DNA of 64,000 bases from an uncultured Thermomicrobiales bacterium (GTDB taxonomy: Bacteria; Chloroflexota; Chloroflexia; Thermomicrobiales; UBA6265). How positions within the stretch are numbered: the stretch's first letter is position 1; every line of letters starts with the position of its first letter. The stretch lies in assembly GCA_902806335.1 (NCBI GenBank), contig CADCWG010000086.1, forward strand, positions 1 through 64,000, given 5' to 3'. The translations under genes were made by a program, and so were the position numbers. Under the pieces are notes generated by a model. That model did no database searches and was not told the origin of the DNA. It saw only the letters and a list, made by a program, of their open reading frames with translations. This document shows, in pieces, positions 1 to 64,000 of the stretch.

Positions 1-171
1 TCGGCCCGATCCCCGTCCCCGGTCCCGCCGCAGACCGTGTGCCAACCCGACCCGCGTCGGACCCCGTCGGCCGGCCGAGCCGAAGAGGCGCCGGCTTGCC
101 GACGCCCCGCCCATCCGTTACGATCTGTATACAATTGGATGGCGGTTTCGTACCCGACGGAGGGGACGGCG

Positions 172-408
172 ATGCGGGTGGACGGCGCCAAGCTGCGCCG
201 GGCGCGGGAGCGGCGCCTGCTGACCCAGCCGGAGCTGGCGGCGCGGGCCGGGGTCATGGTCGCGACGGTGAGCCGCATCGAGAACGGGCTGCAGCAGCCG
301 CGGATCCCCACGCTCCGCAGGCTCACCGAGGCGCTGGGGATCGCCGCCGAGGAGGTGGCCGCGTGGGACGCCGAGGAGGGGGACGGGACGGGGCAGGCAG
401 CGACGTAA
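172..408 (+). CDS. Small XRE-family helix-turn-helix regulator
   Basis: This 78-residue protein is almost entirely one Cro/C1-type HTH_3 domain (about residues 7-62), with the recognition-helix region around ATVSRIENG at 31-39. I chose the ATG at 172 because GGAGGGG lies just upstream (about 159-165); a longer reading frame from 37 has no ribosome site and odd composition. It lies 110 bp upstream of the integrase in the same direction, the usual place for a repressor or excision-control gene of an integrative element, and that role is inferred. A TATACAAT-like -10 occurs at about 128-135. Confidence 0.75.
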   Translation: MRVDGAKLRRARERRLLTQPELAARAGVMVATVSRIENGLQQPRIPTLRRLTEALGIAAEEVAAWDAEEGDGTGQAAT

Positions 409-517
409 GGTAGCGCGCGGGCCCATCGTCGTGGCGGTCCTAGGCCCGCGGGGTCGGGCACGTCGGGGAGGACCGCTGGGGACCTGCGCGGCGAGCGCCG
501 ACGAACAGGAGCGACCG

Positions 518-1669
518 ATGGCGGAGACGCGGAAGAAGCGGGGCCAGAACGAGGGCGGGGTCTACCAGCGCAAGGACGGGCGCTGGGAGGCGCAGCTGAC
601 GGTCCCCGCCGCAGACGGGGGCAGGGCGGGGCGCCGCAGCTTCTACGGCCGCACCAAGGCCGAGGCGGTCCGGAAGCTGCGGGACGCCGAGCGGGACATA
701 ACTCGCGGCCTTCCCGTCGCCGACGGCCGCCTCACGGTGGGCGCTTACCTGGACCGGTGGCTGGAGGACGCGGTCGGGCCGACGGTCGCGCCCAAGACCT
801 ATGCCTCCTACTCCGACACCGTGCGCGTCCACCTCACCCCGTTGCTCGGGAGGATCGTCCTCGCCAAGCTCGGCCCCGCCGACGTGCAACGCCTGCTCGC
901 CGCGAAGAGCGCCGCCGGGTTGTCGCCCACGACGGTGGGCTACATCAGGACCGTGCTGCGCATCGCCCTCGGGCGCGCCGAGAAGTGGGGTCTGGTGGCC
1001 CGCAACGCCGCCGCGCTCGCCGACGCGCCCCGGCGGGCGCGCAGCGAGGTACGGCCGCTGACGCCGGCCGAGGCTCGGCGCCTGCTGCTGGAGGTCGAGG
1101 GGGACCGCCTGGAGGCGCTGTACCGCGTCGCCGTCTCGCTCGGCCTACGCATGGGGGAGGCGCTCGGACTCCGGTGGGAGGACGTGGACCTCGACGCCGG
1201 CGAGCTGCGCGTCGAGCGCGCGCTGCAGCGCGTCGGCGGCCAGCTCACCCTGAAGGAGCCGAAGACCGAGAAGAGCCGGCGCACCCTGACGCTGCCGCCC
1301 GCCCTCGCGCGCTCCCTCCGGGCGCACCGCGTCCGCCAGCTGGAGGAGCGCATGGCGGCCGGCCCCCGCTGGGAGGAGCGGGGTCTCGTCTTCACTACGG
1401 CGAAGGGGACGCCCCTCGAGCCGAGCAACGTGCTCAAGCGGTTCAAGGCGCACCTGGCCGCGGCCGGTCTGCCGCCGCAGCGGTTCCACGACCTCCGGCA
1501 CTGCGCGGCGTCGCTGCTGCTGGCGCAGGGGGTGCCGGCGCGCGTCGTGATGGACGTGCTGGGCCACACCCAGATCAGCACCACGATGGACCTCTACGCC
1601 CACGTCATGCCGGCCGCGCATCGCGAGGCGGCGGCCCGCATGGAGGAAATCCTCGGCGAAACGGGGTAG
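518..1669 (+). CDS. Tyrosine recombinase / phage-type integrase
   Basis: The 383-residue protein is a site-specific tyrosine recombinase. It has an AP2-like arm-binding N-terminus (about 12-65, containing YQRKDGRWEAQL), a SAM-like core-binding domain (about 72-165) and a C-terminal catalytic domain. The catalytic set is visible: Arg211 in GLRMGEAL, a Lys near 249-252, His324-x-x-Arg327 in HDLRH, His350 in LGHT and nucleophile Tyr360 in LYAHV. I chose the ATG at 518, preceded by AGGAG at about 506; in-frame codons upstream to 431 look non-coding. It is the last gene before tRNA-Gln(CUG), whose 3' end faces it, as expected for an element integrated at that tRNA. The gene looks complete. Confidence 0.93.
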   Translation: MAETRKKRGQNEGGVYQRKDGRWEAQLTVPAADGGRAGRRSFYGRTKAEAVRKLRDAERDITRGLPVADGRLTVGAYLDRWLEDAVGPTVAPKTYASYSDTVRVHLTPLLGRIVLAKLGPADVQRLLAAKSAAGLSPTTVGYIRTVLRIALGRAEKWGLVARNAAALADAPRRARSEVRPLTPAEARRLLLEVEGDRLEALYRVAVSLGLRMGEALGLRWEDVDLDAGELRVERALQRVGGQLTLKEPKTEKSRRTLTLPPALARSLRAHRVRQLEERMAAGPRWEERGLVFTTAKGTPLEPSNVLKRFKAHLAAAGLPPQRFHDLRHCAASLLLAQGVPARVVMDVLGHTQISTTMDLYAHVMPAAHREAAARMEEILGETG

Positions 1670-1744
1670 CGGGGCAACCTGGGGCGCGGAGACGGCGGCG
1701 GCGAACCCGCCCGATTGCCGTCACGGTTGCCGTCAGGACGCGAG

Positions 1745-1780
1745 GAGGGCCGGTCGGCTAGCCGACCGGCCCTCGTATTT
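1745..1780 (+). terminator. Perfect 30-bp palindrome, probable integrase terminator
   Basis: Bases 1745-1774 form a perfect palindrome whose centre is GGCTAGCC. As RNA it gives a 13-bp GC-rich hairpin with a CUAG loop, followed by GTATTT. It begins 75 bp after the integrase stop, consistent with a Rho-independent terminator, although the U-tract is short. A recombinase-related site is an alternative, since it lies between the integrase and the tRNA. Confidence 0.55.
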
Positions 1781-1805
1781 GCCGCACTGCCATGCGGATT
1801 TCCAG

Positions 1806-1879
1806 TGGCTGGGCTGCAGGGATTCGAACCCCAACTACCTGATCCAGAGTCAGGCGTCCTACCGTTAGACGACAGCCCA
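1806..1879 (-). tRNA. tRNA-Gln (anticodon CUG), CCA encoded
   Basis: On the minus strand the cloverleaf has acceptor TGGGCTG paired with CAGCCCA, a TTCGAAT T-loop, and anticodon stem CCTGA/TCAGG around loop CTCTGGA (anticodon CTG). Discriminator G and CCA are encoded at 1809-1806. The other three tRNAs in the window do not encode CCA. The 3' end faces the integrase, so this gene is the likely attachment site. Confidence 0.95.
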
Positions 1880-1890
1880 TCGCGCCAGAC

Positions 1891-1919
1891 AGTCTACCAA
1901 AGGGGGCGGGGAGCGTCCA
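1891..1919 (-). promoter_or_regulatory. Promoter of tRNA-Gln
   Basis: Reading the minus strand, TGGACG (1919-1914), a 17-bp spacer and TAGACT (1896-1891) precede the tRNA by 12 bp. TG at the extended -10 position (TGGTAGACT) strengthens it. Confidence 0.5.
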
Positions 1920-1948
1920 CGTTCTGTCGGGCGTGCTGGCGTCGCGGC

Positions 1949-2875
1949 CTACGGCGCCGCCCCTGCCAGCGTCGCCCGGAACCCCGCGGCCGGCATGCGC
2001 GCGACGCCGTCCAGGGAGCCGGTGAGCTGGGCGAACCCGGCGGCGACCGTGTTCCGGGCAAGGACGAGGGACGTCACGGGGCCGGTGCCGCCGGGGACGG
2101 GGGTGATCGCGCCCGCGTGCCCGAGCAGCTCGTCGTAGGCCGCGTCCCCGACCAGCCGGTCACCGACGACGTTGGTCCCGAAGTCGAGCACCGTCGTCCC
2201 GGCACGCACCATATCCCGGGTGAGGAGGCCGGCCCGGCCGGCGGCGACCGCGACCACATCGCCCTGGCGGCAAATGTCGGCGAGGTGTCGTGTGCGACGG
2301 TGGCAGACGGTCACGGTGGCGTCGCGGGCGGTCAACATCGTCGCCAGCGGCGCCCCGACCACCGAGCTGCGACCGATCACCACGACGTGGGCGCCGGCGA
2401 TCTCCACCCCGTGGTGGTCGAGGAGCTCGATGCCGCCCCGCGGGCAGGCGGGCGGCAGGGTAGGCAGCCCGAGCCGGAGGCGGCCGACGCTGGACGCGGC
2501 GATGCCGTCGATGTCCTTGAGGGGCGCGAGGGTGTCGACGACGAGCTCCTGCCGGAGGTGCCTGGGGAGCGGCATCAGGACCAGGACGCCGGTGATCTCC
2601 CCACCCTCGTTGAGGCGCCGGAGTGTCGCGACCAGGCCGGAGGCGGTGGCCGTCGGCGAGAGGTCGAAGGGCCGGTGGGTGACGCCGACGCGGGCACAGG
2701 CGCGGACGATCGACCCGCGGTAGGCGACGGACTCGGGCGCGCTGCCCACCATCACCGTCGCGAGCACGGGGGAGCGTCCCCCGGCCGCGATCAGGGCGTC
2801 GATGCCCGTCGCGATCTGCTCGCGCAGCACGGCGGCCAGGGGCGCGCCTCGCAGGATCCTGGTCTCGGTCGTCAC
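1949..2875 (-). CDS. folD: FolD-family methylenetetrahydrofolate dehydrogenase, cyclohydrolase residues altered
   Basis: The 308-residue protein belongs to the FolD family, which interconverts 5,10-methylene-THF, methenyl-THF and 10-formyl-THF. Family landmarks are KDIDG (120-124), CPRGGIELL, the Rossmann motif VVVIGRSSVVGAPLA and ITPVPGGTGPVT. Tyr52 is present, but the catalytic lysine four residues later is Ile56 and the active-site glutamine of the usual GxLVQLPLP is Leu100 (GVLVLMPLP). In studied FolD/MTHFD enzymes that lysine is essential for cyclohydrolase activity, so this copy may be dehydrogenase-only or diverged. The GTG start at 2875 has AGGGAGGAG upstream. It stands alone, near but not joined to the one-carbon genes further right. 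Confidence 0.88.
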   Translation of the reverse strand: MTTETRILRGAPLAAVLREQIATGIDALIAAGGRSPVLATVMVGSAPESVAYRGSIVRACARVGVTHRPFDLSPTATASGLVATLRRLNEGGEITGVLVLMPLPRHLRQELVVDTLAPLKDIDGIAASSVGRLRLGLPTLPPACPRGGIELLDHHGVEIAGAHVVVIGRSSVVGAPLATMLTARDATVTVCHRRTRHLADICRQGDVVAVAAGRAGLLTRDMVRAGTTVLDFGTNVVGDRLVGDAAYDELLGHAGAITPVPGGTGPVTSLVLARNTVAAGFAQLTGSLDGVARMPAAGFRATLAGAAP

Positions 2876-2895
2876 GGGCGGGTTGGCTCCTCCCT

Positions 2896-3719
2896 TATCC
2901 GGCGTACCTCGGGCGACGGTCCGGCGGGACGGGGTGAGCCGTCACCCGGGTCCCTGGAGGGGAGCGGTCGCCGGGAACCGGACCCCGAGCTCGGGTCACG
3001 AGCCGTCTGTTCCGGCCCGCTGCTCCGTCGGCATCGGCGGCGCGGCGCGCACGGCGCGGAGCGTCGAGGGACGTCGCACCTCTCCATCTCGTCGCTTCCG
3101 CGCCGCCGGTCGGCGTCGGCGTCGTCCGCCGCGGTCGCGACCCAAAGGTACACGACGCGGCACGCCGGTCCCGGATCGACGCGAGCTTCGCGTGCACCCT
3201 GGCGTCGACCCGATGGGCGTGAGGTGGCTTCCCGCGAGGTGAGAGCGGTGACACCAATGACACAGGGGTTCCCAGTAGTGAGAAGCGGGGACCGCGACGG
3301 CCGGGTGGTGGGTTGACCTCGCTACCCCGGCCAGCCGGCGGCCGTCGCCGGCCCGGGGGAATGTGGACGGACCGTGTGGACACGGCTCCCTCTCCCCGTG
3401 CTGGGCCGCCGCGCCCGCTCGTTGGCCGTCGTCCTGAGGCAGGCACTGGCGTTTCGGCTGCCGACCCCCACGTCCCGCACAGGTGGCCCTCGAGGCCCTA
3501 CAGCGGCTCCGGAGGGCCATTCGGAGCAGTAACGAGCCGTCCGCGCCGCCCAGGAACCCGCCACCCGACCGCGGACCAGGTGGCTCAGCCACCAAAATGA
3601 CACCGATGAGACGCAGTCCATCGCGGTGTCGTTATTTGCATCGGCCGGTTCAGTACCGTCCTGCGAGTGGCATTTAGTGGGGTCACTTCGTGGGTCCGGT
3701 GGAGAACTGTCCGAATCGG
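2896..3719. other. Gene-poor interval between folD and the XRE gene
   Basis: I see no reading frame with convincing coding character or a ribosome site. The only structure noted is TGACACC-type repeats (GTGACACCAATGACAC at about 3248 and ATGACACCGATGAGAC at about 3597), possibly operator half-sites but unproven. Confidence 0.4.
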
Positions 3720-3748
3720 TTGACGGGGAGGCAACGAGCCGCTACTAT
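3720..3748 (+). promoter_or_regulatory. Sigma70-type promoter of the XRE gene
   Basis: TTGACG (3720-3725), a 17-bp spacer and TACTAT (3743-3748) sit 63 bp upstream of the GTG start at 3812. The GC-poor -10 stands out in this GC-rich DNA. Confidence 0.6.
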
Positions 3749-3811
3749 GATGTCAGTGAGGCACCCCCGCATGTGACTCCTGGACACAGAGCAGCGAGTC
3801 GGAGGTTATCG

Positions 3812-4285
3812 GTGACTGCCAGGCAACGGGGGGAGCGGATGGGCATCGCAGGGATGGGCGGCGGCCGACCGGCGGACCGGGGCGAGTTCGCCGCCGCCCT
3901 CAAGGCCGCCCGCGAGGTCGCGGGCGTCTCGCAGAGCAAGCTGGCCGAGCGCGCCGGCTTCGACCACAGCTACGTGAGCCGCCTGGAGAGCGGCGCCCGG
4001 ACGCCGACCCGGGAGGCAGTGCTCCAGCTGGCGGACGCGCTCGGGGTCGACGGCGCCGGCCGCGACGGGCTGCTGGCGGCCGCGGGGTTCCTGCCGCGGG
4101 AGGTCAACAGCCTCCTCACGGCGGAGCCCGAGGTCACGGAGGTCCTCGATCTCCTGCGCAACGAAGCCGTGCCGGAGCGCTTCCGCTCGATCATGCGGGC
4201 GCAGCTGCGCCTGCTCGCCGAGCAGGCCCGCTTCACGCTCGATCCGACGCCCCGGGACGGCGGCATGTCGGGATTCGCCGCCTGA
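3812..4285 (+). CDS. XRE-family regulator with C-terminal extension
   Basis: The 157-residue protein has an HTH_3 domain at about 26-80 (AALKAAREVAGVSQSKLAERAG, then HSYVSRLESGARTPTREAV), followed by a helical segment of about 70 residues that I do not recognise. I chose the GTG at 3812 because GGAGG (3801-3805) lies six bases upstream; an ATG at 3839 behind GGGGGGAG is also possible. A good promoter precedes it. The gene stands alone within about 2.3 kb of otherwise non-coding DNA beside folD and the integrated element, so its target is unknown. The domain arrangement resembles small Chloroflexi/actinobacterial XRE regulators. Confidence 0.82.
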   Translation: MTARQRGERMGIAGMGGGRPADRGEFAAALKAAREVAGVSQSKLAERAGFDHSYVSRLESGARTPTREAVLQLADALGVDGAGRDGLLAAAGFLPREVNSLLTAEPEVTEVLDLLRNEAVPERFRSIMRAQLRLLAEQARFTLDPTPRDGGMSGFAA

Positions 4286-5226
4286 CCGCTGGGACGAGCG
4301 TCCACTCCTCGCGGTGACTGCTCTCGGGCGGCGCCGCGAGGGGTGAGGACGGTCGTTCGATGTCAGCGACGCTTGGAAAGGAAGGTTTGCTCAACCTGGC
4401 GTGGCGACCTTCCCCGTGTCTGGCGCCCTGGTTCCCAAGGCGAGGGAAACGTTTCATCATTCGGCCTGGCCCGTCGGTCGAGCGGCCGATGTGATCCAGA
4501 GGCCGCACGGAGCGTCGGACCCCGGCCCGTCGACTCCCGCCCGTCAGTTGTGCGCCGATGCGGCGCAATCGCCTCGCCGATTCCGCGGGACGACGCGTCG
4601 AACACCGTTGGACGTTCAATCCCTGAACGTCGCGCAGCGGTCGCACGTGCAGGCGTGGCTGCCGATCCCCGGCGACGGTCGATCGCCAACGCCGCGGCGC
4701 CGCCCGACACGTCTCGCGGGAAGCGGCTGCGGGGATAGCGGCGCCGCCTCGTGCGTTCCATGAGCCCCGACCCCGGAGACAGGGCTCTGCCTGGGCTCCA
4801 TCCGCGGCTAAGCTCGTGGCGGAGGTCCGGCCGGGACTGTCCGCTTAAGGGAGACGGTGGGTCGACGGTTGGGTAGACGCGACGGGGTGGGGCTGGCCGA
4901 CCAGCCGTCGCCACCGCCGGGCCCGAGGAAGGGTCGCGCGGAGCCAACGCTGCTCCGGCACTAGGGCCGGTCCCGGCTTGGATTGGCGGGTAATTGGCGG
5001 CCGCCAATCGTTGGCGCCGGATGCAGCCCGGAGTTGACTAGCCCTCCGGTGGTCGCGTCCTCCTGGCTCGCCTGCTACGATGCGCTCCCGCTCGGCGTCC
5101 GTTCTCCCCCCCGGCATCGGACCGGCCCCTCCCGCCTCGTACCTGTTCGGCGATCCGGCCCGCGCCGGCGCCCCCGAGCCGGAGGCCGCGAGGCCGCGCC
5201 GGAGGACCTGCGGGCGCCGTGCCCGC
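4286..5226. other. Long non-coding interval upstream of dnaE
   Basis: About 940 bp with no convincing gene on either strand: open frames here show no codon-position bias, domain or ribosome site. It contains a weak GGAAGGT/ACCTTCC inverted repeat (4380-4413) and the palindrome cluster listed separately. I see no tmRNA, SRP or RNase P motif. Confidence 0.4.
4982..5008. repeat. ATTGGCGG repeat and 16-bp palindrome upstream of dnaE
   Basis: ATTGGCGG occurs at 4982-4989 and again at 4993-5000, where it joins its reverse complement CCGCCAAT to give a perfect 16-bp palindrome (4993-5008). A related TTGGCGCC follows at 5011. The spacing suits a dimeric DNA-binding protein, and position (about 230 bp before dnaE) suggests an operator. 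Confidence 0.4.
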
Positions 5227-5240
5227 GGAGGGACCGCCCG

Positions 5241-8200
5241 TTGGCCGAGTTCGCCCACCTCCACCTGCACACCGAGTTCTCGCTCCTCGACGGGATGGGG
5301 CGGATCGACGAGTACCTCACCCGCGCCAAGGAGACCGGCCTCCACCACCTGGCGGTGACCGACCACGGCGTGATGTACGCGGCGATGGACTGGTACAAGG
5401 CGGGCCGCAAGGCCGGTCTCCACCCGATCGTCGGGATGGAGGCCTACCTCGCCGAAGGCAGCGCCCGCGCCAAGGAGCGCAAGTCCTACCACCTGCTCCT
5501 CCTCGCCGAGAACGAGACCGGTTACCGCAACCTGCTCAAGCTGGCCACCAAGGCCAGCCTCGAGGGCTTCTATTACCGGCCCCGGATCGACCTCGAGTGG
5601 CTCGCCGAGCACAGTACCGGGATCATCGGCACCTCTGCCTGCCTGGGCGGTCCGGTCGCCAACAACTTCCTCCACGGCCGCCCGGATCTGGCGCGCGACT
5701 ACGCCGGCAAGCTCGCCGAGATCTTCGGCCCGGACCGGTTCTACATCGAGGTCCAGGACCACGGGATCAAGGAGCAGATCGAGACCAACCGGCAGCTGAT
5801 CCCGCTGGCCCGGGAGCTCGGGCTGCCGCTGGTGGCGACGAACGACGTCCACTACTGCAATCAGCAGGACCACTCCGCTCAGGACCTCCTGGTCTGCGTC
5901 CAGACCAACTCGACTCTCAGCGACCCGAAGCGGCTCAAGTCGGAGAGCGACCAGCTCTACCTGAAGGGGCCGGACGAGATGGCTCTCGTCTTCGGCGAAC
6001 TGCCGGAGGCCCTCTCGAATACGGTCCGCATCGCGGAGATGTGCGACCTCAACCTCGACTTCACCGGCTACCACATGCCGCACTTCGAGGTGCCGGCGGG
6101 GGAGACGCCCGAGAGCCACCTCGAGGCGCTCGTCCGGGCCGGATGTCGGCGCAAGTACGGGCACTACGGCGGGGCGGTCGGCGAGCGCCTCAGTTACGAG
6201 CTCGGCGTGATCGCCTCGATGGGGTTCACCAACTACTTCCTGGTCGTGTGGGATTTCGTCCGCTTCGCCAAGGAGCGGGGCATCCTCGTCGGGCCCGGCC
6301 GGGGGTCGGCGGCCGGCAGCATCGTCACCTACGCCCTCGACATCACGGCCCTCGACCCGCTCAAGTACGACCTGATCTTCGAGCGCTTCCTCAACCCGTC
6401 GCGCATCTCGATGCCCGACATCGACATCGACTTCGCCGACGACCGCCGCGCCGAGGTGATCGACTACGTCGTCAAGAAGTACGGCGACGACCGCGTCGCC
6501 CAGATCGTGACCTTCGGCACGATGGCCGCCAAAGCGTCGGTCCGCGACTGCGGCCGGGCGATGGGCCTCAGCTTCGCCGAGACCGACCGGGTCGCGAAGC
6601 TGATCCCGGTCGGCCCGGGGATCACGATCGAGTCGGCGATGGCCAAGGTGCCCGAGCTGCAGGCACTCTACGACGCCGACGGCGGGGTCCGGGAGCTGAT
6701 CGACGCCGCGCGCAAGGTCGAGGGGATCGCCCGCCACTCGTCCACCCACGCCGCCGGGGTGGTGATCTCGCGCGACCCGCTCGTCCAGCACGTGCCCCTC
6801 CAGCGCGCCGGCGGCAAGAGCGAGGGGGAAATCACCACCCAGTACCCCCAGGGGCAGCTCGAGGCGCTGGGGCTGCTCAAGATGGACTTTCTCGGGCTGA
6901 AGACCCTGACCGTGCTCGGCAAGGCGGTCGAGCTGATCAACGCCCGCGGGCACGACCTCACCATCGAGACGATCCCCCTCGACGACCCGAAGAGCTACGA
7001 GGTGCTCGGCAAGGGCGAGACGGTCGGCGTCTTCCAGCTAGAAGGCGGGATGACGACCCGGATGACGGTCGACGTCCAGCCGAACTCGTTCGAGGATCTG
7101 ATCGCGCTGATGGCGTTGATCCGCCCGGGCCCGATGGAGATGGCGCCCGACTACATCGCCCGCAAGCACGGCCGGACCGAGATCGAGTACATGCACCCGG
7201 ACATGGAGTCGATCCTCGCCGAGACCTACGGCGTGGCGCTCTACCAGGAGCAGGTGATCCGGATCGCCAACGTGCTCGCCGGCTTCTCGATGGCCGAGGG
7301 CGACGGCCTGCGGAAGGCGATGGGCAAGAAGCTGCCCGAGGAGATGGCCAAGTACCGCGACCGGTTCGTCGGTGGGTGCGTGGAGCACGGCCTGACCAAG
7401 CAGCTCGGCGGCGCGATCTTCGACATGATCGAGCGCTTCGCCGGCTACGGGTTCAACAAGGCCCACAGCGCCGCCTACGCCGTGATCGCCGCCCAGACCG
7501 CCTACCTGAAGGCCAACTTCCCGGTCGAGTTCATGGCGGCCGCCCTGTCGACCGACATCGGCGCCAGCGACAAGATCGTCTTCAACATCGCCGAGTGCCG
7601 ACGCGCCAAGATCCCCGTGCTCCCGCCCGACGTCAACGCGAGCGACCACGACTTCGGCGTCGAGGACCTCGGCGACGGCGGGACGGCGGTCCGGTTCGGC
7701 CTCGGCGCGGTCAAGAACGCGGGCGAGGCGGCCGTTCGGGCCCTGGTCGCCGCCCGGGCGGAGCTACCGGGCGGCCGCTTCGCGGACCTCGAGAGCTTCT
7801 GCGACGCGGTCGACTGGTCGGTGGTCAACAAGCGGACCGTCGAATGCCTGGCCCGCTGCGGCGCGCTCGACGGGTTCGGTCCCCGCTCCGCCGTGCTCGC
7901 CGCCCTCGACAACGCGATCGCCGCCGGGCAGCGCCGCCAGAAGGCCAGCGCGCGGGGCCAGATCGGGCTCTTCGACCTGGGCGGGGCAGCGCCGGCCGCC
8001 GCGTCGGGGCCGGTTGGGCTGCCGGAGGTGCCCCCCCTGCCGAGGAAGGACCTGCTGACCTGGGAGAAGGAGCTGCTCGGGCTCTACCTCAGCGACCACC
8101 CGCTCAACGACGTGTTCGGCGACGGGGTGCCGTCCGGACTGGCCCAGATCGTCGAACTCCCGCAGCGCACACCCGGCGAGAAGGTCAAAGTGGTCGGCAT

Positions 8201-8324
8201 GATCGCCGGCATCCGCCGCATCACGACCAAGACGAACCGCACCATGGCGATCATCGACCTCGAGGACCTGACCGGGAACATCGAGTTGGTCGCGTTCCCG
8301 GAGTGCTACGAGAGCCACGCCTAG
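5241..8324 (+). CDS. dnaE: DNA polymerase III subunit alpha, ended early by an in-frame TAG
   Basis: This is the replicative polymerase catalytic subunit. The PHP domain starts at once (HLHLHTEFSLLDG, residues 6-18), and the polymerase active-site acidic residues lie in PDIDIDF (Asp393, Asp395). GQIGLF at 906-911 matches the internal beta-clamp-binding motif. I chose the TTG at 5241 because GGAGGGA (5227-5233) lies seven bases upstream and homology starts there. The frame reaches a TAG at 8322-8324 inside the OB domain after 1027 codons, then stays open in the same frame to 8735 with clear DnaE C-terminal sequence; the uninterrupted length of 1164 residues is normal for the family. Changing one base (GAG or CAG to TAG) would explain it. 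It could be a sequencing error, a real truncation keeping polymerase and clamp motifs, or stop-codon readthrough. Confidence 0.92.
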   Translation: MAEFAHLHLHTEFSLLDGMGRIDEYLTRAKETGLHHLAVTDHGVMYAAMDWYKAGRKAGLHPIVGMEAYLAEGSARAKERKSYHLLLLAENETGYRNLLKLATKASLEGFYYRPRIDLEWLAEHSTGIIGTSACLGGPVANNFLHGRPDLARDYAGKLAEIFGPDRFYIEVQDHGIKEQIETNRQLIPLARELGLPLVATNDVHYCNQQDHSAQDLLVCVQTNSTLSDPKRLKSESDQLYLKGPDEMALVFGELPEALSNTVRIAEMCDLNLDFTGYHMPHFEVPAGETPESHLEALVRAGCRRKYGHYGGAVGERLSYELGVIASMGFTNYFLVVWDFVRFAKERGILVGPGRGSAAGSIVTYALDITALDPLKYDLIFERFLNPSRISMPDIDIDFADDRRAEVIDYVVKKYGDDRVAQIVTFGTMAAKASVRDCGRAMGLSFAETDRVAKLIPVGPGITIESAMAKVPELQALYDADGGVRELIDAARKVEGIARHSSTHAAGVVISRDPLVQHVPLQRAGGKSEGEITTQYPQGQLEALGLLKMDFLGLKTLTVLGKAVELINARGHDLTIETIPLDDPKSYEVLGKGETVGVFQLEGGMTTRMTVDVQPNSFEDLIALMALIRPGPMEMAPDYIARKHGRTEIEYMHPDMESILAETYGVALYQEQVIRIANVLAGFSMAEGDGLRKAMGKKLPEEMAKYRDRFVGGCVEHGLTKQLGGAIFDMIERFAGYGFNKAHSAAYAVIAAQTAYLKANFPVEFMAAALSTDIGASDKIVFNIAECRRAKIPVLPPDVNASDHDFGVEDLGDGGTAVRFGLGAVKNAGEAAVRALVAARAELPGGRFADLESFCDAVDWSVVNKRTVECLARCGALDGFGPRSAVLAALDNAIAAGQRRQKASARGQIGLFDLGGAAPAAASGPVGLPEVPPLPRKDLLTWEKELLGLYLSDHPLNDVFGDGVPSGLAQIVELPQRTPGEKVKVVGMIAGIRRITTKTNRTMAIIDLEDLTGNIELVAFPECYESHA

Positions 8325-8735
8325 CTCTGGCAGGTCGACGCGATCGTCGAGGTGGTCGCCAAGCTGGAGCGTCGGGGGGAGCAGCTCCAGCTGGTGTGCG
8401 AGTCGGCCACGACCGAGATCGCGTCCCTCGCCGCGCCGCCGAGGCCGCGGCGGGTGATCCACGTCCGGGTGCCCCGCTCGGCGGACGCCTGGGCCGATAT
8501 CCGCACGATGCAGCGGCTCGACGAGATCCTGCGCCACCACGAGGGCGACGACGACGTGGTGCTCCACGTTCCGGTCGGCACCGAGACGGTCTCGCTGCGG
8601 AGTCGGACCCGGCGCATCGAGTGGGGGGACGCCGCCCGCGCCGAGCTCGAAGCCCTCCTCGGCGCCGGCGCCGCGATGCTGGAGGACCCGGGGGTGGCCG
8701 TCGGCGAACCGCCGCACCTCCTCCTGGCTTCATAG
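8325..8735 (+). pseudogene. dnaE: Detached C-terminal part of DnaE (OB fold and tail)
   Basis: Starting immediately after the TAG and in the same frame, 136 codons read LWQVDAIVEVVAKLERR and onward. This is the second half of the OB-fold domain plus the DnaE C-terminal domain (RVIHVRVPRSADAW, VVLHVPVG). A GTG at 8352 could start a separate 127-residue protein, but no Shine-Dalgarno sequence precedes it. Codon use matches the upstream part, so any break is recent or artefactual. Confidence 0.75.
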
Positions 8736-8737
8736 GG

Positions 8738-8761
8738 GCCCGCGGGGCCCGCCGCGCGGGC
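8738..8761. terminator. GC hairpin between convergent dnaE and Mur-ligase genes
   Basis: GCCCGCG (8738-8744) and CGCGGGC (8755-8761) can form a 7-bp stem with a 10-base loop, between two gene ends 60 bp apart. There is no U-tract, so it is only a candidate bidirectional terminator. Confidence 0.3.
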
Positions 8762-8795
8762 ATGGCGCCAGGCGTGGTCAATCGGCGGCCGGCGG

Positions 8796-10058
8796 TCACG
8801 CCTGCCGGGCAGCCAGCTGGCGGGCACTGGCGACCCCGATCGCCCGCAGGGTGGCCCGAGGGGCGTCGGCGAAGACGAGCAGGGTGTCGTTCGGGCGCGT
8901 CAGCTTCAGCCCCCGATTCACGGCTCGCCGCTCGGTCGGCACATGCACCACGGGCGGGGGCACCGTGTTCCGGACGACGCCCTGCCGGAAGAGGGCAGCC
9001 CGCTGCGTATCCAGGTCCTCCGAGTGGAGCACGAGGGCGCCGCTCGCCCGACCGAGGAGCCGACCCACCTCCGGCAGGTCGTCGTCGGGTACCCCGCCGA
9101 GGCGGCCCACAACCGTGATCAGCCGCCCGTCTGAGCGGGAGCCGACCGCGCGAAGCACGGGGCGGAGGTACCACGAGGGCGCCGGCCGGTCGATGACCGC
9201 GGTGGCCTCCGCGAGCGGCAGCACATTGAACGAGCCGGGGAGGGAGGCGACGGGGACCTCGAAGCCGGCGAGCGCCGCCGCGATGGTCTTCGGCGTGAGC
9301 CCGCAGGCGGCTGCCGCCGCCGCCGCCGTGAGGGCGTTGTGGACCTCGAACCCGGCGCCACCGCCGAGGGCGAAGCGCAGCCCGGCGGTGGGGCCAAGAT
9401 CGGTCGCGGCCAGTTCCGAGCCGACGCAGAGCTCGTCGTCTTCCGCCCATGCCGCGATCCCGCCCTCGCCGAGGTGGGCCCGAAGCAGCGGGGTGTCCCG
9501 GTTGTGGGCGACGAGGATCGCCGGGGCGTCGTGGCTCACGTCAGAGCCGGCCACGGCATAGTCGTCGCCGTTGAGAACCACGGTCCCGCCGGGCGCCACC
9601 GCGGCGAGCACCGTCGGGTACGCGCGGAGGGCCCGCCTCGTCTCGTCCTGCACCAGGCAGACCTCGTTGTTCGCGCAGATGGTGGTGACGGCCACCAGCG
9701 GGTACACCCCGGCCGGCAGGCCGACCGCCGCCACCGTCGACCAGTCCAGCTCCTGGATCGCCACGTCGAGGCTGCCGATCGAGAGCTGAGCGAGCGCGTC
9801 GGACCACGGCCCGAGTTCGCCGCGTCGGCGCTGGCCGCGGACCTCGACGCCGACGTCGGTCCAGGTTGCGGTCCGCAGACCAGCCTGGCGAAAGATGCTG
9901 TCGAGGAGCCGCACGACGGTGCTCTTCCCGCGGGAGCCGGCCACCGCGACCATCGGCAGGCCGCCCCCCGCGAGGATGGCGCGGCGCCACCCCGCGAAGT
10001 CGTCGGGGAGCGCCGTCACCACGGCCCGGGTGGGGCGCGTGGCCAGGTGGAGGCTCAT
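8796..10058 (-). CDS. Mur ligase-family protein related to the cyanophycin synthetase ligase domain
   Basis: The 420-residue protein has a Mur-ligase central domain with P-loop GSRGKST (41-47); the GxRGKS form is more like PgsB/CapB than MurC-F. It also has a C-terminal ligase domain (VVGRLGGVPDDDLPEVGRLL ending PNDTLLVFADAPRATLRAI) resembling the end of cyanophycin synthetase. The N-terminal ATP-grasp half of CphA is absent. It should activate a carboxylate with ATP and join it to an amine; the substrate is unknown. It is the last gene of the glmS-tatD-rdgB operon and its ATG overlaps the rdgB stop (ATGA), implying translational coupling. No capsule or cyanophycin genes are adjacent. Confidence 0.75.
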   Translation of the reverse strand: MSLHLATRPTRAVVTALPDDFAGWRRAILAGGGLPMVAVAGSRGKSTVVRLLDSIFRQAGLRTATWTDVGVEVRGQRRRGELGPWSDALAQLSIGSLDVAIQELDWSTVAAVGLPAGVYPLVAVTTICANNEVCLVQDETRRALRAYPTVLAAVAPGGTVVLNGDDYAVAGSDVSHDAPAILVAHNRDTPLLRAHLGEGGIAAWAEDDELCVGSELAATDLGPTAGLRFALGGGAGFEVHNALTAAAAAAACGLTPKTIAAALAGFEVPVASLPGSFNVLPLAEATAVIDRPAPSWYLRPVLRAVGSRSDGRLITVVGRLGGVPDDDLPEVGRLLGRASGALVLHSEDLDTQRAALFRQGVVRNTVPPPVVHVPTERRAVNRGLKLTRPNDTLLVFADAPRATLRAIGVASARQLAARQA

Positions 10059-10720
10059 GGGGTCACCCCGGGCCCCGGGGGCGGGACCCCGGGGCCGGAC
10101 AGGCCGAGTGCCCGGAGGAGGTCCGGGAGGATGGCCCGATAGGCGCGGGCGCGGTGGCTGACGGCGTCCTTCTCGGCCGGTCGGAGCTCGGCCATAGTCC
10201 GCCCGTCCGGAGGGGGGAGACGGAAGACGGGGTCGTAGCCGAACCCGTGGCTTCCCGACGGCGCCTCGGCGATCGTGCCGTGGCAGGTACCCTCGGTCGT
10301 TGCCAGCAGGGCGGTCGGTCGCGCCAGTGCGACCGCGCAGCGGAACTTCGCCGTTCGCCGCGCCAGTGGGATGTCTCGCATGGCGCTGAGCAGCTTCTCC
10401 CGGTTCTGGTCGTCGCGGGCCATCTCGCCCGCGTAGCGAGCCGAGCGCAGGCCCGGCGCACCGCCGAGGGCATCCACCTCGAGACCCGAGTCGTCGCCGA
10501 TCGCCAGCAGTCCGGACTGGGACGCCGCGGCAGTCGCCTTGACGCGGGCATTCTCTGCAAAGGACGTGCCGAGTTCCGGCGGGAGGGCGACCCCGACGTC
10601 GGCCAGGGTCAACACGGTGACCTCGTCCGCGGGGAGCATCCGGAGGAACTCGGCGGCCTTGCCCGGGTTAGTCGTCGCGACGAGCAGGGTCGGGCGGGGG
10701 GAGGACGGTCGTGCAGGCAT
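10055..10720 (-). CDS. rdgB: XTP/dITP pyrophosphatase (RdgB/HAM1)
   Basis: The enzyme removes non-canonical purine nucleotides such as dITP and XTP by hydrolysis to the monophosphate plus PPi. The family start TLLVATTNPGKAAEF (11-25), DDSGLEVDALGG, SARYAG and the C-terminal SHGFGYDPVF and SHRARA motifs are all present, giving 221 residues, slightly longer than usual through a Pro/Gly tail. I chose the ATG at 10720 because GGAGG lies eight bases upstream. Its first 53 bp overlap the end of tatD and its stop overlaps the next gene's ATG, so it sits in a coupled operon. Confidence 0.93.
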   Translation of the reverse strand: MPARPSSPRPTLLVATTNPGKAAEFLRMLPADEVTVLTLADVGVALPPELGTSFAENARVKATAAASQSGLLAIGDDSGLEVDALGGAPGLRSARYAGEMARDDQNREKLLSAMRDIPLARRTAKFRCAVALARPTALLATTEGTCHGTIAEAPSGSHGFGYDPVFRLPPPDGRTMAELRPAEKDAVSHRARAYRAILPDLLRALGLSGPGVPPPGPGVTP

Positions 10721-11558
10721 GCTCGGAGCCTCCGTCGAGCGAGGCGGTCCGCTCGCTGGGCAGGTTGAAGGTCTGCTCGGCGGTCGCGGTGGTGACCCTG
10801 GCGACCGCGTCGACGGGTAGCCCACGGAGCCCGGCGAGCCGGGCGGCGATCCGAGGGACGTTCGCTGGGACGTTCCGCCGGTCCCTGGTGCCCGACGGCA
10901 CGAGGTAGGGGGAGTCGGTCTCGAGCACGAGTCGCTCGAGCGGATACCGGGCGATGATCGCGCGCAGGGGCTCGTTGCTGGCGCGTGTCATCAGGCCCCC
11001 GACCCCCAGGATCCACCCTCGCTCCTCAGCGAGACCGGCCAGGAGATCGGTCCCGTCGAAGCTGTGGAGCACGGCGAGCAGACCAACCGGGGCGTCGCCG
11101 AGGATCGCCGCGCAGTCCTCCTCCGCCGCTCGCTGGTGGATGACCACGGGCAGCCGGAGCCGGATCGCGAGGTCCAGCTGAGCCTCCATCGCGCGGCGCT
11201 GCACCTGGGGACTGGGCCCATCCCGAAAGTAGTCGAGGCCGATCTCACCGACGGCGACCGCGCCCACGACGGTGATCCGCGCCTCCAGCCGCGGGATCAG
11301 GTCGGCGTCGAACTCGTCCGCGTGCTGGGGATGGAGCCCGAGCGCCACGCTGACACCGGGGTGACCCGCGGCGAGCGCGGCCGAGGTCTCCCAGCGGACG
11401 GGACGGTACCCGATGTTGACGACGCGGGTAACGCCCACCTCCGCCGCCCGCGCCAGCACCGCGGACCGGTCGCCGTCGAAGGACTCGTCGTCCAGGTGGG
11501 CGTGGGTATCGACGAGTGACAGACTCGACGCGGCCACGGCCGCGTCCCCGGTGGTCAC
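10668..11558 (-). CDS. tatD: TatD-family metal-dependent DNase
   Basis: This is a TatD-type TIM-barrel hydrolase acting as a DNase in repair. The metal-binding motifs are visible: DTHAHLD (17-23), GEIGLDYFRD with its Glu, HQR, HSFDG and the closing ETDSPYL Asp. Its length of about 296 residues is slightly above the usual 260. The start is uncertain: the GTG at 11558 is the only standard start in frame near the homology boundary but has no Shine-Dalgarno sequence. It begins 59 bp after glmS on the same strand, so it is probably co-transcribed. The last residues (AEQTFNLPSERT) overlap rdgB. Confidence 0.9.
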   Translation of the reverse strand: MTTGDAAVAASSLSLVDTHAHLDDESFDGDRSAVLARAAEVGVTRVVNIGYRPVRWETSAALAAGHPGVSVALGLHPQHADEFDADLIPRLEARITVVGAVAVGEIGLDYFRDGPSPQVQRRAMEAQLDLAIRLRLPVVIHQRAAEEDCAAILGDAPVGLLAVLHSFDGTDLLAGLAEERGWILGVGGLMTRASNEPLRAIIARYPLERLVLETDSPYLVPSGTRDRRNVPANVPRIAARLAGLRGLPVDAVARVTTATAEQTFNLPSERTASLDGGSEHACTTVLPPPDPARRDD

Positions 11559-11617
11559 AGGCGTCGTGCGGTGGTCATAGGTCTCGTCCCTCGCGTCTCC
11601 CCGGTCCGGCCCTCCAC

Positions 11618-13384
11618 CTACTTGACGGTCACGCTCTTGGCCAGGTTCCGCGGCTTGTCCGGATCGTTCCCGCGCAGCAGGGCCAGATGGTAGCCGAGCA
11701 TCTGCGCCGGCAGCGCGTTGACGATGGGCGCGGCGTCCGCCACGTCGGGTGTCGACAGGTGAACATCGAAGACCGGGTCCGGGGTCGGGCCGATCCCGAT
11801 GATGTGGCCACCGCGGCTCTTCAGCTCCATGGCGCCCGACAGGATGTCCGCCCGGGTCTCGTCGTTTGGCGCGTAGACGACGCACGGTGTGCCTGGCTGG
11901 ACGAGCGCGATCACGCCGTGCTTGAGCTCGCCGCCGGCGAAGCCTTCGGCGTGGACGTAGCTGACCTCCTTGATCTTCAGCGCCGCCTCGAGGGCGGTCG
12001 GGTACGCCAGGCCCCGACCGATCACGAACAGGTGGTTGGCGTGCTGGACATCCCGGGCAACGTTGCGAACGCCGTCAACCCAGCCCTCGTCGAGCATCTC
12101 GCGGAGCCCGGCCGCGGCGGCCTGGACGAGCTCCCGCCCCCGCTCGGGGGTGTCCGCGAGGTGGTGGGCGGCGAGGAGGAGCGCGGCGACCTTGGCGGTG
12201 TAGGCCTTGGTCGAGAGGACGCACTGCTCGGGGCCGGCACCGAGGTGGACACGGAGGTCGACCATCCGGTCGAGGGTCGACCGGGCCGCGTTGACCAGCG
12301 CGCCGAGGCGGCTTCCCTGGCGGCGGGCCGCGAGCATCGCCTCGATCACGTCGGCGGTCTCGCCGCTCTGGGAGAGGGCGACGACCAGGCTCCCCGGCGC
12401 GAGGAAGTGCTCGTGGTACTTGAACTCGGACCCGACCACGAAGTTGACGTGGTGGCGGGCGATCCGGCTGAAGAGATACGCCCCGGTCAGCGCCGCGTAG
12501 GAGGCGGTGCCGCAGCCGACGAGGAAGGTGCCGTTCGCGCCCCCGATCGCTCGCGCGAGCGCCCCGATCTGGTCGCCGCCGTCGCGCAGGAGGCGATCGA
12601 GGACGGCCGGCTGCTCGGCCATCTCCTTCGCCATGAAGTGGGGGTAGCCGCCGAGGGATGCGTCCCCGGCGTCGATCTCGAGGGGCACGAACTCGGCCGG
12701 CAGCTCGGTCATCGTGCGGCGGTCGAACAGGGTCAGGCCGCCGTGGGCGAGTCGGACCAGGTGATGGTCGTCCAGGTACAGCACGCGGTCGGCGTGGCCG
12801 GCGAGGGCGATCGCGTCCGAGGCGACGGTCAGGCCCGACGGGCCCGACCCGACGACCAGCGGCGACACCGTCTTCGCCGCGACCAGCTCCCGGGTCTCGA
12901 TGTCCATCGCGATCACGGCATTCAGGCCGTCGAGACGGGCGAAGACCGCGGCCAGGGCGGGGGCTAGGGCGCGACCCGCGTCGACCTCGGCCTCCAGCAG
13001 GTGGGCGATCACCTCGCTGTCCGTCTCCGAGGCGAAGGCGTGGTCGGAGGCGACGAGGCCGTCGCGGAGGGGGCGGAAGTTCTCGACGATCCCGTTGTGG
13101 ATGATCGCGACGCGGCCGTTGGGCCCGACGTGCGGGTGGGCGTTGGGGCGCGTCACGCCGCCGTGGGTCGCCCACCGCGTGTGCCCGAAGCCGATGTCGG
13201 TGTCGGCGAAGTCGACCGCCGCCCCGCCGATCTTGCCGGTCTGCTTCTCGACGGCGATCGACGCGCCGTCGCCGACGGCGACGCCCCAGGAGTCGTAGCC
13301 GCGGTACTCGAGGAGGCGGAGCGCGTCGAGGACCGCCCCCCCGACGTTCGCGGGCTGGCCGACATAACCGAAGATTCCACACAT
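11618..13384 (-). CDS. glmS: Glutamine--fructose-6-phosphate aminotransferase (isomerizing)
   Basis: GlmS makes glucosamine-6-phosphate from fructose-6-phosphate and glutamine, the first step to UDP-GlcNAc. The mature N-terminus MCGIFGYVG carries nucleophile Cys2. The class-II glutaminase domain spans about 1-220 (GHTRWATHG, HNGIVEN) and two SIS domains follow (GCGTASYAALTGAY, SQSGETADVIEA, then VIGRGLAYPTALEAALKIKE). The 588-residue length is normal. The C-terminal tail reads LAKSVTVK where the family normally ends in Glu. AAGGGGAGA precedes the ATG. It leads the operon with tatD, rdgB and the Mur-ligase gene. I see no glmS ribozyme signature upstream. Confidence 0.97.
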   Translation of the reverse strand: MCGIFGYVGQPANVGGAVLDALRLLEYRGYDSWGVAVGDGASIAVEKQTGKIGGAAVDFADTDIGFGHTRWATHGGVTRPNAHPHVGPNGRVAIIHNGIVENFRPLRDGLVASDHAFASETDSEVIAHLLEAEVDAGRALAPALAAVFARLDGLNAVIAMDIETRELVAAKTVSPLVVGSGPSGLTVASDAIALAGHADRVLYLDDHHLVRLAHGGLTLFDRRTMTELPAEFVPLEIDAGDASLGGYPHFMAKEMAEQPAVLDRLLRDGGDQIGALARAIGGANGTFLVGCGTASYAALTGAYLFSRIARHHVNFVVGSEFKYHEHFLAPGSLVVALSQSGETADVIEAMLAARRQGSRLGALVNAARSTLDRMVDLRVHLGAGPEQCVLSTKAYTAKVAALLLAAHHLADTPERGRELVQAAAAGLREMLDEGWVDGVRNVARDVQHANHLFVIGRGLAYPTALEAALKIKEVSYVHAEGFAGGELKHGVIALVQPGTPCVVYAPNDETRADILSGAMELKSRGGHIIGIGPTPDPVFDVHLSTPDVADAAPIVNALPAQMLGYHLALLRGNDPDKPRNLAKSVTVK

Positions 13385-13977
13385 GAGGTTACGGTCTCCC
13401 CTTGGCGCGCCCGATCCGGAGGATGGGGATGCGGGCAACGCCGAGCGTGCGCGGTGGCAGCCGGCCGCGCGTGCCCGAGCGAGGGCACGTCGGCCGGCGA
13501 CGACCGCTCGTCGACGCGTCGGCGGGGCGCGATGGCGATGGCGCGATGGCGCAGGAGAAGACCCGATCGGCCAGGGTGAGGGGAAGAAGTCTCGATTCGC
13601 ACGCCGACCCGCGTTTTGTCCGGTGGGTCGCCCCACCGCTTTGTCGGGGTCGTCACGACCGTGCCAGCCGGGGAGCCACCCGCCGAAGAGGTTCGATCGG
13701 CTCCCGCCTCGTCGACTCGCGGCCTCCGCGCGAGTCCCGGCGCTACGTCGTCCCGGCCGTTGACCCGGCCGCCCGTCGTCGATCTTCGCCTGCCGTCCGG
13801 TGCCTCGGCGCCGCTCGGCCCCGGCCCCCGGAGGGCCGACGCCGGGTGCCTCGCGTTCCCGTCGCGCCAGTCTAGGGCGTCGCGGCGGCGGCGGCAACCG
13901 GGTCGACTATACTCAGTGGGACGAGGGAACGCCGTGTCCGTACGCGGGGCACGGGCGCTCGCGAGGGGGCCATCCCG
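13385..13977. other. Divergent glmS-purB intergenic region
   Basis: About 590 bp without a convincing gene. A TATACT -10-like element (13908-13913) faces purB and would place a transcript start about 55-60 bp before its GTG; no good -35 is visible. Nothing recognisable controls glmS. Confidence 0.4.
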
Positions 13978-15342
13978 GTGATCGGGCGGTACACACGGCC
14001 GGCGATGGGGCGGGTCTGGTCGGACGACCGGAAGGTCGCCGCGTGGCTCGCCGTCGAGATCGCCGTCTCCGAGGCGTGGCACCGGCGGGGCCGGGTTCCG
14101 GACTGGGCCATCGCCGCCATCCGCGGCGCGTCGTGCGATCTCGAGCGGATGCGGGCGATCGAGGCCGAGACCGACCACGACGTGATCGCCTTTCTCCGCG
14201 CCACCGGGGAGTCGGTCGGCGCGGCCGCCCGGTTCGTCCACCTCGGTCTGACCAGCTCGGATGTCGTCGATACCGGCCTCGGCATCCAGGTGACCGAGGC
14301 CGGCGCCCTGCTCGACACGGGGCTCGCCCGGCTGGTGGAGGTGGTGGGGGCGCAGGCGGTCCGCCACCGGCGGACGGTGATGGTCGGTCGGACCCACGGC
14401 GTCCACGCCGAGCCGACGACCTTCGGCCTGAAGCTCGCGGTCTGGTACGACGAGCTCCGCCGGCATCGGCGGCGGCTTGACCTCGCGCGTCAGGACATGC
14501 GGGTAGGCAAGGTCTCCGGCGCGGTCGGCACCCACGCCCACGTCCCGCCCGACCTCGAAGACGAGGTCTGCGCGGCTCTGGGGCTCTCGGCGGCGCCGGC
14601 CTCCACCCAGGTCGTCCAGCGTGACCGGCACGCCTTCTTCCTGACCACTGTCGCGGGGATCGGCGCGACGCTCGAGAAGATCGCCACCGAGGTGCGCCAC
14701 CTCGCGCGGACTGAGGTCCGGGAAGCCGAGGAGCCGTTCGGCGAGGGGAACCAGGGCTCGTCGGCGATGCCCCATAAGCGCAACCCGCACGAGTCGGAGC
14801 GGGTCGCCGGCCTCGCCCGCCTCCTGCGCGGCTACGCCGTGGTCGGGTTGGAGGACGTGGCGCTCTGGCACGAGCGCGACATCAGCCACAGCTCGGCCGA
14901 GCGGGTCGTCTTTCCCGACGCCTGCATCGTGCTCGACTACCTGCTCGACCTGGTCGCCGACCTCGTCGAGCACCTCGTCGTGTACCCCGACCGGATGCGG
15001 GCCAACCTGGACCTTACCGGTGGCCTCATCTACTCCCAGCGCGTCCTGCTCGCCCTGGTTGAAGCGGGGATGGACCGGCAGGAGGCCTACAAGCTGGTCC
15101 AGCGGCACGCCCTCGCCGCGTGGGACGGCGGCCCGCCATTCCAGGAGGCGCTCTCGCTCGACCCGGCGGTCACGTCCCGGGTCTCGCCGGCCGACCTCGG
15201 CGGCCTCTTCGACCCGGCCGACCAGCTCCGCCACGTCGACGCGGTCTTCGCCCGCCTGGGACTGATGCCCGACCATACCGACCCCGACACGGACCGCTGG
15301 GTGGCGGGGTCGCCGGTCGAGAAGACGGTGGTGCCGGCATGA
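13978..15342 (+). CDS. purB: Adenylosuccinate lyase
   Basis: PurB cleaves SAICAR to AICAR and adenylosuccinate to AMP. The fumarase/aspartase-superfamily signature GSSAMPHKRNP is at 260-270, with THGVHAEPTTFGLK and LTSSDVVDT earlier supplying the catalytic His and Ser regions. The 454-residue length is normal. The GTG at 13978 is preceded by a GAGGGGG ribosome site. It is the first gene of purB-purC-purS-purQ-purL(-purF), and its TGA overlaps the purC ATG. Confidence 0.96.
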   Translation: MIGRYTRPAMGRVWSDDRKVAAWLAVEIAVSEAWHRRGRVPDWAIAAIRGASCDLERMRAIEAETDHDVIAFLRATGESVGAAARFVHLGLTSSDVVDTGLGIQVTEAGALLDTGLARLVEVVGAQAVRHRRTVMVGRTHGVHAEPTTFGLKLAVWYDELRRHRRRLDLARQDMRVGKVSGAVGTHAHVPPDLEDEVCAALGLSAAPASTQVVQRDRHAFFLTTVAGIGATLEKIATEVRHLARTEVREAEEPFGEGNQGSSAMPHKRNPHESERVAGLARLLRGYAVVGLEDVALWHERDISHSSAERVVFPDACIVLDYLLDLVADLVEHLVVYPDRMRANLDLTGGLIYSQRVLLALVEAGMDRQEAYKLVQRHALAAWDGGPPFQEALSLDPAVTSRVSPADLGGLFDPADQLRHVDAVFARLGLMPDHTDPDTDRWVAGSPVEKTVVPA

Positions 15343-16316
15343 CCGCCTCGCTGGCGTCGGTCGAGTGGGACTTTGACCTGCCGGGCGTGCCGCGATTCCG
15401 CCGCGGTAAGGTGCGCGAGACGTTCGACCTCGGCGACCGCCTGCTGATGGTCGCAACCGACCGGGTCTCGGCCTTCGACGTGGTGCTCCCGACGCGGATC
15501 CCCGGCAAGGGCCGGATCCTCAACGCGCTGACGACGTTCTGGCTCCACGAGACGCGGGGGTTGGTGCCGAACCACCTGATCGGGACCGATCTTGACGAGA
15601 TGGCCGCGGGCGGGGCCCTGCCGGAAGCGGTCCACGCCGCCGGAGAGATGCTCGCGGGACGGGTGATGGTGGTCCAGAAGGCGGCCCGCATCGACGTCGA
15701 GTGCGTCGTCCGTGGCTACCTGGCCGGGTCGGCCTGGGCCGAGTACCAGCGCGACGGCGTCGTGGCCGGCGAGCGCCTGGCCGAGGGGCTGCGCCAGGGC
15801 GACCGGCTGCCGGCGCCGCTCTTCTCGCCCGCGATGAAGGTCGACGACGGCCACGACGTCAACGTGGCCCCGGCCGACGTCGCGGACCTGGTCGGCGGTG
15901 CCCTCGCGCGGCGCCTGGAAGAAGCGAGTCGCGACCTCTACGAGGCGGCGGCGGCACACGCCCTCGCGCGGGGGATCATCCTCGCCGACACCAAGTTCGA
16001 GTTCGGGCTCGTCGAGGGGCAGCTCATCCTGATCGACGAGGTGCTCACGCCCGACTCGTCCCGCTTCTGGGAGGCCTCCGCCTGGGCTCCGGGCGCGGAG
16101 CAGCCGAGCTTCGACAAGCAGTACGTCCGCGACTGGCTCGCGGCGAGCGACTGGAACCGCCAGCCGCCGGGACCAACGCTGCCGCCCGACGTCGTGGCGG
16201 GCACCCTCCAGCGCTACGAAGAAGCGCAACGACGCCTGATGGGGCCGCCGCTGGCCGAGATGAGTGCCCGGGCGGCGGCCGAGGGGCTCGACGGAGGAGG
16301 GGTGCTCGGTGACTGA
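15339..16316 (+). CDS. purC: Phosphoribosylaminoimidazole-succinocarboxamide synthase (SAICAR synthetase)
   Basis: PurC joins aspartate to CAIR using ATP. Diagnostic motifs are RRGKVRETFDLGDRLLMVATDRVSAFD near the N-terminus, the VECVVRGYLAGSAW block and LADTKFEFG followed by LIDEVLTPDSSRFW. At 325 residues it is the longer bacterial/fungal-like type (about 300) rather than the short 240-residue form. The ATG lies in an ATGA overlap with purB. A GGAGGAGGGG near its 3' end serves purS. Confidence 0.96.
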   Translation: MTASLASVEWDFDLPGVPRFRRGKVRETFDLGDRLLMVATDRVSAFDVVLPTRIPGKGRILNALTTFWLHETRGLVPNHLIGTDLDEMAAGGALPEAVHAAGEMLAGRVMVVQKAARIDVECVVRGYLAGSAWAEYQRDGVVAGERLAEGLRQGDRLPAPLFSPAMKVDDGHDVNVAPADVADLVGGALARRLEEASRDLYEAAAAHALARGIILADTKFEFGLVEGQLILIDEVLTPDSSRFWEASAWAPGAEQPSFDKQYVRDWLAASDWNRQPPGPTLPPDVVAGTLQRYEEAQRRLMGPPLAEMSARAAAEGLDGGGVLGD

Positions 16317-16662
16317 GCCCGGCGTGGGAAGCGGTGACGGATCGGTGCTGGCTGAGCCCGAGCGGACCTGGGTCGCGGACGTGGTCGTGCTGCCGAAGCC
16401 CGGCGTGAACGACCCCCAGGGGGAGGCCATCCACGGCGGGCTCGCCAGCCTGGGCTACGCCGACGTCCGCCGGGTGCGCTCGGGCCGCTTCTTCCGAGTC
16501 GCCGTCGCGGCCCCAGACGTCCACAGCGCTCGGGTGTCGGTGGTCGCGATGTGCGACCAACTGCTCGCCAACCCGGTGATCGAGGCGTACCGCGTGGCCA
16601 ACATCGCGGAAGGTGACCTCGAGGCGGCGGTCGGGCTCGACGACGTCGGTGGTGGGTCGTGA
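16309..16662 (+). CDS. purS: FGAM synthase subunit PurS
   Basis: PurS is the small structural subunit of the PurLQS complex that converts FGAR to FGAM. The family core runs from about residue 22: ADVVVLPKPGVNDPQGEAI, GYADVRRVRSGRFF and a C-terminal NPVIEAYRV. The 117 residues include a hydrophilic N-terminal extension of about 20. I chose the GTG at 16309, behind GGAGGAGGGG (about 16293-16302); it overlaps the purC stop by 8 nt. Confidence 0.93.
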   Translation: MTEPGVGSGDGSVLAEPERTWVADVVVLPKPGVNDPQGEAIHGGLASLGYADVRRVRSGRFFRVAVAAPDVHSARVSVVAMCDQLLANPVIEAYRVANIAEGDLEAAVGLDDVGGGS

Positions 16663-17363
16663 GCGGCGGGGTCGGGGTCATCACCTTCCCGGGCAGCAAC
16701 GGCGATGTTGACGCGCTGCACGCGCTGCGCGACGACATCGGGGTGCCGGCGCGGCTGGTCGACCACCGCGAGACGGACCTCGCCGGCTTCGGTGCCCTGG
16801 TGCTGCCGGGAGGGTTCTCCTACGGGGACTACCTGCGCTCGGGCGCGATCGCCCGCTTCGCCCCGGTCGTCGAGCCGCTGCGGGCGTTCGCCGCCCGAGG
16901 TGGCCCGGTGCTCGGGATCTGCAACGGGTTCCAGGTCCTGACCGAGGCGCACCTCCTGCCGGGTGCGCTGCTCCGCAACCGGACCCTGCGGTTCCACTGC
17001 CACTGGACCCACGTACGCGTCGAGACGGCGGCCACGCCCTGGACGGCCGACCTGGACGAGGGGGACGTGCTCCGCCTGCCGGTGGCCCACGGCGACGGTG
17101 CCTACTACGCCGACGACGAGACGGTGGCGCGGCTCGAGGCCGAGGGCCGGGTGGTGGCGCGCTACTGCGACGCCGAAGGGCGGGTCGGCGGCGAGGCGAA
17201 CGCGAACGGCTCGGTGGCGGCGATCGCCGGTGTCGCCAGTCCCGGCGGCAATGTGGTCGGACTGATGCCCCACCCGGAACGGGCGACCGACCCGCTCCTC
17301 GGCGGCGACGACGGGCTGAGAATGCTGCGCGCGGCGCTGACGATGGTCGCCGCGCAGGTCTGA
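16659..17363 (+). CDS. purQ: FGAM synthase glutaminase subunit PurQ
   Basis: PurQ is the class-I glutamine amidotransferase of PurLQS and supplies ammonia to PurL. The nucleophile is Cys88 in GICNGFQ, and the catalytic His/Glu lie in MPHPERATD near the C-terminus. ITFPGSNGDVDA at the start and PGGFSYGDYLRSGAIA are also typical. It has 234 residues. The GTG overlaps the purS stop (GTGA), so synthesis of the two subunits is probably coupled. Confidence 0.96.
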   Translation: MSGGVGVITFPGSNGDVDALHALRDDIGVPARLVDHRETDLAGFGALVLPGGFSYGDYLRSGAIARFAPVVEPLRAFAARGGPVLGICNGFQVLTEAHLLPGALLRNRTLRFHCHWTHVRVETAATPWTADLDEGDVLRLPVAHGDGAYYADDETVARLEAEGRVVARYCDAEGRVGGEANANGSVAAIAGVASPGGNVVGLMPHPERATDPLLGGDDGLRMLRAALTMVAAQV

Positions 17364-17491
17364 TCGCGGTCCGCGGGCATGGCGAGATCTTGGTCCTCCC
17401 GCGGTCCCGCCGGCCCATTCTGCTCTTCCCAGAGAACGTCACCCAGCAGAGCCGCACACAGTCGCCCGCGGGCGGAGGAAGGACAGGTCGG

Positions 17492-19708
17492 GTGGCGATC
17501 GCCCCAGGTGCCTGGCGCGAGGTTGCGCTCAGCGACGCGGAGTACGAGCGCATCCTGGGTCTCCTCGGCCGCGAGCCGACGCCGGTCGAGCTCGGGATGT
17601 TCGGCGCGATGTGGAGCGAGCACTGCGGCTACAAGCACTCGCGGCCGCTCCTCAAGACGCTGCCGACCGAGGCGCCCTGGGTCCTCGAGGGGCCAGGCGA
17701 GAACGCCGGCGCCGTCGACGTCGGCGACGGTCTGGCGGTCGTCTTCAAGGTCGAGTCGCACAACCACCCGAGCGCCGTCGAGCCGTACGAGGGGGCCGCG
17801 ACGGGCGTCGGTGGGATCGTGCGCGACATCTTCACGATGGGCGCCAGGCCGGTCGCCCTGCTCGACTCCCTCCGCTTCGGGCCGCTCGAGCTCGCGCGCA
17901 ATCGCTACCTCTTCGACAACGTGGTCGGCGGCATCGGCGGCTACGGCAACTGCCTGGGTATCCCGACGGTCGGCGGCGAGGTCTTCTTCGACCGCTCCTT
18001 CAACGGCAACCCGCTGGTCAACGCGATGTGCGTCGGCGTCGCCCCTCACGACCGGCTGACGCGGGCGGGCGCGAGCGGAGTCGGCAACCTCCTGATGCTG
18101 ATCGGCGCCGACACCGGGCGCGACGGGCTCCACGGCGCGACGTTCGCGTCGGTCGACGACCCGGAGTCGTCCCACCGCGGCGTCGTCCAGGTCGGCAACC
18201 CTTTCCTCGAGAAACTCCTGCTTGAGGCCTGCCTCGAACTGCTCGAGGGCGACGGCGTCGTCGCGATGCAGGACCTCGGCGCGGCCGGCTTGACCAGCTC
18301 GACGGTCGAGTGCGCCAGCCGAGGCGGCGTCGGCGCGGAGATCGATGTCGACCGGGTGCCGCGCCGCGAGTCCGGCATGACGCCCTACGAGGTGATGCTG
18401 AGCGAGAGCCAGGAGCGGATGCTGCTGGTGGTGCGGCCCGAGGGCGAAGGCCGGGTTCGTGACGTGGTGCGGCGCTGGTCGCTGCACGCCGACGTGATCG
18501 GACACGTCACGGACGACGGCATGGTCCGGGTCCGCGACGGCGAGGCGGTGGTGGCCGAGGTTCCGGCCGAACTCTTCACCGACGCCTGCCCGACCTACGT
18601 GCGGGATGCCGCCGAGCCCGCGGAGGCGGCGGAGCGGCGGCGCTTCGACCCGTCGACCCTGTCCGACCTGACCGAGGACGACGAGGCGCCGGGCTCTGTC
18701 GGGGCGGCGCTGCTCGTGCTCCTCGCGTCGCCGAACGTCGCCAGTCGACGGCCCGTCTACGGTCGGTACGACCACACCATCCAGACCAGCACCGTCGTGC
18801 CGCCTGGCGCCGGCGATGCGGCGGTCGTGCGGCTTCGCGGTACCCGCCGGGGCATCGCGACGGCGATCGACTGCAACAGCCGGTGGTGCGGCCTCGATCC
18901 CGAGCTGGGTGCCCGCCACGCCGTCGCCGAGGCCTGTCGGAACGTCGCCTGCGCCGGCGGCCGACCGCTCGCGGCGACCAACTGCCTCAACTTTGGCAAC
19001 CCCGAGCGCCCTGCCGGGTATTTCCAGCTCAGCCGGGCGGTCGCCGGGATGGGCGCCGCCTGCCGGGCGCTCGGCGTGCCGGTGGTGAGCGGCAACGTCA
19101 GCCTCTACAACGAGACGGCCGAGTCGGCGGTCCTGCCGACGCCGACGGTCGGCGTCGTGGGGGTCCTGGACGACGTGACCCGCCACGCGACGATGGCCTG
19201 GCGGGAAGGCGACGCGGTCCTCCTCCTCGGGTCTGGGGTGCCCCAGCTGGGGGGGAGCGAGTACCTGGCCCAGGGGCACGACCGGGTGGCCGGTTCCCCG
19301 CCGCCGCTCGACCTGGACGCCGAGCTGGCGCTTCAGAAGCTGGTCCAGGGCGCGGTCGCCGACGGTCTCCTGCGGACGGCACACGACTGCGGGCAGGGTG
19401 GTCTGGCGGTCGCGCTGGCGGAGATGGCGATCGTCTCGAGCGTCGGCTGTGTCGTTGGAGAGGCGCCGCCGCCCGGAGCGACGGGGCGGACCGACGAGCG
19501 GTGGTTGGGAGAGGCGGCCACGCGGGTGGTCGTCGCCCTTTCGGAGGCGGACGTGCCAGCGCTGGCGGCCCGTTGCGAGGCGGCCGGGGTCGCTTCCCAT
19601 CGCCTCGGGCGGGCCGGTGGCGATCGCCTGAACCTGGCCGGCGCGAGCATCGCCGTCGACGCGGCGCGGGGGGCATGGGCGACCGTGCTCGGACCGATCG
19701 ACGGGTAG
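17492..19708 (+). CDS. purL: Phosphoribosylformylglycinamidine synthase subunit PurL
   Basis: This is the ATP-dependent synthetase subunit of the PurLQS complex. At 738 residues it is the small (Bacillus-type) PurL, which needs PurS and PurQ, and both are encoded just upstream. Motifs include MWSEHCGYKHSRPLLK near the N-terminus, ENAGAVDVGDGLAVVFKVESHNHPS, GGIGGYGNCLGIPTVGGE and, in the second half, SGNVSLYNET and AHDCGQGGLAVALAEM. I chose the GTG at 17492 because GGAGGAAGG lies about 11 bases upstream; the frame is open back to 17390 without coding character. It follows purQ after 128 bp. Confidence 0.95.
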   Translation: MAIAPGAWREVALSDAEYERILGLLGREPTPVELGMFGAMWSEHCGYKHSRPLLKTLPTEAPWVLEGPGENAGAVDVGDGLAVVFKVESHNHPSAVEPYEGAATGVGGIVRDIFTMGARPVALLDSLRFGPLELARNRYLFDNVVGGIGGYGNCLGIPTVGGEVFFDRSFNGNPLVNAMCVGVAPHDRLTRAGASGVGNLLMLIGADTGRDGLHGATFASVDDPESSHRGVVQVGNPFLEKLLLEACLELLEGDGVVAMQDLGAAGLTSSTVECASRGGVGAEIDVDRVPRRESGMTPYEVMLSESQERMLLVVRPEGEGRVRDVVRRWSLHADVIGHVTDDGMVRVRDGEAVVAEVPAELFTDACPTYVRDAAEPAEAAERRRFDPSTLSDLTEDDEAPGSVGAALLVLLASPNVASRRPVYGRYDHTIQTSTVVPPGAGDAAVVRLRGTRRGIATAIDCNSRWCGLDPELGARHAVAEACRNVACAGGRPLAATNCLNFGNPERPAGYFQLSRAVAGMGAACRALGVPVVSGNVSLYNETAESAVLPTPTVGVVGVLDDVTRHATMAWREGDAVLLLGSGVPQLGGSEYLAQGHDRVAGSPPPLDLDAELALQKLVQGAVADGLLRTAHDCGQGGLAVALAEMAIVSSVGCVVGEAPPPGATGRTDERWLGEAATRVVVALSEADVPALAARCEAAGVASHRLGRAGGDRLNLAGASIAVDAARGAWATVLGPIDG

Positions 19709-19828
19709 CCCTGTGCTGTCGCGGTGCTCTCGCTATGACCCGGGTCGCCGGCCCGGTGAACGTACACTCGGCTGTGCTATCCTTTGGGAAGCGAGCGCCG
19801 CAGTGCCAGCCGGGGGGCGACCGACGCG

Positions 19829-21232
19829 ATGTGGGACGACAAGCCGCACGAGGAGTGCGGCGTCTTCGGGGTCTACGCGCCCGGCGAGGACGTAGCCCGA
19901 CTCACGTTCTTTGGCCTCTACGCGCTGCAGCACCGCGGGCAGGAGAGCGCCGGGATCGCGACCAGCGACGGCCACAGGATCGCCCTGCGGACCCGTCTCG
20001 GTCTGGTCAGCCAGGCCTTCGCCGAGGACGACCTCGAGGCACTGGGTGGGCACATCGCCGTTGGCCACGCCCGCTACTCGACCGCCGGCTCCAACCGGGC
20101 ATGCAACGCCGGGCCGATCCGGGTCGAGAGCGACCTGGGGCCGATCACGGTTGCCCACAACGGCAACCTGACCAACGCGCTGGCCCTGCGCGACGAGCTC
20201 GAGGCGCGCGGCGAGCGCTTCGAGACGACGACGGACAGCGAGGTGCTCGCGCGCCTGGTCGCCCGCTCGCCGGGCGGCGACATCGTCGCGAAGCTGCGCC
20301 GGGCGATGGTCCGCATGATCGGCGCGTACAGCCTGGCGGTCCTCACGAAGGACGGATTGCTCGCGGTCCGCGATCCGCTCGGGGTGCGTCCGCTCTGCGT
20401 CGGGCGCCTTCACGAGCACTGGGTGATCGCCTCGGAGAGCTGCGCCCTGGCGACCATCGGCGCCACGTTCGAGCGCGAGGTCGAGCCCGGCGAGATCGTC
20501 GAGATCGACGCGGACGGCCTGCGGTCGCACGGGGTGGCGCCGGGCAACGGGCGCCACGCGATGTGCCTCTTCGAGCTGATCTACTTCGCCCGACCGGACA
20601 GCCTGATCCAGGGGCAGCGGCTCCACCTCGTTCGCCAGCGGATGGGCGAGCGGCTCGCCGCCGAGGCCCCGGCGGACGCCGACCTGGTTGTCGGGCTCCC
20701 CGACTCGGCGGTGCCCGCGGCGATCGGCTACGCCCGGGCGGCGGGCCTTCCCTACTCCGAGGCCCTGATCAAGAACCGCTACATCGGGCGCACGTTCATC
20801 CAGCCCGACCAGCGGCTGCGCGAGACCGGGGTCTCGCTCAAGTTCAACGCGCTGCCGGAGGTGCTCGAGGGCAAGCGCGTCGTGCTCGTCGACGACACCA
20901 TCGTCCGTGGCACCACCAGCGGCCCGGTCGTCCAACTCCTCCGCAACGCGGGGGCGAGCGAGGTCCACATGCGGGTCCACGCGCCGCCGATGATGTGGCC
21001 ATGCTACCTCGGAGTTGACCTGGCCCGGCGGGAGGAGCTGATCGCGGCCCGGCTCAGCGTGCCGGAGATCGGCCGCCACATCGGCGCCGACAGCATCGGC
21101 TACCTGTCCCTCGACGGCCTGATCGAGGCCATCGGTCTCGGCGGGAACGGCTTCTGCACCGGCTGCCTCACGGGCGACTACCCGGTCCCCGTCCAGCTGG
21201 GGATGGAGAAGCTGCTGCTGGAGCGGGTCTAG
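19829..21232 (+). CDS. purF: Amidophosphoribosyltransferase
   Basis: PurF catalyses the first committed step of purine synthesis, PRPP to phosphoribosylamine. The ATG at 19829 gives a short propeptide (MWDDKPHEE) before Cys10, which would be exposed by cleavage as the N-terminal glutaminase nucleophile. Bacillus-type [4Fe-4S] ligands are visible: AMCLFELIYFARPDS, WPCYLGVD and FCTGC near the end. The PRPP-binding loop is VVLVDDTIVRGTTS. The length is 467 residues. It lies 120 bp after purL in the same direction, so it is either the operon's last gene or separately expressed. Confidence 0.96.
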   Translation: MWDDKPHEECGVFGVYAPGEDVARLTFFGLYALQHRGQESAGIATSDGHRIALRTRLGLVSQAFAEDDLEALGGHIAVGHARYSTAGSNRACNAGPIRVESDLGPITVAHNGNLTNALALRDELEARGERFETTTDSEVLARLVARSPGGDIVAKLRRAMVRMIGAYSLAVLTKDGLLAVRDPLGVRPLCVGRLHEHWVIASESCALATIGATFEREVEPGEIVEIDADGLRSHGVAPGNGRHAMCLFELIYFARPDSLIQGQRLHLVRQRMGERLAAEAPADADLVVGLPDSAVPAAIGYARAAGLPYSEALIKNRYIGRTFIQPDQRLRETGVSLKFNALPEVLEGKRVVLVDDTIVRGTTSGPVVQLLRNAGASEVHMRVHAPPMMWPCYLGVDLARREELIAARLSVPEIGRHIGADSIGYLSLDGLIEAIGLGGNGFCTGCLTGDYPVPVQLGMEKLLLERV

Positions 21233-21355
21233 GGGAGGGGCCGGCCTGGCTGGCCGACGGTGCGGACGGTGACCGGCGTGGGCTTGTAGACTCCGGTTCG
21301 GCGGGGCGCGGCGGCGCGGCGCGCCCCGAACGCGTTCGACGGTGGGGGAGGGTCG

Positions 21356-22528
21356 ATGACGGAGGTGCTTGGGCACCAGGTCGCCGGGGAGCCGGGGGCG
21401 GAGGACCGGCGAACGCCGCTCCACGATCGCCATGTCGCGCTCGGTGCCCGCCTGATCCCCTTCGCCGGCTGGGTGATGCCCGTCCAGTACGGCGGGATCC
21501 TGGCCGAGCACCGCGCCGTGCGCTTGGCGGCCGGACTCTTCGACCTCGGCCACATGGGCCAGGTCGACGTCCGAGGGGCGGACGCGCTGCCGTTCCTCCA
21601 GGCCGTGACGACGAACGACGTGGCGGCCCTCGAACCCTGGCAGGCCCAGTACTCGCTCCTCCCGAACGAGCGCGGTGGCGTGATCGACGACATCATCGTC
21701 TACCGCCGCGACGAGGGCGACGGCTACATGGTGGTCGTCAACGCGTCCAACGCGGCGAAGGATGTCGCCTGGCTCCACGCTCAGCGGGAGGCGCGGCCGG
21801 GGCTCGACGTTTCGGTCCGTGACGCGTCCGACGAGACCGGGATGGTGGCGATCCAGGGCCCGCGGGCCGAGGAGATCGTCGCTCGGCTGACCGATCTCGA
21901 CCTCGCGGCGATCGGTCCCTTCGCCTGGGCTCGGGGCACCGTCGCGGGCATCCCCATGTGCCTTGCGCGCACCGGGTACACCGGCGAGGACGGGTTCGAG
22001 TTCTACCCGCCGATCGAGCGCGTCGGCGAGCTCTGGGATGCGCTGCTCGAGGCCGGTGCACCGGACGGCCTGGTCCCGGTCGGCCTCGGCGCCCGTGACA
22101 CCCTCCGCCTGGAAGCGCGGATGCCCCTCTACGGGCAGGAACTGGGGGACGACATTTCCCCATTCGAGGCCGGACTCGGCTGGGCGGTCAAGCTCGACAA
22201 GGGCGACTTCGTCGGCCGGGAGCCGATGGCGGAGCTCAGGGCGCGTGGCGTGCCGCGAAAGACGGTCGGGTTCCGCCTCGTCGAGCGCGGCGGCGCTCCG
22301 CGGTCCCACTACCCGGTGCGAGCCGAGGGACGAGAGGTCGGGCACGTCACCAGCGGTGCCGTCTCGCCGACCCTCGGGGAGAACATCGGCCTGGCGCTCG
22401 TCGAAGCCGACGCCGCCGGGGTCGGTCGGCCCCTGGAAGTCATGGTCCGCGGCCGGCCGGTGCGGGCCGAGCAGATCAAGACACCCTTCTACCGGCGGCG
22501 GCGGAACGCCGCACCGCCAGCGTCGTAG
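21356..22528 (+). CDS. gcvT: Glycine cleavage system T protein (aminomethyltransferase)
   Basis: GcvT transfers the methylene group from aminomethyl-lipoyl-GcvH to tetrahydrofolate, releasing ammonia. Folate-binding and core motifs are present: FAGWVMPVQYGGILAEHRAVR, FDLGHMGQ, the LARTGYTGEDGFEFY block and GARDTLRLEARMPLYGQEL. The C-terminal barrel carries VGHVTSGAVSPTLGENIGLA. It has 390 residues, slightly long through a leader of about 22. The ATG is preceded by GGAGGG. It leads gcvT-gcvH-gcvPA. No tandem glycine riboswitch is evident in the 123 bp upstream. Confidence 0.96.
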   Translation: MTEVLGHQVAGEPGAEDRRTPLHDRHVALGARLIPFAGWVMPVQYGGILAEHRAVRLAAGLFDLGHMGQVDVRGADALPFLQAVTTNDVAALEPWQAQYSLLPNERGGVIDDIIVYRRDEGDGYMVVVNASNAAKDVAWLHAQREARPGLDVSVRDASDETGMVAIQGPRAEEIVARLTDLDLAAIGPFAWARGTVAGIPMCLARTGYTGEDGFEFYPPIERVGELWDALLEAGAPDGLVPVGLGARDTLRLEARMPLYGQELGDDISPFEAGLGWAVKLDKGDFVGREPMAELRARGVPRKTVGFRLVERGGAPRSHYPVRAEGREVGHVTSGAVSPTLGENIGLALVEADAAGVGRPLEVMVRGRPVRAEQIKTPFYRRRRNAAPPAS

Positions 22529-22631
22529 CGCGGCGACGGGCGGCTGGGCGTCACGGCCGTAGCATGAGCGAGATCGCGGACGATCGTGGCCGGTGCCGGT
22601 GGCGGCGGCACGTCGGGGAGAGAGGGAGACG

Positions 22632-23021
22632 ATGAGCTCGCCGCAGGACCTCCGCTACACCAGGACCCACGAGTGGGTGCGGATCGACGGCGACGTCGCG
22701 ACGCTGGGGATCACCGACCACGCGCAGGAAGAGCTGGGTGATATCACTTTTCTCGAACTGCCGGAGGCCGGCGAGTCGCTGACGCAGGCGCAGCCGTTCG
22801 GCGTCGTCGAGTCGGTGAAGGCGGCGTCCGACGTCTACGCGCCCGTCGACGGTGAGGTCGTGGAGCGGAACGCCGATGTCGTGGACCAGCCGGAACTGGT
22901 CAACAGTTCCCCCTACGAGAAGGCATGGTTGGTCAAGGTCCGGTTGGCGGACCCGAGCCAGGTCGACGACCTGATGGACGCGGCGGCCTACGAGGCGTTC
23001 GCGGGCGAGGCGAGCCATTAG
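22632..23021 (+). CDS. gcvH: Glycine cleavage system H protein
   Basis: GcvH is the lipoyl carrier that shuttles the aminomethyl group between the P, T and L proteins. The lipoyl lysine is Lys63 in GVVESVKAASD, with YTRTHEWVRIDGD at the start and NSSPYEKAWLVKV in the second half. The 129-residue length is standard. The ATG at 22632 follows a purine-rich GGAGAGAGGGAGACG site. It lies between gcvT and gcvPA. Confidence 0.97.
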   Translation: MSSPQDLRYTRTHEWVRIDGDVATLGITDHAQEELGDITFLELPEAGESLTQAQPFGVVESVKAASDVYAPVDGEVVERNADVVDQPELVNSSPYEKAWLVKVRLADPSQVDDLMDAAAYEAFAGEASH

Positions 23022-23126
23022 GCGCGCCCGCGGTGCCGCCGTGGCCGCGGCCGTGTTCTGACAGATGCAGTGTCCCGCGGGGCGGTGGCTCATCGCGGCG
23101 ACGACGAGGAGAGGGACGGTCCCGCG

Positions 23127-24467
23127 ATGATGTTCAACCCGCACACGCCCGCGGATCGGGCGGCCATGCTCGCAACCATCGGCGCCGACACGGTCGAGGA
23201 CCTGTTCGCGCCGGTCGACGAGGCGGTCCGGTTCCCGACGCTCAACCTGCCGCCGGTTCTGACCGAGATGGAGGCGACGGAGCGGCTGGGCGAGCTGGCG
23301 GAGCGCAACCTCGCGCCGAAGGCCGGGTCCTCGTTCCTCGGTGCCGGCTCGTACCACCACTTCGTGCCCGCGACCGTCGGCCAGATCCTGGCCCGTGGCG
23401 AGTTCTACACCGCCTACACCCCCTACCAGCCCGAGGTGGCCCAGGGCACGCTCCAGGTGATCTACGAGTTCCAGAGCCTGGTCGCCGCGCTGCTCGGGAT
23501 GGAGGTGGCGAACGCCTCGATCTACGACGGTGCCACGGCCCTCGCGGAGGGCGCGCTGATCGCCGTCTCCGCCTCCCGGAAGAAGAACCGGATCGTGGTC
23601 TCGGGCACGGTACACCCGGCCTACCGGGCGGTGCTGCGCACCTACCTCTCCGGGACCGGCGTTGAACTCGTGGAGCTCCCGGTGCCGACGACCGGGTTCG
23701 TCACCCAGCCGGAGGATTTCGCGCCCTACCTTGGGGACGGTCTCGCGGCGGTGGTCGTCCAGTACCCGAACTTCTTCGGCGGGATCGAGGACGTCCGGGC
23801 GATGGGCAAGGCGGCCCACGCGGCGGGTGGCTCGCTGGTGGTCAGCACCTATCCCGTGCCGCTGGGCCTGCTGACGTCTCCGGGCGAGCTCGGCGCCGAC
23901 GTGGTGGCGGCCGAGGGTCAGGCGCTGGGTGTGGCGCAGAGCTTCGGCGGCCCGTACGTGGGGCTGCTCGCGACCCGGAAGCAGTTCGTGCGCCAGATGC
24001 CCGGTCGCCTCGCTGGGATGACCACCGACTCGGAAGGCAAGCGCGGCTTCGTGCTCACGCTGCAGACCCGGGAGCAGCACATCCGGCGCGAGAAGGCGAC
24101 GAGCAACATCTGCACCAACCAGGGCCTGATGGCGACCGCGGCCACGGTCTACATGGCCAGCCTTGGCCCGCGAGGCTTCCGTGAGGTGGCGACGCGCTGC
24201 TACCAGAACGCGCACTATCTGGCGGACCGGCTGGCGGCGCTACCCGGCTTTGAGCTGGCGCTCGAGGTGCCGTTCTTCCACGAGTTCGTCGTGCGAACGC
24301 CCGAGCCGGTGGCCGCGATCAACGCTCGCCTGGTGGAGGCGGGGGTGATCGGCGGGTACGACCTGGCGGCGGTCGACCCGTCGCTCGAGCGGCATATGCT
24401 GATCTGCGCCACCGAGCTCAACGGCCGGGCGAGTGTAGATCGCCTGGTCGGGCTGCTCGCCGGGTAG
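23127..24467 (+). CDS. gcvPA: Glycine dehydrogenase (decarboxylating) subunit 1, GcvPA
   Basis: This is the N-terminal half of the PLP-dependent P protein in the split two-subunit form (446 residues). Typical sequences are FLGAGSYHHFVPATVGQI, FYTAYTPYQPEVAQGTLQ, YEFQSLVAALLGMEVANAS and TREQHIRREKATSNICTNQ. The PLP lysine is normally in the partner GcvPB, and no gcvPB follows: the next 434 bp are non-coding and lead to der. GGAGAGGGA precedes the ATG at 23127; a second ATG at 23130 is equally usable. Confidence 0.95.
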   Translation: MMFNPHTPADRAAMLATIGADTVEDLFAPVDEAVRFPTLNLPPVLTEMEATERLGELAERNLAPKAGSSFLGAGSYHHFVPATVGQILARGEFYTAYTPYQPEVAQGTLQVIYEFQSLVAALLGMEVANASIYDGATALAEGALIAVSASRKKNRIVVSGTVHPAYRAVLRTYLSGTGVELVELPVPTTGFVTQPEDFAPYLGDGLAAVVVQYPNFFGGIEDVRAMGKAAHAAGGSLVVSTYPVPLGLLTSPGELGADVVAAEGQALGVAQSFGGPYVGLLATRKQFVRQMPGRLAGMTTDSEGKRGFVLTLQTREQHIRREKATSNICTNQGLMATAATVYMASLGPRGFREVATRCYQNAHYLADRLAALPGFELALEVPFFHEFVVRTPEPVAAINARLVEAGVIGGYDLAAVDPSLERHMLICATELNGRASVDRLVGLLAG

Positions 24468-24901
24468 CGGTCCCGGAGTCGCCGTCCCCGCAAGTGCGAG
24501 GCGGCGACCCTCCGGCGGGTTGGCCTTCGGACAACATATCCCACGAGTTCTGGTGTTTGGCCCCGGTTCGCTCCCGCCTCGGCGGGACGCTCAGGGGCGT
24601 CGCATTGCTATACTGGTGCGTCAACCCGCGAGGCGTTCCCAGCGAGCACGTCCGCTGCCGCTTGCCGCGCCGCGAGCACGAGGACGGACACCAGGGCGGA
24701 GCCAAGGGCCGTCGTGGCGCCGAGCCGCGACGACGGTGTCCGGCGCGACGGCTGTGTCCCGCGAGGGAGGACGTCCGCTGCGCCGCCGCCTCCTTGCGAC
24801 GCCGTCTCAGGATCAGGATCGGGCGGCGGGCTCCGCTTCGCCGACCAAGGTGCGACGTGCCCAGCCGCGGACCGAGCAGTCAGAGCCGACCAGAGGTACC
24901 T
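24468..24901. other. gcvPA-der intergenic region
   Basis: No coding remnant of gcvPB or any other gene is apparent. The region contains the der promoter described separately and about 290 bp of putative 5' leader with no structure I recognise. Confidence 0.4.
24606..24614 (+). promoter_or_regulatory. Extended -10 promoter upstream of der
   Basis: TGCTATACT is an extended -10 (TGn plus TATACT). The same nine bases serve tRNA-Gly on the other strand. No clear -35 is present, as expected for extended -10 promoters. Confidence 0.5.
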
Positions 24902-26239
24902 GTGAGCAAGCCGATCGTCGCCATCGTCGGACGTCCCAACGTCGGGAAGTCCACGCTCTTCAACCGGCTGGTCGGCGAGCGCCGCGCCATCGTCGAGGAC
25001 GAGCCGGGCACCACCCGCGACCGGGTCTACGGGTCCGCCGACTGGGCAGGGGCCGAGTTCACCGTCATCGACACCGGCGGACTCCAGGACGAGCGGGAGA
25101 TCGCCGCCTCGGGACTGACCGAGATCGCGCGGTACACGCGGGACCAGGCCCGCAGCGCGATCGACGAGGCCGACGTCATCGTCTTCGTGGTCGACACCAA
25201 GACCGGGGTGACCTCCGGCGACCACGAGGTCAGTGACCTCCTGCGCCGTGCCCACAAGCCGACGGTGCTCGCCGCCAACAAGGCCGAGAGCGCGGAGCGC
25301 CGCGAGAGCGCGGTCGACTTCTACGAACTCGGCCTCGGCGACCCGATCGCCGTCTCCGCGTACCACGGCAGCGGGACCGGTGACCTGCTCGACCGCGTGG
25401 TGGAGGCGCTGCCGGAGGCTGAGGAGGAGCCGGAGACGGAGGGGCCGCGAATCGCGATCGTGGGGCGGCCCAACGTCGGCAAGAGCCGCCTCCTCAACGC
25501 CCTGATCGGGCAGGAGCGGGCGATCGTCTCCGACGTGCCGGGGACGACCCGCGACAGCTTAGACACCCAGATCGCCTGGGCCGGAAACCCGGTCACGCTG
25601 ATCGATACCGCCGGCATTCGGCGGCGGGGGCGGGTCGAGCCGGGGATCGAGCGCTTCAGCGTGATCCGCTCGATGCGGGCGATCGACCGCGCCGACGTGG
25701 TGGTCCTGGTGATCGACGCGACGGAGCAGTTCACCGCGCAGGACCTCCACATCGCGGGCTACGTCGAGGACCAGAAGAAGGGGCTCGTCGTCGCCGTCAA
25801 CAAGTGGGACCTCGTCGAGAAGGACGCCCACACCATGGACGAGTACCGGGAGCGGGCCCGGGTCGAGCTCGACTTCATGCCCTACGCGCCCCTCGTGTTC
25901 ATCTCCGCCAAGTTCGGGCTGCGGGTGCAGCAGGTCCTCGAGACCGCGCTCCTCGTCGTCGCCGAGCGGGAGAAGCGCGTCCCGACCGCCGCGCTGAACA
26001 AGCTGCTCACGGAGGCGGTCGCGAAGCACCCGCCGGCGAGCAAGCCGGGCAAGTGGGTGAAGTTCTTCTACGCGACGCAGGTGACGACCGCGCCGCCGAC
26101 GTTCGTCTTCTTCTGCAACGAGCCGCAGCAGATCCACTTCTCCTACAAGCGGTACCTGGAGAACGAGCTGCGGGAGCGGTTCAGCTTTACCGGCGTACCG
26201 CTCCGGATCAGCTTCCGTGGTCGGAGCGGTGACCTCTAG
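24902..26239 (+). CDS. der: Ribosome biogenesis GTPase Der (EngA)
   Basis: Der is a double GTPase required for 50S subunit assembly. The first G domain starts at once (GRPNVGKST, 10-18; DTGG; NKAE in place of the usual NKxD) and the second at about residue 188 (GRPNVGKSR, DTAG, NKWD). A KH-like C-terminal domain ends in PLRISFRGRSGDL. It has 445 residues. I chose the GTG at 24902 because homology starts there, with a weak AGAGG upstream. The plsY start region overlaps its last codons. Confidence 0.96.
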   Translation: MSKPIVAIVGRPNVGKSTLFNRLVGERRAIVEDEPGTTRDRVYGSADWAGAEFTVIDTGGLQDEREIAASGLTEIARYTRDQARSAIDEADVIVFVVDTKTGVTSGDHEVSDLLRRAHKPTVLAANKAESAERRESAVDFYELGLGDPIAVSAYHGSGTGDLLDRVVEALPEAEEEPETEGPRIAIVGRPNVGKSRLLNALIGQERAIVSDVPGTTRDSLDTQIAWAGNPVTLIDTAGIRRRGRVEPGIERFSVIRSMRAIDRADVVVLVIDATEQFTAQDLHIAGYVEDQKKGLVVAVNKWDLVEKDAHTMDEYRERARVELDFMPYAPLVFISAKFGLRVQQVLETALLVVAEREKRVPTAALNKLLTEAVAKHPPASKPGKWVKFFYATQVTTAPPTFVFFCNEPQQIHFSYKRYLENELRERFSFTGVPLRISFRGRSGDL

Positions 26240-26858
26240 CGTGGCCGCGGGCATCGCCCTGGTCGTCGGCGCGTATGCGGTGGGGGCGATCCCGTGGGGT
26301 ATCGTCCTCGGCCGCTGGCTGGCCGGCGTCGACCTCAGGGGACACGGCAGCGGCTCGACCGGCACCACCAACGCCCTGCGCGTACTCGGCCCGCGGATCT
26401 CGGCGTCGGTCTTCGTGCTCGATTTCCTGAAGGGCGTCGCGCCGGTCCTGATCGCCCGGTCGCTCGGCCTGGGCTGGTGGGTCGCCGCGCTGGGGGGCGT
26501 GGCCGCGGTCGCGGGTCACTGCTGGTCGCCCTACATCGGCTTCCGCGGCGGCAAGGGGATGGCGACCGGGGGAGGGGCCGCGGTCGCGATGTTCCCCTGG
26601 TTGGTCCTTGTCGGCGTCGCGATGCTGCTCGTCGTCGCGATCACCCGGTACGTCTCGCTGGCGAGTCTGACGGCCAGCGTGACCGGCCCGGCCGCGGCGA
26701 TCCTCGCCGCCCTGCTCGGTCTGCTCGCCTGGGAGCCGGCGATCGCCACGGTGGCGATCGCCGGCATCATCGTCTGGCAGCACCGTGGGAACATCGCCCG
26801 GCTCCTCGCCGGGACAGAGCGCCGGTTCGGCGAACGCGTCACCCCGGTGGGCAAGTAG
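26229..26858 (+). CDS. plsY: Glycerol-3-phosphate acyltransferase PlsY
   Basis: PlsY is a membrane enzyme that acylates glycerol-3-phosphate using acyl-phosphate, starting phospholipid synthesis. Motifs are the GSGSTGTTN loop after the first membrane helix and HCWSPYIGFRGGKGMAT, the counterpart of the usual GFKGGKGVAT phosphate loop. About five hydrophobic segments are visible in roughly 209 residues. The start is uncertain among GTG codons at 26217, 26229 and 26241; I use 26229, which overlaps the der stop. Confidence 0.93.
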   Translation: MTSSVAAGIALVVGAYAVGAIPWGIVLGRWLAGVDLRGHGSGSTGTTNALRVLGPRISASVFVLDFLKGVAPVLIARSLGLGWWVAALGGVAAVAGHCWSPYIGFRGGKGMATGGGAAVAMFPWLVLVGVAMLLVVAITRYVSLASLTASVTGPAAAILAALLGLLAWEPAIATVAIAGIIVWQHRGNIARLLAGTERRFGERVTPVGK

Positions 26859-26973
26859 GGGCACGGCGTGTCACGCCGCCAGGACGGCGCGACGCTCCTC
26901 CGCGGACGGCACGCCAGGGGTAGGAGCCGAGGATGCCGCTGGGCACATTCCGCACGCGGCGCCCCCACCGCGA

Positions 26974-27963
26974 CTAGCGGTCGGCGTAGCCGTCCGGTCG
27001 GGAGCGGTGCCACGCCCAGGCGCTGGTCACCATGTCGTCGAGGGTCGACCGGGACGGCTCCCACCCGAGCACCTCGCGCGCGCGGCTCGCGTCGGCGACC
27101 AGTGCCGGCGGGTCGCCGGCTCGGCGCGGACCGTAGCTCACGGGCAGGGTCTGACCCGTGACGCGCTCCACCGCTTCGATCACCTGCCGGACCGAGAACC
27201 CGTCCCGGGTCCCGAGGTTGATCGCCCCGAGCGGCGCGTCGCCCGTCGAGAGCCGCGTCAGCGCGGCGATATGGGCGTCGACCAGATCCAGGACGTGGAC
27301 GTAGTCGCGGATCGCCGTCCCGTCCTCGGTCGGGTAGTCGGTGCCGAAGACGGAGAATTGCTCGCGCTTGCCGAGCAGGGTCAGCAGCGCGACCGGGATG
27401 ACGTGGGTCTCCGGGGCGTGGTCCTCGCCGCGAGTCGAGGAGGCACCGGCGACGTTGAAGTAGCGGAGACAGGCGTACTTCAACCCCCAGGCCTGGGCGT
27501 GCCACGGCAGCATCTGCTCGACCATGAGTTTGCTGCGCCCGTACGGGTTGATGGGATCGGTCGCCGCGTCCTCGCGAATCGGCAGGGACGCCGGCATCCC
27601 GTAGACGGCGGCGGTCGACGAGAAGACGAGGCGATCGACGCCGGCTAGGCGCATCGCCTCAATCAGGTTGTGGCCGCCGCCGACGTTGACCCCGAAGTAG
27701 TCGCCGGGCTTCTCGACCGACTCGCCGACGAGGGTCAGCGCGGCGAAGTGGAGCACCGCCTCGACCCTGGACTCGGACACCACCGCGCGCAGCCGGTCGG
27801 CGTCACGGAGGTCGCCCTCGACCAGTTCCGCGCCCTCGGGGACGGCGCCGCGATGGCCGTTGATCAGGCTGTCGAGCACGACCGGCTCGTGCCCCTCCCC
27901 GAGCAGCCGCTCGGTCGCGACGCTTCCGATGTAGCCCGCTCCCCCGGTCACCAGTACCCGCAT
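26974..27963 (-). CDS. galE: UDP-glucose 4-epimerase
   Basis: GalE interconverts UDP-glucose and UDP-galactose (sometimes the GlcNAc/GalNAc forms). It is an extended short-chain dehydrogenase with NAD-binding GGAGYIG (7-13), a catalytic SSTAAVYG Ser/Thr region and Tyr141-x3-Lys145 in YGRSK. EDGTAIRDYVHVLDL and INLGTRDGFSVRQVIEA are GalE-typical. It has 329 residues. I chose the ATG at 27963; the frame is open upstream to 28041 but without homology. It converges on plsY and diverges from the next transferase gene. Confidence 0.95.
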   Translation of the reverse strand: MRVLVTGGAGYIGSVATERLLGEGHEPVVLDSLINGHRGAVPEGAELVEGDLRDADRLRAVVSESRVEAVLHFAALTLVGESVEKPGDYFGVNVGGGHNLIEAMRLAGVDRLVFSSTAAVYGMPASLPIREDAATDPINPYGRSKLMVEQMLPWHAQAWGLKYACLRYFNVAGASSTRGEDHAPETHVIPVALLTLLGKREQFSVFGTDYPTEDGTAIRDYVHVLDLVDAHIAALTRLSTGDAPLGAINLGTRDGFSVRQVIEAVERVTGQTLPVSYGPRRAGDPPALVADASRAREVLGWEPSRSTLDDMVTSAWAWHRSRPDGYADR

Positions 27964-28442
27964 GGTTCCGTCGCCCCCCGGTTCACCTGGCCGACCCAGA
28001 CACCCTGCCCGGAAGGGGGTGGGGCCGACCCGATGGTACACTAGCCGCCGGATTATCCCACCGCCGCGAGGCGGCTCGAGCCCGGTGGACGCCGCTCTCG
28101 CCCATCACGGCAAGCGCTTCCGCGCCGCGTAGTCCGCTCTCGAGACTACCCCGCGGGCGGCGCCACTCGCGCCGTGCTGGTGGTGTCGGAGCCCGGACCT
28201 GGCGGTCTGTTCTCGCGGTCATCGGTGGCGGGCGATGTTTCGGCAGCGGCGTGGGGCGTGGACACCGCCTCCGTCGCGGCGTCGCGCCCCCGCGTCTCCC
28301 TCGACACGGCACGGCGCCGCCCCTCCGCCCGATCTCTCCCCGGAGCGATGCCAGTGTCGGTCTGCCGCCCGGATCGCTGCCGTAGCCGCCGGCGCGGGCG
28401 TGGACGCCGCCGCTTGTCCCACCCGGTCCCGGAGGGATAGCA
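27964..28442. other. Divergent galE / WecA-like intergenic region
   Basis: About 480 bp with no convincing gene. A TACACT (28037-28042) and a GGATAATCC element (about 28050-28058) are the only AT-rich promoter-like spots; neither has a good -35. Confidence 0.35.
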
Positions 28443-29552
28443 GTGAGCCATGCGCTGACCGCGGCGGTGGTGTTCATCACGACCGCCGCGGTGTCGTCGC
28501 TGCTCGTCTCCAAGGCGATCGTGCTCTCCCGGCACCTCGGACTGGTCGACCGTCCCGGCCCGCGGCGGGCCCACCAGGTGCCGATGCCGCGAGGCGGCGG
28601 CCTGGCGATCTATCTCGCCTTCGCGGTCGGCGTGGCGCTGACGTTCTCACTCGACGTCGAACGGATCGGGACGGAGACCGAGCGCCTGCTGCTCCTGCTC
28701 GCGGCCGGCGGGATGCTGGCGGGCACCATGGTCTACGATGACGCGCTGGGACTGTCGCCAAGGGTGAAGCTCGCCTGGCAGTTCGGCGCCGCGGCGCTGG
28801 TCGTGATGCCGCGGCTCCGTGGTGCCGGGCACGGGATCGTGATCGAGCAGTTCAACGCGCCGGTCGGCGGCGACGTCGTGGTCCTGCCGCTGGCCGTCGC
28901 CCTCGCGTTCACGGTGTTCTGGATCGTCGGGATGGCCAACGCGCTCAACCTGGTCGACGGCCTCGACGGATTGGCGGCGACCGTGACGCTCGTCGCCTGC
29001 GCCGTGCTCTTCGCGCACACCTACTTCCGACCGGAGGGCGACCCGCAGTTCACGATCTCGCTGCTCCCGCTCGCCCTCGGCGGCGCGGTGGTGGGCTTTC
29101 TCCGCTACAACTGGCACCCGGCGAAGATCATCATGGGCGACTCCGGGGCCTACTTCCTCGGCTTCGCGCTGGCCGTGATCGCGATCATCGGCGGCGCCAA
29201 GATCGCGACCGCGTCGCTGGCCCTCGGCTTGCCGATCCTCGACGTCGCCTGGCTGATCGCCTACCGGTCGTTCCACGGGCGGTCGCCGGTGTCCGCCGAC
29301 CGCGGCCACCTCCACCACCGACTCGTCGACGCCGGGCTCAGTCCCGCCCAGGTCGCCGCCTACGTGGGCGGGATCTCGGCGGTGTTCGGTGGGCTGGCTC
29401 TGGTTCTACCCAGTCGGGAACTGAAGCTCGTGGCGCTGGCGCTGACCGGCGTGGTCCTCCTGGGGACCGTCGCGGTGCTGGCATGGCGTGACCGACGGCG
29501 GGGAGGGCAGGGGGCGGCGGTCCGACCCGGGATCGTTGGACCGCCGAAGTAG
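28443..29552 (+). CDS. MraY/WecA/TagO-family undecaprenyl-phosphate glycosyl-1-phosphate transferase
   Basis: The 369-residue polytopic protein (around ten hydrophobic segments) transfers a sugar-1-phosphate, probably GlcNAc-1-P, from a UDP-sugar to undecaprenyl phosphate to start an envelope glycan. Diagnostic cytoplasmic motifs are YDDALGLSPRVKL, NALNLVDGLDGLA (catalytic Asp pair), MGDSGAYFLGF and GHLHHRLVDAGLS. The HLHHRL motif favours WecA/TagO over MraY. The GTG at 28443 follows GGAGGG. galE lies divergently upstream, which suggests surface polysaccharide synthesis. Confidence 0.9.
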   Translation: MSHALTAAVVFITTAAVSSLLVSKAIVLSRHLGLVDRPGPRRAHQVPMPRGGGLAIYLAFAVGVALTFSLDVERIGTETERLLLLLAAGGMLAGTMVYDDALGLSPRVKLAWQFGAAALVVMPRLRGAGHGIVIEQFNAPVGGDVVVLPLAVALAFTVFWIVGMANALNLVDGLDGLAATVTLVACAVLFAHTYFRPEGDPQFTISLLPLALGGAVVGFLRYNWHPAKIIMGDSGAYFLGFALAVIAIIGGAKIATASLALGLPILDVAWLIAYRSFHGRSPVSADRGHLHHRLVDAGLSPAQVAAYVGGISAVFGGLALVLPSRELKLVALALTGVVLLGTVAVLAWRDRRRGGQGAAVRPGIVGPPK

Positions 29553-29602
29553 CGGCGGCGGTCATCACGGACAGCCGGACAGTCCGCTCGGCTCCTGATC
29601 TC

Positions 29603-29872
29603 CTACTGCAGGAGAAGGTCGAAGCGGGGCTCATCGTCCCCGGACGAGCGGCGATCGGCGACGCCGACCATGCCGCCGACGAGGTGGACGACGTGGTCGC
29701 TGAGCAGCCCGCCGACCACGGCGCCGGCGACGCCGCCGACCGCGGTCCCGAGCAGGAACGGCACGACCCCGCCGCGCCCCGCGGTTCGAACCGCCGTGCC
29801 TACGGCCGCGGTCGCACCGGCTTGAGATCCTGGTCGGTTGAGGGTGGCTCGGGTGGCAACGCTCGGACCCAT
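29603..29872 (-). CDS. Small glycine-rich membrane protein, function unknown
   Basis: The 89-residue protein has a hydrophilic N-terminus, a glycine/valine-rich membrane segment (about 45-62, LLGTAVGGVAGAVVGGLL) and a second short hydrophobic stretch (VVHLVGGMVGV) before an acidic tail. It resembles glycine-zipper proteins but I cannot name a family. AGGAGACGGAACACG precedes the ATG at 29872. It lies 116 bp downstream of rsfS on the same strand and may share its transcript. Confidence 0.6.
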   Translation of the reverse strand: MGPSVATRATLNRPGSQAGATAAVGTAVRTAGRGGVVPFLLGTAVGGVAGAVVGGLLSDHVVHLVGGMVGVADRRSSGDDEPRFDLLLQ

Positions 29873-29988
29873 CGTGTTCCGTCTCCTGCGATCAGTGGCC
29901 GGGCGACGGCGATGTCGCGCGGTGGTCGGCTGCCGTGCGCGGGGCGAGGGGGCGCCTGCGGGACACCGGGGCGTGCGACCCGACGGGG

Positions 29989-30348
29989 CTACTGGATCGC
30001 GAGCAGGGTCGGCGCTTCCGACCAGAGTTCTTCCAGGCGATAGAACGCGCGCTGGTCGACGTCCAGGATGTGGACGATCACGTCGCCGTAGTCGAGCAGG
30101 GTCCACCCGGACTGGGCGTCGCCTTCGGTGCGGAGGGGACGGGAGCCCTGCTCGGCCATCTGCTCAAGCACGTCCCCGGCGATGGCGCGCAGCTGCCGCT
30201 CGTTGGCGCCGGAGCAGATGACGAAGAAGTCGGCGACCGGAGAGATCCGATGAAGGTCGAGGACCAGGGTGTCCGAGGCCGGAGTCTCGACGATGACGTC
30301 GGCGATCCGGATCGCGAGCTCGCGATTCGCCTGGACGGCCGGGTCCAA
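29989..30348 (-). CDS. rsfS: Ribosomal silencing factor RsfS (minimal coordinates; coding probably extends to 30510)
   Basis: RsfS binds uL14 on the 50S subunit and blocks subunit joining during nutrient stress. The core is typical: ISPVADFFVICSGANERQLRAIAGDV, GDAQSGWTLLDYGDVIVHIL and a terminal FYRLEELW. The TTG at 30348 gives 119 residues but has no adjacent ribosome site. The frame stays open upstream with GC-rich third positions and encodes a strongly acidic stretch (22 Asp/Glu in 54 residues). It ends at an ATC (30510) six bases after a perfect AGGAGG (30522-30517). I therefore think the real protein is about 173 residues starting at ATC. It lies downstream of tRNA-Met. Confidence 0.92.
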   Translation of the reverse strand: MDPAVQANRELAIRIADVIVETPASDTLVLDLHRISPVADFFVICSGANERQLRAIAGDVLEQMAEQGSRPLRTEGDAQSGWTLLDYGDVIVHILDVDQRAFYRLEELWSEAPTLLAIQ

Positions 30349-30547
30349 CGGGGCGGACGGATCCTCGTCCAGGGACTCCTCGTCTCCCGCGCCATCCTCG
30401 GTCAGTGCCAGGTCGTCGGCGGCGAGGTCTTCGGCCGCAAGGTCATCGACGGCGAAGTCGTCCTGATCGCCGTCGGGGTCGAGTCTGAGGGCGTCGCGTT
30501 CGGCGTCGATGCGGGACCTCCTCGTCCTTGGCCAACGGCGCCGCGGG

Positions 30548-30619
30548 TGGGCCCGGCAGGGTTCGAACCTGCGACCCTGGGGTTATGAGCCCCGTGCTCT
30601 GCCACTGAGCTACAGGCCC
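30548..30619 (-). tRNA. tRNA-Met (anticodon CAU)
   Basis: Minus strand: acceptor GGGCCTG pairs with CGGGCCC, the T-loop is TTCGAAC, and the anticodon loop CTCATAA gives CAT. Discriminator A; CCA is not encoded. The acceptor is fully paired, so an elongator (or Ile2) is more likely than the initiator. Base 27 is C opposite A43, a weak pair. Confidence 0.93.
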
Positions 30620-30673
30620 CGGGCGAACCTTGGTCCCGGGCCAACGGTCCCCGGGGCGGTGGCGCTCCCTCCG

Positions 30674-30703
30674 ATTCTAGACGACCTCAGGCTCGCCCAA
30701 CAA
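30674..30703 (-). promoter_or_regulatory. Promoter of tRNA-Met
   Basis: On the minus strand TTGTTG (30703-30698), an 18-bp spacer and TAGAAT (30679-30674) lie 55 bp upstream of the tRNA. Confidence 0.45.
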
Positions 30704-30784
30704 TGGGCCGAGACGCCGCGCGGGTCGATCGCAGGGTCGGCCCAGGTTGGCCAGGGTCGGCCCGCGATGGGAGAGCCTGGTGCC

Positions 30785-32839
30785 TCACGTGGGGGCTAGC
30801 ATCCGCGGCGCCCGGACCCGGAGGAGATGGATCCCGATCGCCGCGGCGAGCAGGGCGAGCCCGAGCAGGTCCTGCATCGCGCCGGTGTAGAAGAGCAGAC
30901 CGGCCGCCGGCAGGAGGAGCGCCCGCTCGACGAGGTTCGCCTCCCGCAGCAGTTGGCCGCCCACACCCGCGACCAGCGCGACGATCGCCAGCGCCGCCGT
31001 GGTGGTCGCGAGCAGGATCCCGCCGAGGTCGCCAATGGCCAGCAGTTCCGTCCCCGAGTCCCGGTCGAGCGTGAACATAAACGGCACGATGAAGGCGGGC
31101 AGCGTGTACTTCCAGGTCACGAGCATCGTCTTGAATGGGTTGCCGCCGGTGATCGCCGCGGCGGCGAAGGGCGAGAGCGCGGTCGGCGGCGAGACCTCGG
31201 AGAGGACCGCGTAGTAGAAGATGAACATGTGCGCGGCCACGTCCGGCACGCCGCGGTCGATCAGGGCGGGGGCGGTGACGGCCGCCGCGATGATGTAGGA
31301 AGCGGTCACCGGCACCGCCAGCCCGAGCACCCAGACGGCGAGCGCGGTGAAGACCACGGTCAGGAAGAGGCGACCGCCCGCAAGGTCGACGATCAGGTCG
31401 GACATGGTCAGACCGAGTCCGGTGAGGGTGAAGACGCCGACGATGATCCCCGCCACGGCGGTGGTGGCAGCCACGGAGAGGGTGCCGTTGGTCCCGGCCT
31501 CGAGCGCGCGCATCGAGCGGCGGGGCGTGAGCGCCGTCTCCCGGCGGAGGAAGCTGAGCGCCCAGGCGAGCACCGTCGCCCAGAAGACGGCGAGGATCGG
31601 CGTGAAGCCGAAGATCATCAGGGCGACGATCGCGATGAGCGACGAGAAGTGGTACCCGTACCGCCGGAGCAGGGTCCAGACCGGCGGCACGTCGATCGTC
31701 CCCTCCCGGGTGCCATGCCGGCGGGCGTCGAGCTCGATCATCAGGAAGATCGAGAGGTAGTAGAGGATGGTCGGGATGGTCGCCATCTTCAGCACCTCCA
31801 GGTAGGAGATGTGGAGAAGCTCGGCGATCAGGAAGGCGGCGGCACCCAGCGTCGGCGGCGAGAGGATCGCGCCGATCCCGCCCGCCGAGAGGACCGCGCC
31901 GCCCGCCTCGGGGCTGTAGCCGGCGCGGCGCAGCATCGGCCAGGCGACCGAGCCGAGGGTGACGGTGGTGGCGACGCCGCTTCCGGAGACCGTCCCTAGC
32001 AGGAACCCCGCGACGGTGGTGGTGCGGCCGGCCCCCGAGGCCCGCCGCCCGGTCAGGGCGAGGGAGAAGTCGAGGAAGAAGCGGCCGGCGCCGGAGTACT
32101 CGAGCACCGCGCCGTAGATGGTGAAGAGGACGATGTAGGTCGCCGCGACGTCGATCGGGGTGCCGAAGATGCCTTCCAGGGAGATGTAGAGGGTGCCCAC
32201 GACCCGGTCGAGGTCATACCCCTTGTGGCCGTACTGGCCAGGCACCCGGTCGCCATAGAAGGCGTAGGCGAGGAGGGCGATCGCCGTCAGCGGCAGGATC
32301 CAGCCGACGGTGCGCCGGGTCGCCTCCAGCACCAGCAGGATCAGCAGCGCCCCCATCCAGACGTCGGTCTCGGTGACCCGAACCGAACGGCGGACGAAGG
32401 CGTCGTAGTCGAGCAGCGGATAGGCGGTGACCACCACGCTTGCCGCCGCGAGCGCCAGGTCCCAGGGCCCGACGCCTCCCATCAGGCGCTCGGCTCGTCG
32501 GATCGGCCCGCCGCCGCTCTCCCGCCGCAGCAGCGGGAACTTGAGGAAGGTCAGGACCAGGACGGCGCCGAGAAAGCTGGTGCGATAGGCCTGGGCGGGA
32601 ATGGTGGCCTGGGTCGCGTAGAGGGCGTAGAGCGAGACGAGCACGGCGGTGACCGTCGCGAAGACCGCCCAGAACGGCCCGAGCCGGCGCGCCCGACCCT
32701 CGCCCTCGAACCGTTCGATGAGGGCCTGCGCCTCGGCCTCTCCGAGCACCGGCTCGACCGGCGGGGTCGGACCGTCGGGGTCGGCTATCGGTGTCCGGGA
32801 GACCTCTCCGGGATCCGAGCGGCCGGTGCGGGGTGCCAT
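30785..32839 (-). CDS. TRAP transporter fused permease (TAXI type, 4TM/12TM fusion)
   Basis: The 684-residue inner-membrane protein combines the small (DctQ-like) and large (DctM-like) TRAP permease subunits, the usual form in TAXI-TRAP systems. A hydrophilic N-terminus of about 50 residues is followed by many membrane helices. Family motifs include GTPIDVAATYIVLFTIYGA, GLLGTVSGS-like LLGTVSGSGVATTVTLG, GGIGAILSPPTLGAAAFLIAE and SEVSPPTALSPFAAAAI. It would drive sodium- or proton-coupled uptake of a substrate captured by the binding protein encoded two genes upstream. The ATG at 32839 follows GAGGAAG. Confidence 0.93.
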   Translation of the reverse strand: MAPRTGRSDPGEVSRTPIADPDGPTPPVEPVLGEAEAQALIERFEGEGRARRLGPFWAVFATVTAVLVSLYALYATQATIPAQAYRTSFLGAVLVLTFLKFPLLRRESGGGPIRRAERLMGGVGPWDLALAAASVVVTAYPLLDYDAFVRRSVRVTETDVWMGALLILLVLEATRRTVGWILPLTAIALLAYAFYGDRVPGQYGHKGYDLDRVVGTLYISLEGIFGTPIDVAATYIVLFTIYGAVLEYSGAGRFFLDFSLALTGRRASGAGRTTTVAGFLLGTVSGSGVATTVTLGSVAWPMLRRAGYSPEAGGAVLSAGGIGAILSPPTLGAAAFLIAELLHISYLEVLKMATIPTILYYLSIFLMIELDARRHGTREGTIDVPPVWTLLRRYGYHFSSLIAIVALMIFGFTPILAVFWATVLAWALSFLRRETALTPRRSMRALEAGTNGTLSVAATTAVAGIIVGVFTLTGLGLTMSDLIVDLAGGRLFLTVVFTALAVWVLGLAVPVTASYIIAAAVTAPALIDRGVPDVAAHMFIFYYAVLSEVSPPTALSPFAAAAITGGNPFKTMLVTWKYTLPAFIVPFMFTLDRDSGTELLAIGDLGGILLATTTAALAIVALVAGVGGQLLREANLVERALLLPAAGLLFYTGAMQDLLGLALLAAAIGIHLLRVRAPRMLAPT

Positions 32840-32920
32840 GGGCGCTTCCTCGTCCCTACCAAGACCTACCACGCCGACGGCGCGGTCGCCCGCCGCGGGC
32901 CGGCCGCAGGGTCCCGCACG

Positions 32921-33412
32921 CTAGCAGCCGCCGACGTACCGGCCCAAAGGCGTGAGTAACTCGACGGCGATCCGGACTCGCCCTCGCTCAGCGACCCGGT
33001 CGAGGAGGTGGACGACGGGGCCGGAGGACGAGACGCGCTGGTCCCCGATCCGGTCGACGCGGACGACGACCTCCGGGAAGGTCGCCGGCGCGGCGAGGAT
33101 GCGGAAGCGCCCACCGGCCGCCGGGTCGGCGGCCACGGCGCCGTCGGTGGCGTAGTACTCGGCCGCCGCGGCCCGGTCGGCCCACATGCCGACCCGGGTC
33201 AGGCCGGCGCTCGACGTGCCCGCCGCCACGTACTCCTCGATCACCTCACCTCCGTACATCGAGTGGGTGAAGTGCAGCCGGAGCGGCGCGGCCGCCGGCC
33301 GGCAGAGCACCGCCCGGCCCGTGGCGAGGTCCGTCACGGTCCAGGTCGGCGCTCCGCCGAGGACGCCAGGGGGAGCCAGAAGCGCGACTACGAGCAAGCC
33401 CGCTGTCGCCAT
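32921..33412 (-). CDS. DUF1850 protein of the TAXI-TRAP operon
   Basis: The 163-residue protein has an N-terminal signal-like hydrophobic stretch (about 3-20) and a DUF1850-type body (LRLHFTHSMYGGEVIEEY, VGMWADRAAAAEYYATDG, PVVHLLDRVAERGRVRI). DUF1850 proteins are repeatedly found between TAXI binding proteins and fused TRAP permeases; their function is not established. Here it sits in exactly that position, 73 bp after the binding protein and 81 bp before the permease. The ATG at 33412 has only a weak ribosome site, so the start could lie further upstream. Confidence 0.8.
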   Translation of the reverse strand: MATAGLLVVALLAPPGVLGGAPTWTVTDLATGRAVLCRPAAAPLRLHFTHSMYGGEVIEEYVAAGTSSAGLTRVGMWADRAAAAEYYATDGAVAADPAAGGRFRILAAPATFPEVVVRVDRIGDQRVSSSGPVVHLLDRVAERGRVRIAVELLTPLGRYVGGC

Positions 33413-33485
33413 GGGCCCGTTCCGTCGCCGACCCAGCCGCCGGCCAACCCGCGAAGGTAACGTGGACGTGGCCGCGCCGTTCGCG

Positions 33486-34517
33486 TCAGGCCGCGGGCGT
33501 CGCGGCCGGTGTGGCCGTCGTGCCCGGCGGCTGCACCTCGACCCCCTGCTCCTGGTAGAAGCGGAGGGCACCCGGGTGGTAGTCGATCGAGGAGTTCCGG
33601 GTGGCGTTCTCGAGCGTCAGGTTGTTGGCCTCGGGGTGCGACTGGACGAGCTGCGGCTGGTTGGCGAAGAGCACCCTGAGGATGTCGTAGGCGAGTTGCT
33701 CATCCATCTCGGCGTTGACCACCAGCAGGTTGGCGACGACGATCACGTCGAGCGGCTCAGACTGCCCGGGGTACTGGTTCGCCGGGATGGACGCGCTCGC
33801 GTAGAGCGCGCCGTACTGCTGCTGGAGGGCGGGCAGGAACTCGGTCGTCGGGAGCAGCTTGAGGGAGATCCCGGGGGTGGCGCCGAGGTCGGTCACCGAG
33901 GCGGTCGGCAGGCCGCCGGACCAGAAGTAGGCGTCGATCTGGCGGTCCTTGATGGCGTCGGCCGACTCGCCGGCGCCGAGCTGCTCGCGCTGGATGTCGG
34001 CCTCCGGGTCGAGCCCGGCCGCGGCCATGATCCGGTTCGCGATCACCTCCGTCCCGCTCCCGGGGGAGCCGGTCGAGACCCGCTTGTCGCGAAGGTCGGC
34101 GACGGAGTTGATCCCGCTGCCCGCGGTGGTGACGACATGGGTGTAGTTGTTGTAGAGCGTCGCCAGGTTGCGCGCCGCGACCGGCTCCGTGAAGGGATCG
34201 TTCCCCTGGACCGCGTCGAAGGCGGTGTCGCCCAGCGCGAAGGCGATGTCCGCGTCGCCGCTCTCGATCAGGTACATGTTGTCTACCGAGGCGGCGGTCA
34301 CTTCGGCAGTGACGTCGTAGCCCTGGAGACCGATCGTGTCGTCCGAGAGCACGCTTGCCATGCCGCCACCGTAGGGGTAATAGACGCCGCCGGTGCCGCC
34401 GGTGGCGATCGAGAGGCGATCCTGGGCGGCGGTCCGCTCAAGGGTGGTGCCGAAGCCCACCCCCGAGAGCGCGATGAGAGCCGCGAGCGCGGCGGCGGCG
34501 AGGCGCGTACGGGTCAT
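33486..34517 (-). CDS. TAXI-family TRAP solute-binding protein
   Basis: The 343-residue secreted binding protein has a signal peptide (MTRTRLAAAALAALIALSG, cleavage probably after about residue 31) and the family motif IATGGTGGVYYPYGGGMA just after it. STGSPGSGTEVIANRIM and AYFWSGGLPTASVTDL are further TAXI blocks. The ATG at 34517 is preceded by AAGGAGGG, one of the best ribosome sites in the window. It leads the three-gene TRAP operon. The ligand cannot be told from sequence; TAXI proteins often bind glutamate or other small carboxylates. Confidence 0.94.
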   Translation of the reverse strand: MTRTRLAAAALAALIALSGVGFGTTLERTAAQDRLSIATGGTGGVYYPYGGGMASVLSDDTIGLQGYDVTAEVTAASVDNMYLIESGDADIAFALGDTAFDAVQGNDPFTEPVAARNLATLYNNYTHVVTTAGSGINSVADLRDKRVSTGSPGSGTEVIANRIMAAAGLDPEADIQREQLGAGESADAIKDRQIDAYFWSGGLPTASVTDLGATPGISLKLLPTTEFLPALQQQYGALYASASIPANQYPGQSEPLDVIVVANLLVVNAEMDEQLAYDILRVLFANQPQLVQSHPEANNLTLENATRNSSIDYHPGALRFYQEQGVEVQPPGTTATPAATPAA

Positions 34518-34774
34518 CGACGAACCCTCCTTAGCTCTCCATGGCACCGACGACCGGTCGCGACGGCGGCGTCGCGGCGGTCTGGCCGTACCTCTCCGGC
34601 GCGGCGTGGCGCGTAGCTTTGCATGGCCCCCCGACGACCGCAAGCGGCGCCGGTGGCCGCGGGCGTAGACTGCCGATCCGGCACGGCCGATCGGTGGTCC
34701 GGTGTCCCGCTTGCAACTGCTCCTGTGCGGGTCGCCAGCGAGGCGGGCGCGTGCCGTCGACGTCAGGAGGTCCG

Positions 34775-35635
34775 ATGCGCTTCGCCGTCTTCACGGTCTG
34801 CCTTCCCGAGTACACGCCGGAGCAGGCGGTCGGTCGCCTCCGGGCGCTCGGCTACGCGGGCATCGAGTGGCGCGTCGTCGACCAGGCGCCGGCCGCGGGC
34901 GGCAGCCCGGGCTTCTGGGCGGGAAACCGGTGCACTTGGCCGCTGGCGACCCTCGAAGAGGACGCGCCGGCCATCCGGGCGATGTCGGACGCGGCGGGTC
35001 TGGCGATCCCCGCGCTGGGAACGTACGCCCGGTGCGACGACCTGGCCGCGGTCGAGCGGGCGATGCGCGGCGCCGCCGCGATGGGCGTCGGTCAACTTCG
35101 GATCACGGTGCCCCCGTACGACGGAGGAACCCCCTATCGCCCGCTGCTCGACCGGACGCTCGGCGAGTACCGGGATGTGGCGGCCCTCGCGCGTCGGTAC
35201 GGCGTGCGGGCCCTGGTCGAGATCCACCACCGTAGCCTGGTCCCGAGCGCGAGCGCGGCCGCGGCGTTCGCCACCAACTTCGACCCCGAGACGGTCGGGG
35301 TGATCCACGACGCCGGCAACATGGTCTTCGAGGGCCATGAGCAGTACCGGCTCGGCCTCGAGTCGCTCGGACCCTACCTGGCCCACGTCCACGTCAAGAA
35401 CGCCCGCTGGGTGCTCGCCGGACGCCGGGACGATGGCTCGGCCGAGTGGCGCGCCGAGTGGGCGCCGCTGGAGGAGGGCGTGGTGGACCTGGCCGCGCTC
35501 TTCCGCGCCCTCCGGGCGGTCGGCTACGACGGCTGGGTCGCGCTGGAAGACTTCTCGACCGAGCGCCCGCTGGAGGATCGGCTGCGAAGCAACCTGGCGT
35601 TCCTGTCCCGGCTGGCCGACGGGTCGGCGGGCTGA
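34775..35635 (+). CDS. Sugar phosphate isomerase/epimerase-like TIM-barrel protein
   Basis: The 286-residue protein has the xylose-isomerase-like / AP endonuclease 2 fold. The expected metal ligands can be placed: Glu in ALVEIHH, Asp in VGVIHDAGN, His in YLAHVHVKN and Glu in WVALEDF. FTVCLPEYTPEQAVGRLRALGYAGIEWR at the start is typical of such isomerases, but no family-specific signature identifies the sugar. The ATG at 34775 follows AGGAGG four bases away. It is transcribed divergently from the TRAP operon, hinting at shared metabolism of the imported substrate (inference). Confidence 0.85.
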   Translation: MRFAVFTVCLPEYTPEQAVGRLRALGYAGIEWRVVDQAPAAGGSPGFWAGNRCTWPLATLEEDAPAIRAMSDAAGLAIPALGTYARCDDLAAVERAMRGAAAMGVGQLRITVPPYDGGTPYRPLLDRTLGEYRDVAALARRYGVRALVEIHHRSLVPSASAAAAFATNFDPETVGVIHDAGNMVFEGHEQYRLGLESLGPYLAHVHVKNARWVLAGRRDDGSAEWRAEWAPLEEGVVDLAALFRALRAVGYDGWVALEDFSTERPLEDRLRSNLAFLSRLADGSAG

Positions 35636-35785
35636 CCGCGACGGACGACGGGCGCCTCCGCGAGGGGCGGAGTGCCGCATCGTCCCCCGGCCCGCGCCGG
35701 TGCCCCCGGACGCCCCCCGAAAGGGCCGCTGGGAACCGACGAGCACCGGTGACCACCGCTGGTGGCCGACGAACGCCGTCCGGGA

Positions 35786-36184
35786 TCACTGCTCGCCGTC
35801 AACATCGGACTGGACGTCGGCGCGCGAAACCGTCGCCAACCTGCTCCGGGCCAGCACCTCGGTCGCGACCTCGGCGCCCGACCGGCGGTCGGTGTCGACC
35901 GTGCGCTCTCCGACCCGCCGCTCGTCCATGAGCCGGGCCAGCTCCCCCGCGCGGCGCGTGTGCCAGGCGAGACTCCCGCCGGTCTCGTGCCCCGCCAGGC
36001 GGCGCTCGATCGTCGGCAAGGCGGCAACGAGGCGGCAAACGGCTATGCGGGCTACGGGAATAACGTCCCGGTAGCCCTCCTGGTCGCGCGAGGACTCGAC
36101 GAGATCGACAAGGATGAGCCGTTCGGCGCCGGCCGTCCGGTGGATGGCCCAGACGGCTGCCAGTTCTCGCAGGCCGAGCCGCAC
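35786..36184 (-). CDS. Possible hypothetical protein, unrecognised
   Basis: A 132-codon frame with mostly G/C third positions starts at GTG 36184 and ends in DVDGEQ. The sequence (LRELAAVWAIHRTAGAERLI, ELARLMDERRVGERTVDTD) has helix-rich, gene-like composition, but there is no Shine-Dalgarno site and I recognise no domain. A short frame ending at 36218 (GQMKTIGTSQALVDLDHLR) sits just upstream and may be part of the same decayed gene. It could equally be chance in high-GC DNA. Confidence 0.3.
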   Translation of the reverse strand: MRLGLRELAAVWAIHRTAGAERLILVDLVESSRDQEGYRDVIPVARIAVCRLVAALPTIERRLAGHETGGSLAWHTRRAGELARLMDERRVGERTVDTDRRSGAEVATEVLARSRLATVSRADVQSDVDGEQ

Positions 36185-36553
36185 TTAGTGGGGATCGTCG
36201 GTGGGCCGGGGGCGGCATCAGCGCAGATGGTCCAGGTCGACGAGCGCTTGCGACGTGCCGATGGTCTTCATCTGTCCAGACACGGCGGCGACGGTCGACT
36301 TGCGACGCCGACCGGGCCGGGATGACCGGGACCGGGACGGGCGCGAGCCGTCTGGTGGCCGGACCGAGCATCGGGCGCCCCTCGTTCGCGAGGAGGCAGA
36401 AAAGGCGGGAGCAGGGGCACCCTGCCCGGCGGCCGATCGGCGCGGCCGGACCGTCCCCACGGCGCGAGGACGCGGCAGCGCCTGCACCTGGGGTCAGTCC
36501 CATATCGGATCTGGGCGCAGCCGCGAACCGGGGGAAGGGGATGTGAGGAGCGG

Positions 36554-36624
36554 AGCGGGGCACCAGGATCGAACTGGCGATTACAGCTTGGAAGGCTGTC
36601 GTGTTACCGCTACACCAGCCCCGC
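36554..36624 (-). tRNA. tRNA-Gly (anticodon UCC)
   Basis: Minus strand: acceptor GCGGGGC pairs with GCCCCGC, the T-loop is TTCGATC, and anticodon stem ACAGC/GCTGT encloses CTTCCAA (anticodon TCC). Discriminator T; CCA is not encoded. Confidence 0.94.
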
Positions 36625-36633
36625 GTGCGGCCG

Positions 36634-36642
36634 AGTATAGCA
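36634..36642 (-). promoter_or_regulatory. Extended -10 promoter of tRNA-Gly
   Basis: On the minus strand TGCTATACT (36642-36634) ends 9 bp before the tRNA 5' end. The same nine bases occur before der. Confidence 0.55.
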
Positions 36643-37336
36643 AAGCGCGCGACGCCCTCCCTGCGTCGAACCCGGCTGTCTCCCGCCGCGGCGCCAGAGT
36701 CCCGTGCAGTGGCCCCCAGGCCAAGAACCCCGACGAGACGGGCCTCATCGCGTAGCGTCCGCATCTACCCTCGTCTGCTCTGCACGAGTTCCCAGCAGGA
36801 TCGGAGATCAGCTGGACGGTGGTGGTGTCGGATGCGCCAGGTCCTCCGGTCCGGCATGGGGAGCACGCCGAAGTCCGAGGCTCACGTATCGATCAGGCGG
36901 AAGGCAGCATCCCACCCGCCAGTCGGCCCCCCGAAGATGACCCGAACCCCATGTAGATCCTGACGGGAACGCACCGGATGGTGTGTCCGCCTATCGGCCG
37001 GAGCGTCCGGTGCTCCTGGCGCTCTGGCCGACGCGCCGTCGCCGACGCCGGTCCCGTGGGACCGGCCCGGCGCACGCCGGACAGTTCGGCGGAGGCCGCC
37101 GCAGTGCCGCGGGCGCCCCACGTCCTCCCCGGGAAGGTGACCCATCGGCATGAGCCGGCATCAGATACCGGCGAAGCCGGTAACGATTAGTGGACGGCGC
37201 CACGTTCACGTACCGGCATCGGGCGAGGCGTCAGCGGTCGTGGTCCCCGCCGCGCACGCTGGCGCCGGAAACTGCCGCAGGGTTCCCGGCGGTCGAGAGG
37301 AGACTGGCCGACTGAAACACCATCGACCGGCGCCGC
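36643..37336. other. Gene-poor interval with a small hairpin
   Basis: About 690 bp without a convincing gene. TACCGGC-GAA-GCCGGTA (37166-37182) forms a 7-bp hairpin with a three-base loop; no U-tract follows. The interval may be decayed sequence. Confidence 0.35.
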
Positions 37337-37582
37337 CTAACCAGGGTCGGACGCTCCCCGCGCCGGTGGTCCCGCCGTCTCGATCGCGTCCTGGACCGCG
37401 GGGCCAGACCAGAGGCGCTTCAGGAGCGCGCGGAGGACCCAGGCCGGGCGAACACCTCGGCCAACCGTGACCGCACCGGTCTGGACGTGCTCCAACTCGG
37501 CTTTGAGCAGGCGGTCACTCGCCTGGTCGTGCCAGATCCGGACGACGAACGAGTCGTACCGGGCGTCGGGGTGGCTTGGCAT
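37337..37582 (-). CDS. Conserved small hypothetical protein
   Basis: The 81-residue protein begins MPSHPDARYDSFVVRIWHDQ and continues with LKAELEHVQTGAV and WVLRALLKRL. The FVVRIW...LKAELEHVQTG pattern resembles small Chloroflexi proteins of unknown function that I cannot name. A GAGGAGCCAGGACGAGCG purine-rich stretch precedes the ATG at 37582. It lies 154 bp downstream of the large AfsR-like regulator on the same strand and could share its transcript. Confidence 0.6.
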   Translation of the reverse strand: MPSHPDARYDSFVVRIWHDQASDRLLKAELEHVQTGAVTVGRGVRPAWVLRALLKRLWSGPAVQDAIETAGPPARGASDPG

Positions 37583-37736
37583 CGCTCGTCCTGGCTCCTC
37601 TTCCGCGCGCGGCCGTCCAGGGTGTTCTGGGTCCGGCTCTGGGTCACGGGAAGAGGTTACCCGGCGATCTTTACCAGAACCTTTCGCGGTCCGAATGGGC
37701 GGAAGGCAGCCCGTGGCGCCACCGGGGGTCGATCGC

Positions 37737-40700
37737 TCAGTCGGAGACGGCCGTCTGCTCGGCGAGGGGGACCGAGCGGAGCGCGGCGGCGAAGGCGCTT
37801 GCCTCCTCGACCACGTCGGCCGTCTCGAGTGCCGCCCCTTCGGCCCAGGTTGCATCGAACACGGCCGGGCCGACAGCCGCGCGGGCGGCGTCCAGCCCGC
37901 ATTCGTATTCACCGCTATCGACCGTGTCGCGCGATGCGCCGGTCGTGTCGCGGATGGTCGACGCAGCGGCGAGCAGGCGGACCGCCTGCCGGCCGCTCCC
38001 CGCCGCGACGGCGATGGGTCCGAGGCGCTCGAGACAGGCCGCGAGCCCGGGGAGGCCTCCCGTGCGCCAGAAGAGCGTCAGGCTCTCGACGAACTGCTCC
38101 GCGGCGGTCGGGGGGTCGCCGTCCACTTCGGCGATCCGCGCGATATTGTAGAGCGCGACCGCCTCGGTATAGGCCTCGCCGCTCTGCCGGCTCCGTGCCA
38201 ACGCGTCCTCGAACAGCACCCGAGAGCGACCGTAGTCCTTGGCCTCGAATAGGGCGCCGGCAAGATTGATCAGTCCGTGCGTGATGGCGGGGACGTCGTC
38301 CAGTCCCCGCGCGATCAGCAGTGCCTCCTCATCCAGCGTCGTCGCCCGCGCGATGTCGCCCCTCATCAGCGCCAGAGCGCCGAGGTTGCCGACGATGGAT
38401 CCGATGGCGCGCTGGTCGCCGATGCCACGGAGGTACTTCAGCCCCTCCTCCCAGCGTGCCTCGGCCCCGGCGCCGTCGCCGCGGAAATAGGCGACGCTGC
38501 CAAGATTATTCAAGGTCGTGGCAGTCGTCCGTGCATTACCGTGCTCCCGTGCGATCTGGAGCGCTTGCTCGTGGAGCGCCTGGGCCCGGTCGAGCGCACC
38601 TAAGGCGCGGGCAGCCTGGCCGAGCCCGTTCAGGGCCGCGATCTCGCCAGCGGCGTTCTCGGTGGCCCGGCTCAGGTCGAAACTCTCCGCGTACAGGTCC
38701 TCCGCGCGCCGGTAGTCGCCGAGTGACTCCACGAGCTCTGCGGCGGCGTGGAGGACCTTCGCGCGGATGCCGGGATCGGCGGCGGCGGACAGCGCCATCG
38801 CCCGCTCCAGCCACTCCCGGCCTTCCCTCGCCAGGCCCCGAGTCCACCAGAAGCGCCACAGTGACGCCGCGAGGCGGAGCGCGGGTGTCGGGTCCGGGCG
38901 GTCGAGCAGCCACTCCAGCGCCGCCCGCAGGTTCGCGTACTCGACGTCCAGCCTGTCGCCCCAGGCGGCCTGGGCGGCGCCGGTCAGCTCCGGTTCGGCC
39001 CGCTCGGCCAGCGCGAGGCACCAGTGGGCGTGGGCGTCACGGACCCGGCCGACCTCGCCGTGTCGTTCGAGCGCGACGAGTCCAAACTCCCGCGTCGTCT
39101 CGAGCATCGCGTAGCGGGGCTCGCCCGCGTCATCGGTGACTCGCAGCAGCGCCTTCTCGGTCAGGGCGCGCAGCGAGTCGACGAAGGCGCGGGTATCGGC
39201 GGGCAACGGGGAGGCCGGGGATGCCGTACCCGTCGCGGCGACGGCCGCGGCTGCTTCCTGGGAGAAGCCGCCGACGAAGACCGAAAGGTGCCGATAGAGC
39301 GCCTGCTCCCGTTCGGAGAGCAGGTCGTACGACCAGGCGATCGTCGCCCGCATGGTGCGCTGGCGGGGCGGGAGATCGCGATACCCGTCGGTGAGCAGGG
39401 CGAAGCGATCGGTCAGCCCCGCGACCAGGGACTCGATCGTCTGCGTCCGACAGCGCGCGGAGGCCAGCTCGATCGCCAGCGGGAGCCCGTCGAGCCGGGC
39501 GCAGAGCGCGGCCACGGCGGGGGCATTGGCATCCGTCAGCGCGAAGTCGGCCCGCACCGCGGTCGCTCGCTGCACGAAGAGCTCGACCGCCGCGAAGCGG
39601 GCGACGCCGCCGGCCGACGGGTGCCGCGACGGCTCGGGCGTCGCAAGCGGCCCGAGGGCGAACTCGTGCTCGGCGCGGACGTGGAGTGGCTCCCGGCTCG
39701 TGGCCAGCACCGTCAGGCGGCGACAGGCGAGCAGCAGGTCGGCGATGTCGGTGGCGGCGTCGAGGACCTGCTCCAGGTTGTCGAGGACGAGCAGCGCTTC
39801 CCGCTCCCGGAGGGCCTCGCCCACCAGCTCGGCGACCGGCCGGTCCCCGGTGTCACTGACCCCGACGGCGCGCGCGATGGTCGGTATGACCAGGCGCGGG
39901 TCGGTGACGACGGCGAGGGGGACGAAGCAGACGCCGTCGGCAAACTCGTCGGCGCTCTGCGCGGCCGCTTCGATCGCGAGCCGGGACTTGCCAACCCCGC
40001 CGGGACCGGTCACCGTGACGAGCCGGACGTCGCGGCGCAGCAGCAGGTCCTCGAGCGCTTCCACCTCGCGGTCGCGGCCCACGAGCGGATTCGGCGTTCC
40101 GGGGAGACTGTCGAAGCGGGGGGACGGCGCCCGCGACGAAGGGGGCGTTGTCGGCCGCCGGTTCAGGTCGTCGACGAGGGCGCGGGTCTCGTCGCTCGGT
40201 TCCGCGTCGAGTTCCTCGCGCAGCGCCCGGGCGCACCGGTCGAACTGCCGGAGCGCGTCCTCCCGGCGGCCGGCGGCCGCCATGGCGAGCATCAGCGCCC
40301 GGTGGGCCGGCTCGTCGGTGGGATCCGACTCGAGGAGCCGGCCGAGCGCCGGCAGCGCGAGCAGGGGCCGTCCCCCAGTGCGCTCCCGCTCCGCGTAGTC
40401 CAGGACGGCACCCCGCCAGACGGTCCGCAGATGCTCCCGACGGGCGACCGCCCAGTCGAGGTACGGCTCGTCGGCGAGCAGGTCCCCGCCGTAGAGCGCG
40501 ATCGCTTCCTGGAGCGGGTCCGGCCGGTCGGCGACCGGCTTCCTCGCCGCGGCGAGGGCCGCCTCGAACTCGCTCACGTCGACCCGCCCCATGGCCTCGG
40601 GCCGGAGGCGAAGGACGTTGTCGGCCAGGTCGATGTACGCCGACGTCCGACCCGATCGGAGGTCCGGTTCCAGGACCCGGCGCAGACCGTGCAGCGCCAC

Positions 40701-40931
40701 GTAGAGGGCATTCAGCGACGTGTCGACCGGCGCGTCGGGCCAGAGCAGGTCGAGGACCTGGTCGCGCGCAAGGCTGTGCCCCCGGGTGATCAGCAGCAGG
40801 AGGAAGAGCGAGCGCGGCGCTCGCCGGGGCCAGGCGCTCGGCGGGAGGGGCCGGTCGCCGACGGACAGCCGGACAGGACCGAGCAGGTCGGCGCGGATCG
40901 GCGGGGGGAGAGCCAAGGTGGAGTGGTCCAA
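37737..40931 (-). CDS. AfsR/SARP-like regulator: winged helix, BTAD, ATPase and TPR repeats
   Basis: The 1064-residue signal-transduction protein has, in order: an OmpR-type winged-helix DNA-binding domain (about 13-110), a bacterial transcriptional activation domain (about 117-255), an NB-ARC/STAND ATPase with Walker A GPGGVGKS (309-316) and Walker B LLVLDNLEQV, and a helical TPR region from about 680 to the end (repeats such as LNNLGSVAYFRGDGAGAEARW and LINLAGALFEAKDYGRSRVLF). There is no LuxR-type C-terminal domain. The TTG at 40931 is chosen because homology starts within ten residues and AAGAGA lies upstream; no ATG is suitable. Its targets and inducer are unknown. Confidence 0.9.
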   Translation of the reverse strand: MDHSTLALPPPIRADLLGPVRLSVGDRPLPPSAWPRRAPRSLFLLLLITRGHSLARDQVLDLLWPDAPVDTSLNALYVALHGLRRVLEPDLRSGRTSAYIDLADNVLRLRPEAMGRVDVSEFEAALAAARKPVADRPDPLQEAIALYGGDLLADEPYLDWAVARREHLRTVWRGAVLDYAERERTGGRPLLALPALGRLLESDPTDEPAHRALMLAMAAAGRREDALRQFDRCARALREELDAEPSDETRALVDDLNRRPTTPPSSRAPSPRFDSLPGTPNPLVGRDREVEALEDLLLRRDVRLVTVTGPGGVGKSRLAIEAAAQSADEFADGVCFVPLAVVTDPRLVIPTIARAVGVSDTGDRPVAELVGEALREREALLVLDNLEQVLDAATDIADLLLACRRLTVLATSREPLHVRAEHEFALGPLATPEPSRHPSAGGVARFAAVELFVQRATAVRADFALTDANAPAVAALCARLDGLPLAIELASARCRTQTIESLVAGLTDRFALLTDGYRDLPPRQRTMRATIAWSYDLLSEREQALYRHLSVFVGGFSQEAAAAVAATGTASPASPLPADTRAFVDSLRALTEKALLRVTDDAGEPRYAMLETTREFGLVALERHGEVGRVRDAHAHWCLALAERAEPELTGAAQAAWGDRLDVEYANLRAALEWLLDRPDPTPALRLAASLWRFWWTRGLAREGREWLERAMALSAAADPGIRAKVLHAAAELVESLGDYRRAEDLYAESFDLSRATENAAGEIAALNGLGQAARALGALDRAQALHEQALQIAREHGNARTTATTLNNLGSVAYFRGDGAGAEARWEEGLKYLRGIGDQRAIGSIVGNLGALALMRGDIARATTLDEEALLIARGLDDVPAITHGLINLAGALFEAKDYGRSRVLFEDALARSRQSGEAYTEAVALYNIARIAEVDGDPPTAAEQFVESLTLFWRTGGLPGLAACLERLGPIAVAAGSGRQAVRLLAAASTIRDTTGASRDTVDSGEYECGLDAARAAVGPAVFDATWAEGAALETADVVEEASAFAAALRSVPLAEQTAVSD

Positions 40932-41347
40932 GGCGGTCTCTTGGCCGAGCGGTTTGACGCGGGACAGTGGCCATTTATCGCCCGGTGGGGCGATTCGCGC
41001 AAGGGAGAAGCAACGTCCCAGTCGAGCCCTCGTGAGGAGGGGCGGGGTCCGCGGTGCTCTGCGCCTGGGATCCGGCGGTCGGGTACCAACCGTCGGCCAA
41101 GGACAGCCCGCCAGCACCGCGAGGGCATCGCCAGTGCTCCGGACCATCGCCCGCCCGCGTGACGACCGGCGTGGCGAGCCCGAGGGGCCGCCGCGGGACG
41201 GGAGAGCGCTAAACGGCGAATCAGCGCGGGATCCGGCCGGCGGCGGAGAAGACGGCGCCACCGCCGGGACGCGCTTCTGGGCGATCGGGGGAGCGGGGAC
41301 GTCGTCGAGGGGACGGTAGGGGCGGCTCGCTCGGTCCTGGTGGCGGG
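40932..41347. other. Non-coding interval upstream of the AfsR-like gene
   Basis: About 415 bp between the regulator and tRNA-Pro. A GATAAA (around 40975-40980, minus strand) is the only promoter-like element; nothing else is recognised. Confidence 0.35.
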
Positions 41348-41420
41348 TCGGGGTGAGAGGACTCGAACCTCCGACCTCAGCGTCCCAAACGCCGCGCGCT
41401 ACCGACTGCGCCACACCCCG
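41348..41420 (-). tRNA. tRNA-Pro (anticodon UGG)
   Basis: Minus strand: acceptor CGGGGTG pairs with CACCCCG, the T-loop is TTCGAGT, and anticodon stem CGGCG/CGCTG encloses TTTGGGA (anticodon TGG). Discriminator A; CCA is not encoded. Confidence 0.94.
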
Positions 41421-41443
41421 CCGTTGCTGCCCGGACCGCGCCG

Positions 41444-41449
41444 AGTATA
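41444..41449 (-). promoter_or_regulatory. -10 element of tRNA-Pro
   Basis: TATACT on the minus strand (41449-41444) lies 24 bp upstream of the tRNA. No good -35 was seen. Confidence 0.4.
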
Positions 41450-41538
41450 GGGATCGCGAGGAAGGGGTGTCAACGCTCGACGCCCGCCGGTTCTCGCCGG
41501 CGGACGGCGCCGCGAGACCCACCCGGCCACCGCCGCCG

Positions 41539-43869
41539 CTACGACCCGGCGGTCGCGGACGTCCCGGTCCCCGTTCGGCGGTAGATCGCGACGTCACCCT
41601 GGCCGAACGCCCGGTCCCACCCGGGGCCCGGGAACGACGGGTCGTCGACCGCCGGATACGCCCCGCCCTCGCAGCCGGAGACGTCATACCCATCGCGCTC
41701 GTAGAGGCCGACGAACAGGAGGGTGACGCCGTACCGGTCGAGCACGCGCGGGTCGAGGTCGCCGAACAGCTCCTCCCCGGCGCGGCGCCGCTCGTCGATC
41801 TGGTCCCGAAGGAGGGGCTCTCCCGCGCGCCACTGGTTCTCGTGGTTGTCCCAGCCCATGATCGTCGGCACGCCGGTGAACGCCGAGACGTGGCTGGATG
41901 GCACTTCCCCCCAGGGCTGGTAGGGGCACCCCTCGGCCTCGAGGATCACGTCGGAGCGCCCGGCGTGGTCTGACAGCCAGCGCAGCGCCGCGAGCTGGTC
42001 CGGATCCGTCTCGCCGACGTAGGCGATGCCGTCGACGCCCTCCCAGTCGCGCGGGCCGTAGACGTCGGTGTACTGGAACGCCGAGATCGCCGGGTAGGCG
42101 AGACCGGCCAGCAGCGCGGCGGCGACGGTACCCGCGAGGACCGGTCGGGTCAGGCGCCGGGCTGCGCCGCGGCGCAGCCTGGCGTCTCTCCAGAGCGCGA
42201 CGACGGCCAGCGCAGTTGCGACGCCGAACAGCGTCCAGACCTGGTAGTAGACCTTGAAGAGCGTGTTCATCCGGTTGCCGAACACGTCCTGGATGAAGAA
42301 GAACTCAGTGACTAATAGCAGCGCGAAGCCTAAGCCGTAGAGGGCGGTCGCGACGGTTCGCAGACTCTGATCCCGGTCACGCGACAGCGCTTCGACCGCC
42401 ACGGCGAGGGGCAGACCGCAGAGGACGACCATCGGTGCGGCGAGGGTGATCCCGATCAGGGTCACGCCGATCGCCGCGATCAGGAGCGACTGCGTCGCGA
42501 CGGGCGCGGCTTCTCGGCCGGCACCGATCAGTCCCATGGTGAGAAACCAGAGCGCGAAGACGTACGGGATCCCGAAGACGGTCAGGAACTCGCCGGCGGA
42601 GGTGCGAACCGAGACGGCGCCGAGGGTCTGGACGACGGTCGAGACGAGCGGCAGGTCGGCCAGCCAGCCGGGCACCTCGTTGCCGCGCTCGACCGGCGGC
42701 GCGAACGCCGCGTAGAAGGGCGCCCAGGCGGCGAGCGAGGCAACGGCGAGCAGCGCCGAGGAGACCAGCCGGTCGCGGAGCGCCGACGTTCGCCTCGCGC
42801 CGAACCAGAGCGCCGCCACCGCGACAACCAGGTAGGTCGGGTAGTCCCAGGAGTTGAGGGCGTAGAGGGCGCCAACCACGGCGCCGGTGGAGGCGATCCG
42901 GACCAGGCCGCCCCTTCCGGACAGGCAGGACCCGGCTGGGAGGAAGAGTCCGGCCGCGAGCGCGAGGGCGACGATCGTGAAGGGCAGGGCCATCACGTGC
43001 GGATGGAGGTCGCCGAGGACGAAGCTGAAGGCGGGGAACTCGTTGATGGTCTCGACGACGGCGGTCGTCCCGTCGGGCTGGAGGATCTCGTCGGTGACGA
43101 TCCGGCTGCTGCCCCAGCCGATCCCGAACCACCAGTCGGCGTTGACCGTGGTCGAGGGGTCCCGCACGAGTTCGAGCGGCGCCTTCAGGTTGCCGGCGAG
43201 GACGACAAGCACGGCGGCCAGCGCCGCCGCTACAACGGCTCGGCGAGCGGAAACCCACCGCCGGGCGAGGTCGTAGCCGACCCCCGCGGCGGCCACGACG
43301 GCCATGCTGAAGGTCGTCGCCAGCGCCAGGTTGAACCCGACCGAGGCCGGAATCGCCGCCATGCGGGTCACGGCGCCGTGCAGGAAGTAGCCGAGGTAGT
43401 AGTAGTTGATCGGCTCGCCGGCGTACCAGGGATCGGGCGGCGGCACGCTGTCGGTGCGGGCGCTGGAGGCGAGGAACGCGAGGTCCATTGGCTTCTCGGT
43501 GTTGAGCACCTGCGGCGAGTAGCCCCGGACCCCGACGTAGCACACGAAGGTGACGAGCGCGACCAACTCGGCGACGAGCAGCGACCGTAGCCACCGCCGG
43601 TCGACGGCTCCCCGCCGGAGCAGGGCCAGCCACCCCACGGCGGCCAGGATGGCAAGCGTCGCCCAGAGACCGCCGGTCGCGTACGCCGCCAGGTCGAGGC
43701 TCGCGACGAGCCACGACGGGTAGACTACAGCGAGGAGCGCCAGCGGACGCGCGATGGCGGCGCCGCCGTCCGCGAGGGCCGGACAGAGCAGGCGGACCCA
43801 GGGTGCCACGCCCCAGGTCATCAACATCAGCACCCCGTACCAGGCCGCGGTGTCCCCGAGCCAGTCCAT
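41539..43869 (-). CDS. DUF2298 polytopic membrane protein
   Basis: The 776-residue protein has about 14 hydrophobic segments and the DUF2298 signatures NTEKPMDLAFL, PPPDPWYAGEPINYYYLGY, FVLGDLHPHVMALPF and, in the C-terminal extracytoplasmic part, PTIMGWDNHENQWR. Family function is not established; the architecture recalls membrane glycosyltransferases. The same motifs recur in the C-terminal half of the next gene upstream, so the pair are paralogues. The ATG at 43869 starts MDWLGDTAAWYGVLML. The two genes are 131 bp apart on the same strand and probably co-expressed. Confidence 0.88.
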   Translation of the reverse strand: MDWLGDTAAWYGVLMLMTWGVAPWVRLLCPALADGGAAIARPLALLAVVYPSWLVASLDLAAYATGGLWATLAILAAVGWLALLRRGAVDRRWLRSLLVAELVALVTFVCYVGVRGYSPQVLNTEKPMDLAFLASSARTDSVPPPDPWYAGEPINYYYLGYFLHGAVTRMAAIPASVGFNLALATTFSMAVVAAAGVGYDLARRWVSARRAVVAAALAAVLVVLAGNLKAPLELVRDPSTTVNADWWFGIGWGSSRIVTDEILQPDGTTAVVETINEFPAFSFVLGDLHPHVMALPFTIVALALAAGLFLPAGSCLSGRGGLVRIASTGAVVGALYALNSWDYPTYLVVAVAALWFGARRTSALRDRLVSSALLAVASLAAWAPFYAAFAPPVERGNEVPGWLADLPLVSTVVQTLGAVSVRTSAGEFLTVFGIPYVFALWFLTMGLIGAGREAAPVATQSLLIAAIGVTLIGITLAAPMVVLCGLPLAVAVEALSRDRDQSLRTVATALYGLGFALLLVTEFFFIQDVFGNRMNTLFKVYYQVWTLFGVATALAVVALWRDARLRRGAARRLTRPVLAGTVAAALLAGLAYPAISAFQYTDVYGPRDWEGVDGIAYVGETDPDQLAALRWLSDHAGRSDVILEAEGCPYQPWGEVPSSHVSAFTGVPTIMGWDNHENQWRAGEPLLRDQIDERRRAGEELFGDLDPRVLDRYGVTLLFVGLYERDGYDVSGCEGGAYPAVDDPSFPGPGWDRAFGQGDVAIYRRTGTGTSATAGS

Positions 43870-44000
43870 GCGCAGTCCCTCGGGCGGCTTGGCCCCGCGG
43901 CGTCGACCGCCCGTGCCCCACTCGTCGATCGGAGGACGCGCTGGTCGGCGTCCGGGTTACGGGTAGCCCCGTGAAGAAGTGCTGGCGGGCGGCCGAGCGC

Positions 44001-47000
44001 TCAGGCCTCTGGCGCGGTCCCCGGGTCCGCCACGACCTTGTAGACCACCGTCTCACCGGAGCGGAACGCGACCTCGAGCGACGAGCCGACCATCGGCTCG
44101 AACGCGGCGATGCCGTCGGAGGACGCCCAGGGTGTGCCACCGGGGGCCCAGTGCCGTTCGATGCCGCCGACCACGACGTACTCGACCCCGTAGCGGCGGA
44201 GGATCTCGAGCTTCTCGTCCGGGCTCGCGGAGTCGTACAGGCGCTCGACGTCCGCGGTGCGGCCCTCGAGTTGCTCGGCGAAGCGCTGCTGGGTCTCGTG
44301 GTTGTCCCAGCCGATGATCGTCGGCAGCCCAGTCGCGATCGAGAACCGCGAGCCGTTGCCCCGGTACGGGCCGATGCTGGCCTCGGCGATCACGGGGCTG
44401 CCGGGCACCTCGTCGTTGAACCACTCGATGGCGGCGCGGTCGTCGGCGAAGGCGATCGGTTGCCCGCGTCGCCGGCCGACCCCGTCCTGGGTCAGGACAC
44501 CGTAGTCCATCCAGTCGAGACCGTTGAGGCTGCCCACGCCCGGATGACCGTCGAACCGCTGCTCGAGCCGGGGGCCGGTTGCCAGGATCGGATAGAAGAG
44601 GGAGAGCGCGATCACCGCGGTGGCGGCGACAAGGCCGAACCGCGCCCACCCTTCCGCCGGCGGGGGCAGGGGTGTCCCTCTGTCCGCGGCCACCGCCTCA
44701 CCTTCGACGTCCCGGCCGAAGCGTTCCGTTCCGGCCGGACGATCGAGGGGCAGCGACGTCGACCGGTGGACGATGCCGATCGGCCCGGGAACGCCAGGCG
44801 TGCGACGGAGCGGGCGGAGGTTGGCGTCCGAGAGCATCCGGGCGAGGAGGGCGCCGCCGCCGAGCGCGAGCAGGACCCAGACCTGGTTGTAGAACTTGAA
44901 GACGGTGTTCATGCGGTAGGCGGCGCCCTCGCGGAGGTTGTCCGCGAGGAAGACGACCTCGACCCCACCGGCGATCGCCGCCGCCGTGGCGACCATCAGC
45001 CCGGCATAGCGCTCGGCGCTTCCCCGTCCGAAGACGAAGGCGGCGACACCGGCGCCGACGAAGCCGAGGCAGCAGGCCAGCACCAGTCTGTCGGCCAGAA
45101 CCGTCCCGGCGACCGCGATCCCGACCAGGACCAGACCCGCCTGGCCGATGGCCCGATCCGCGGCGGTCCTGGCACGCGTCTCGACCGCGGCCCAGGCGGC
45201 GGTTCCCAGGATCGCGGCGACCACGACGACCAGAGCGGCGTCGAGACCGTCGGCCGCGGTGCTCCCCGCGTCTCGGGCCAGCCGGAGGGCGGCCAGGACC
45301 GCGATGACGACGAGCGCTGGCACGGCGGGCTGCGCGAGGCCGCGCCAACGGCCGGCCACGCCGCCGAGCAGAACCACGACGATGCCCATCCCGGCGACCG
45401 TGAGGAGGCCGCCGACGTGGTCGCCAAACTCGGCGAGTGGGGTCGGATCGCGGACCTCGCCGACGGAGCTGAAGAGCGCCACGTACGAGCGGTGGAACGG
45501 GAGGAAGAGAACGTAGGCGAGCGCACCGACGGCGGCGGCGAGGGATGCCGCCAGCGCCAGCCGCGCCGGCCAGGGCCGGATCGCCGCGGTAGCCAGGAAG
45601 AGGGCGACGGACGCGAGGCCGACGTAGGTGGCAACGTCCCAGGCGTTAGTCGGGAACAGCGTCCCGACGGCCAGCCCGAGCAGCCCCAGGCGGGCAAGCG
45701 TCACGACCCGGGCGGGGGTGTCTCGGCGGTCGCTAGCGAGGGCGAGGGGCAGGCGCCGCGGCTCGCGGGCCAGCGCGTACCCGAGGCCGATGGCGAGGAC
45801 CGTTACCGGCATCGCCACGACGTGGGCGTGGAGGTCGCCGTAGAGCCCGGTGAAGAAGGGGAACTCGGTGATCGCGTTGGAGATCGCCCGGCTGGGATCC
45901 CAGGTGTAGTAGCCAAACCCGTCCCCCACGTCGGCGGGCCGGCTCAGCCAGCGGAAGAACGCCGAGAGGTTGCCGATCCCAACGAGGAGAAGCGTCCCGG
46001 CGATCCCGGCCGGCACGGCGAGGGCCCGCCGTCGGGTCAGGTCGCGGCCGAGCGTGGCGGCGACGCCGAAACCCGCCGAGGCGAGCATGGCCATCACGGT
46101 GGGCTGGGCGAGGTTGTAGGCGATCTCGCTCGGGATGCCGGTCAGCTTGAGGCAGAAGGCGACGAGGTAGAGGCCGTAGTAGTAGTAGTTGACGTAACCG
46201 CCGGCGTACCAGGGGTCGAAGGGCGGGAAGTGGGCGCTGCGGAGCGTCGCGTTGAGGTGCGCGAACTCCATCGGCTTCTCGCCGCCCCAGATCGGGTGCC
46301 AGGAGTCCGGCGCGACCCAGCGGAAGGCGAAGAAGAGCGCGAAGACCACCCAGAAGACCGCCTCGGCGGCGAGCGCGGTCCGCCGCTGTCCCGGTCGCGT
46401 GACCCAGAGCGCGCGCCCGGACCGCCACCGTCGCCGCAGTCCCCAGCCGACGGCGCCCACGAGCGCGAGGGCCACGCCGCACCAGATGGCGCGAAAGGCG
46501 ATGACCTCGATGCTGGCCCCAAGCCAGACGACATATCCAGCCAGCAGCAAGGCAAGGAGGCGGGCGACGCCCCAGCCGGCGTCGGCCGCCCGGCCGAAGG
46601 CCAGCGCGGCAATCGGCCAGCCGACGACCTGGAGCACGGCCAGGAGGAGGAGCCAGACCGCGAAGGCGGCGGCGGAGTTGCTGGTCAGGGCGGCGCTCCA
46701 CTGGGCGTCGGCGACGGTTGGGAGCTCGCCGACCGGCTCGTCGAGCAAGAGCTGACCGTCGTCGGGGGCCTGCCGGGTCGGCGAGACCGGCTGGGCCCGC
46801 GCCTCGGCGAAGAGCGCATCCCAGGTTGGCTTCTCGACGAGGCCGCTCTTCTGGTAGATCACCACCCGCGGGTGGTCGTAGTTGATCCAGGCCTCGTCGC
46901 CCGCGTCGTCGTTGACCTCGAAGGGCCCGATCCCCGGTCGGCTGGTGAACTCCGCGACCCGGGTGAAGCCCAGTTGACCGGAGTCGAGGAGGCGAAAGAA

Positions 47001-49004
47001 CGTGATCTGGGTCGGGTAGCGCCAGGGCGAGCGGGGGAGGGAGCCGGTGACCCGGTTGGACGACACGACGTAATAGTCGACCGCCTGGAGCTGGCGGTAC
47101 AGGGCGTTGCCGGGTTCCTCCTCAGCGGCGACCAGCGTCGCTTCGGCCAGGGCGGACCATCGGCTCGGGTCGCCGCCGCCGGTCGCGAGGTTGGTCGCCG
47201 CGTCACGGGTCGCCTGGCGGAGGCCGCCTGAGCCGTCCGACATAGAGGACGCCGCGGAGGAGAAGGCCTCGTCCATCACCCGTCGCCCCGCCTCGTCGAA
47301 CCGCTCGGCGGAGGACGCGATCCGCTCGAGGGAGGCCGCCGCGAGGCGGTAGTCGCCAACGGCCATCGCCGTCGCCGCGGGCTGGGTCGCCGGGTGGGCC
47401 GCCAGGGCGTTCCGCAGGCGTTCCAGGTCGCCCCACGTCGGACGGTCACGGTAGCTGTCCAGCACCTCAAACTGGTACTGGCGGTCGCCCACCGAGAGGC
47501 CCGGGGCGATCTGGTCGTCCTTGCCCCGGAGGTCAAGCGGCAGTGAACGGTCCCAGACTTCGGCGCTGAAGGTGCTGCCACTCGGGACGTTCGCGTAGAT
47601 CCACTGCGACGCTGCGAGCCGGGTGTTCTCCCGCCCGTAGATCGCGGCGAAGGCGACCGCCCAGAGGACCAGACCGGCGAGCGCGACCGCGGCGAAGCCC
47701 GCCGCGACGGGACGCCCGAGCGGACGACCGACGGGCCGGCGGCGGGCCAGCCAGCGCAGCGCGGCGTCCAACGCCAGTCCGGCGCTGATGGCCAGGGCCG
47801 GAGTCATCGGCGCCAGGTAGCGGATGAACTTCGTCTCCGGCACGGCGAGCACGACGCAGTAGCCGACCACCCAGGCGAGGAGGATCGTCTCGCCGGCGCC
47901 CTGGCGGCGCCAGAATCGCCAGGCGAGGAGCGGCAGACCCGCCAGGGCGGCGAGACCGCCGACCGGGCCGAAGCCGTATCGGACCAGTTGCTCGGCGTGG
48001 TAGACGAGCGGGATCGTCCCGATGTACTGCCGGGTGTACGGCACGTCGATGATCCCGCGCTGGATGTTGGTCTGCTCCTCGATCGAGGCGCGGTAGGCGC
48101 TCGGCCGCAGGAGGGCGTAGGGCTCGAAGATCGCGAAGCAGACCAGCGCGCTGAAGCCGGCAATGGCGATCCGCTCCGGCGCGGCGGCGAGCGCGTAGAC
48201 GTCGCGCTCGCCGGCCCGCCAGCGCCGCCAGACGTCGAACGCCACCGCCACGGCGACGACGCCGGCGAGGGCGGCGACGCTGCTCTTCGTGGCGAGGGCG
48301 AGGCCGAAGGTCGCGCCGCTCGCGGCGAACCACCGGTTCGCGCCGGACCGGGCCGCCTCAACCGTGCAGAGCAGGCAGAGGGCGACGAAGAAGGTCAGCC
48401 AGCTGTCGGTCGTGAAGAAATGGGCAAGCTGGATCGAGATCGGCGCGAGACCGGCGACGGCGGCAGCCAGGAGGGCGGCCCGTCCGCCGCCGATCCTGCG
48501 CCCGATCAGATAGACGAGGAAGACGGTGGCCGTGTCGAGCAGGATCGAGAGGGACCGGCCGACCTTGTAGACGTGGTCGGGTCCGTGCCAGTCGGTCGCG
48601 GAGTTGCCGGGCGCGAGCCAGCCCGTCAGCGGTGTGGCGTTCAGGCCGTTGAGGGCCGCGGCGGCGAGGTCGGTCACGTAGAGGGGGAGCGAACCGTAGG
48701 CGAACGAGCGGGCGCGGCCGGGTTCCGCGGGGTCGTCGGAGCGCGGGTTGAGCGTGCTCGCGGCCGGGTCGAGGAGGTTCTGGACGTCGGGCGGCCAGGG
48801 GAGGGCGACCCGGTCGACGGCGATGTCGCGAACGTGCTGCTCGTCGGGGTGGATGAGCTGTCCCTCGTCCCAGTTGAACCCGTAGACGCGGAGGGCGAAC
48901 GACGCGACGAGCAGTGCGAGCAGCGCCAGATTCGCCGGGTCGGCGAGCAGGGCGAGGCGCGAGGGCAGGGCGGGGCGGAATCGGGGCGTCCGTGCTGTCA
49001 TCAT
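44001..49004 (-). CDS. Giant fusion: GT39-like glycosyltransferase half plus DUF2298 half
   Basis: The 1667-residue membrane protein has two halves. Residues about 1-780 resemble PMT/GT39 glycosyltransferases: a first helix, then FNWDEGQLIHPDEQH with the acidic pair expected in the first extracytoplasmic loop, multiple membrane helices and a soluble region at about 480-760. Residues about 780-1667 are a full DUF2298 protein (GGEKPMEFAHLNA, PFDPWYAGGYVNYYYYGLY, LYGDLHAHVVAMPVT, PTIIGWDNHETQQRF). It should use polyprenyl-linked sugars at the cytoplasmic membrane; acceptor and product are unknown. Two ATG codons start it (49004 and 49001). A TAGAAT -10 only 10 bp before the start suggests a very short leader. 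Confidence 0.85.
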   Translation of the reverse strand: MMTARTPRFRPALPSRLALLADPANLALLALLVASFALRVYGFNWDEGQLIHPDEQHVRDIAVDRVALPWPPDVQNLLDPAASTLNPRSDDPAEPGRARSFAYGSLPLYVTDLAAAALNGLNATPLTGWLAPGNSATDWHGPDHVYKVGRSLSILLDTATVFLVYLIGRRIGGGRAALLAAAVAGLAPISIQLAHFFTTDSWLTFFVALCLLCTVEAARSGANRWFAASGATFGLALATKSSVAALAGVVAVAVAFDVWRRWRAGERDVYALAAAPERIAIAGFSALVCFAIFEPYALLRPSAYRASIEEQTNIQRGIIDVPYTRQYIGTIPLVYHAEQLVRYGFGPVGGLAALAGLPLLAWRFWRRQGAGETILLAWVVGYCVVLAVPETKFIRYLAPMTPALAISAGLALDAALRWLARRRPVGRPLGRPVAAGFAAVALAGLVLWAVAFAAIYGRENTRLAASQWIYANVPSGSTFSAEVWDRSLPLDLRGKDDQIAPGLSVGDRQYQFEVLDSYRDRPTWGDLERLRNALAAHPATQPAATAMAVGDYRLAAASLERIASSAERFDEAGRRVMDEAFSSAASSMSDGSGGLRQATRDAATNLATGGGDPSRWSALAEATLVAAEEEPGNALYRQLQAVDYYVVSSNRVTGSLPRSPWRYPTQITFFRLLDSGQLGFTRVAEFTSRPGIGPFEVNDDAGDEAWINYDHPRVVIYQKSGLVEKPTWDALFAEARAQPVSPTRQAPDDGQLLLDEPVGELPTVADAQWSAALTSNSAAAFAVWLLLLAVLQVVGWPIAALAFGRAADAGWGVARLLALLLAGYVVWLGASIEVIAFRAIWCGVALALVGAVGWGLRRRWRSGRALWVTRPGQRRTALAAEAVFWVVFALFFAFRWVAPDSWHPIWGGEKPMEFAHLNATLRSAHFPPFDPWYAGGYVNYYYYGLYLVAFCLKLTGIPSEIAYNLAQPTVMAMLASAGFGVAATLGRDLTRRRALAVPAGIAGTLLLVGIGNLSAFFRWLSRPADVGDGFGYYTWDPSRAISNAITEFPFFTGLYGDLHAHVVAMPVTVLAIGLGYALAREPRRLPLALASDRRDTPARVVTLARLGLLGLAVGTLFPTNAWDVATYVGLASVALFLATAAIRPWPARLALAASLAAAVGALAYVLFLPFHRSYVALFSSVGEVRDPTPLAEFGDHVGGLLTVAGMGIVVVLLGGVAGRWRGLAQPAVPALVVIAVLAALRLARDAGSTAADGLDAALVVVVAAILGTAAWAAVETRARTAADRAIGQAGLVLVGIAVAGTVLADRLVLACCLGFVGAGVAAFVFGRGSAERYAGLMVATAAAIAGGVEVVFLADNLREGAAYRMNTVFKFYNQVWVLLALGGGALLARMLSDANLRPLRRTPGVPGPIGIVHRSTSLPLDRPAGTERFGRDVEGEAVAADRGTPLPPPAEGWARFGLVAATAVIALSLFYPILATGPRLEQRFDGHPGVGSLNGLDWMDYGVLTQDGVGRRRGQPIAFADDRAAIEWFNDEVPGSPVIAEASIGPYRGNGSRFSIATGLPTIIGWDNHETQQRFAEQLEGRTADVERLYDSASPDEKLEILRRYGVEYVVVGGIERHWAPGGTPWASSDGIAAFEPMVGSSLEVAFRSGETVVYKVVADPGTAPEA

Positions 49005-49095
49005 ACGGGGCGCATTCTAACGAGCGTCCCCCGGGCGGGTCGAGGGTTCGGGCAGTCCCGCGGCGGTCGTACGGGGTCGGGTGGGGGAGTGGTGG

Positions 49096-50151
49096 GTGGG
49101 CGCGGGCGTCGATTCCGGTGCGGCGGGGGCCGGCCCGATCCGTACCGTGTTCTTCGGGACACCGGCGTTCGCGGTGCCAACGCTCGAGGCGCTGGCGCGT
49201 GCGCCGTCGTTCGACCTGCAGCTGGCGGTGACGCAGCCCGACCGCCCGGCCGGTCGGGGGCGACGGCTGGAGGCGCCGCCGGTGAAGCGGGCCGCGGAGG
49301 CTCTCGGCGTCCCGGTCTACCAGCCGGCGTCGCTGCGAGCTGAGGACGCTCGGGCGCCGCTCTCCGCCGTGGCGGCGGACGTGTTCGTGGTCGCCGCCTA
49401 CGGCCTGGTCTTTGGAGCGAAGACGCTGGCGCTCCCGCGGTTCGGATGCGTCAACGTCCACGCGTCTCTGCTGCCGGCGTATCGCGGCGCCGCGCCGATC
49501 GCCGCCGCGATCGCGATGGGCGAGAGGAGGACCGGCGTCTCGCTGATGGCGATGCGGCGCGGCCTCGACACCGGCCCCGTGATCGCCGTCGCCGACCTCG
49601 AGGTCGCGCCGGACGACACCCACGAGACCCTCACCGGCCGGCTCGCCTCGCTCGGCGCCGCCCTGACGGTCGCCGAACTCCCGGCGTTCGCGGCGGGAGA
49701 ACGCCCGCCCGTGTCGCAGTGCGGCGGGGCGACGCTGACGCGCCCGCTCCTCAAGGCGGACGGCTGGTTGGAGTGGACCCGGCCCGCTCTCGAGCTCGAG
49801 CGCCGCGTTCGGGCCATGTGGCCGTGGCCGAGGGCCTGGACGACGATCGGCGCCGGCGACGATGATCCCGGCCCGGTCCAGGTCCACCGGGCGACCCTCG
49901 TGGCCGACACGGCGGAGGGCTCTGAGGCGCCGGGGACGGTGCTCCGGTCCCGGGGAGACGCGATCCTCGTCAGCACGGGCGGCGGGGCCCTGGCGCTCGA
50001 CACCGTGCAGACGGCCGGGGGACGCCCCGTGCCGGGCGCGGCGCTGCTCAGCGGGCGTCGCCTGCGGATCGGCGACCGCCTTGGCACCGCGGGGGCGCCC
50101 ACACCGCCACCACCGCTTGTCGTCCCCGACTCGACCCCCGGCGACTCGTGA
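49096..50151 (+). CDS. fmt: Methionyl-tRNA formyltransferase
   Basis: Fmt formylates initiator Met-tRNA using 10-formyl-THF. The N-terminal Rossmann domain starts IRTVFFGTPAFAVPTLEAL, and the active-site signature is CVNVHASLLPAYRGAAPI followed by TGVSLMAMRRGLDTGPV with the catalytic Asp. An OB-like C-terminal domain ends in Pro-rich sequence. It has 351 residues. I chose the GTG at 49096, seven bases after GGGGGAG; the GTG at 49081 is an alternative. No def is adjacent, although def-fmt pairing is common. Confidence 0.94.
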   Translation: MGAGVDSGAAGAGPIRTVFFGTPAFAVPTLEALARAPSFDLQLAVTQPDRPAGRGRRLEAPPVKRAAEALGVPVYQPASLRAEDARAPLSAVAADVFVVAAYGLVFGAKTLALPRFGCVNVHASLLPAYRGAAPIAAAIAMGERRTGVSLMAMRRGLDTGPVIAVADLEVAPDDTHETLTGRLASLGAALTVAELPAFAAGERPPVSQCGGATLTRPLLKADGWLEWTRPALELERRVRAMWPWPRAWTTIGAGDDDPGPVQVHRATLVADTAEGSEAPGTVLRSRGDAILVSTGGGALALDTVQTAGGRPVPGAALLSGRRLRIGDRLGTAGAPTPPPPLVVPDSTPGDS

Positions 50152-50544
50152 CCAGCGTGTCACGCGCTCGCTTTCTCCGCGCCCTGCCGCGGGAGACGCG
50201 CAGGCGGATAGATGCGCGACGGCAGGGGAGTGAGCCGGGACAGTACCGTGCGAAAGACGGCAGATGCGGATAACACCAATTGTGCGAACTCCGTGCTGAG
50301 CGGGGAAACGGATCGCGGGCTGGCGATGCGACATAAGTCCTCGGGGCGCGCTGCCGTCCCCTGGCTCGTCCGTCGAAACACCCGGGGGGAGGGACCACGC
50401 CCGCGTATCCTCGAAGACCGGTGTTGCCAAGGGACCGAGGTGGTCCAGGGCTATACTCCTGGCACGCGAACCGGGACGCCGTGATTCATCCCGGGATTCC
50501 ACCGGTGCCCTGGGCTCCGGGTGTGCTGGAGCAGCTGGAGACGC
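50152..50544. other. Intergenic region before the spermidine-synthase-like gene
   Basis: About 390 bp without a convincing gene. A TATACT -10 (50452-50457) points toward the next gene; a TTGCCA lies upstream (50424-50429) but at 22 bp, too far for a standard promoter. Confidence 0.4.
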
Positions 50545-52218
50545 ATGCGGATCACGGGCGACGCCACCGACTTGCGGACCGCGGCGACCGCCGCACCCCA
50601 GGCCGAGACTTTTCCGCGGACCGCAACCGATCCGGCTGACCAGCGTGTCGTCCTCCCGCCGGGGCTTCTCCGCCTCATCGTGTTCCTCGGCGGCCTAAGC
50701 AGCATCGGCATCGAGCTCGCCGCCTCCCGGCTGATCGCCCCGTACTTCGGCGACTCGACGTTCATCTGGGCCAACATCATCGGCCTGACCCTGACCTTCC
50801 TCTCGCTTGGCTACTGGATCGGCGGGCGGGTGGCCGACCGGCGGCCGGACCCGACCCTCCTGTTCTCCATCACCGCGGTGGCGGCGTTCGCGGCCGGTGT
50901 CGTCCCCCTGGTCTCGCGCCCGATCCTCGAGGTCTCCCTGCGGGCCTTCGACGACGTCGCCGTGGGCGCGTTCTACGGTTCGCTCGTCGGCGTGCTGCTG
51001 CTGATCGCGGTACCCGTGACGCTGCTCGGGTTCGTGACGCCCTTCGCGATCCGGCTCCGGCTCCATGACGTGGCCTCGGCCGGGAACACCGCCGGCGGCA
51101 TCTATGCGCTCTCGACGGTCGGCTCGATCGCCGGCAGCTTTCTGCCGGTGCTGGTGCTGATCCCGCTCCTCGGCACGGCCCGGACCTTCCTGGTGCTGGC
51201 GCTGGCGCTGCTCATCCCGTCCGTCCTGGCGCTGGTCCTGATCCGGGCCATCGGTCCGGCGGTGCTGGGGACGGTGCTCGGGGTCGTGCTGGTGGTAGTG
51301 ACGTTCGCCGGCGGCACCGCCAACATCCGGCCGGCCGAGCGCGGCACGCTGCTGTACGAGACGGAGTCGGCCTACAACTACATCCAGGTCGTCGAGGAGG
51401 ACGGCGCGCGGCTACTCGTCCTCAACGAGGGCCACGCGACCCACTCCATCTACGACCCCGACGAGCTGCTCACCCGCGGCCCCTGGGACTACTTCATGGT
51501 TGGGCCGCTCTTTAACCCCGGCGCGGGGGCGGCGGCCGTCGACACCGATGGTGGCGCCCTGCTGATCGGCCTCGCCGGCGGCACCGTCGCCCGGCAGTTG
51601 ACGGCCGCGTACGGTCAAGTGCCGATCGAGGGCGTCGAGCTTGACCCCGAGATCGCGCGGGTCGGGCGGGAGTGGTTCAACATGGAGGCGGAGGCGCCGG
51701 GCCTGGACGTCGTGGTGGCGGACGGCCGCCACTACCTCCGGACGCGCCCCGACCAGCGCCGCTACGACCTGATCGGCGTGGACGCCTACCGGCAGCCGTA
51801 TATCCCCTTCCAGCTCACCTCCCGTGAGTTCTTCCAGGAGGTCGCCGATCACCTTACCCCGTCGGGGGTGGCGGTGATCAACGTCGGTCGGGCGGACACG
51901 GACTACCGGCTGGTCGACGCCATCGCGTCGACGATGAACGCGGTCTACCCATACGTCTTCGCCGTCGACGTGGAGCGTTACGACAACACGATCCTGGTCG
52001 GAACGATGCAGCCGGGGACCGTCGCCGACTTCGCCGCGAACGCGGCGGCCCTGCCGGACGGGGTGCTGCGGACGGTCGCGGAACGGGCCATCTCGACGGG
52101 GGACCCCCGGCCGATCGACCCCGGCGGGCAGGTGTTCACCGACGACCACGCTCCGGTCGAGCTCGTGATCGACCAGATCATCGTCGACGAGGCGCGGGAC
52201 CGCGAGGAGCAGCAATGA
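50545..52218 (+). CDS. Membrane-fused spermidine synthase-like methyltransferase-fold protein
   Basis: The 557-residue protein has about seven membrane helices in its first half (LLRLIVFLGGLSSIGIELAA, SRLIAPYFGDSTFIWANIIG, YGSLVGVLLLIAVPVTLLGF) and a soluble spermidine-synthase/SAM-methyltransferase fold in the second. There, LLIGLAGGTVARQLTAAYG is the cofactor loop, EGVELDPEI the acidic residue and DLIGVDAYRQPYIPF the active-site Asp region. The substrate is unknown; such fusions are common in Chloroflexi and need not make spermidine. The ATG at 50545 follows GGAG closely; GTG 50521 is an alternative. Its stop overlaps the pgeF ATG. Confidence 0.85.
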   Translation: MRITGDATDLRTAATAAPQAETFPRTATDPADQRVVLPPGLLRLIVFLGGLSSIGIELAASRLIAPYFGDSTFIWANIIGLTLTFLSLGYWIGGRVADRRPDPTLLFSITAVAAFAAGVVPLVSRPILEVSLRAFDDVAVGAFYGSLVGVLLLIAVPVTLLGFVTPFAIRLRLHDVASAGNTAGGIYALSTVGSIAGSFLPVLVLIPLLGTARTFLVLALALLIPSVLALVLIRAIGPAVLGTVLGVVLVVVTFAGGTANIRPAERGTLLYETESAYNYIQVVEEDGARLLVLNEGHATHSIYDPDELLTRGPWDYFMVGPLFNPGAGAAAVDTDGGALLIGLAGGTVARQLTAAYGQVPIEGVELDPEIARVGREWFNMEAEAPGLDVVVADGRHYLRTRPDQRRYDLIGVDAYRQPYIPFQLTSREFFQEVADHLTPSGVAVINVGRADTDYRLVDAIASTMNAVYPYVFAVDVERYDNTILVGTMQPGTVADFAANAAALPDGVLRTVAERAISTGDPRPIDPGGQVFTDDHAPVELVIDQIIVDEARDREEQQ

Positions 52219-53060
52219 CGGCGGCAGAGGTGTCATCAGCGGCGACGACCGCGCTGCGCCCGTTTCGGAGCCCGCTCTTGGTGGGCCTGCCCGGCGTGGC
52301 CCACGGGTTCACCGGCCGTGCCGTCGGCTACGACGCCGCCGACGCCAACGTCGGCTATTCGGCGCCTCGCGACAGGACGCTCGCCTGGGCGGCCCGAGAC
52401 GCGTGGTGCGCGGCGATCGGGCTCGACGCGGAGCGGATGGTCACCGTCGGCCAGGTCCACGGGGCGGACGTCCTCGGCGTCGGTGACCGCGAGGCGGGGG
52501 TCGGCGCGCGGCCCGGAACCGGTCCGGCGGGATACGCCGACGCCCTCGTCACCGATCGTCCGGGAGTCGTGCTGATGACCCTCCACGCCGACTGCTTGCC
52601 GATCCTGCTCGTCGACCCCGACCGCCCCGCGGTCGCCGCGGTCCACGCCGGTTGGCGCGGCACCGTCGCCGGCGTCGCGGGTGCCGCCGTTGCGGCGATG
52701 ACGAGGGAGTTCGGCACCGACCCCGGCCGACTCCTCGCCGCGGTCGGGCCCGCGATCTGCGCGCCGTGCTACGAGGTCGGACCTGAGGTCGTCGACGCCT
52801 GGACCTCGGTCGAGGGCGACCCGGCGGCCGTGGTGGCCGGGACCGGACCGACCGCCCGGCCGCACTTCGACCTGACCACCGCCAACCGCTGGTCGCTGGT
52901 ACGGGCCGGCGTGCGACCGGACAGGATCGACCTCGCCGGCATCTGCACCAGGTGCGACGGCGAGGCCTGGTTCTCGCACCGGGGTCAGGGACCGACCACC
53001 GGTCGCTTCGGCGCGGTCATCGGGCTGACGGGAGATCGGCCGGCGGGAGAGGGCCGATGA
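52215..53060 (+). CDS. pgeF: Peptidoglycan editing factor PgeF / YfiH-family purine nucleoside phosphorylase (laccase domain)
   Basis: The 281-residue protein belongs to the DUF152/multicopper-polyphenol-oxidase-like family, with members shown to be purine nucleoside phosphorylases and linked to cell-wall precursor quality control. The metal-binding residues are visible: TLHADCLPILLVD (His, Cys), VHAGWRGTV (His) and the ICAPCYEVG and GICTRCDGEAWFSHR blocks. The ATG lies in an ATGA overlap with the upstream gene, and its own stop overlaps yggS. The pgeF-yggS pairing is seen in many bacteria, often near division genes, which are absent here. Confidence 0.92.
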   Translation: MTAAEVSSAATTALRPFRSPLLVGLPGVAHGFTGRAVGYDAADANVGYSAPRDRTLAWAARDAWCAAIGLDAERMVTVGQVHGADVLGVGDREAGVGARPGTGPAGYADALVTDRPGVVLMTLHADCLPILLVDPDRPAVAAVHAGWRGTVAGVAGAAVAAMTREFGTDPGRLLAAVGPAICAPCYEVGPEVVDAWTSVEGDPAAVVAGTGPTARPHFDLTTANRWSLVRAGVRPDRIDLAGICTRCDGEAWFSHRGQGPTTGRFGAVIGLTGDRPAGEGR

Positions 53061-53746
53061 GCACGACCACGGCGATCGGCGACCGCATCCGCGCCGTGAA
53101 CGATGCGGTGGCACGAGCGGCGGCCAGGTCGGGGCGGGACGCCGGCGGGGTGACGGTGGTCGGCGTGAGCAAGACCGTCGGGCGCGAGGTCGTCGACGCC
53201 GCCTACGGGGAGGGGCTGCGCCACTTCGGCGAGAACCGCGTCCAGGACGCCATCGCCAAGTTCGCCGACCCGGTCCGGCCGGCGGACCTCACGCTCCACC
53301 TGATCGGCCAGCTGCAGACCAACAAGGCGCGGCCGGCAGTCGGTCTATTCGATGTCATCGAGTCGGTCGACCGGCCATCGCTGATCGAGGCGCTGGCGAG
53401 AGAGGCCGCACGGTCGGGGCGGGTGCTGCCGGTGCTGCTCCAGGTCAACGTCGCCGGGGAGTCGCAGAAGGCCGGCTGTGCCCCCGAGGAGGCCGCGACC
53501 CTGGCGGCGCAGGCGATGGCGACGGGCGTGCTCGCGCTCCAAGGGCTGATGACGATCGCTCCCCTGGCCGACGACCCGGAAGCGGCCCGCCCGGTCTTCC
53601 GCGGGCTGCGTGAGCTCCGCGACGCGCTGCGGGACCGCTTTCCCCAGCGGCTCGACATCCTGTCGATGGGGATGAGCAACGACTATCCGGTGGCGATCGA
53701 AGAGGGCGCGACGCACCTCCGGATCGGCCGCGCCATCTTCGTCTGA
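53057..53746 (+). CDS. YggS-family PLP-binding protein (PLP homeostasis)
   Basis: The 229-residue protein is a single-domain fold-III PLP protein involved in vitamin B6 and amino-acid homeostasis, with no known catalytic activity. Lys39 in VGVSKT binds PLP. HFGENRVQDA, LHLIGQLQTNKAR and SMGMSNDYPVAIEEGATHLRIGRAIF are diagnostic. The ATG overlaps the pgeF stop (ATGA). Confidence 0.95.
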   Translation: MSTTTAIGDRIRAVNDAVARAAARSGRDAGGVTVVGVSKTVGREVVDAAYGEGLRHFGENRVQDAIAKFADPVRPADLTLHLIGQLQTNKARPAVGLFDVIESVDRPSLIEALAREAARSGRVLPVLLQVNVAGESQKAGCAPEEAATLAAQAMATGVLALQGLMTIAPLADDPEAARPVFRGLRELRDALRDRFPQRLDILSMGMSNDYPVAIEEGATHLRIGRAIFV

Positions 53747-53867
53747 CACCCGGAGCGGCGCCTTATCTCCCGCTGCTCGCGGAAGCGGCGGATCGGGCTC
53801 GCGACGCACGGACATGGACCTGAACGGGTACGAATGTGCGCGCGGCGACGCTCCGGACACCGAAGGC

Positions 53868-53891
53868 GGGCCGGCGGGAGACCGCCGGCCC
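53868..53891. terminator. 10-bp hairpin with GAGA tetraloop between convergent genes
   Basis: GGGCCGGCGG (53868-53877) and CCGCCGGCCC (53882-53891) enclose a GAGA (GNRA-type) loop, 121 bp after yggS and 63 bp after the UPF0182 gene end on the other strand. No U-tract follows, so it is a candidate bidirectional terminator. Confidence 0.4.
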
Positions 53892-53954
53892 GTCGATGTC
53901 CCCGGCGAGTCCACCCGCCTGGCATCGCCCTAGCTCACCGACGCGCCGTGGCGA

Positions 53955-56876
53955 TCACGGGGAAGGCGTCGCGGGCGATGGCTGCCCGGCGGCCTGCTGG
54001 AGCAGCGCCTCCATCGTGGCGAGCTCCGCGCCGTAGGTCGCGAAATCGCCCGAAGCGAGCGCGACCTGGGCTCGCTCGTAGGCCGCGAGCGCCTGCTGGG
54101 CGAGCGAAGACGGCGCGGCTCCCGCGCCCGGCTGGCCTGGCGCCGCCGTAGGCGCGGCCGGGGGCGTGGCGGTTGGCGGCTGTTGCGCCGGAGGCGGCGC
54201 CGGCTCCGCGGCGGGGGCGCTCCCGGCGCCCGACGATCTCGCGACCAGGGACGCGAGGGCGCCGTCGAGGGTCGGCTCCATCACGGCCGGACCGTTCGAG
54301 GCGGCGATCACGAACTGGAGCTGCGCGTAGGCGCCGGCCGAGTTCCTCGCCCGAACGTAGAGCGGTTGGGCGTAGAGCACGGTGTCGTTGAGCGGGATCA
54401 CGAGCAGGTTGCCGCGGATGACCTCCGAGCCGGACTGATCGAGCAGCGTGATCCGGCTCGAGATCTGGTCCGTCTGCTGGATCTGGGCCGAGATCTGCTG
54501 CGGTCCGGAGACCGGGGGCGACTCCCCGAACCGGTAGAGCTGGAGGCGCGGCTCGCCGCCCGCGCCGGTCCGCGCGCCGAGCCAGCCGGTCATGTTCTGT
54601 CGCGTCTGGTTGCCGCCAGGGATGAAGGGCAGGATCAGGGTGAAGTCGGGATCTGTCTCGCCCGGCAGCGCCATGGTCACGTAGTAGGGCTCGATCTGGC
54701 TCTCGGGCCCGCCGCCACCGCCGCCAAGCCCCGCCGTCGAGCCACTCGCCGGGATCGCCCAGCGGTCGTTGCCGTTGTAGAAGTCGCGTGGGTCGGTGAC
54801 GTGGTGCGTCCGCAGGATGTCCGACTGGACGTCGAAGAGCAACTCCGGGTAGCGGAAGTGGGCGGCGATGGAGGGTGGCACCTCCGATATCGGCGTGAAG
54901 AGGTCGCCGTAGACCTCCCCCCAGGCGTCGGCGATCGGATCCGGCGTCGATGTCCGGTAGAACGTCGTCGTCCCGTCGTAGGCGTCGACGACGACCTTCA
55001 CGCTGTTGCGGAGGTAGTTGACGCCGCGCGAGCGCTCGGCGCCGGGCCAGCGGTCGGTCGCCGTGTAAGCGTCCAGCACCCAGACGAGGCGGCCGTCCGC
55101 GATGACGATGTAGGGGTCGGGATCGTAGGTCAGGAAGGGCGCGATCGCCTCAGCGCGCTCGACGACCCCTCGCCGGATCAGGAGACGCGACTCTGCTGTC
55201 AGTTCCCCGCTGAGGAGCACGTTTCGGTCGCGGAGGAAGGTCGCGGTCACCAGTTGGGTGAAGAGGTCATCGAGCCGGATCGAGCCGCGGGCGTTGCCCG
55301 CGTAGGCCGGTGCCTCCTCGTCGAGCGCGGTGAACTCGGTCGTCTCGGTGCCGAGGACGACCCACTCCGCGGGCCGCTCCCCGAAGTAGATTTCCGGGCG
55401 CTCGATCGCCAGGTCGCCGGTGCCTTCCGGCGGCAGATCGCTGACGATGAACGGGGGCGTCCCCTCGGGCGCGACCTCTCCCACCGGGCTCACGATCACG
55501 CCGTAGCCGTGCGTGTACGCGAGATGCCGGTTGGTCCACGTCTGGGCGTTCGCGGGCAGCCCGGTGGTGTCCAGTTCGCGGGCCGAGATGAGGACCTGCC
55601 GGTAGGTGCCGTCGACGTTGTACCGGTCCACGTCGACGTCGGTGAACACGTAGTACGGTCGCCTGGCGCCGAACTGCTGGTACACCTCCTGGGCGACGCG
55701 ATAGTCCCAGAGGCGGATGTTGTCGACCGTCGTCGGCTGGCTCGCGAGGTCCTGCTCGGTGATCGGCGCGCCCCCGACGAGCGGCTGCTCCTCGACGCCG
55801 GCGAGGTCGTGCGCCTGGCGCGTCATCGCGATGTTGTTGGCGATGTACTCCTGCTCCCGACGCAGCTCGTTCGGCTCGACGAGCGTGCGCTGAGTCACCG
55901 CCGGAACGATCGCGCCGAGCAGGGCGACCACCGCCCAGGCCGCCGCCGCCCCGGCGAGGAACCGGAACTGGTCCCGGGCGGCATTGACGAGGAGTACCAG
56001 GGCGACCGCCACGCTGAGGACGACCAGGGCCCAGTTGAAGAAGCGGGCGATGGTGACGTCGGTATAGCTCGGGCCGAAGACGACGCCGCGCTCGGAGTAG
56101 ACGAGGCCGAAGTTGGCCAAGTAGAAGCTCGCGGCGACGAGCAGCATCAGCAGCGCGGCGAGGGGGAAGACGTGGCGGCGCATCAGGTCGGGCACCCGCC
56201 GGTAGTTGCGCGGGTTCATCCCGAGCCGAAGGACGTAGACCGCGACAACGCCCAGCAGCGTGACGAACACCAGGGAGGTCGCTGCCGACAGGACGAGCCG
56301 CAGCACGGGCAGGGTGAAGACGTAGAACCCGACATCACGACCAAAGACCGGGTCGTCGACGCCAAACGACTGGCGGTTGAGGACGAGGAGCCAGTCCTGC
56401 CAGCGACCGGCCGCGCCCGAACCGGTCAGCAGAAAGACCAGCGTGCTCAGACCCAGGAGAAGGCCGACGAAGAGGCGCTCGCCAATCGCGGGCAGATCGC
56501 CGGCGGAGCGGCGCCCCCGGCTGCGGCGCAGGGCGAAGACGAGATTGGCGAAGACGAACCCGCCGCCGACGAGCCCGCCGGCGACGAAGGCCATCAACCG
56601 GGTCAGGTAGCGGGTCGTCAGCAGCGACCGGTACCCGACGTCGCCGAACCACCACCAGTTGACCCAGAAGGTGGCGGTCGAGACCACCAGCACCACCAGG
56701 GCCAGGATCACGGCCGCGGCGACCAACGAGCGGCGGGTCGACGGCGCGAGACGGAAACCCCCGAACGGGTTACCGCTCCCGCCACCGGGACCGCGTCCGG
56801 ACGGACCTCCGGGCGCGCGGCCGTCACCGCGGCCGAAACCGCCGCGAAGGTTCGGTGGACGAGGAGGAACGTTCAC
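53955..56876 (-). CDS. UPF0182-family membrane protein
   Basis: The 973-residue protein has a Gly/Pro-rich cytoplasmic N-terminus (1-45), about seven membrane helices to residue 335 (WVNWWWFGDVGYRSLLTTRYL is typical), then a large extracytoplasmic region with family blocks NNIAMTRQAHDL, NRHLAYTHGYGVIVSPV, IYFGERPAEWVV and a C-terminal Ala/Pro-rich tail. Function is unknown; homologues are widespread in Actinobacteria and Chloroflexi. I chose the GTG at 56876 because GGAGG lies eight bases upstream. It is transcribed divergently from the MBL-fold gene. Confidence 0.93.
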   Translation of the reverse strand: MNVPPRPPNLRGGFGRGDGRAPGGPSGRGPGGGSGNPFGGFRLAPSTRRSLVAAAVILALVVLVVSTATFWVNWWWFGDVGYRSLLTTRYLTRLMAFVAGGLVGGGFVFANLVFALRRSRGRRSAGDLPAIGERLFVGLLLGLSTLVFLLTGSGAAGRWQDWLLVLNRQSFGVDDPVFGRDVGFYVFTLPVLRLVLSAATSLVFVTLLGVVAVYVLRLGMNPRNYRRVPDLMRRHVFPLAALLMLLVAASFYLANFGLVYSERGVVFGPSYTDVTIARFFNWALVVLSVAVALVLLVNAARDQFRFLAGAAAAWAVVALLGAIVPAVTQRTLVEPNELRREQEYIANNIAMTRQAHDLAGVEEQPLVGGAPITEQDLASQPTTVDNIRLWDYRVAQEVYQQFGARRPYYVFTDVDVDRYNVDGTYRQVLISARELDTTGLPANAQTWTNRHLAYTHGYGVIVSPVGEVAPEGTPPFIVSDLPPEGTGDLAIERPEIYFGERPAEWVVLGTETTEFTALDEEAPAYAGNARGSIRLDDLFTQLVTATFLRDRNVLLSGELTAESRLLIRRGVVERAEAIAPFLTYDPDPYIVIADGRLVWVLDAYTATDRWPGAERSRGVNYLRNSVKVVVDAYDGTTTFYRTSTPDPIADAWGEVYGDLFTPISEVPPSIAAHFRYPELLFDVQSDILRTHHVTDPRDFYNGNDRWAIPASGSTAGLGGGGGGPESQIEPYYVTMALPGETDPDFTLILPFIPGGNQTRQNMTGWLGARTGAGGEPRLQLYRFGESPPVSGPQQISAQIQQTDQISSRITLLDQSGSEVIRGNLLVIPLNDTVLYAQPLYVRARNSAGAYAQLQFVIAASNGPAVMEPTLDGALASLVARSSGAGSAPAAEPAPPPAQQPPTATPPAAPTAAPGQPGAGAAPSSLAQQALAAYERAQVALASGDFATYGAELATMEALLQQAAGQPSPATPSP

Positions 56877-57104
56877 GGGGTGCGCCTCCGGGCGAGCACG
56901 GCACTCGCCGCGCTGAACGTGGCAACGGCCACGAGTCGGGTGCTAGGATCGGAGCCGGCGGCTGACCGGGGGAACCGGGTGATGGGCCGGCATGGTAGCA
57001 CCCCGCTCGAGGCGGACGGTGCCGGGCGCGACCGAGCGGCGCGACCCAGGGATCAGCCGAGAGGGTCGCTGCCGTCCGGCCGTCGGACCACTGAGGAGTA
57101 GCGG

Positions 57105-57917
57105 ATGCCGATCGCCGTCCAGAGCTTCGGCAGCGGCAGCAGCGGCAACGCGCTTCTCGTCGAGTCCAGCGAGACCCTGATCCTGATCGACTGCGGCCTC
57201 GCTCCCCGGAGCCTGGCTGCCGCGCTCGCGGCCAGCGGGCGGTCGCTGGGCGATCTCGACGCGGTCCTCCTCACCCACGAGCACGTGGACCACATGCGCG
57301 CCCTGAGCGGTCTGGCCCGCGCCGGGGTGACGGTGGTCTGCACGGCGGGGACGGCCCGCTCGGCCGCGGTGGCGTCCGAGCGGTGGGAGGAGATCCGGCC
57401 GGCGACCGAGCTTCGGCTCGGTGACCTCGCGATCGAAGCACTCCCGGTGTCCCATGACGCGGCGGAGCCCTGCGGGTTCACCTTGAGTGCCGACGGCGTC
57501 CGGGTCACCGTGGCCACCGACCTCGGGAGGGCGGACGCCGCCCTGCACGGTGTCGTCGCCGTCTCCGACCTCGTGGTGCTGGAAGCGAACCACGACGAGG
57601 AGATGCTGCGGCGCGGGCCCTACCCGGCGCGGACCAAGCGACGGGTGCTCTCCGATCTCGGGCACCTGTCGAACGACGCGTCCGGGGCGCTCCTCGCGGC
57701 GTCCTTCGTCGGCACCCGGCGCCTGCCGACGGTCTGGCTGGCGCACCTGTCGCAGACAAACAATCGGCCGGAGCTTGCCCGCCAGGCGGTGGCCAGGGCG
57801 CTCGCGGCACGGGACCAGGTCGCGCCGATCCTACCCCTCCCTCGCCGCGAGGTCGGTCCGGTCTGGCGCTCGAACGGCCAGCCCGTGACCCCAATCCAGC
57901 TGGCGATGGGACTCTGA
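57105..57917 (+). CDS. MBL-fold metallohydrolase (WalJ/YycJ-like)
   Basis: The 270-residue beta-lactamase-fold hydrolase starts IAVQSFGSGSSGNALLVES, as YycJ/WalJ proteins do, with metal-binding THEHVDH (57-63: His58, His60, Asp62, His63), a later His in PVSHDAAEP, TDLG Asp and GHLSND His. YycJ-type enzymes are linked to nuclease or cell-wall functions; here no walKR genes are nearby. The ATG follows GAGGAG. Confidence 0.9.
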   Translation: MPIAVQSFGSGSSGNALLVESSETLILIDCGLAPRSLAAALAASGRSLGDLDAVLLTHEHVDHMRALSGLARAGVTVVCTAGTARSAAVASERWEEIRPATELRLGDLAIEALPVSHDAAEPCGFTLSADGVRVTVATDLGRADAALHGVVAVSDLVVLEANHDEEMLRRGPYPARTKRRVLSDLGHLSNDASGALLAASFVGTRRLPTVWLAHLSQTNNRPELARQAVARALAARDQVAPILPLPRREVGPVWRSNGQPVTPIQLAMGL

Positions 57918-58082
57918 GCGAGCCCGTCGCCTCCCCTTCCCCGTGTCGGGCACCGGTGCCATGATCGGCGTCCGGTCGGGTCATCGGTTCGTATACTTCA
58001 CTGGACTTATGTCTATCGTCCCGACGCCCGGAGCAGTCGCGGCCGTCGCCGCGGGGAGCGGACTTCCCTGGCCACCCTGGTT

Positions 58083-58436
58083 TTGATCCACGATCGTCTC
58101 GCCACCTCGGTGCTGCTCTTCATGGCCGTCCTGGGGTGCTGGGGCCTGTTCAGCTATCTGCGTGGCGGTGTCCTCTCCGGCAGCATCGCCGGAACGTTCC
58201 TGATCGGGCAGGTACTGATCGTGGTCCAGTCGGTCGCCGGGGTGGCGCTCTACCTCCTGGGGGCGCGTCCGGTCGAGGGAACTCATTACCTCTATGGGAT
58301 CACGGCCGTCCTTGTCCTGCCGTTCCTCTACTCGTATCTGCGGGACCGTTATCCCCGCCAGGGCCTGGCGATCTATAGCCTCTTGGCGCTCTTTATTGCC
58401 GGTCTCGCCGTCCGTGGGATGACCACCGGCGGCTAG
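58083..58436 (+). CDS. Small four-helix membrane protein, function unknown
   Basis: The 117-residue protein has four hydrophobic segments (about 8-24, 37-60, 68-85, 95-111) separated by short polar loops, including YLRGG and YSYLRDRYPRQG. I recognise no family. The TTG at 58083 is the only start near the first helix and has no clear ribosome site; an in-frame GTG or ATG slightly downstream would cut into it. A TATACT (57992-57997) about 85 bp upstream may be its promoter. Confidence 0.65.
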   Translation: MIHDRLATSVLLFMAVLGCWGLFSYLRGGVLSGSIAGTFLIGQVLIVVQSVAGVALYLLGARPVEGTHYLYGITAVLVLPFLYSYLRDRYPRQGLAIYSLLALFIAGLAVRGMTTGG

Positions 58437-58567
58437 CATCGCGGTGACCCAATGTGGTGGTGGACGGCAGCGTGCCTGGCCACCACGGTGTTTGGGCAAT
58501 AAGTTGTCCGCATCGCCACAACATTCCCTGCCCGATCCCTCCGTTGTCGTGTTGTATGTGTAAACCG

Positions 58568-58596
58568 TTGACACCTCCAGCGGGTGCGCGTACAAT
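58568..58596 (+). promoter_or_regulatory. Near-consensus sigma70 promoter
   Basis: TTGACA (58568-58573, perfect), a 17-bp spacer and TACAAT (58591-58596, 5 of 6) give the best promoter in the window, 79 bp upstream of the HTH gene's GTG. Confidence 0.8.
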
Positions 58597-58675
58597 CCGA
58601 CCGTACACGCACCGTCTGCACCCCTCGCGCCCGGCGTCGTGAGGACCGGTCCAACGGGTCTGGAAAGGAGCCAGG

Positions 58676-59206
58676 GTGGAGGCCGAGTCCCGCGATTACC
58701 AGAACGTGATCGACCAGGCGCTGCAGTTGGTCTACAGCCACCATCACCGCCTGGTCTCGCAGCTCTACCCGTCCGCCTTCGTGGCGCTCGGCCTCGAGCA
58801 GCTACGGGGTGGGCCACTGGGCGAGGATCTCTCCCGGCTCGGGAAGATCGCCCGCGGGCAGACGCGCGAGGCGAAGGAGACGGTCCTCGAGGCGATCGAC
58901 TCCGTCCTCCAGCTCCTGTTCTGGCCCGCCGCCGCCGACGACTACTCGGTGCCGCGGTCCTTCTGGGACACCGAGCTCGGCCGGATGATGGCGCTGGCCA
59001 AGTACCGCGCCTTCGAGCCGAGTGAGCTGGTGAGTATCGGGAACGCCGCGCAGCAGCTGGGCGTCACCCGTCCGACCATCTACCGCTGGATGGACGACCG
59101 GACACTCAACTACGTGCGCGACGACATGAGCGGGCGCACCTTCGTGGTCCGCCGCGACATCGACAACCTCAAGCGCGTGGCCCAGGAGCTTGATGTCGAG
59201 GCCTGA
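58676..59206 (+). CDS. Helix-turn-helix (MerR/excisionase-like) protein with unknown N-terminal domain
   Basis: The 176-residue protein has an N-terminal helical domain (1-115) that I do not recognise (NVIDQALQLVYSHHHRLVSQ, LGEDLSRLGKIARGQTREA). It ends in a MerR/excisionase-type winged HTH at about 119-165 (IGNAAQQLGVTRPTIYRWMD, then FVVRRDIDNLKR). The GTG at 58676 is preceded by AAGGAG at a good distance. A near-consensus promoter drives it and a strong hairpin follows, so it is probably a monocistronic, well-expressed regulator. Its targets are unknown. Confidence 0.82.
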   Translation: MEAESRDYQNVIDQALQLVYSHHHRLVSQLYPSAFVALGLEQLRGGPLGEDLSRLGKIARGQTREAKETVLEAIDSVLQLLFWPAAADDYSVPRSFWDTELGRMMALAKYRAFEPSELVSIGNAAQQLGVTRPTIYRWMDDRTLNYVRDDMSGRTFVVRRDIDNLKRVAQELDVEA

Positions 59207-59234
59207 TCCCCAGTCGGACCAATAGGACGGCACC

Positions 59235-59272
59235 GCGACGCCGGGGCATCAGCCCCGGCGTCGCTGCTCTAT
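59235..59272 (+). terminator. 12-bp hairpin terminator after the HTH gene
   Basis: GCGACGCCGGGG (59235-59246) and CCCCGGCGTCGC (59253-59264) pair perfectly around a CATCAG loop and are followed by TGCTCT. It begins 28 bp after the stop codon. Confidence 0.6.
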
Positions 59273-59703
59273 GGCTTCCATAGGTGCGGGTGGTGGGTGG
59301 CCGATCGGCGGCCGGCCCGGGCCGATCAACCGGAGATCCCGCCTTCTGGCGGTGTGAGCGAGCACCGCCGCTCAGGCTGGTCCGGGGCCAGCCTTGCGGC
59401 TCGGACGTGGGGCCGGCCGAAGCCGGCTGACGCAGGCGGAACGTCTGCCAGTCGACGCCCCATCACTTGCCCAGGAACCGGAGCGCTGGAGCCAGTGAGG
59501 TCGAGGCTCGTTGAGAGCGGATCGGGCCACCGCCCTCCCGAAACTCCACCGACTCGACGAACGGTCTATCGGCGTCGGGCCGTGGTCGAAGGCCCCACCA
59601 CCGAACACCGTCCGACCGTTCTCGTAAGTTCCGTTGGAGTCGTGACGGGGCCACCTCGATCTCGATGGCCACCTCCGAGCCGACGTGGAGCCGGGGAGCG
59701 CCG
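59273..59703. other. Non-coding interval downstream of alr
   Basis: About 430 bp without a convincing gene. A minus-strand open stretch (59463-59700) ends in ALRFLGK but uses codons (TTA, AGA, CGA) rare in this genome and has no start. Confidence 0.35.
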
Positions 59704-60975
59704 TCAGCGGTCGCTTGCCGGCCTGCCCGGTTCGTCGACGAGAAGTCGGAGCCCGGCCAGGTCTTCGATGGCCGTCGGTCTTCCCCCCTGGAGGTAGACC
59801 CGGAGGACCCGTGCCGAGATACCCGCGGCGACCTCGTAGGGAATCGTGCCCAACTGCTTGGCGAGGTGCGCCAGCGATGTCGGCGGCTCGTCGCCGCCAG
59901 CGACGAGCACCTCGGAGCCCGTGGTGGCCCCCGTCCCCGCCGGGAGCGCGATGACCGTCTGGTCCATGCTGATCCGCCCGAGCACCGGCGCGACCTTGCC
60001 TCCGACGCGCATCGCACCCAGCCCCGAGAGCCCGCGCCGGTAGCCATCCGCGTAGCCGACCGGGATCAGCGCCGCCAGTTCTGCCCGATCTGACCGGTAC
60101 GTTCGCCCGTAGCCGACGGTATCGCCGGGCGCGAGGCGAATGACCCGGGTGATGCGGCTCACCAGCCCGAGGGCCGGCCGCATTCCCACCGGCAGCGGTT
60201 CGCCCTCGATCGCCGGCAGCCCGTAGAGCGCGATCCCGAGGCGGACCATGGCGTGGGGATGGCGACCGCGAACGATCGCCGCGCTGTTCGCCGCGTGCAC
60301 CGTCTGGGGGACGATGCCTTCGGCCGCGAGGAGCGCGACGCAGTCGCGGAGCGCGGCGTCCTGCGCGGCGGTGAAGGCTGGGCTGGGGCCGTCGGCGTCG
60401 GCGAAGTGGGTCATCACCGCGGCGAGGGACAGACCCGGCGTTCGCGCCACGCGGCGCGCGACGGCCACCGCGGTCTCCGGTGGCGCGCCGAAGCGTCGCA
60501 TCCCGGTGTCGACCTTGACGTGGACCTGTACTGGCAGCGCCTGGTCCGATGCCCGGGCCCTGGAAGCCACCAGGTCGACAAACGCCGGATCCACCAGCGT
60601 CAGGCTCAGGGCCGCCTCGATGGCGGTGGCCACCTCTGAGGGGTCGACGGGCCCAAGGACGAGGATCGGCGCCCGTAGGCCGGCGCGCCGGAGCGCCAGG
60701 CCCTCGTCGACGGTCGCGACCGCGAGGTGCTTGGCTCCCGCGGCGACAGCCGCCCGGGCGACCATGGTGGCCCCGTGGCCGTAGCCGTTCGCCTTGACGA
60801 CCGCCATCACGGCCGCCGGCGCGGCGAGGGTGCGGGCGGCGCCGACGTTGGCCGTGATCGCGTCCAGGTCGACGACGGCCCGCGTGGGACGACCCGGCAC
60901 CTCCCAGGCGGGCGACGCCGCCGCGGCCCAGGCCCCGGCCCGGGATGGCCGGACTCCCTCGGTGCGGGACCTCAC
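59704..60975 (-). CDS. alr: Alanine racemase
   Basis: Alr supplies D-alanine for peptidoglycan. It is a fold-III PLP enzyme with PLP lysine Lys61 in VVKANGYGHG. The second catalytic base Tyr is in GYGRTYRS, with VHVKVDTGMRRFG, HAANSAAI, RLGIALYGL and LGRISMDQ completing the family pattern. At 423 residues it is longer than the usual 370-380 because of an Ala-rich N-terminal extension of about 28. The GTG overlaps the upstream CBS gene's stop (GTGA), so it is the last gene of the acpS-nnrD-CBS-alr run. Confidence 0.95.
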   Translation of the reverse strand: MRSRTEGVRPSRAGAWAAAASPAWEVPGRPTRAVVDLDAITANVGAARTLAAPAAVMAVVKANGYGHGATMVARAAVAAGAKHLAVATVDEGLALRRAGLRAPILVLGPVDPSEVATAIEAALSLTLVDPAFVDLVASRARASDQALPVQVHVKVDTGMRRFGAPPETAVAVARRVARTPGLSLAAVMTHFADADGPSPAFTAAQDAALRDCVALLAAEGIVPQTVHAANSAAIVRGRHPHAMVRLGIALYGLPAIEGEPLPVGMRPALGLVSRITRVIRLAPGDTVGYGRTYRSDRAELAALIPVGYADGYRRGLSGLGAMRVGGKVAPVLGRISMDQTVIALPAGTGATTGSEVLVAGGDEPPTSLAHLAKQLGTIPYEVAAGISARVLRVYLQGGRPTAIEDLAGLRLLVDEPGRPASDR

Positions 60976-61556
60976 CCGAGGGTCGACCCCGTGCCTCGCG
61001 GCTGGGCCTCGCTGACGTCGGAGACCCCCTCCGACTCGAGCCTGGCGATGACCCGGACGAGGTCGGCTCGGCTCACGATCCCGATGAGTCGCCCGGTGGC
61101 GTCGACCACGGGGACCGGGTTCACCCGCCGGTCGAGCATCAGCGTCGCGACCTGCGACAGGGTGGCGGTCGACCGGATGTTGTAGACCGGCGAGGTCATC
61201 AGGTCGGCGGCGGTGGTGGCGAGCACGTGCCGGATCTCGTCGTCGTAGTCTCGGCCGGCGTCGGCGAGGAAGAGCGCGTCAAGGAACGGCACGACCGTCG
61301 GCAGTTCGACGTCCGCCTCGCGGGCGATCAGGTCGGACTCGGTGATGATGCCCACGATCTCGTCCCCGTCGAGGACGGGCACCCCGGGCAGCCCGGACTC
61401 GGCGAGGGTCCGGGCGACCGTGGCAATCGAGTCACCCGGGCGCACGGTCGGGACATCGGCGCGCATCAGCGCGCCGACGCGGGGTGTGTCGTCGGGCGCG
61501 TCGTCCGACGCGTTCGTCCCGTGGGCCGCGGTGCGCTCCGTCGGGGGCTCAGGCAC
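60972..61556 (-). CDS. Tandem CBS-domain protein
   Basis: The 194-residue protein consists of two CBS motifs (about 26-85, VGALMRADVPTVRPGDSIA to GIITESDLIARE; and 115-178, AADLMTSPVYNIRSTATLS to GIVSRADLVRVIA). Such pairs form a Bateman module that binds adenine nucleotides and regulates a partner. It lies between nnrD and alr, overlapping both (8 nt and 4 nt). Association with NAD(P)H-repair and D-Ala genes is probably only operonic. Confidence 0.9.
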   Translation of the reverse strand: MPEPPTERTAAHGTNASDDAPDDTPRVGALMRADVPTVRPGDSIATVARTLAESGLPGVPVLDGDEIVGIITESDLIAREADVELPTVVPFLDALFLADAGRDYDDEIRHVLATTAADLMTSPVYNIRSTATLSQVATLMLDRRVNPVPVVDATGRLIGIVSRADLVRVIARLESEGVSDVSEAQPRGTGSTLG

Positions 61557-62667
61557 CGTCGGCTCCCTCGGCCTCGAGGGCGGCGATCTCGGCGGCGATC
61601 GCCAGCGGCAGGTCGCCGGCGACGAGCCCGAGCGTGCCGGTCCGCGCCTCGAGGCGACGCGCGGCCCGGGTGCCGAGCAAGACCGCCAGGCCCGCCGCGT
61701 CCAGCGGCGCGAGCCCCTGCGCGAGGAGCGCGCCGATGGTCCCGGCCAGGACGTCCCCCGTCCCGGCGGAAGCCAGCGAGGTTGGGGCGTCGTCCGCGAC
61801 CAGCGTCCGCTCGCCGTCGGTCACCACCGTGTAGCCGTACTTGAGGACCACCACCTGGCCGGCGTCGCGGGCGGCCGCCCTGGCGGCGGCCACCGGGTCG
61901 GCGGTGATCTCCTCGGTATCCCGACCGGTCAGCCGGGAGAGCTCCCCTGGGTGCGGCGTCAGCACCGCCATGCCCGGCGTGAGGAGTGTCGTCCACGCCT
62001 CCTGCTTGGCCAGCCAGTTCAGGCCGTCGGCGTCGACGACGATCGTCTTGCCCTGCACCACCGGCCCGGCGGGGGTGTCCTCGGCCGCCGTGGCGCTCCT
62101 GGTCGGCGCGGCCTCGCGGCCGGTCGAGAAGCCGAGCGAGGAGGAGCGCGAGGAGCCTGCGGACCCGGAGGAGCCGGCGAACCCGATCGCCGTCGCGTTG
62201 CCGCGAGCCGTGCCGAAGAGGGCGCCCAGGAGCCCCGCGGTCGACTCGTCGTCGCCGAGGCCGGGGCCGACCACGAGCGCCGTCGCCTTCTCCAGCTTCC
62301 CGGCGATCTCCTCGACCGCCCGCCGGGCACCCGCGACCGACTCGGTCTCCGGGAGCGGCACGTAGGCCGCCTCGAGCACCGCCGGGGCGATGGCGCCGAC
62401 GATCCCGCGCGGCACGGCGAGGACCACGATCCCCGCGCCGGCCCGCCCCGCCGCCTGCGCACAGAGCGCCGCGGCGCCGACGTAGGAGGGGGACCCGGCC
62501 ACGATGACCAGGCCGCCGACGCCCCACTTGTGGGCTCCGGCGACTCGCCTAGGCAGGACGCGCCGGGCAAACGCCGCGTCGATCGTCCGGTCGTTCGGTC
62601 CGAGGGTCGGGCGCGACGCCTCGGCCGTCGTCGCGCTCCCCGCTGTCGGACTTGCCTGCGTCGTCAC
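61549..62667 (-). CDS. nnrD: ADP-dependent (S)-NAD(P)H-hydrate dehydratase with Ser-rich insertion
   Basis: NnrD restores damaged NADH/NADPH hydrates using ADP. It is a ribokinase-like fold with HKWGVGGLVIVAGSPSYVGAA (46-66), VVGPGLG (132-138), IVVDADGLNWLA (209-220), LTPHPGELSRL and SAGTGDVLAG with its catalytic Asp. An insertion of about 50 residues (154-204) is Ser/Ala/Gly-rich (GFAGSSGSAGSSRSSSLGF) and is not part of the fold. The NnrE epimerase domain, fused N-terminally in many bacteria, is absent. The GTG at 62667 follows GGGGAAG. acpS is the next gene upstream, a common neighbour. Confidence 0.92.
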   Translation of the reverse strand: MTTQASPTAGSATTAEASRPTLGPNDRTIDAAFARRVLPRRVAGAHKWGVGGLVIVAGSPSYVGAAALCAQAAGRAGAGIVVLAVPRGIVGAIAPAVLEAAYVPLPETESVAGARRAVEEIAGKLEKATALVVGPGLGDDESTAGLLGALFGTARGNATAIGFAGSSGSAGSSRSSSLGFSTGREAAPTRSATAAEDTPAGPVVQGKTIVVDADGLNWLAKQEAWTTLLTPGMAVLTPHPGELSRLTGRDTEEITADPVAAARAAARDAGQVVVLKYGYTVVTDGERTLVADDAPTSLASAGTGDVLAGTIGALLAQGLAPLDAAGLAVLLGTRAARRLEARTGTLGLVAGDLPLAIAAEIAALEAEGADGA

Positions 62668-62754
62668 GGTCTGCTTCCCCTACTCCGGTCGCCCCGACCC
62701 TGGTCGTAGCGTGCCAGGCGCCGGCGCGTAACCCGTCAATCGTCGTCGCGAACG

Positions 62755-63231
62755 CTAGAGAGGACCGTCCGTCCCGGTCACAGGACACGGCCGCTCGGCT
62801 CCCTCGTCGCGGGCGGTCAGTTGGCCCGCGAGCGTCGCGCCCCGGACCGCCACGACGAACGCCATCGCGTCAGACCGCGAGTGCGTCAGCGAGACGCTGA
62901 AGTGGTCGAGCCCGAGGTGGGCGGCGCGCTCGGCGGCGCGGCCGTGGAGGATGAGCACCGGCTTCCCGCGCCGGTTCGGAAGGACCTCCATCTCCCGCCA
63001 GCGGATCCCGACGATGCCCGTACCGAGGGCCTTCGAGGTGGCCTCCTTGGCGGCGAAGCGGGCAGCGAGTTCGGGGACCCGCCGGGCATACCGCTCGCGT
63101 TCGCGCTCGGTGTAGACGCGGCGCAGGAAGCGCTCGCCGAAGTCTCGCAGGACGCGTTCGATCCGGGCGATCTCGATGATGTCGACGCCGACCGCGACGG
63201 CGCCGCTCGCCTCGGGGTCGAACTCCGGCAC
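62755..63231 (-). CDS. acpS: Holo-[acyl-carrier-protein] synthase
   Basis: AcpS attaches 4'-phosphopantetheine to ACP. The Mg-binding Asp is in VGVDIIEIARI (Asp17) and the Glu in RFAAKEATSKALG; VSLTHSRSDAMAFVVA is the final family block. I chose the GTG at 63231, which gives 158 residues; the true start is uncertain because no good ribosome site is visible. The protein carries an extra C-terminal tail of about 25 residues. It lies upstream of nnrD on the same strand, as in many genomes. Confidence 0.9.
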   Translation of the reverse strand: MPEFDPEASGAVAVGVDIIEIARIERVLRDFGERFLRRVYTERERERYARRVPELAARFAAKEATSKALGTGIVGIRWREMEVLPNRRGKPVLILHGRAAERAAHLGLDHFSVSLTHSRSDAMAFVVAVRGATLAGQLTARDEGAERPCPVTGTDGPL

Positions 63232-63401
63232 ATACCGGGATGGCGACCGCTTCCCGTCCGTGGCGTCCCCTCCCCTGGCATCGCGACACCCGCGGCGATC
63301 CGCGTCATCCCCATCCGTCCCCGTCGGGTCCTCCGCCGGGCGATTGTAGACCCAGCCCGCCGCGGCGCCCAACCGGACTCCGCCCGGCCGGGACCGTCGT
63401 C

Positions 63402-64000
63402 TCAGACTGCCGGCGCGCCGACGGGGCGGTAGGCGTCGTGGAATCGTCGCCGCTCGGACTGGAAGGTGCCGCGCTCGATCGCCCGCCGCATCGTCGCCAT
63501 CTGGCGGGCGAGGAAGCGGAGGTTGTGGACGGAGGCGAGCCGCAGCCCAAGAACCTCCTCCGTGCGGAGAAGGTGGTGGACATAGGCGGCGGTGAAGCGC
63601 GCGCAGGTGGCGCAGTCACAGGTCGGGTCGATCGGCGCGTGGACGTCCCGCCACGCGACGGCACGCAGGTTGGCGCGCCCGGTCGGCGTGAAGAGCGCGC
63701 CGTTGCGGGCGAGTCGCGTCGGGAGCACGCAGTCGAAGAGGTCGATCCCGCGGGCGACCCCCTCCCAGAGGTCTTCCGGCGAGCCGACCCCCATCAGGTA
63801 CCGCGGCTTCCCGGGGGGCAGATGCGGGGTGGTCGCTTCCAGCATCGCGGCCATCACCGGCTTGGGCTCTCCCACGCTCAGCCCGCCGACGGCGCACCCG
63901 TCGACCTCCGCCTCGGCGAGCACCATGGCGCTCTGGCGCCGGAGGTCCTCCTCCATCCCGCCCTGGCTGATCCCGAAGAGGGCGACGCCACGGGCCGGCC
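63402..64000 (-). CDS. tgt: Queuine/preQ1 tRNA-ribosyltransferase, C-terminal part (runs off the window)
   Basis: Tgt exchanges the wobble guanine of GUN-anticodon tRNAs for preQ1 in bacteria. The window holds the last 199 residues, starting within LFGISQGG. Diagnostic parts are GGLSVGEPK, RYLMGVGSPEDLWEGVARGID, the DCVLPTRLARNG loop and the zinc site CDCATC followed by His in ASVHN. The N-terminal half with the catalytic Asp lies beyond 64000. It is upstream of acpS on the same strand but separated by 170 bp. Confidence 0.94.
   Translation of the reverse strand, partial: PARGVALFGISQGGMEEDLRRQSAMVLAEAEVDGCAVGGLSVGEPKPVMAAMLEATTPHLPPGKPRYLMGVGSPEDLWEGVARGIDLFDCVLPTRLARNGALFTPTGRANLRAVAWRDVHAPIDPTCDCATCARFTAAYVHHLLRTEEVLGLRLASVHNLRFLARQMATMRRAIERGTFQSERRRFHDAYRPVGAPAV

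Follow-up and report, generated by a model that had tools for sequence, protein, structure and literature searches.

How should we understand an amber codon that interrupts the gene of the replicative DNA polymerase, when what follows it in the same frame still looks like the end of that gene? The question is raised by the dnaE gene of a Thermomicrobiales metagenome-assembled genome (MAG; G000), in the first 64 kb of a 94.9-kb contig (C86), a stretch that we call the window. There, the frame coding for DnaE1, the alpha subunit of DNA polymerase III, meets TAG in its last eighth and continues to a terminator of its own. Were this stop real, a free-living bacterium would either manage with a sole replicative polymerase that lacks its tau-binding end, or read UAG while also using UAG as a stop. 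The evidence collected here favours a different source, namely a weakness common in assembled metagenomes, where single wrong or minority-strain bases mimic broken essential genes. The MAG comprises 4.82 Mb in 332 contigs, with 72% GC, and is 92.6% complete and 2.2% contaminated.

The reading frame and its domains

The initial annotation described a dnaE frame that opens at 5241, meets TAG at 8322 and goes on in phase to 8735, and both the reading frame and the alignments bear this out (Table 1). A GGAGG motif (5227-5231) lies upstream of the start codon, and 136 codons separate the interior TAG from the gene's own terminator, a TAG as well (8733-8735). The part that precedes the stop reaches 1331.5 bits with NCBIfam PRK06826 (cut-off 1260), and its Pfam matches are PHP, DNA_pol3_alpha, finger, HHH_6 and positions 1-40 of the 75 of the OB-fold model, the last being broken off by the TAG at position 40. 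The protein has all the domains of DnaE1 in their usual order (PHP, alpha, finger, HHH and OB), with a family-level score and 80% identity to its nearest relative; it differs by one in-frame TAG in the OB-fold domain, which splits off the C-terminal region, equivalent to the tau-binding domain, that should belong to a single open frame. The polymerase domains and a putative internal clamp motif, QIGLF, lie on the 5' side of the stop, as had been proposed, and the equivalent of the tau-binding C-terminus lies on its 3' side.

Searched by itself against Pfam, the 136-codon part beyond the stop gave no match. A run of this length would be open by chance with a probability of 0.13 at the given composition, which is weak evidence for a gene, so that the reality of the post-stop frame is carried by homology. 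Indeed, the whole frame aligns unbroken over the TAG with the DnaE chains 7pu7 and 2hpi, reaching their C-terminal parts, and the post-stop part is 53-58% identical to its three nearest relatives. These alignments confirm the earlier recognition of DnaE OB-fold and C-terminal sequence past the stop. The GC content by codon position after the TAG (0.81/0.48/0.94) is coding-like.

Table 1. Location of the interrupted dnaE gene in the window (plain numbers) and of further features in other contigs of the same genome
Feature	Position	Strand	Remarks
dnaE (DnaE1, Pol III alpha), pre-stop part	5241..8321	+	1027 codons, TTG start; NCBIfam PRK06826, Pfam domains
In-frame TAG, within the OB-fold domain	8322..8324	+	no stop there in 101 other aligned loci
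Remaining dnaE frame: end of OB-fold and C-terminal (tau-binding-equivalent) domain	8325..8735	+	alignments with relatives, 7pu7 and 2hpi
DnaE2-type polymerase	C7:985-4842		PRK05672
ABC exporter	L176:12288-14159 (G000:C156)		two in-frame TAGs, L176:12567 and 12930; otherwise intact
GNAT-like gene	L154:17881-18462 (G000:C289)	minus	single TGA at L154:18142
Hypothetical ORF, possible case	L267:4609-5469 (G000:C22)		TAG at L267:5134; coding-like on both sides; no family match
Thioredoxin-like gene	L276:4402-5178 (G000:C87)		in-frame TGA
tRNA-Sec	C135:20216-20309		anticodon TCA
SelB	C216:9507		above cut-off

A stop private to one assembly

The gene was compared with those of 40 relatives, from the family and the order, and with the strong dnaE matches that 118 other genomes of the class gave. 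In neither set does any dnaE have an interior stop within the aligned part, and about 110 of the alignments span the site. At the codon equivalent to 8322, the other loci have a sense codon in 100 cases out of 101 and a gap in the remaining one. This position is hypervariable, with 16 different residues among the 100 sense codons (E in 21, S in 14, D in 12, A in 7, and others), so that the identity of the residue there hardly matters. The dnaE gene of one genome (G014) had been flagged as containing one TAG, which we rejected as an interior stop, for it is the natural terminator of the gene. Two lesions of other kinds or places were also seen: dnaE of a relative, in a draft genome, is split by an isolated frame change near residue 863 (G002:C61:4366-7853), and that of a draft Paenibacillus sp. 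JCM 10914 (L074) has an interior stop at the equivalent of residue 991.

The stretch downstream of the stop tells us about the age of the change. Its product is 56.8, 57.6 and 53.4% identical to those of the three nearest relatives, which are themselves 59.2, 53.0 and 51.2% identical to one another, and its pN/pS is in the same range as that of intact relatives. We found no additional stop or frameshift in the 136 codons and no sign of the relaxed selection expected of a pseudogene. Because the post-stop part evolves as it does in intact relatives, the change is either very recent or an artefact; dnaE stayed intact until very recently, or is intact still.

The TAG lies in phase with dnaE and occurs in this assembly only, and the sequence beyond it has evolved as that of an intact gene would. 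We infer, with a probability of about 0.64, that a single base makes the difference in a DnaE1 gene that is otherwise intact and present in one copy, and that this isolated nonsense codon stems from an error of the assembly consensus or from the base of a minority strain. The working gene would then be free of the TAG: the dominant cells of the sample would carry a sense codon at 8322 and make an ordinary, full-length DnaE. Several features speak for an error: the stop is a singleton, it affects the single, essential DnaE1, the downstream sequence is like that of intact genes, lone stops have a low density in the genome, and the MAG is made of 332 contigs. Interrupted ORFs private to one species have been filtered out elsewhere as sequencing errors or pseudogenes (PMC1914089). 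The dnaE stop is an ordinary member of the kind excluded there, being specific to its species, with no relative showing a stop of the same type at the same place; it differs in that it sits in an essential gene, and this favours error over decay. A base error and a recent nonsense mutation were two of the three options that the initial annotation had listed without choosing, and both fit everything that we found.

A possible nonsense mutation without a backup

Second in likelihood, and in our opinion doubtful, comes a private and very recent nonsense mutation that would be real in the sampled population. DnaE would then be truncated after 1027 residues, with the loss of the end of the OB-fold and of the tau-binding-equivalent region, while the polymerase and PHP domains and the internal clamp motif would be kept; the strain would survive with a poorly coupled replisome, or be a transient variant. 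The position of the catalytic domains, all before the TAG, agrees with this, and purifying selection downstream is compatible with a change that is merely recent. In Escherichia coli, point mutations in the tau-binding C-terminus abolish tau binding while sparing polymerase activity, and the edited strains are viable, although less fit and with an increase in single-stranded gaps (PMC11869525); cells with a truncated enzyme might thus survive for a while. However, the loss of a domain exceeds a point mutation, and the region is kept in all other genomes of the class where it can be aligned.

It had also been suggested that the mutation could be tolerated because another DnaE or PolC exists. 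This holds weakly. A dnaE search of the genome found DnaE1 in single copy, a second C-family polymerase, which is a DnaE2-type error-prone enzyme (992.2 bits with PRK05672, cut-off 939), and no C-family polymerase beyond these two. The second enzyme passes the cut-off of no replicative equivalog. DnaE2 is described as non-essential for replication and as found almost exclusively where DnaE1 is the sole Pol III alpha; the alpha subunit that replicates the genome is essential, and DnaE2 is not known to substitute for DnaE1 (PMC12926913). A second replicative polymerase acting as a backup was rejected, since only the DnaE2-type enzyme was found.

Lone stops elsewhere in the genome

If assembly errors or minority bases account for the dnaE stop, how frequent are comparable stops in the rest of the MAG? 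Interior stops were scanned for in 1.61 Mb, about one third of the genome, comprising 377,399 codons in the chosen ORFs (1.13 Mb coding), with a procedure trained on GC by codon position that discriminates sense from antisense. A codon-usage scan devoid of this discrimination had yielded 34 candidates that were discarded, most of them antisense frames in this 72% GC genome. Apart from a selenoprotein discussed below and from neighbouring genes that share a frame, the scan yielded an ABC exporter, a GNAT-like gene and possibly one hypothetical ORF (Table 1). As random substitutions, these lone stops would fit a rate of wrong or mutated bases of about 1-2e-4 per base. Random nonsense changes in the codons of this genome would give TAG in 67% of cases, because GAG, CAG, TCG, TAC and TGG are common codons.

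Two observations count against the error reading. Homology scans based on the proteins of relatives and on paralogues, which covered part of the sequence, saw no lesion comparable to that of dnaE. Furthermore, two codons that specify Gln in most orthologues are TAG in the exporter, which is more than one expects of independent rare errors: at a rate of 1-2e-4, two such lesions in one gene are unlikely to be independent. The exporter is not evolving faster than its orthologues. Its TAGs would be accounted for by ongoing loss of the gene, by a stretch that was badly assembled locally, or by amber suppression.

Is UAG decoded in this organism?

The last of these explanations extends to dnaE itself: some UAG codons would be read as an amino acid, perhaps glutamine, by a suppressor or near-cognate tRNA, and full-length DnaE would be made in spite of the stop. 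We deem this improbable. In its favour stand the two amber codons of the exporter at Gln positions, in a gene that is otherwise intact, and the presence of two identical tRNA-Gln(CUG) genes. Against it, TAG terminates 403 of the 874 long ORFs in the 1.61 Mb scanned, whereas full reassignment would make UAG a rare or absent terminator; TAG is an ordinary stop in this genome. Leaky termination, which an excess of backup stops would have revealed, was rejected as well, for these are no commoner near genes ended by TAG than near those ended by TGA.

The decoding machinery points the same way. The initial annotation had proposed a search for amber suppressor tRNAs, and a whole-genome search in which anticodons were read came back empty-handed, with no CUA among 44 full tRNAs. 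It should be noted that the 44 also lack tRNAs for Cys, Trp, Ile and Lys(UUU), so that a suppressor might belong to the genes missing from the MAG. The genome encodes two class I release factors, of which one carries the SPF motif of RF2, and pyrrolysyl-tRNA synthetase (PylS) stays below its cut-off. No relative has the dnaE stop, none of the 81 ABC ATPase domain matches found genome-wide contains an in-frame stop, and the lesion of the GNAT-like gene is a TGA, not a TAG. The exporter leaves a small probability, about one chance in twenty, for a natural reading of UAG, but the fact that almost half of the genes end in TAG weighs more. That the lineage reads a subset of its UAG codons, probably as Gln, although UAG ends nearly half its genes, so that both dnaE and the exporter would be expressed at full length, is very unlikely, and the TAG of dnaE most likely does not betray a novel decoding of the genetic code.

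Least credible of all is a programmed event, readthrough or reinitiation, that would yield both a DnaE with the tau-binding domain and one that lacks it, in the way that frameshifting gives dnaX its two products: the TAG does separate the polymerase from the tau-binding region, and an in-frame GTG occurs ten codons past it, but the stop is inside the OB-fold domain rather than between domains, it is conserved in no relative (0/118 genomes, 0/101 loci), the RNA that follows it is no more stably folded than shuffled sequences (z = -0.8, -0.7), and an Rfam search near the TAG gave no match. Programmed readthrough, the third option of the initial annotation, is thus unsupported, with a stop that is private, a site that is hypervariable, no structure beyond chance, neither CUA tRNA nor PylS, and TAG in use as a normal stop.

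As to the tRNA-Gln(CUG) genes, one (1806-1879) is located at the start of the contig, where a tyrosine integrase gene (window 431-1669) adjoins its 3' end, in an arrangement that resembles the end of an integrated element. The second, identical copy (G000:C308:310-383) has different flanks.

A recoded stop in the same genome

The scan that found the lone stops also found, in a thioredoxin-like gene, an in-frame TGA that illustrates what recoded stops look like and provides a useful contrast within the same genome. Like the UAG of dnaE, this UGA lies inside a conserved protein family; the former is unconserved, with no decoding machinery found, whereas the latter is conserved and accompanied by both tRNA-Sec (68.1 bits) and SelB (Table 1). 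The TGA, in the context FGSLT-stop-PYC, is kept in eight homologues (48-78% identity) and in a more distant ninth. With this codon read as Cys, the gene reaches 41.7 bits with T4_deiodinase (PF00837; cut-off 27), and the UGA is a truly recoded selenocysteine codon, in a selenoprotein of the T4_deiodinase/redoxin type.
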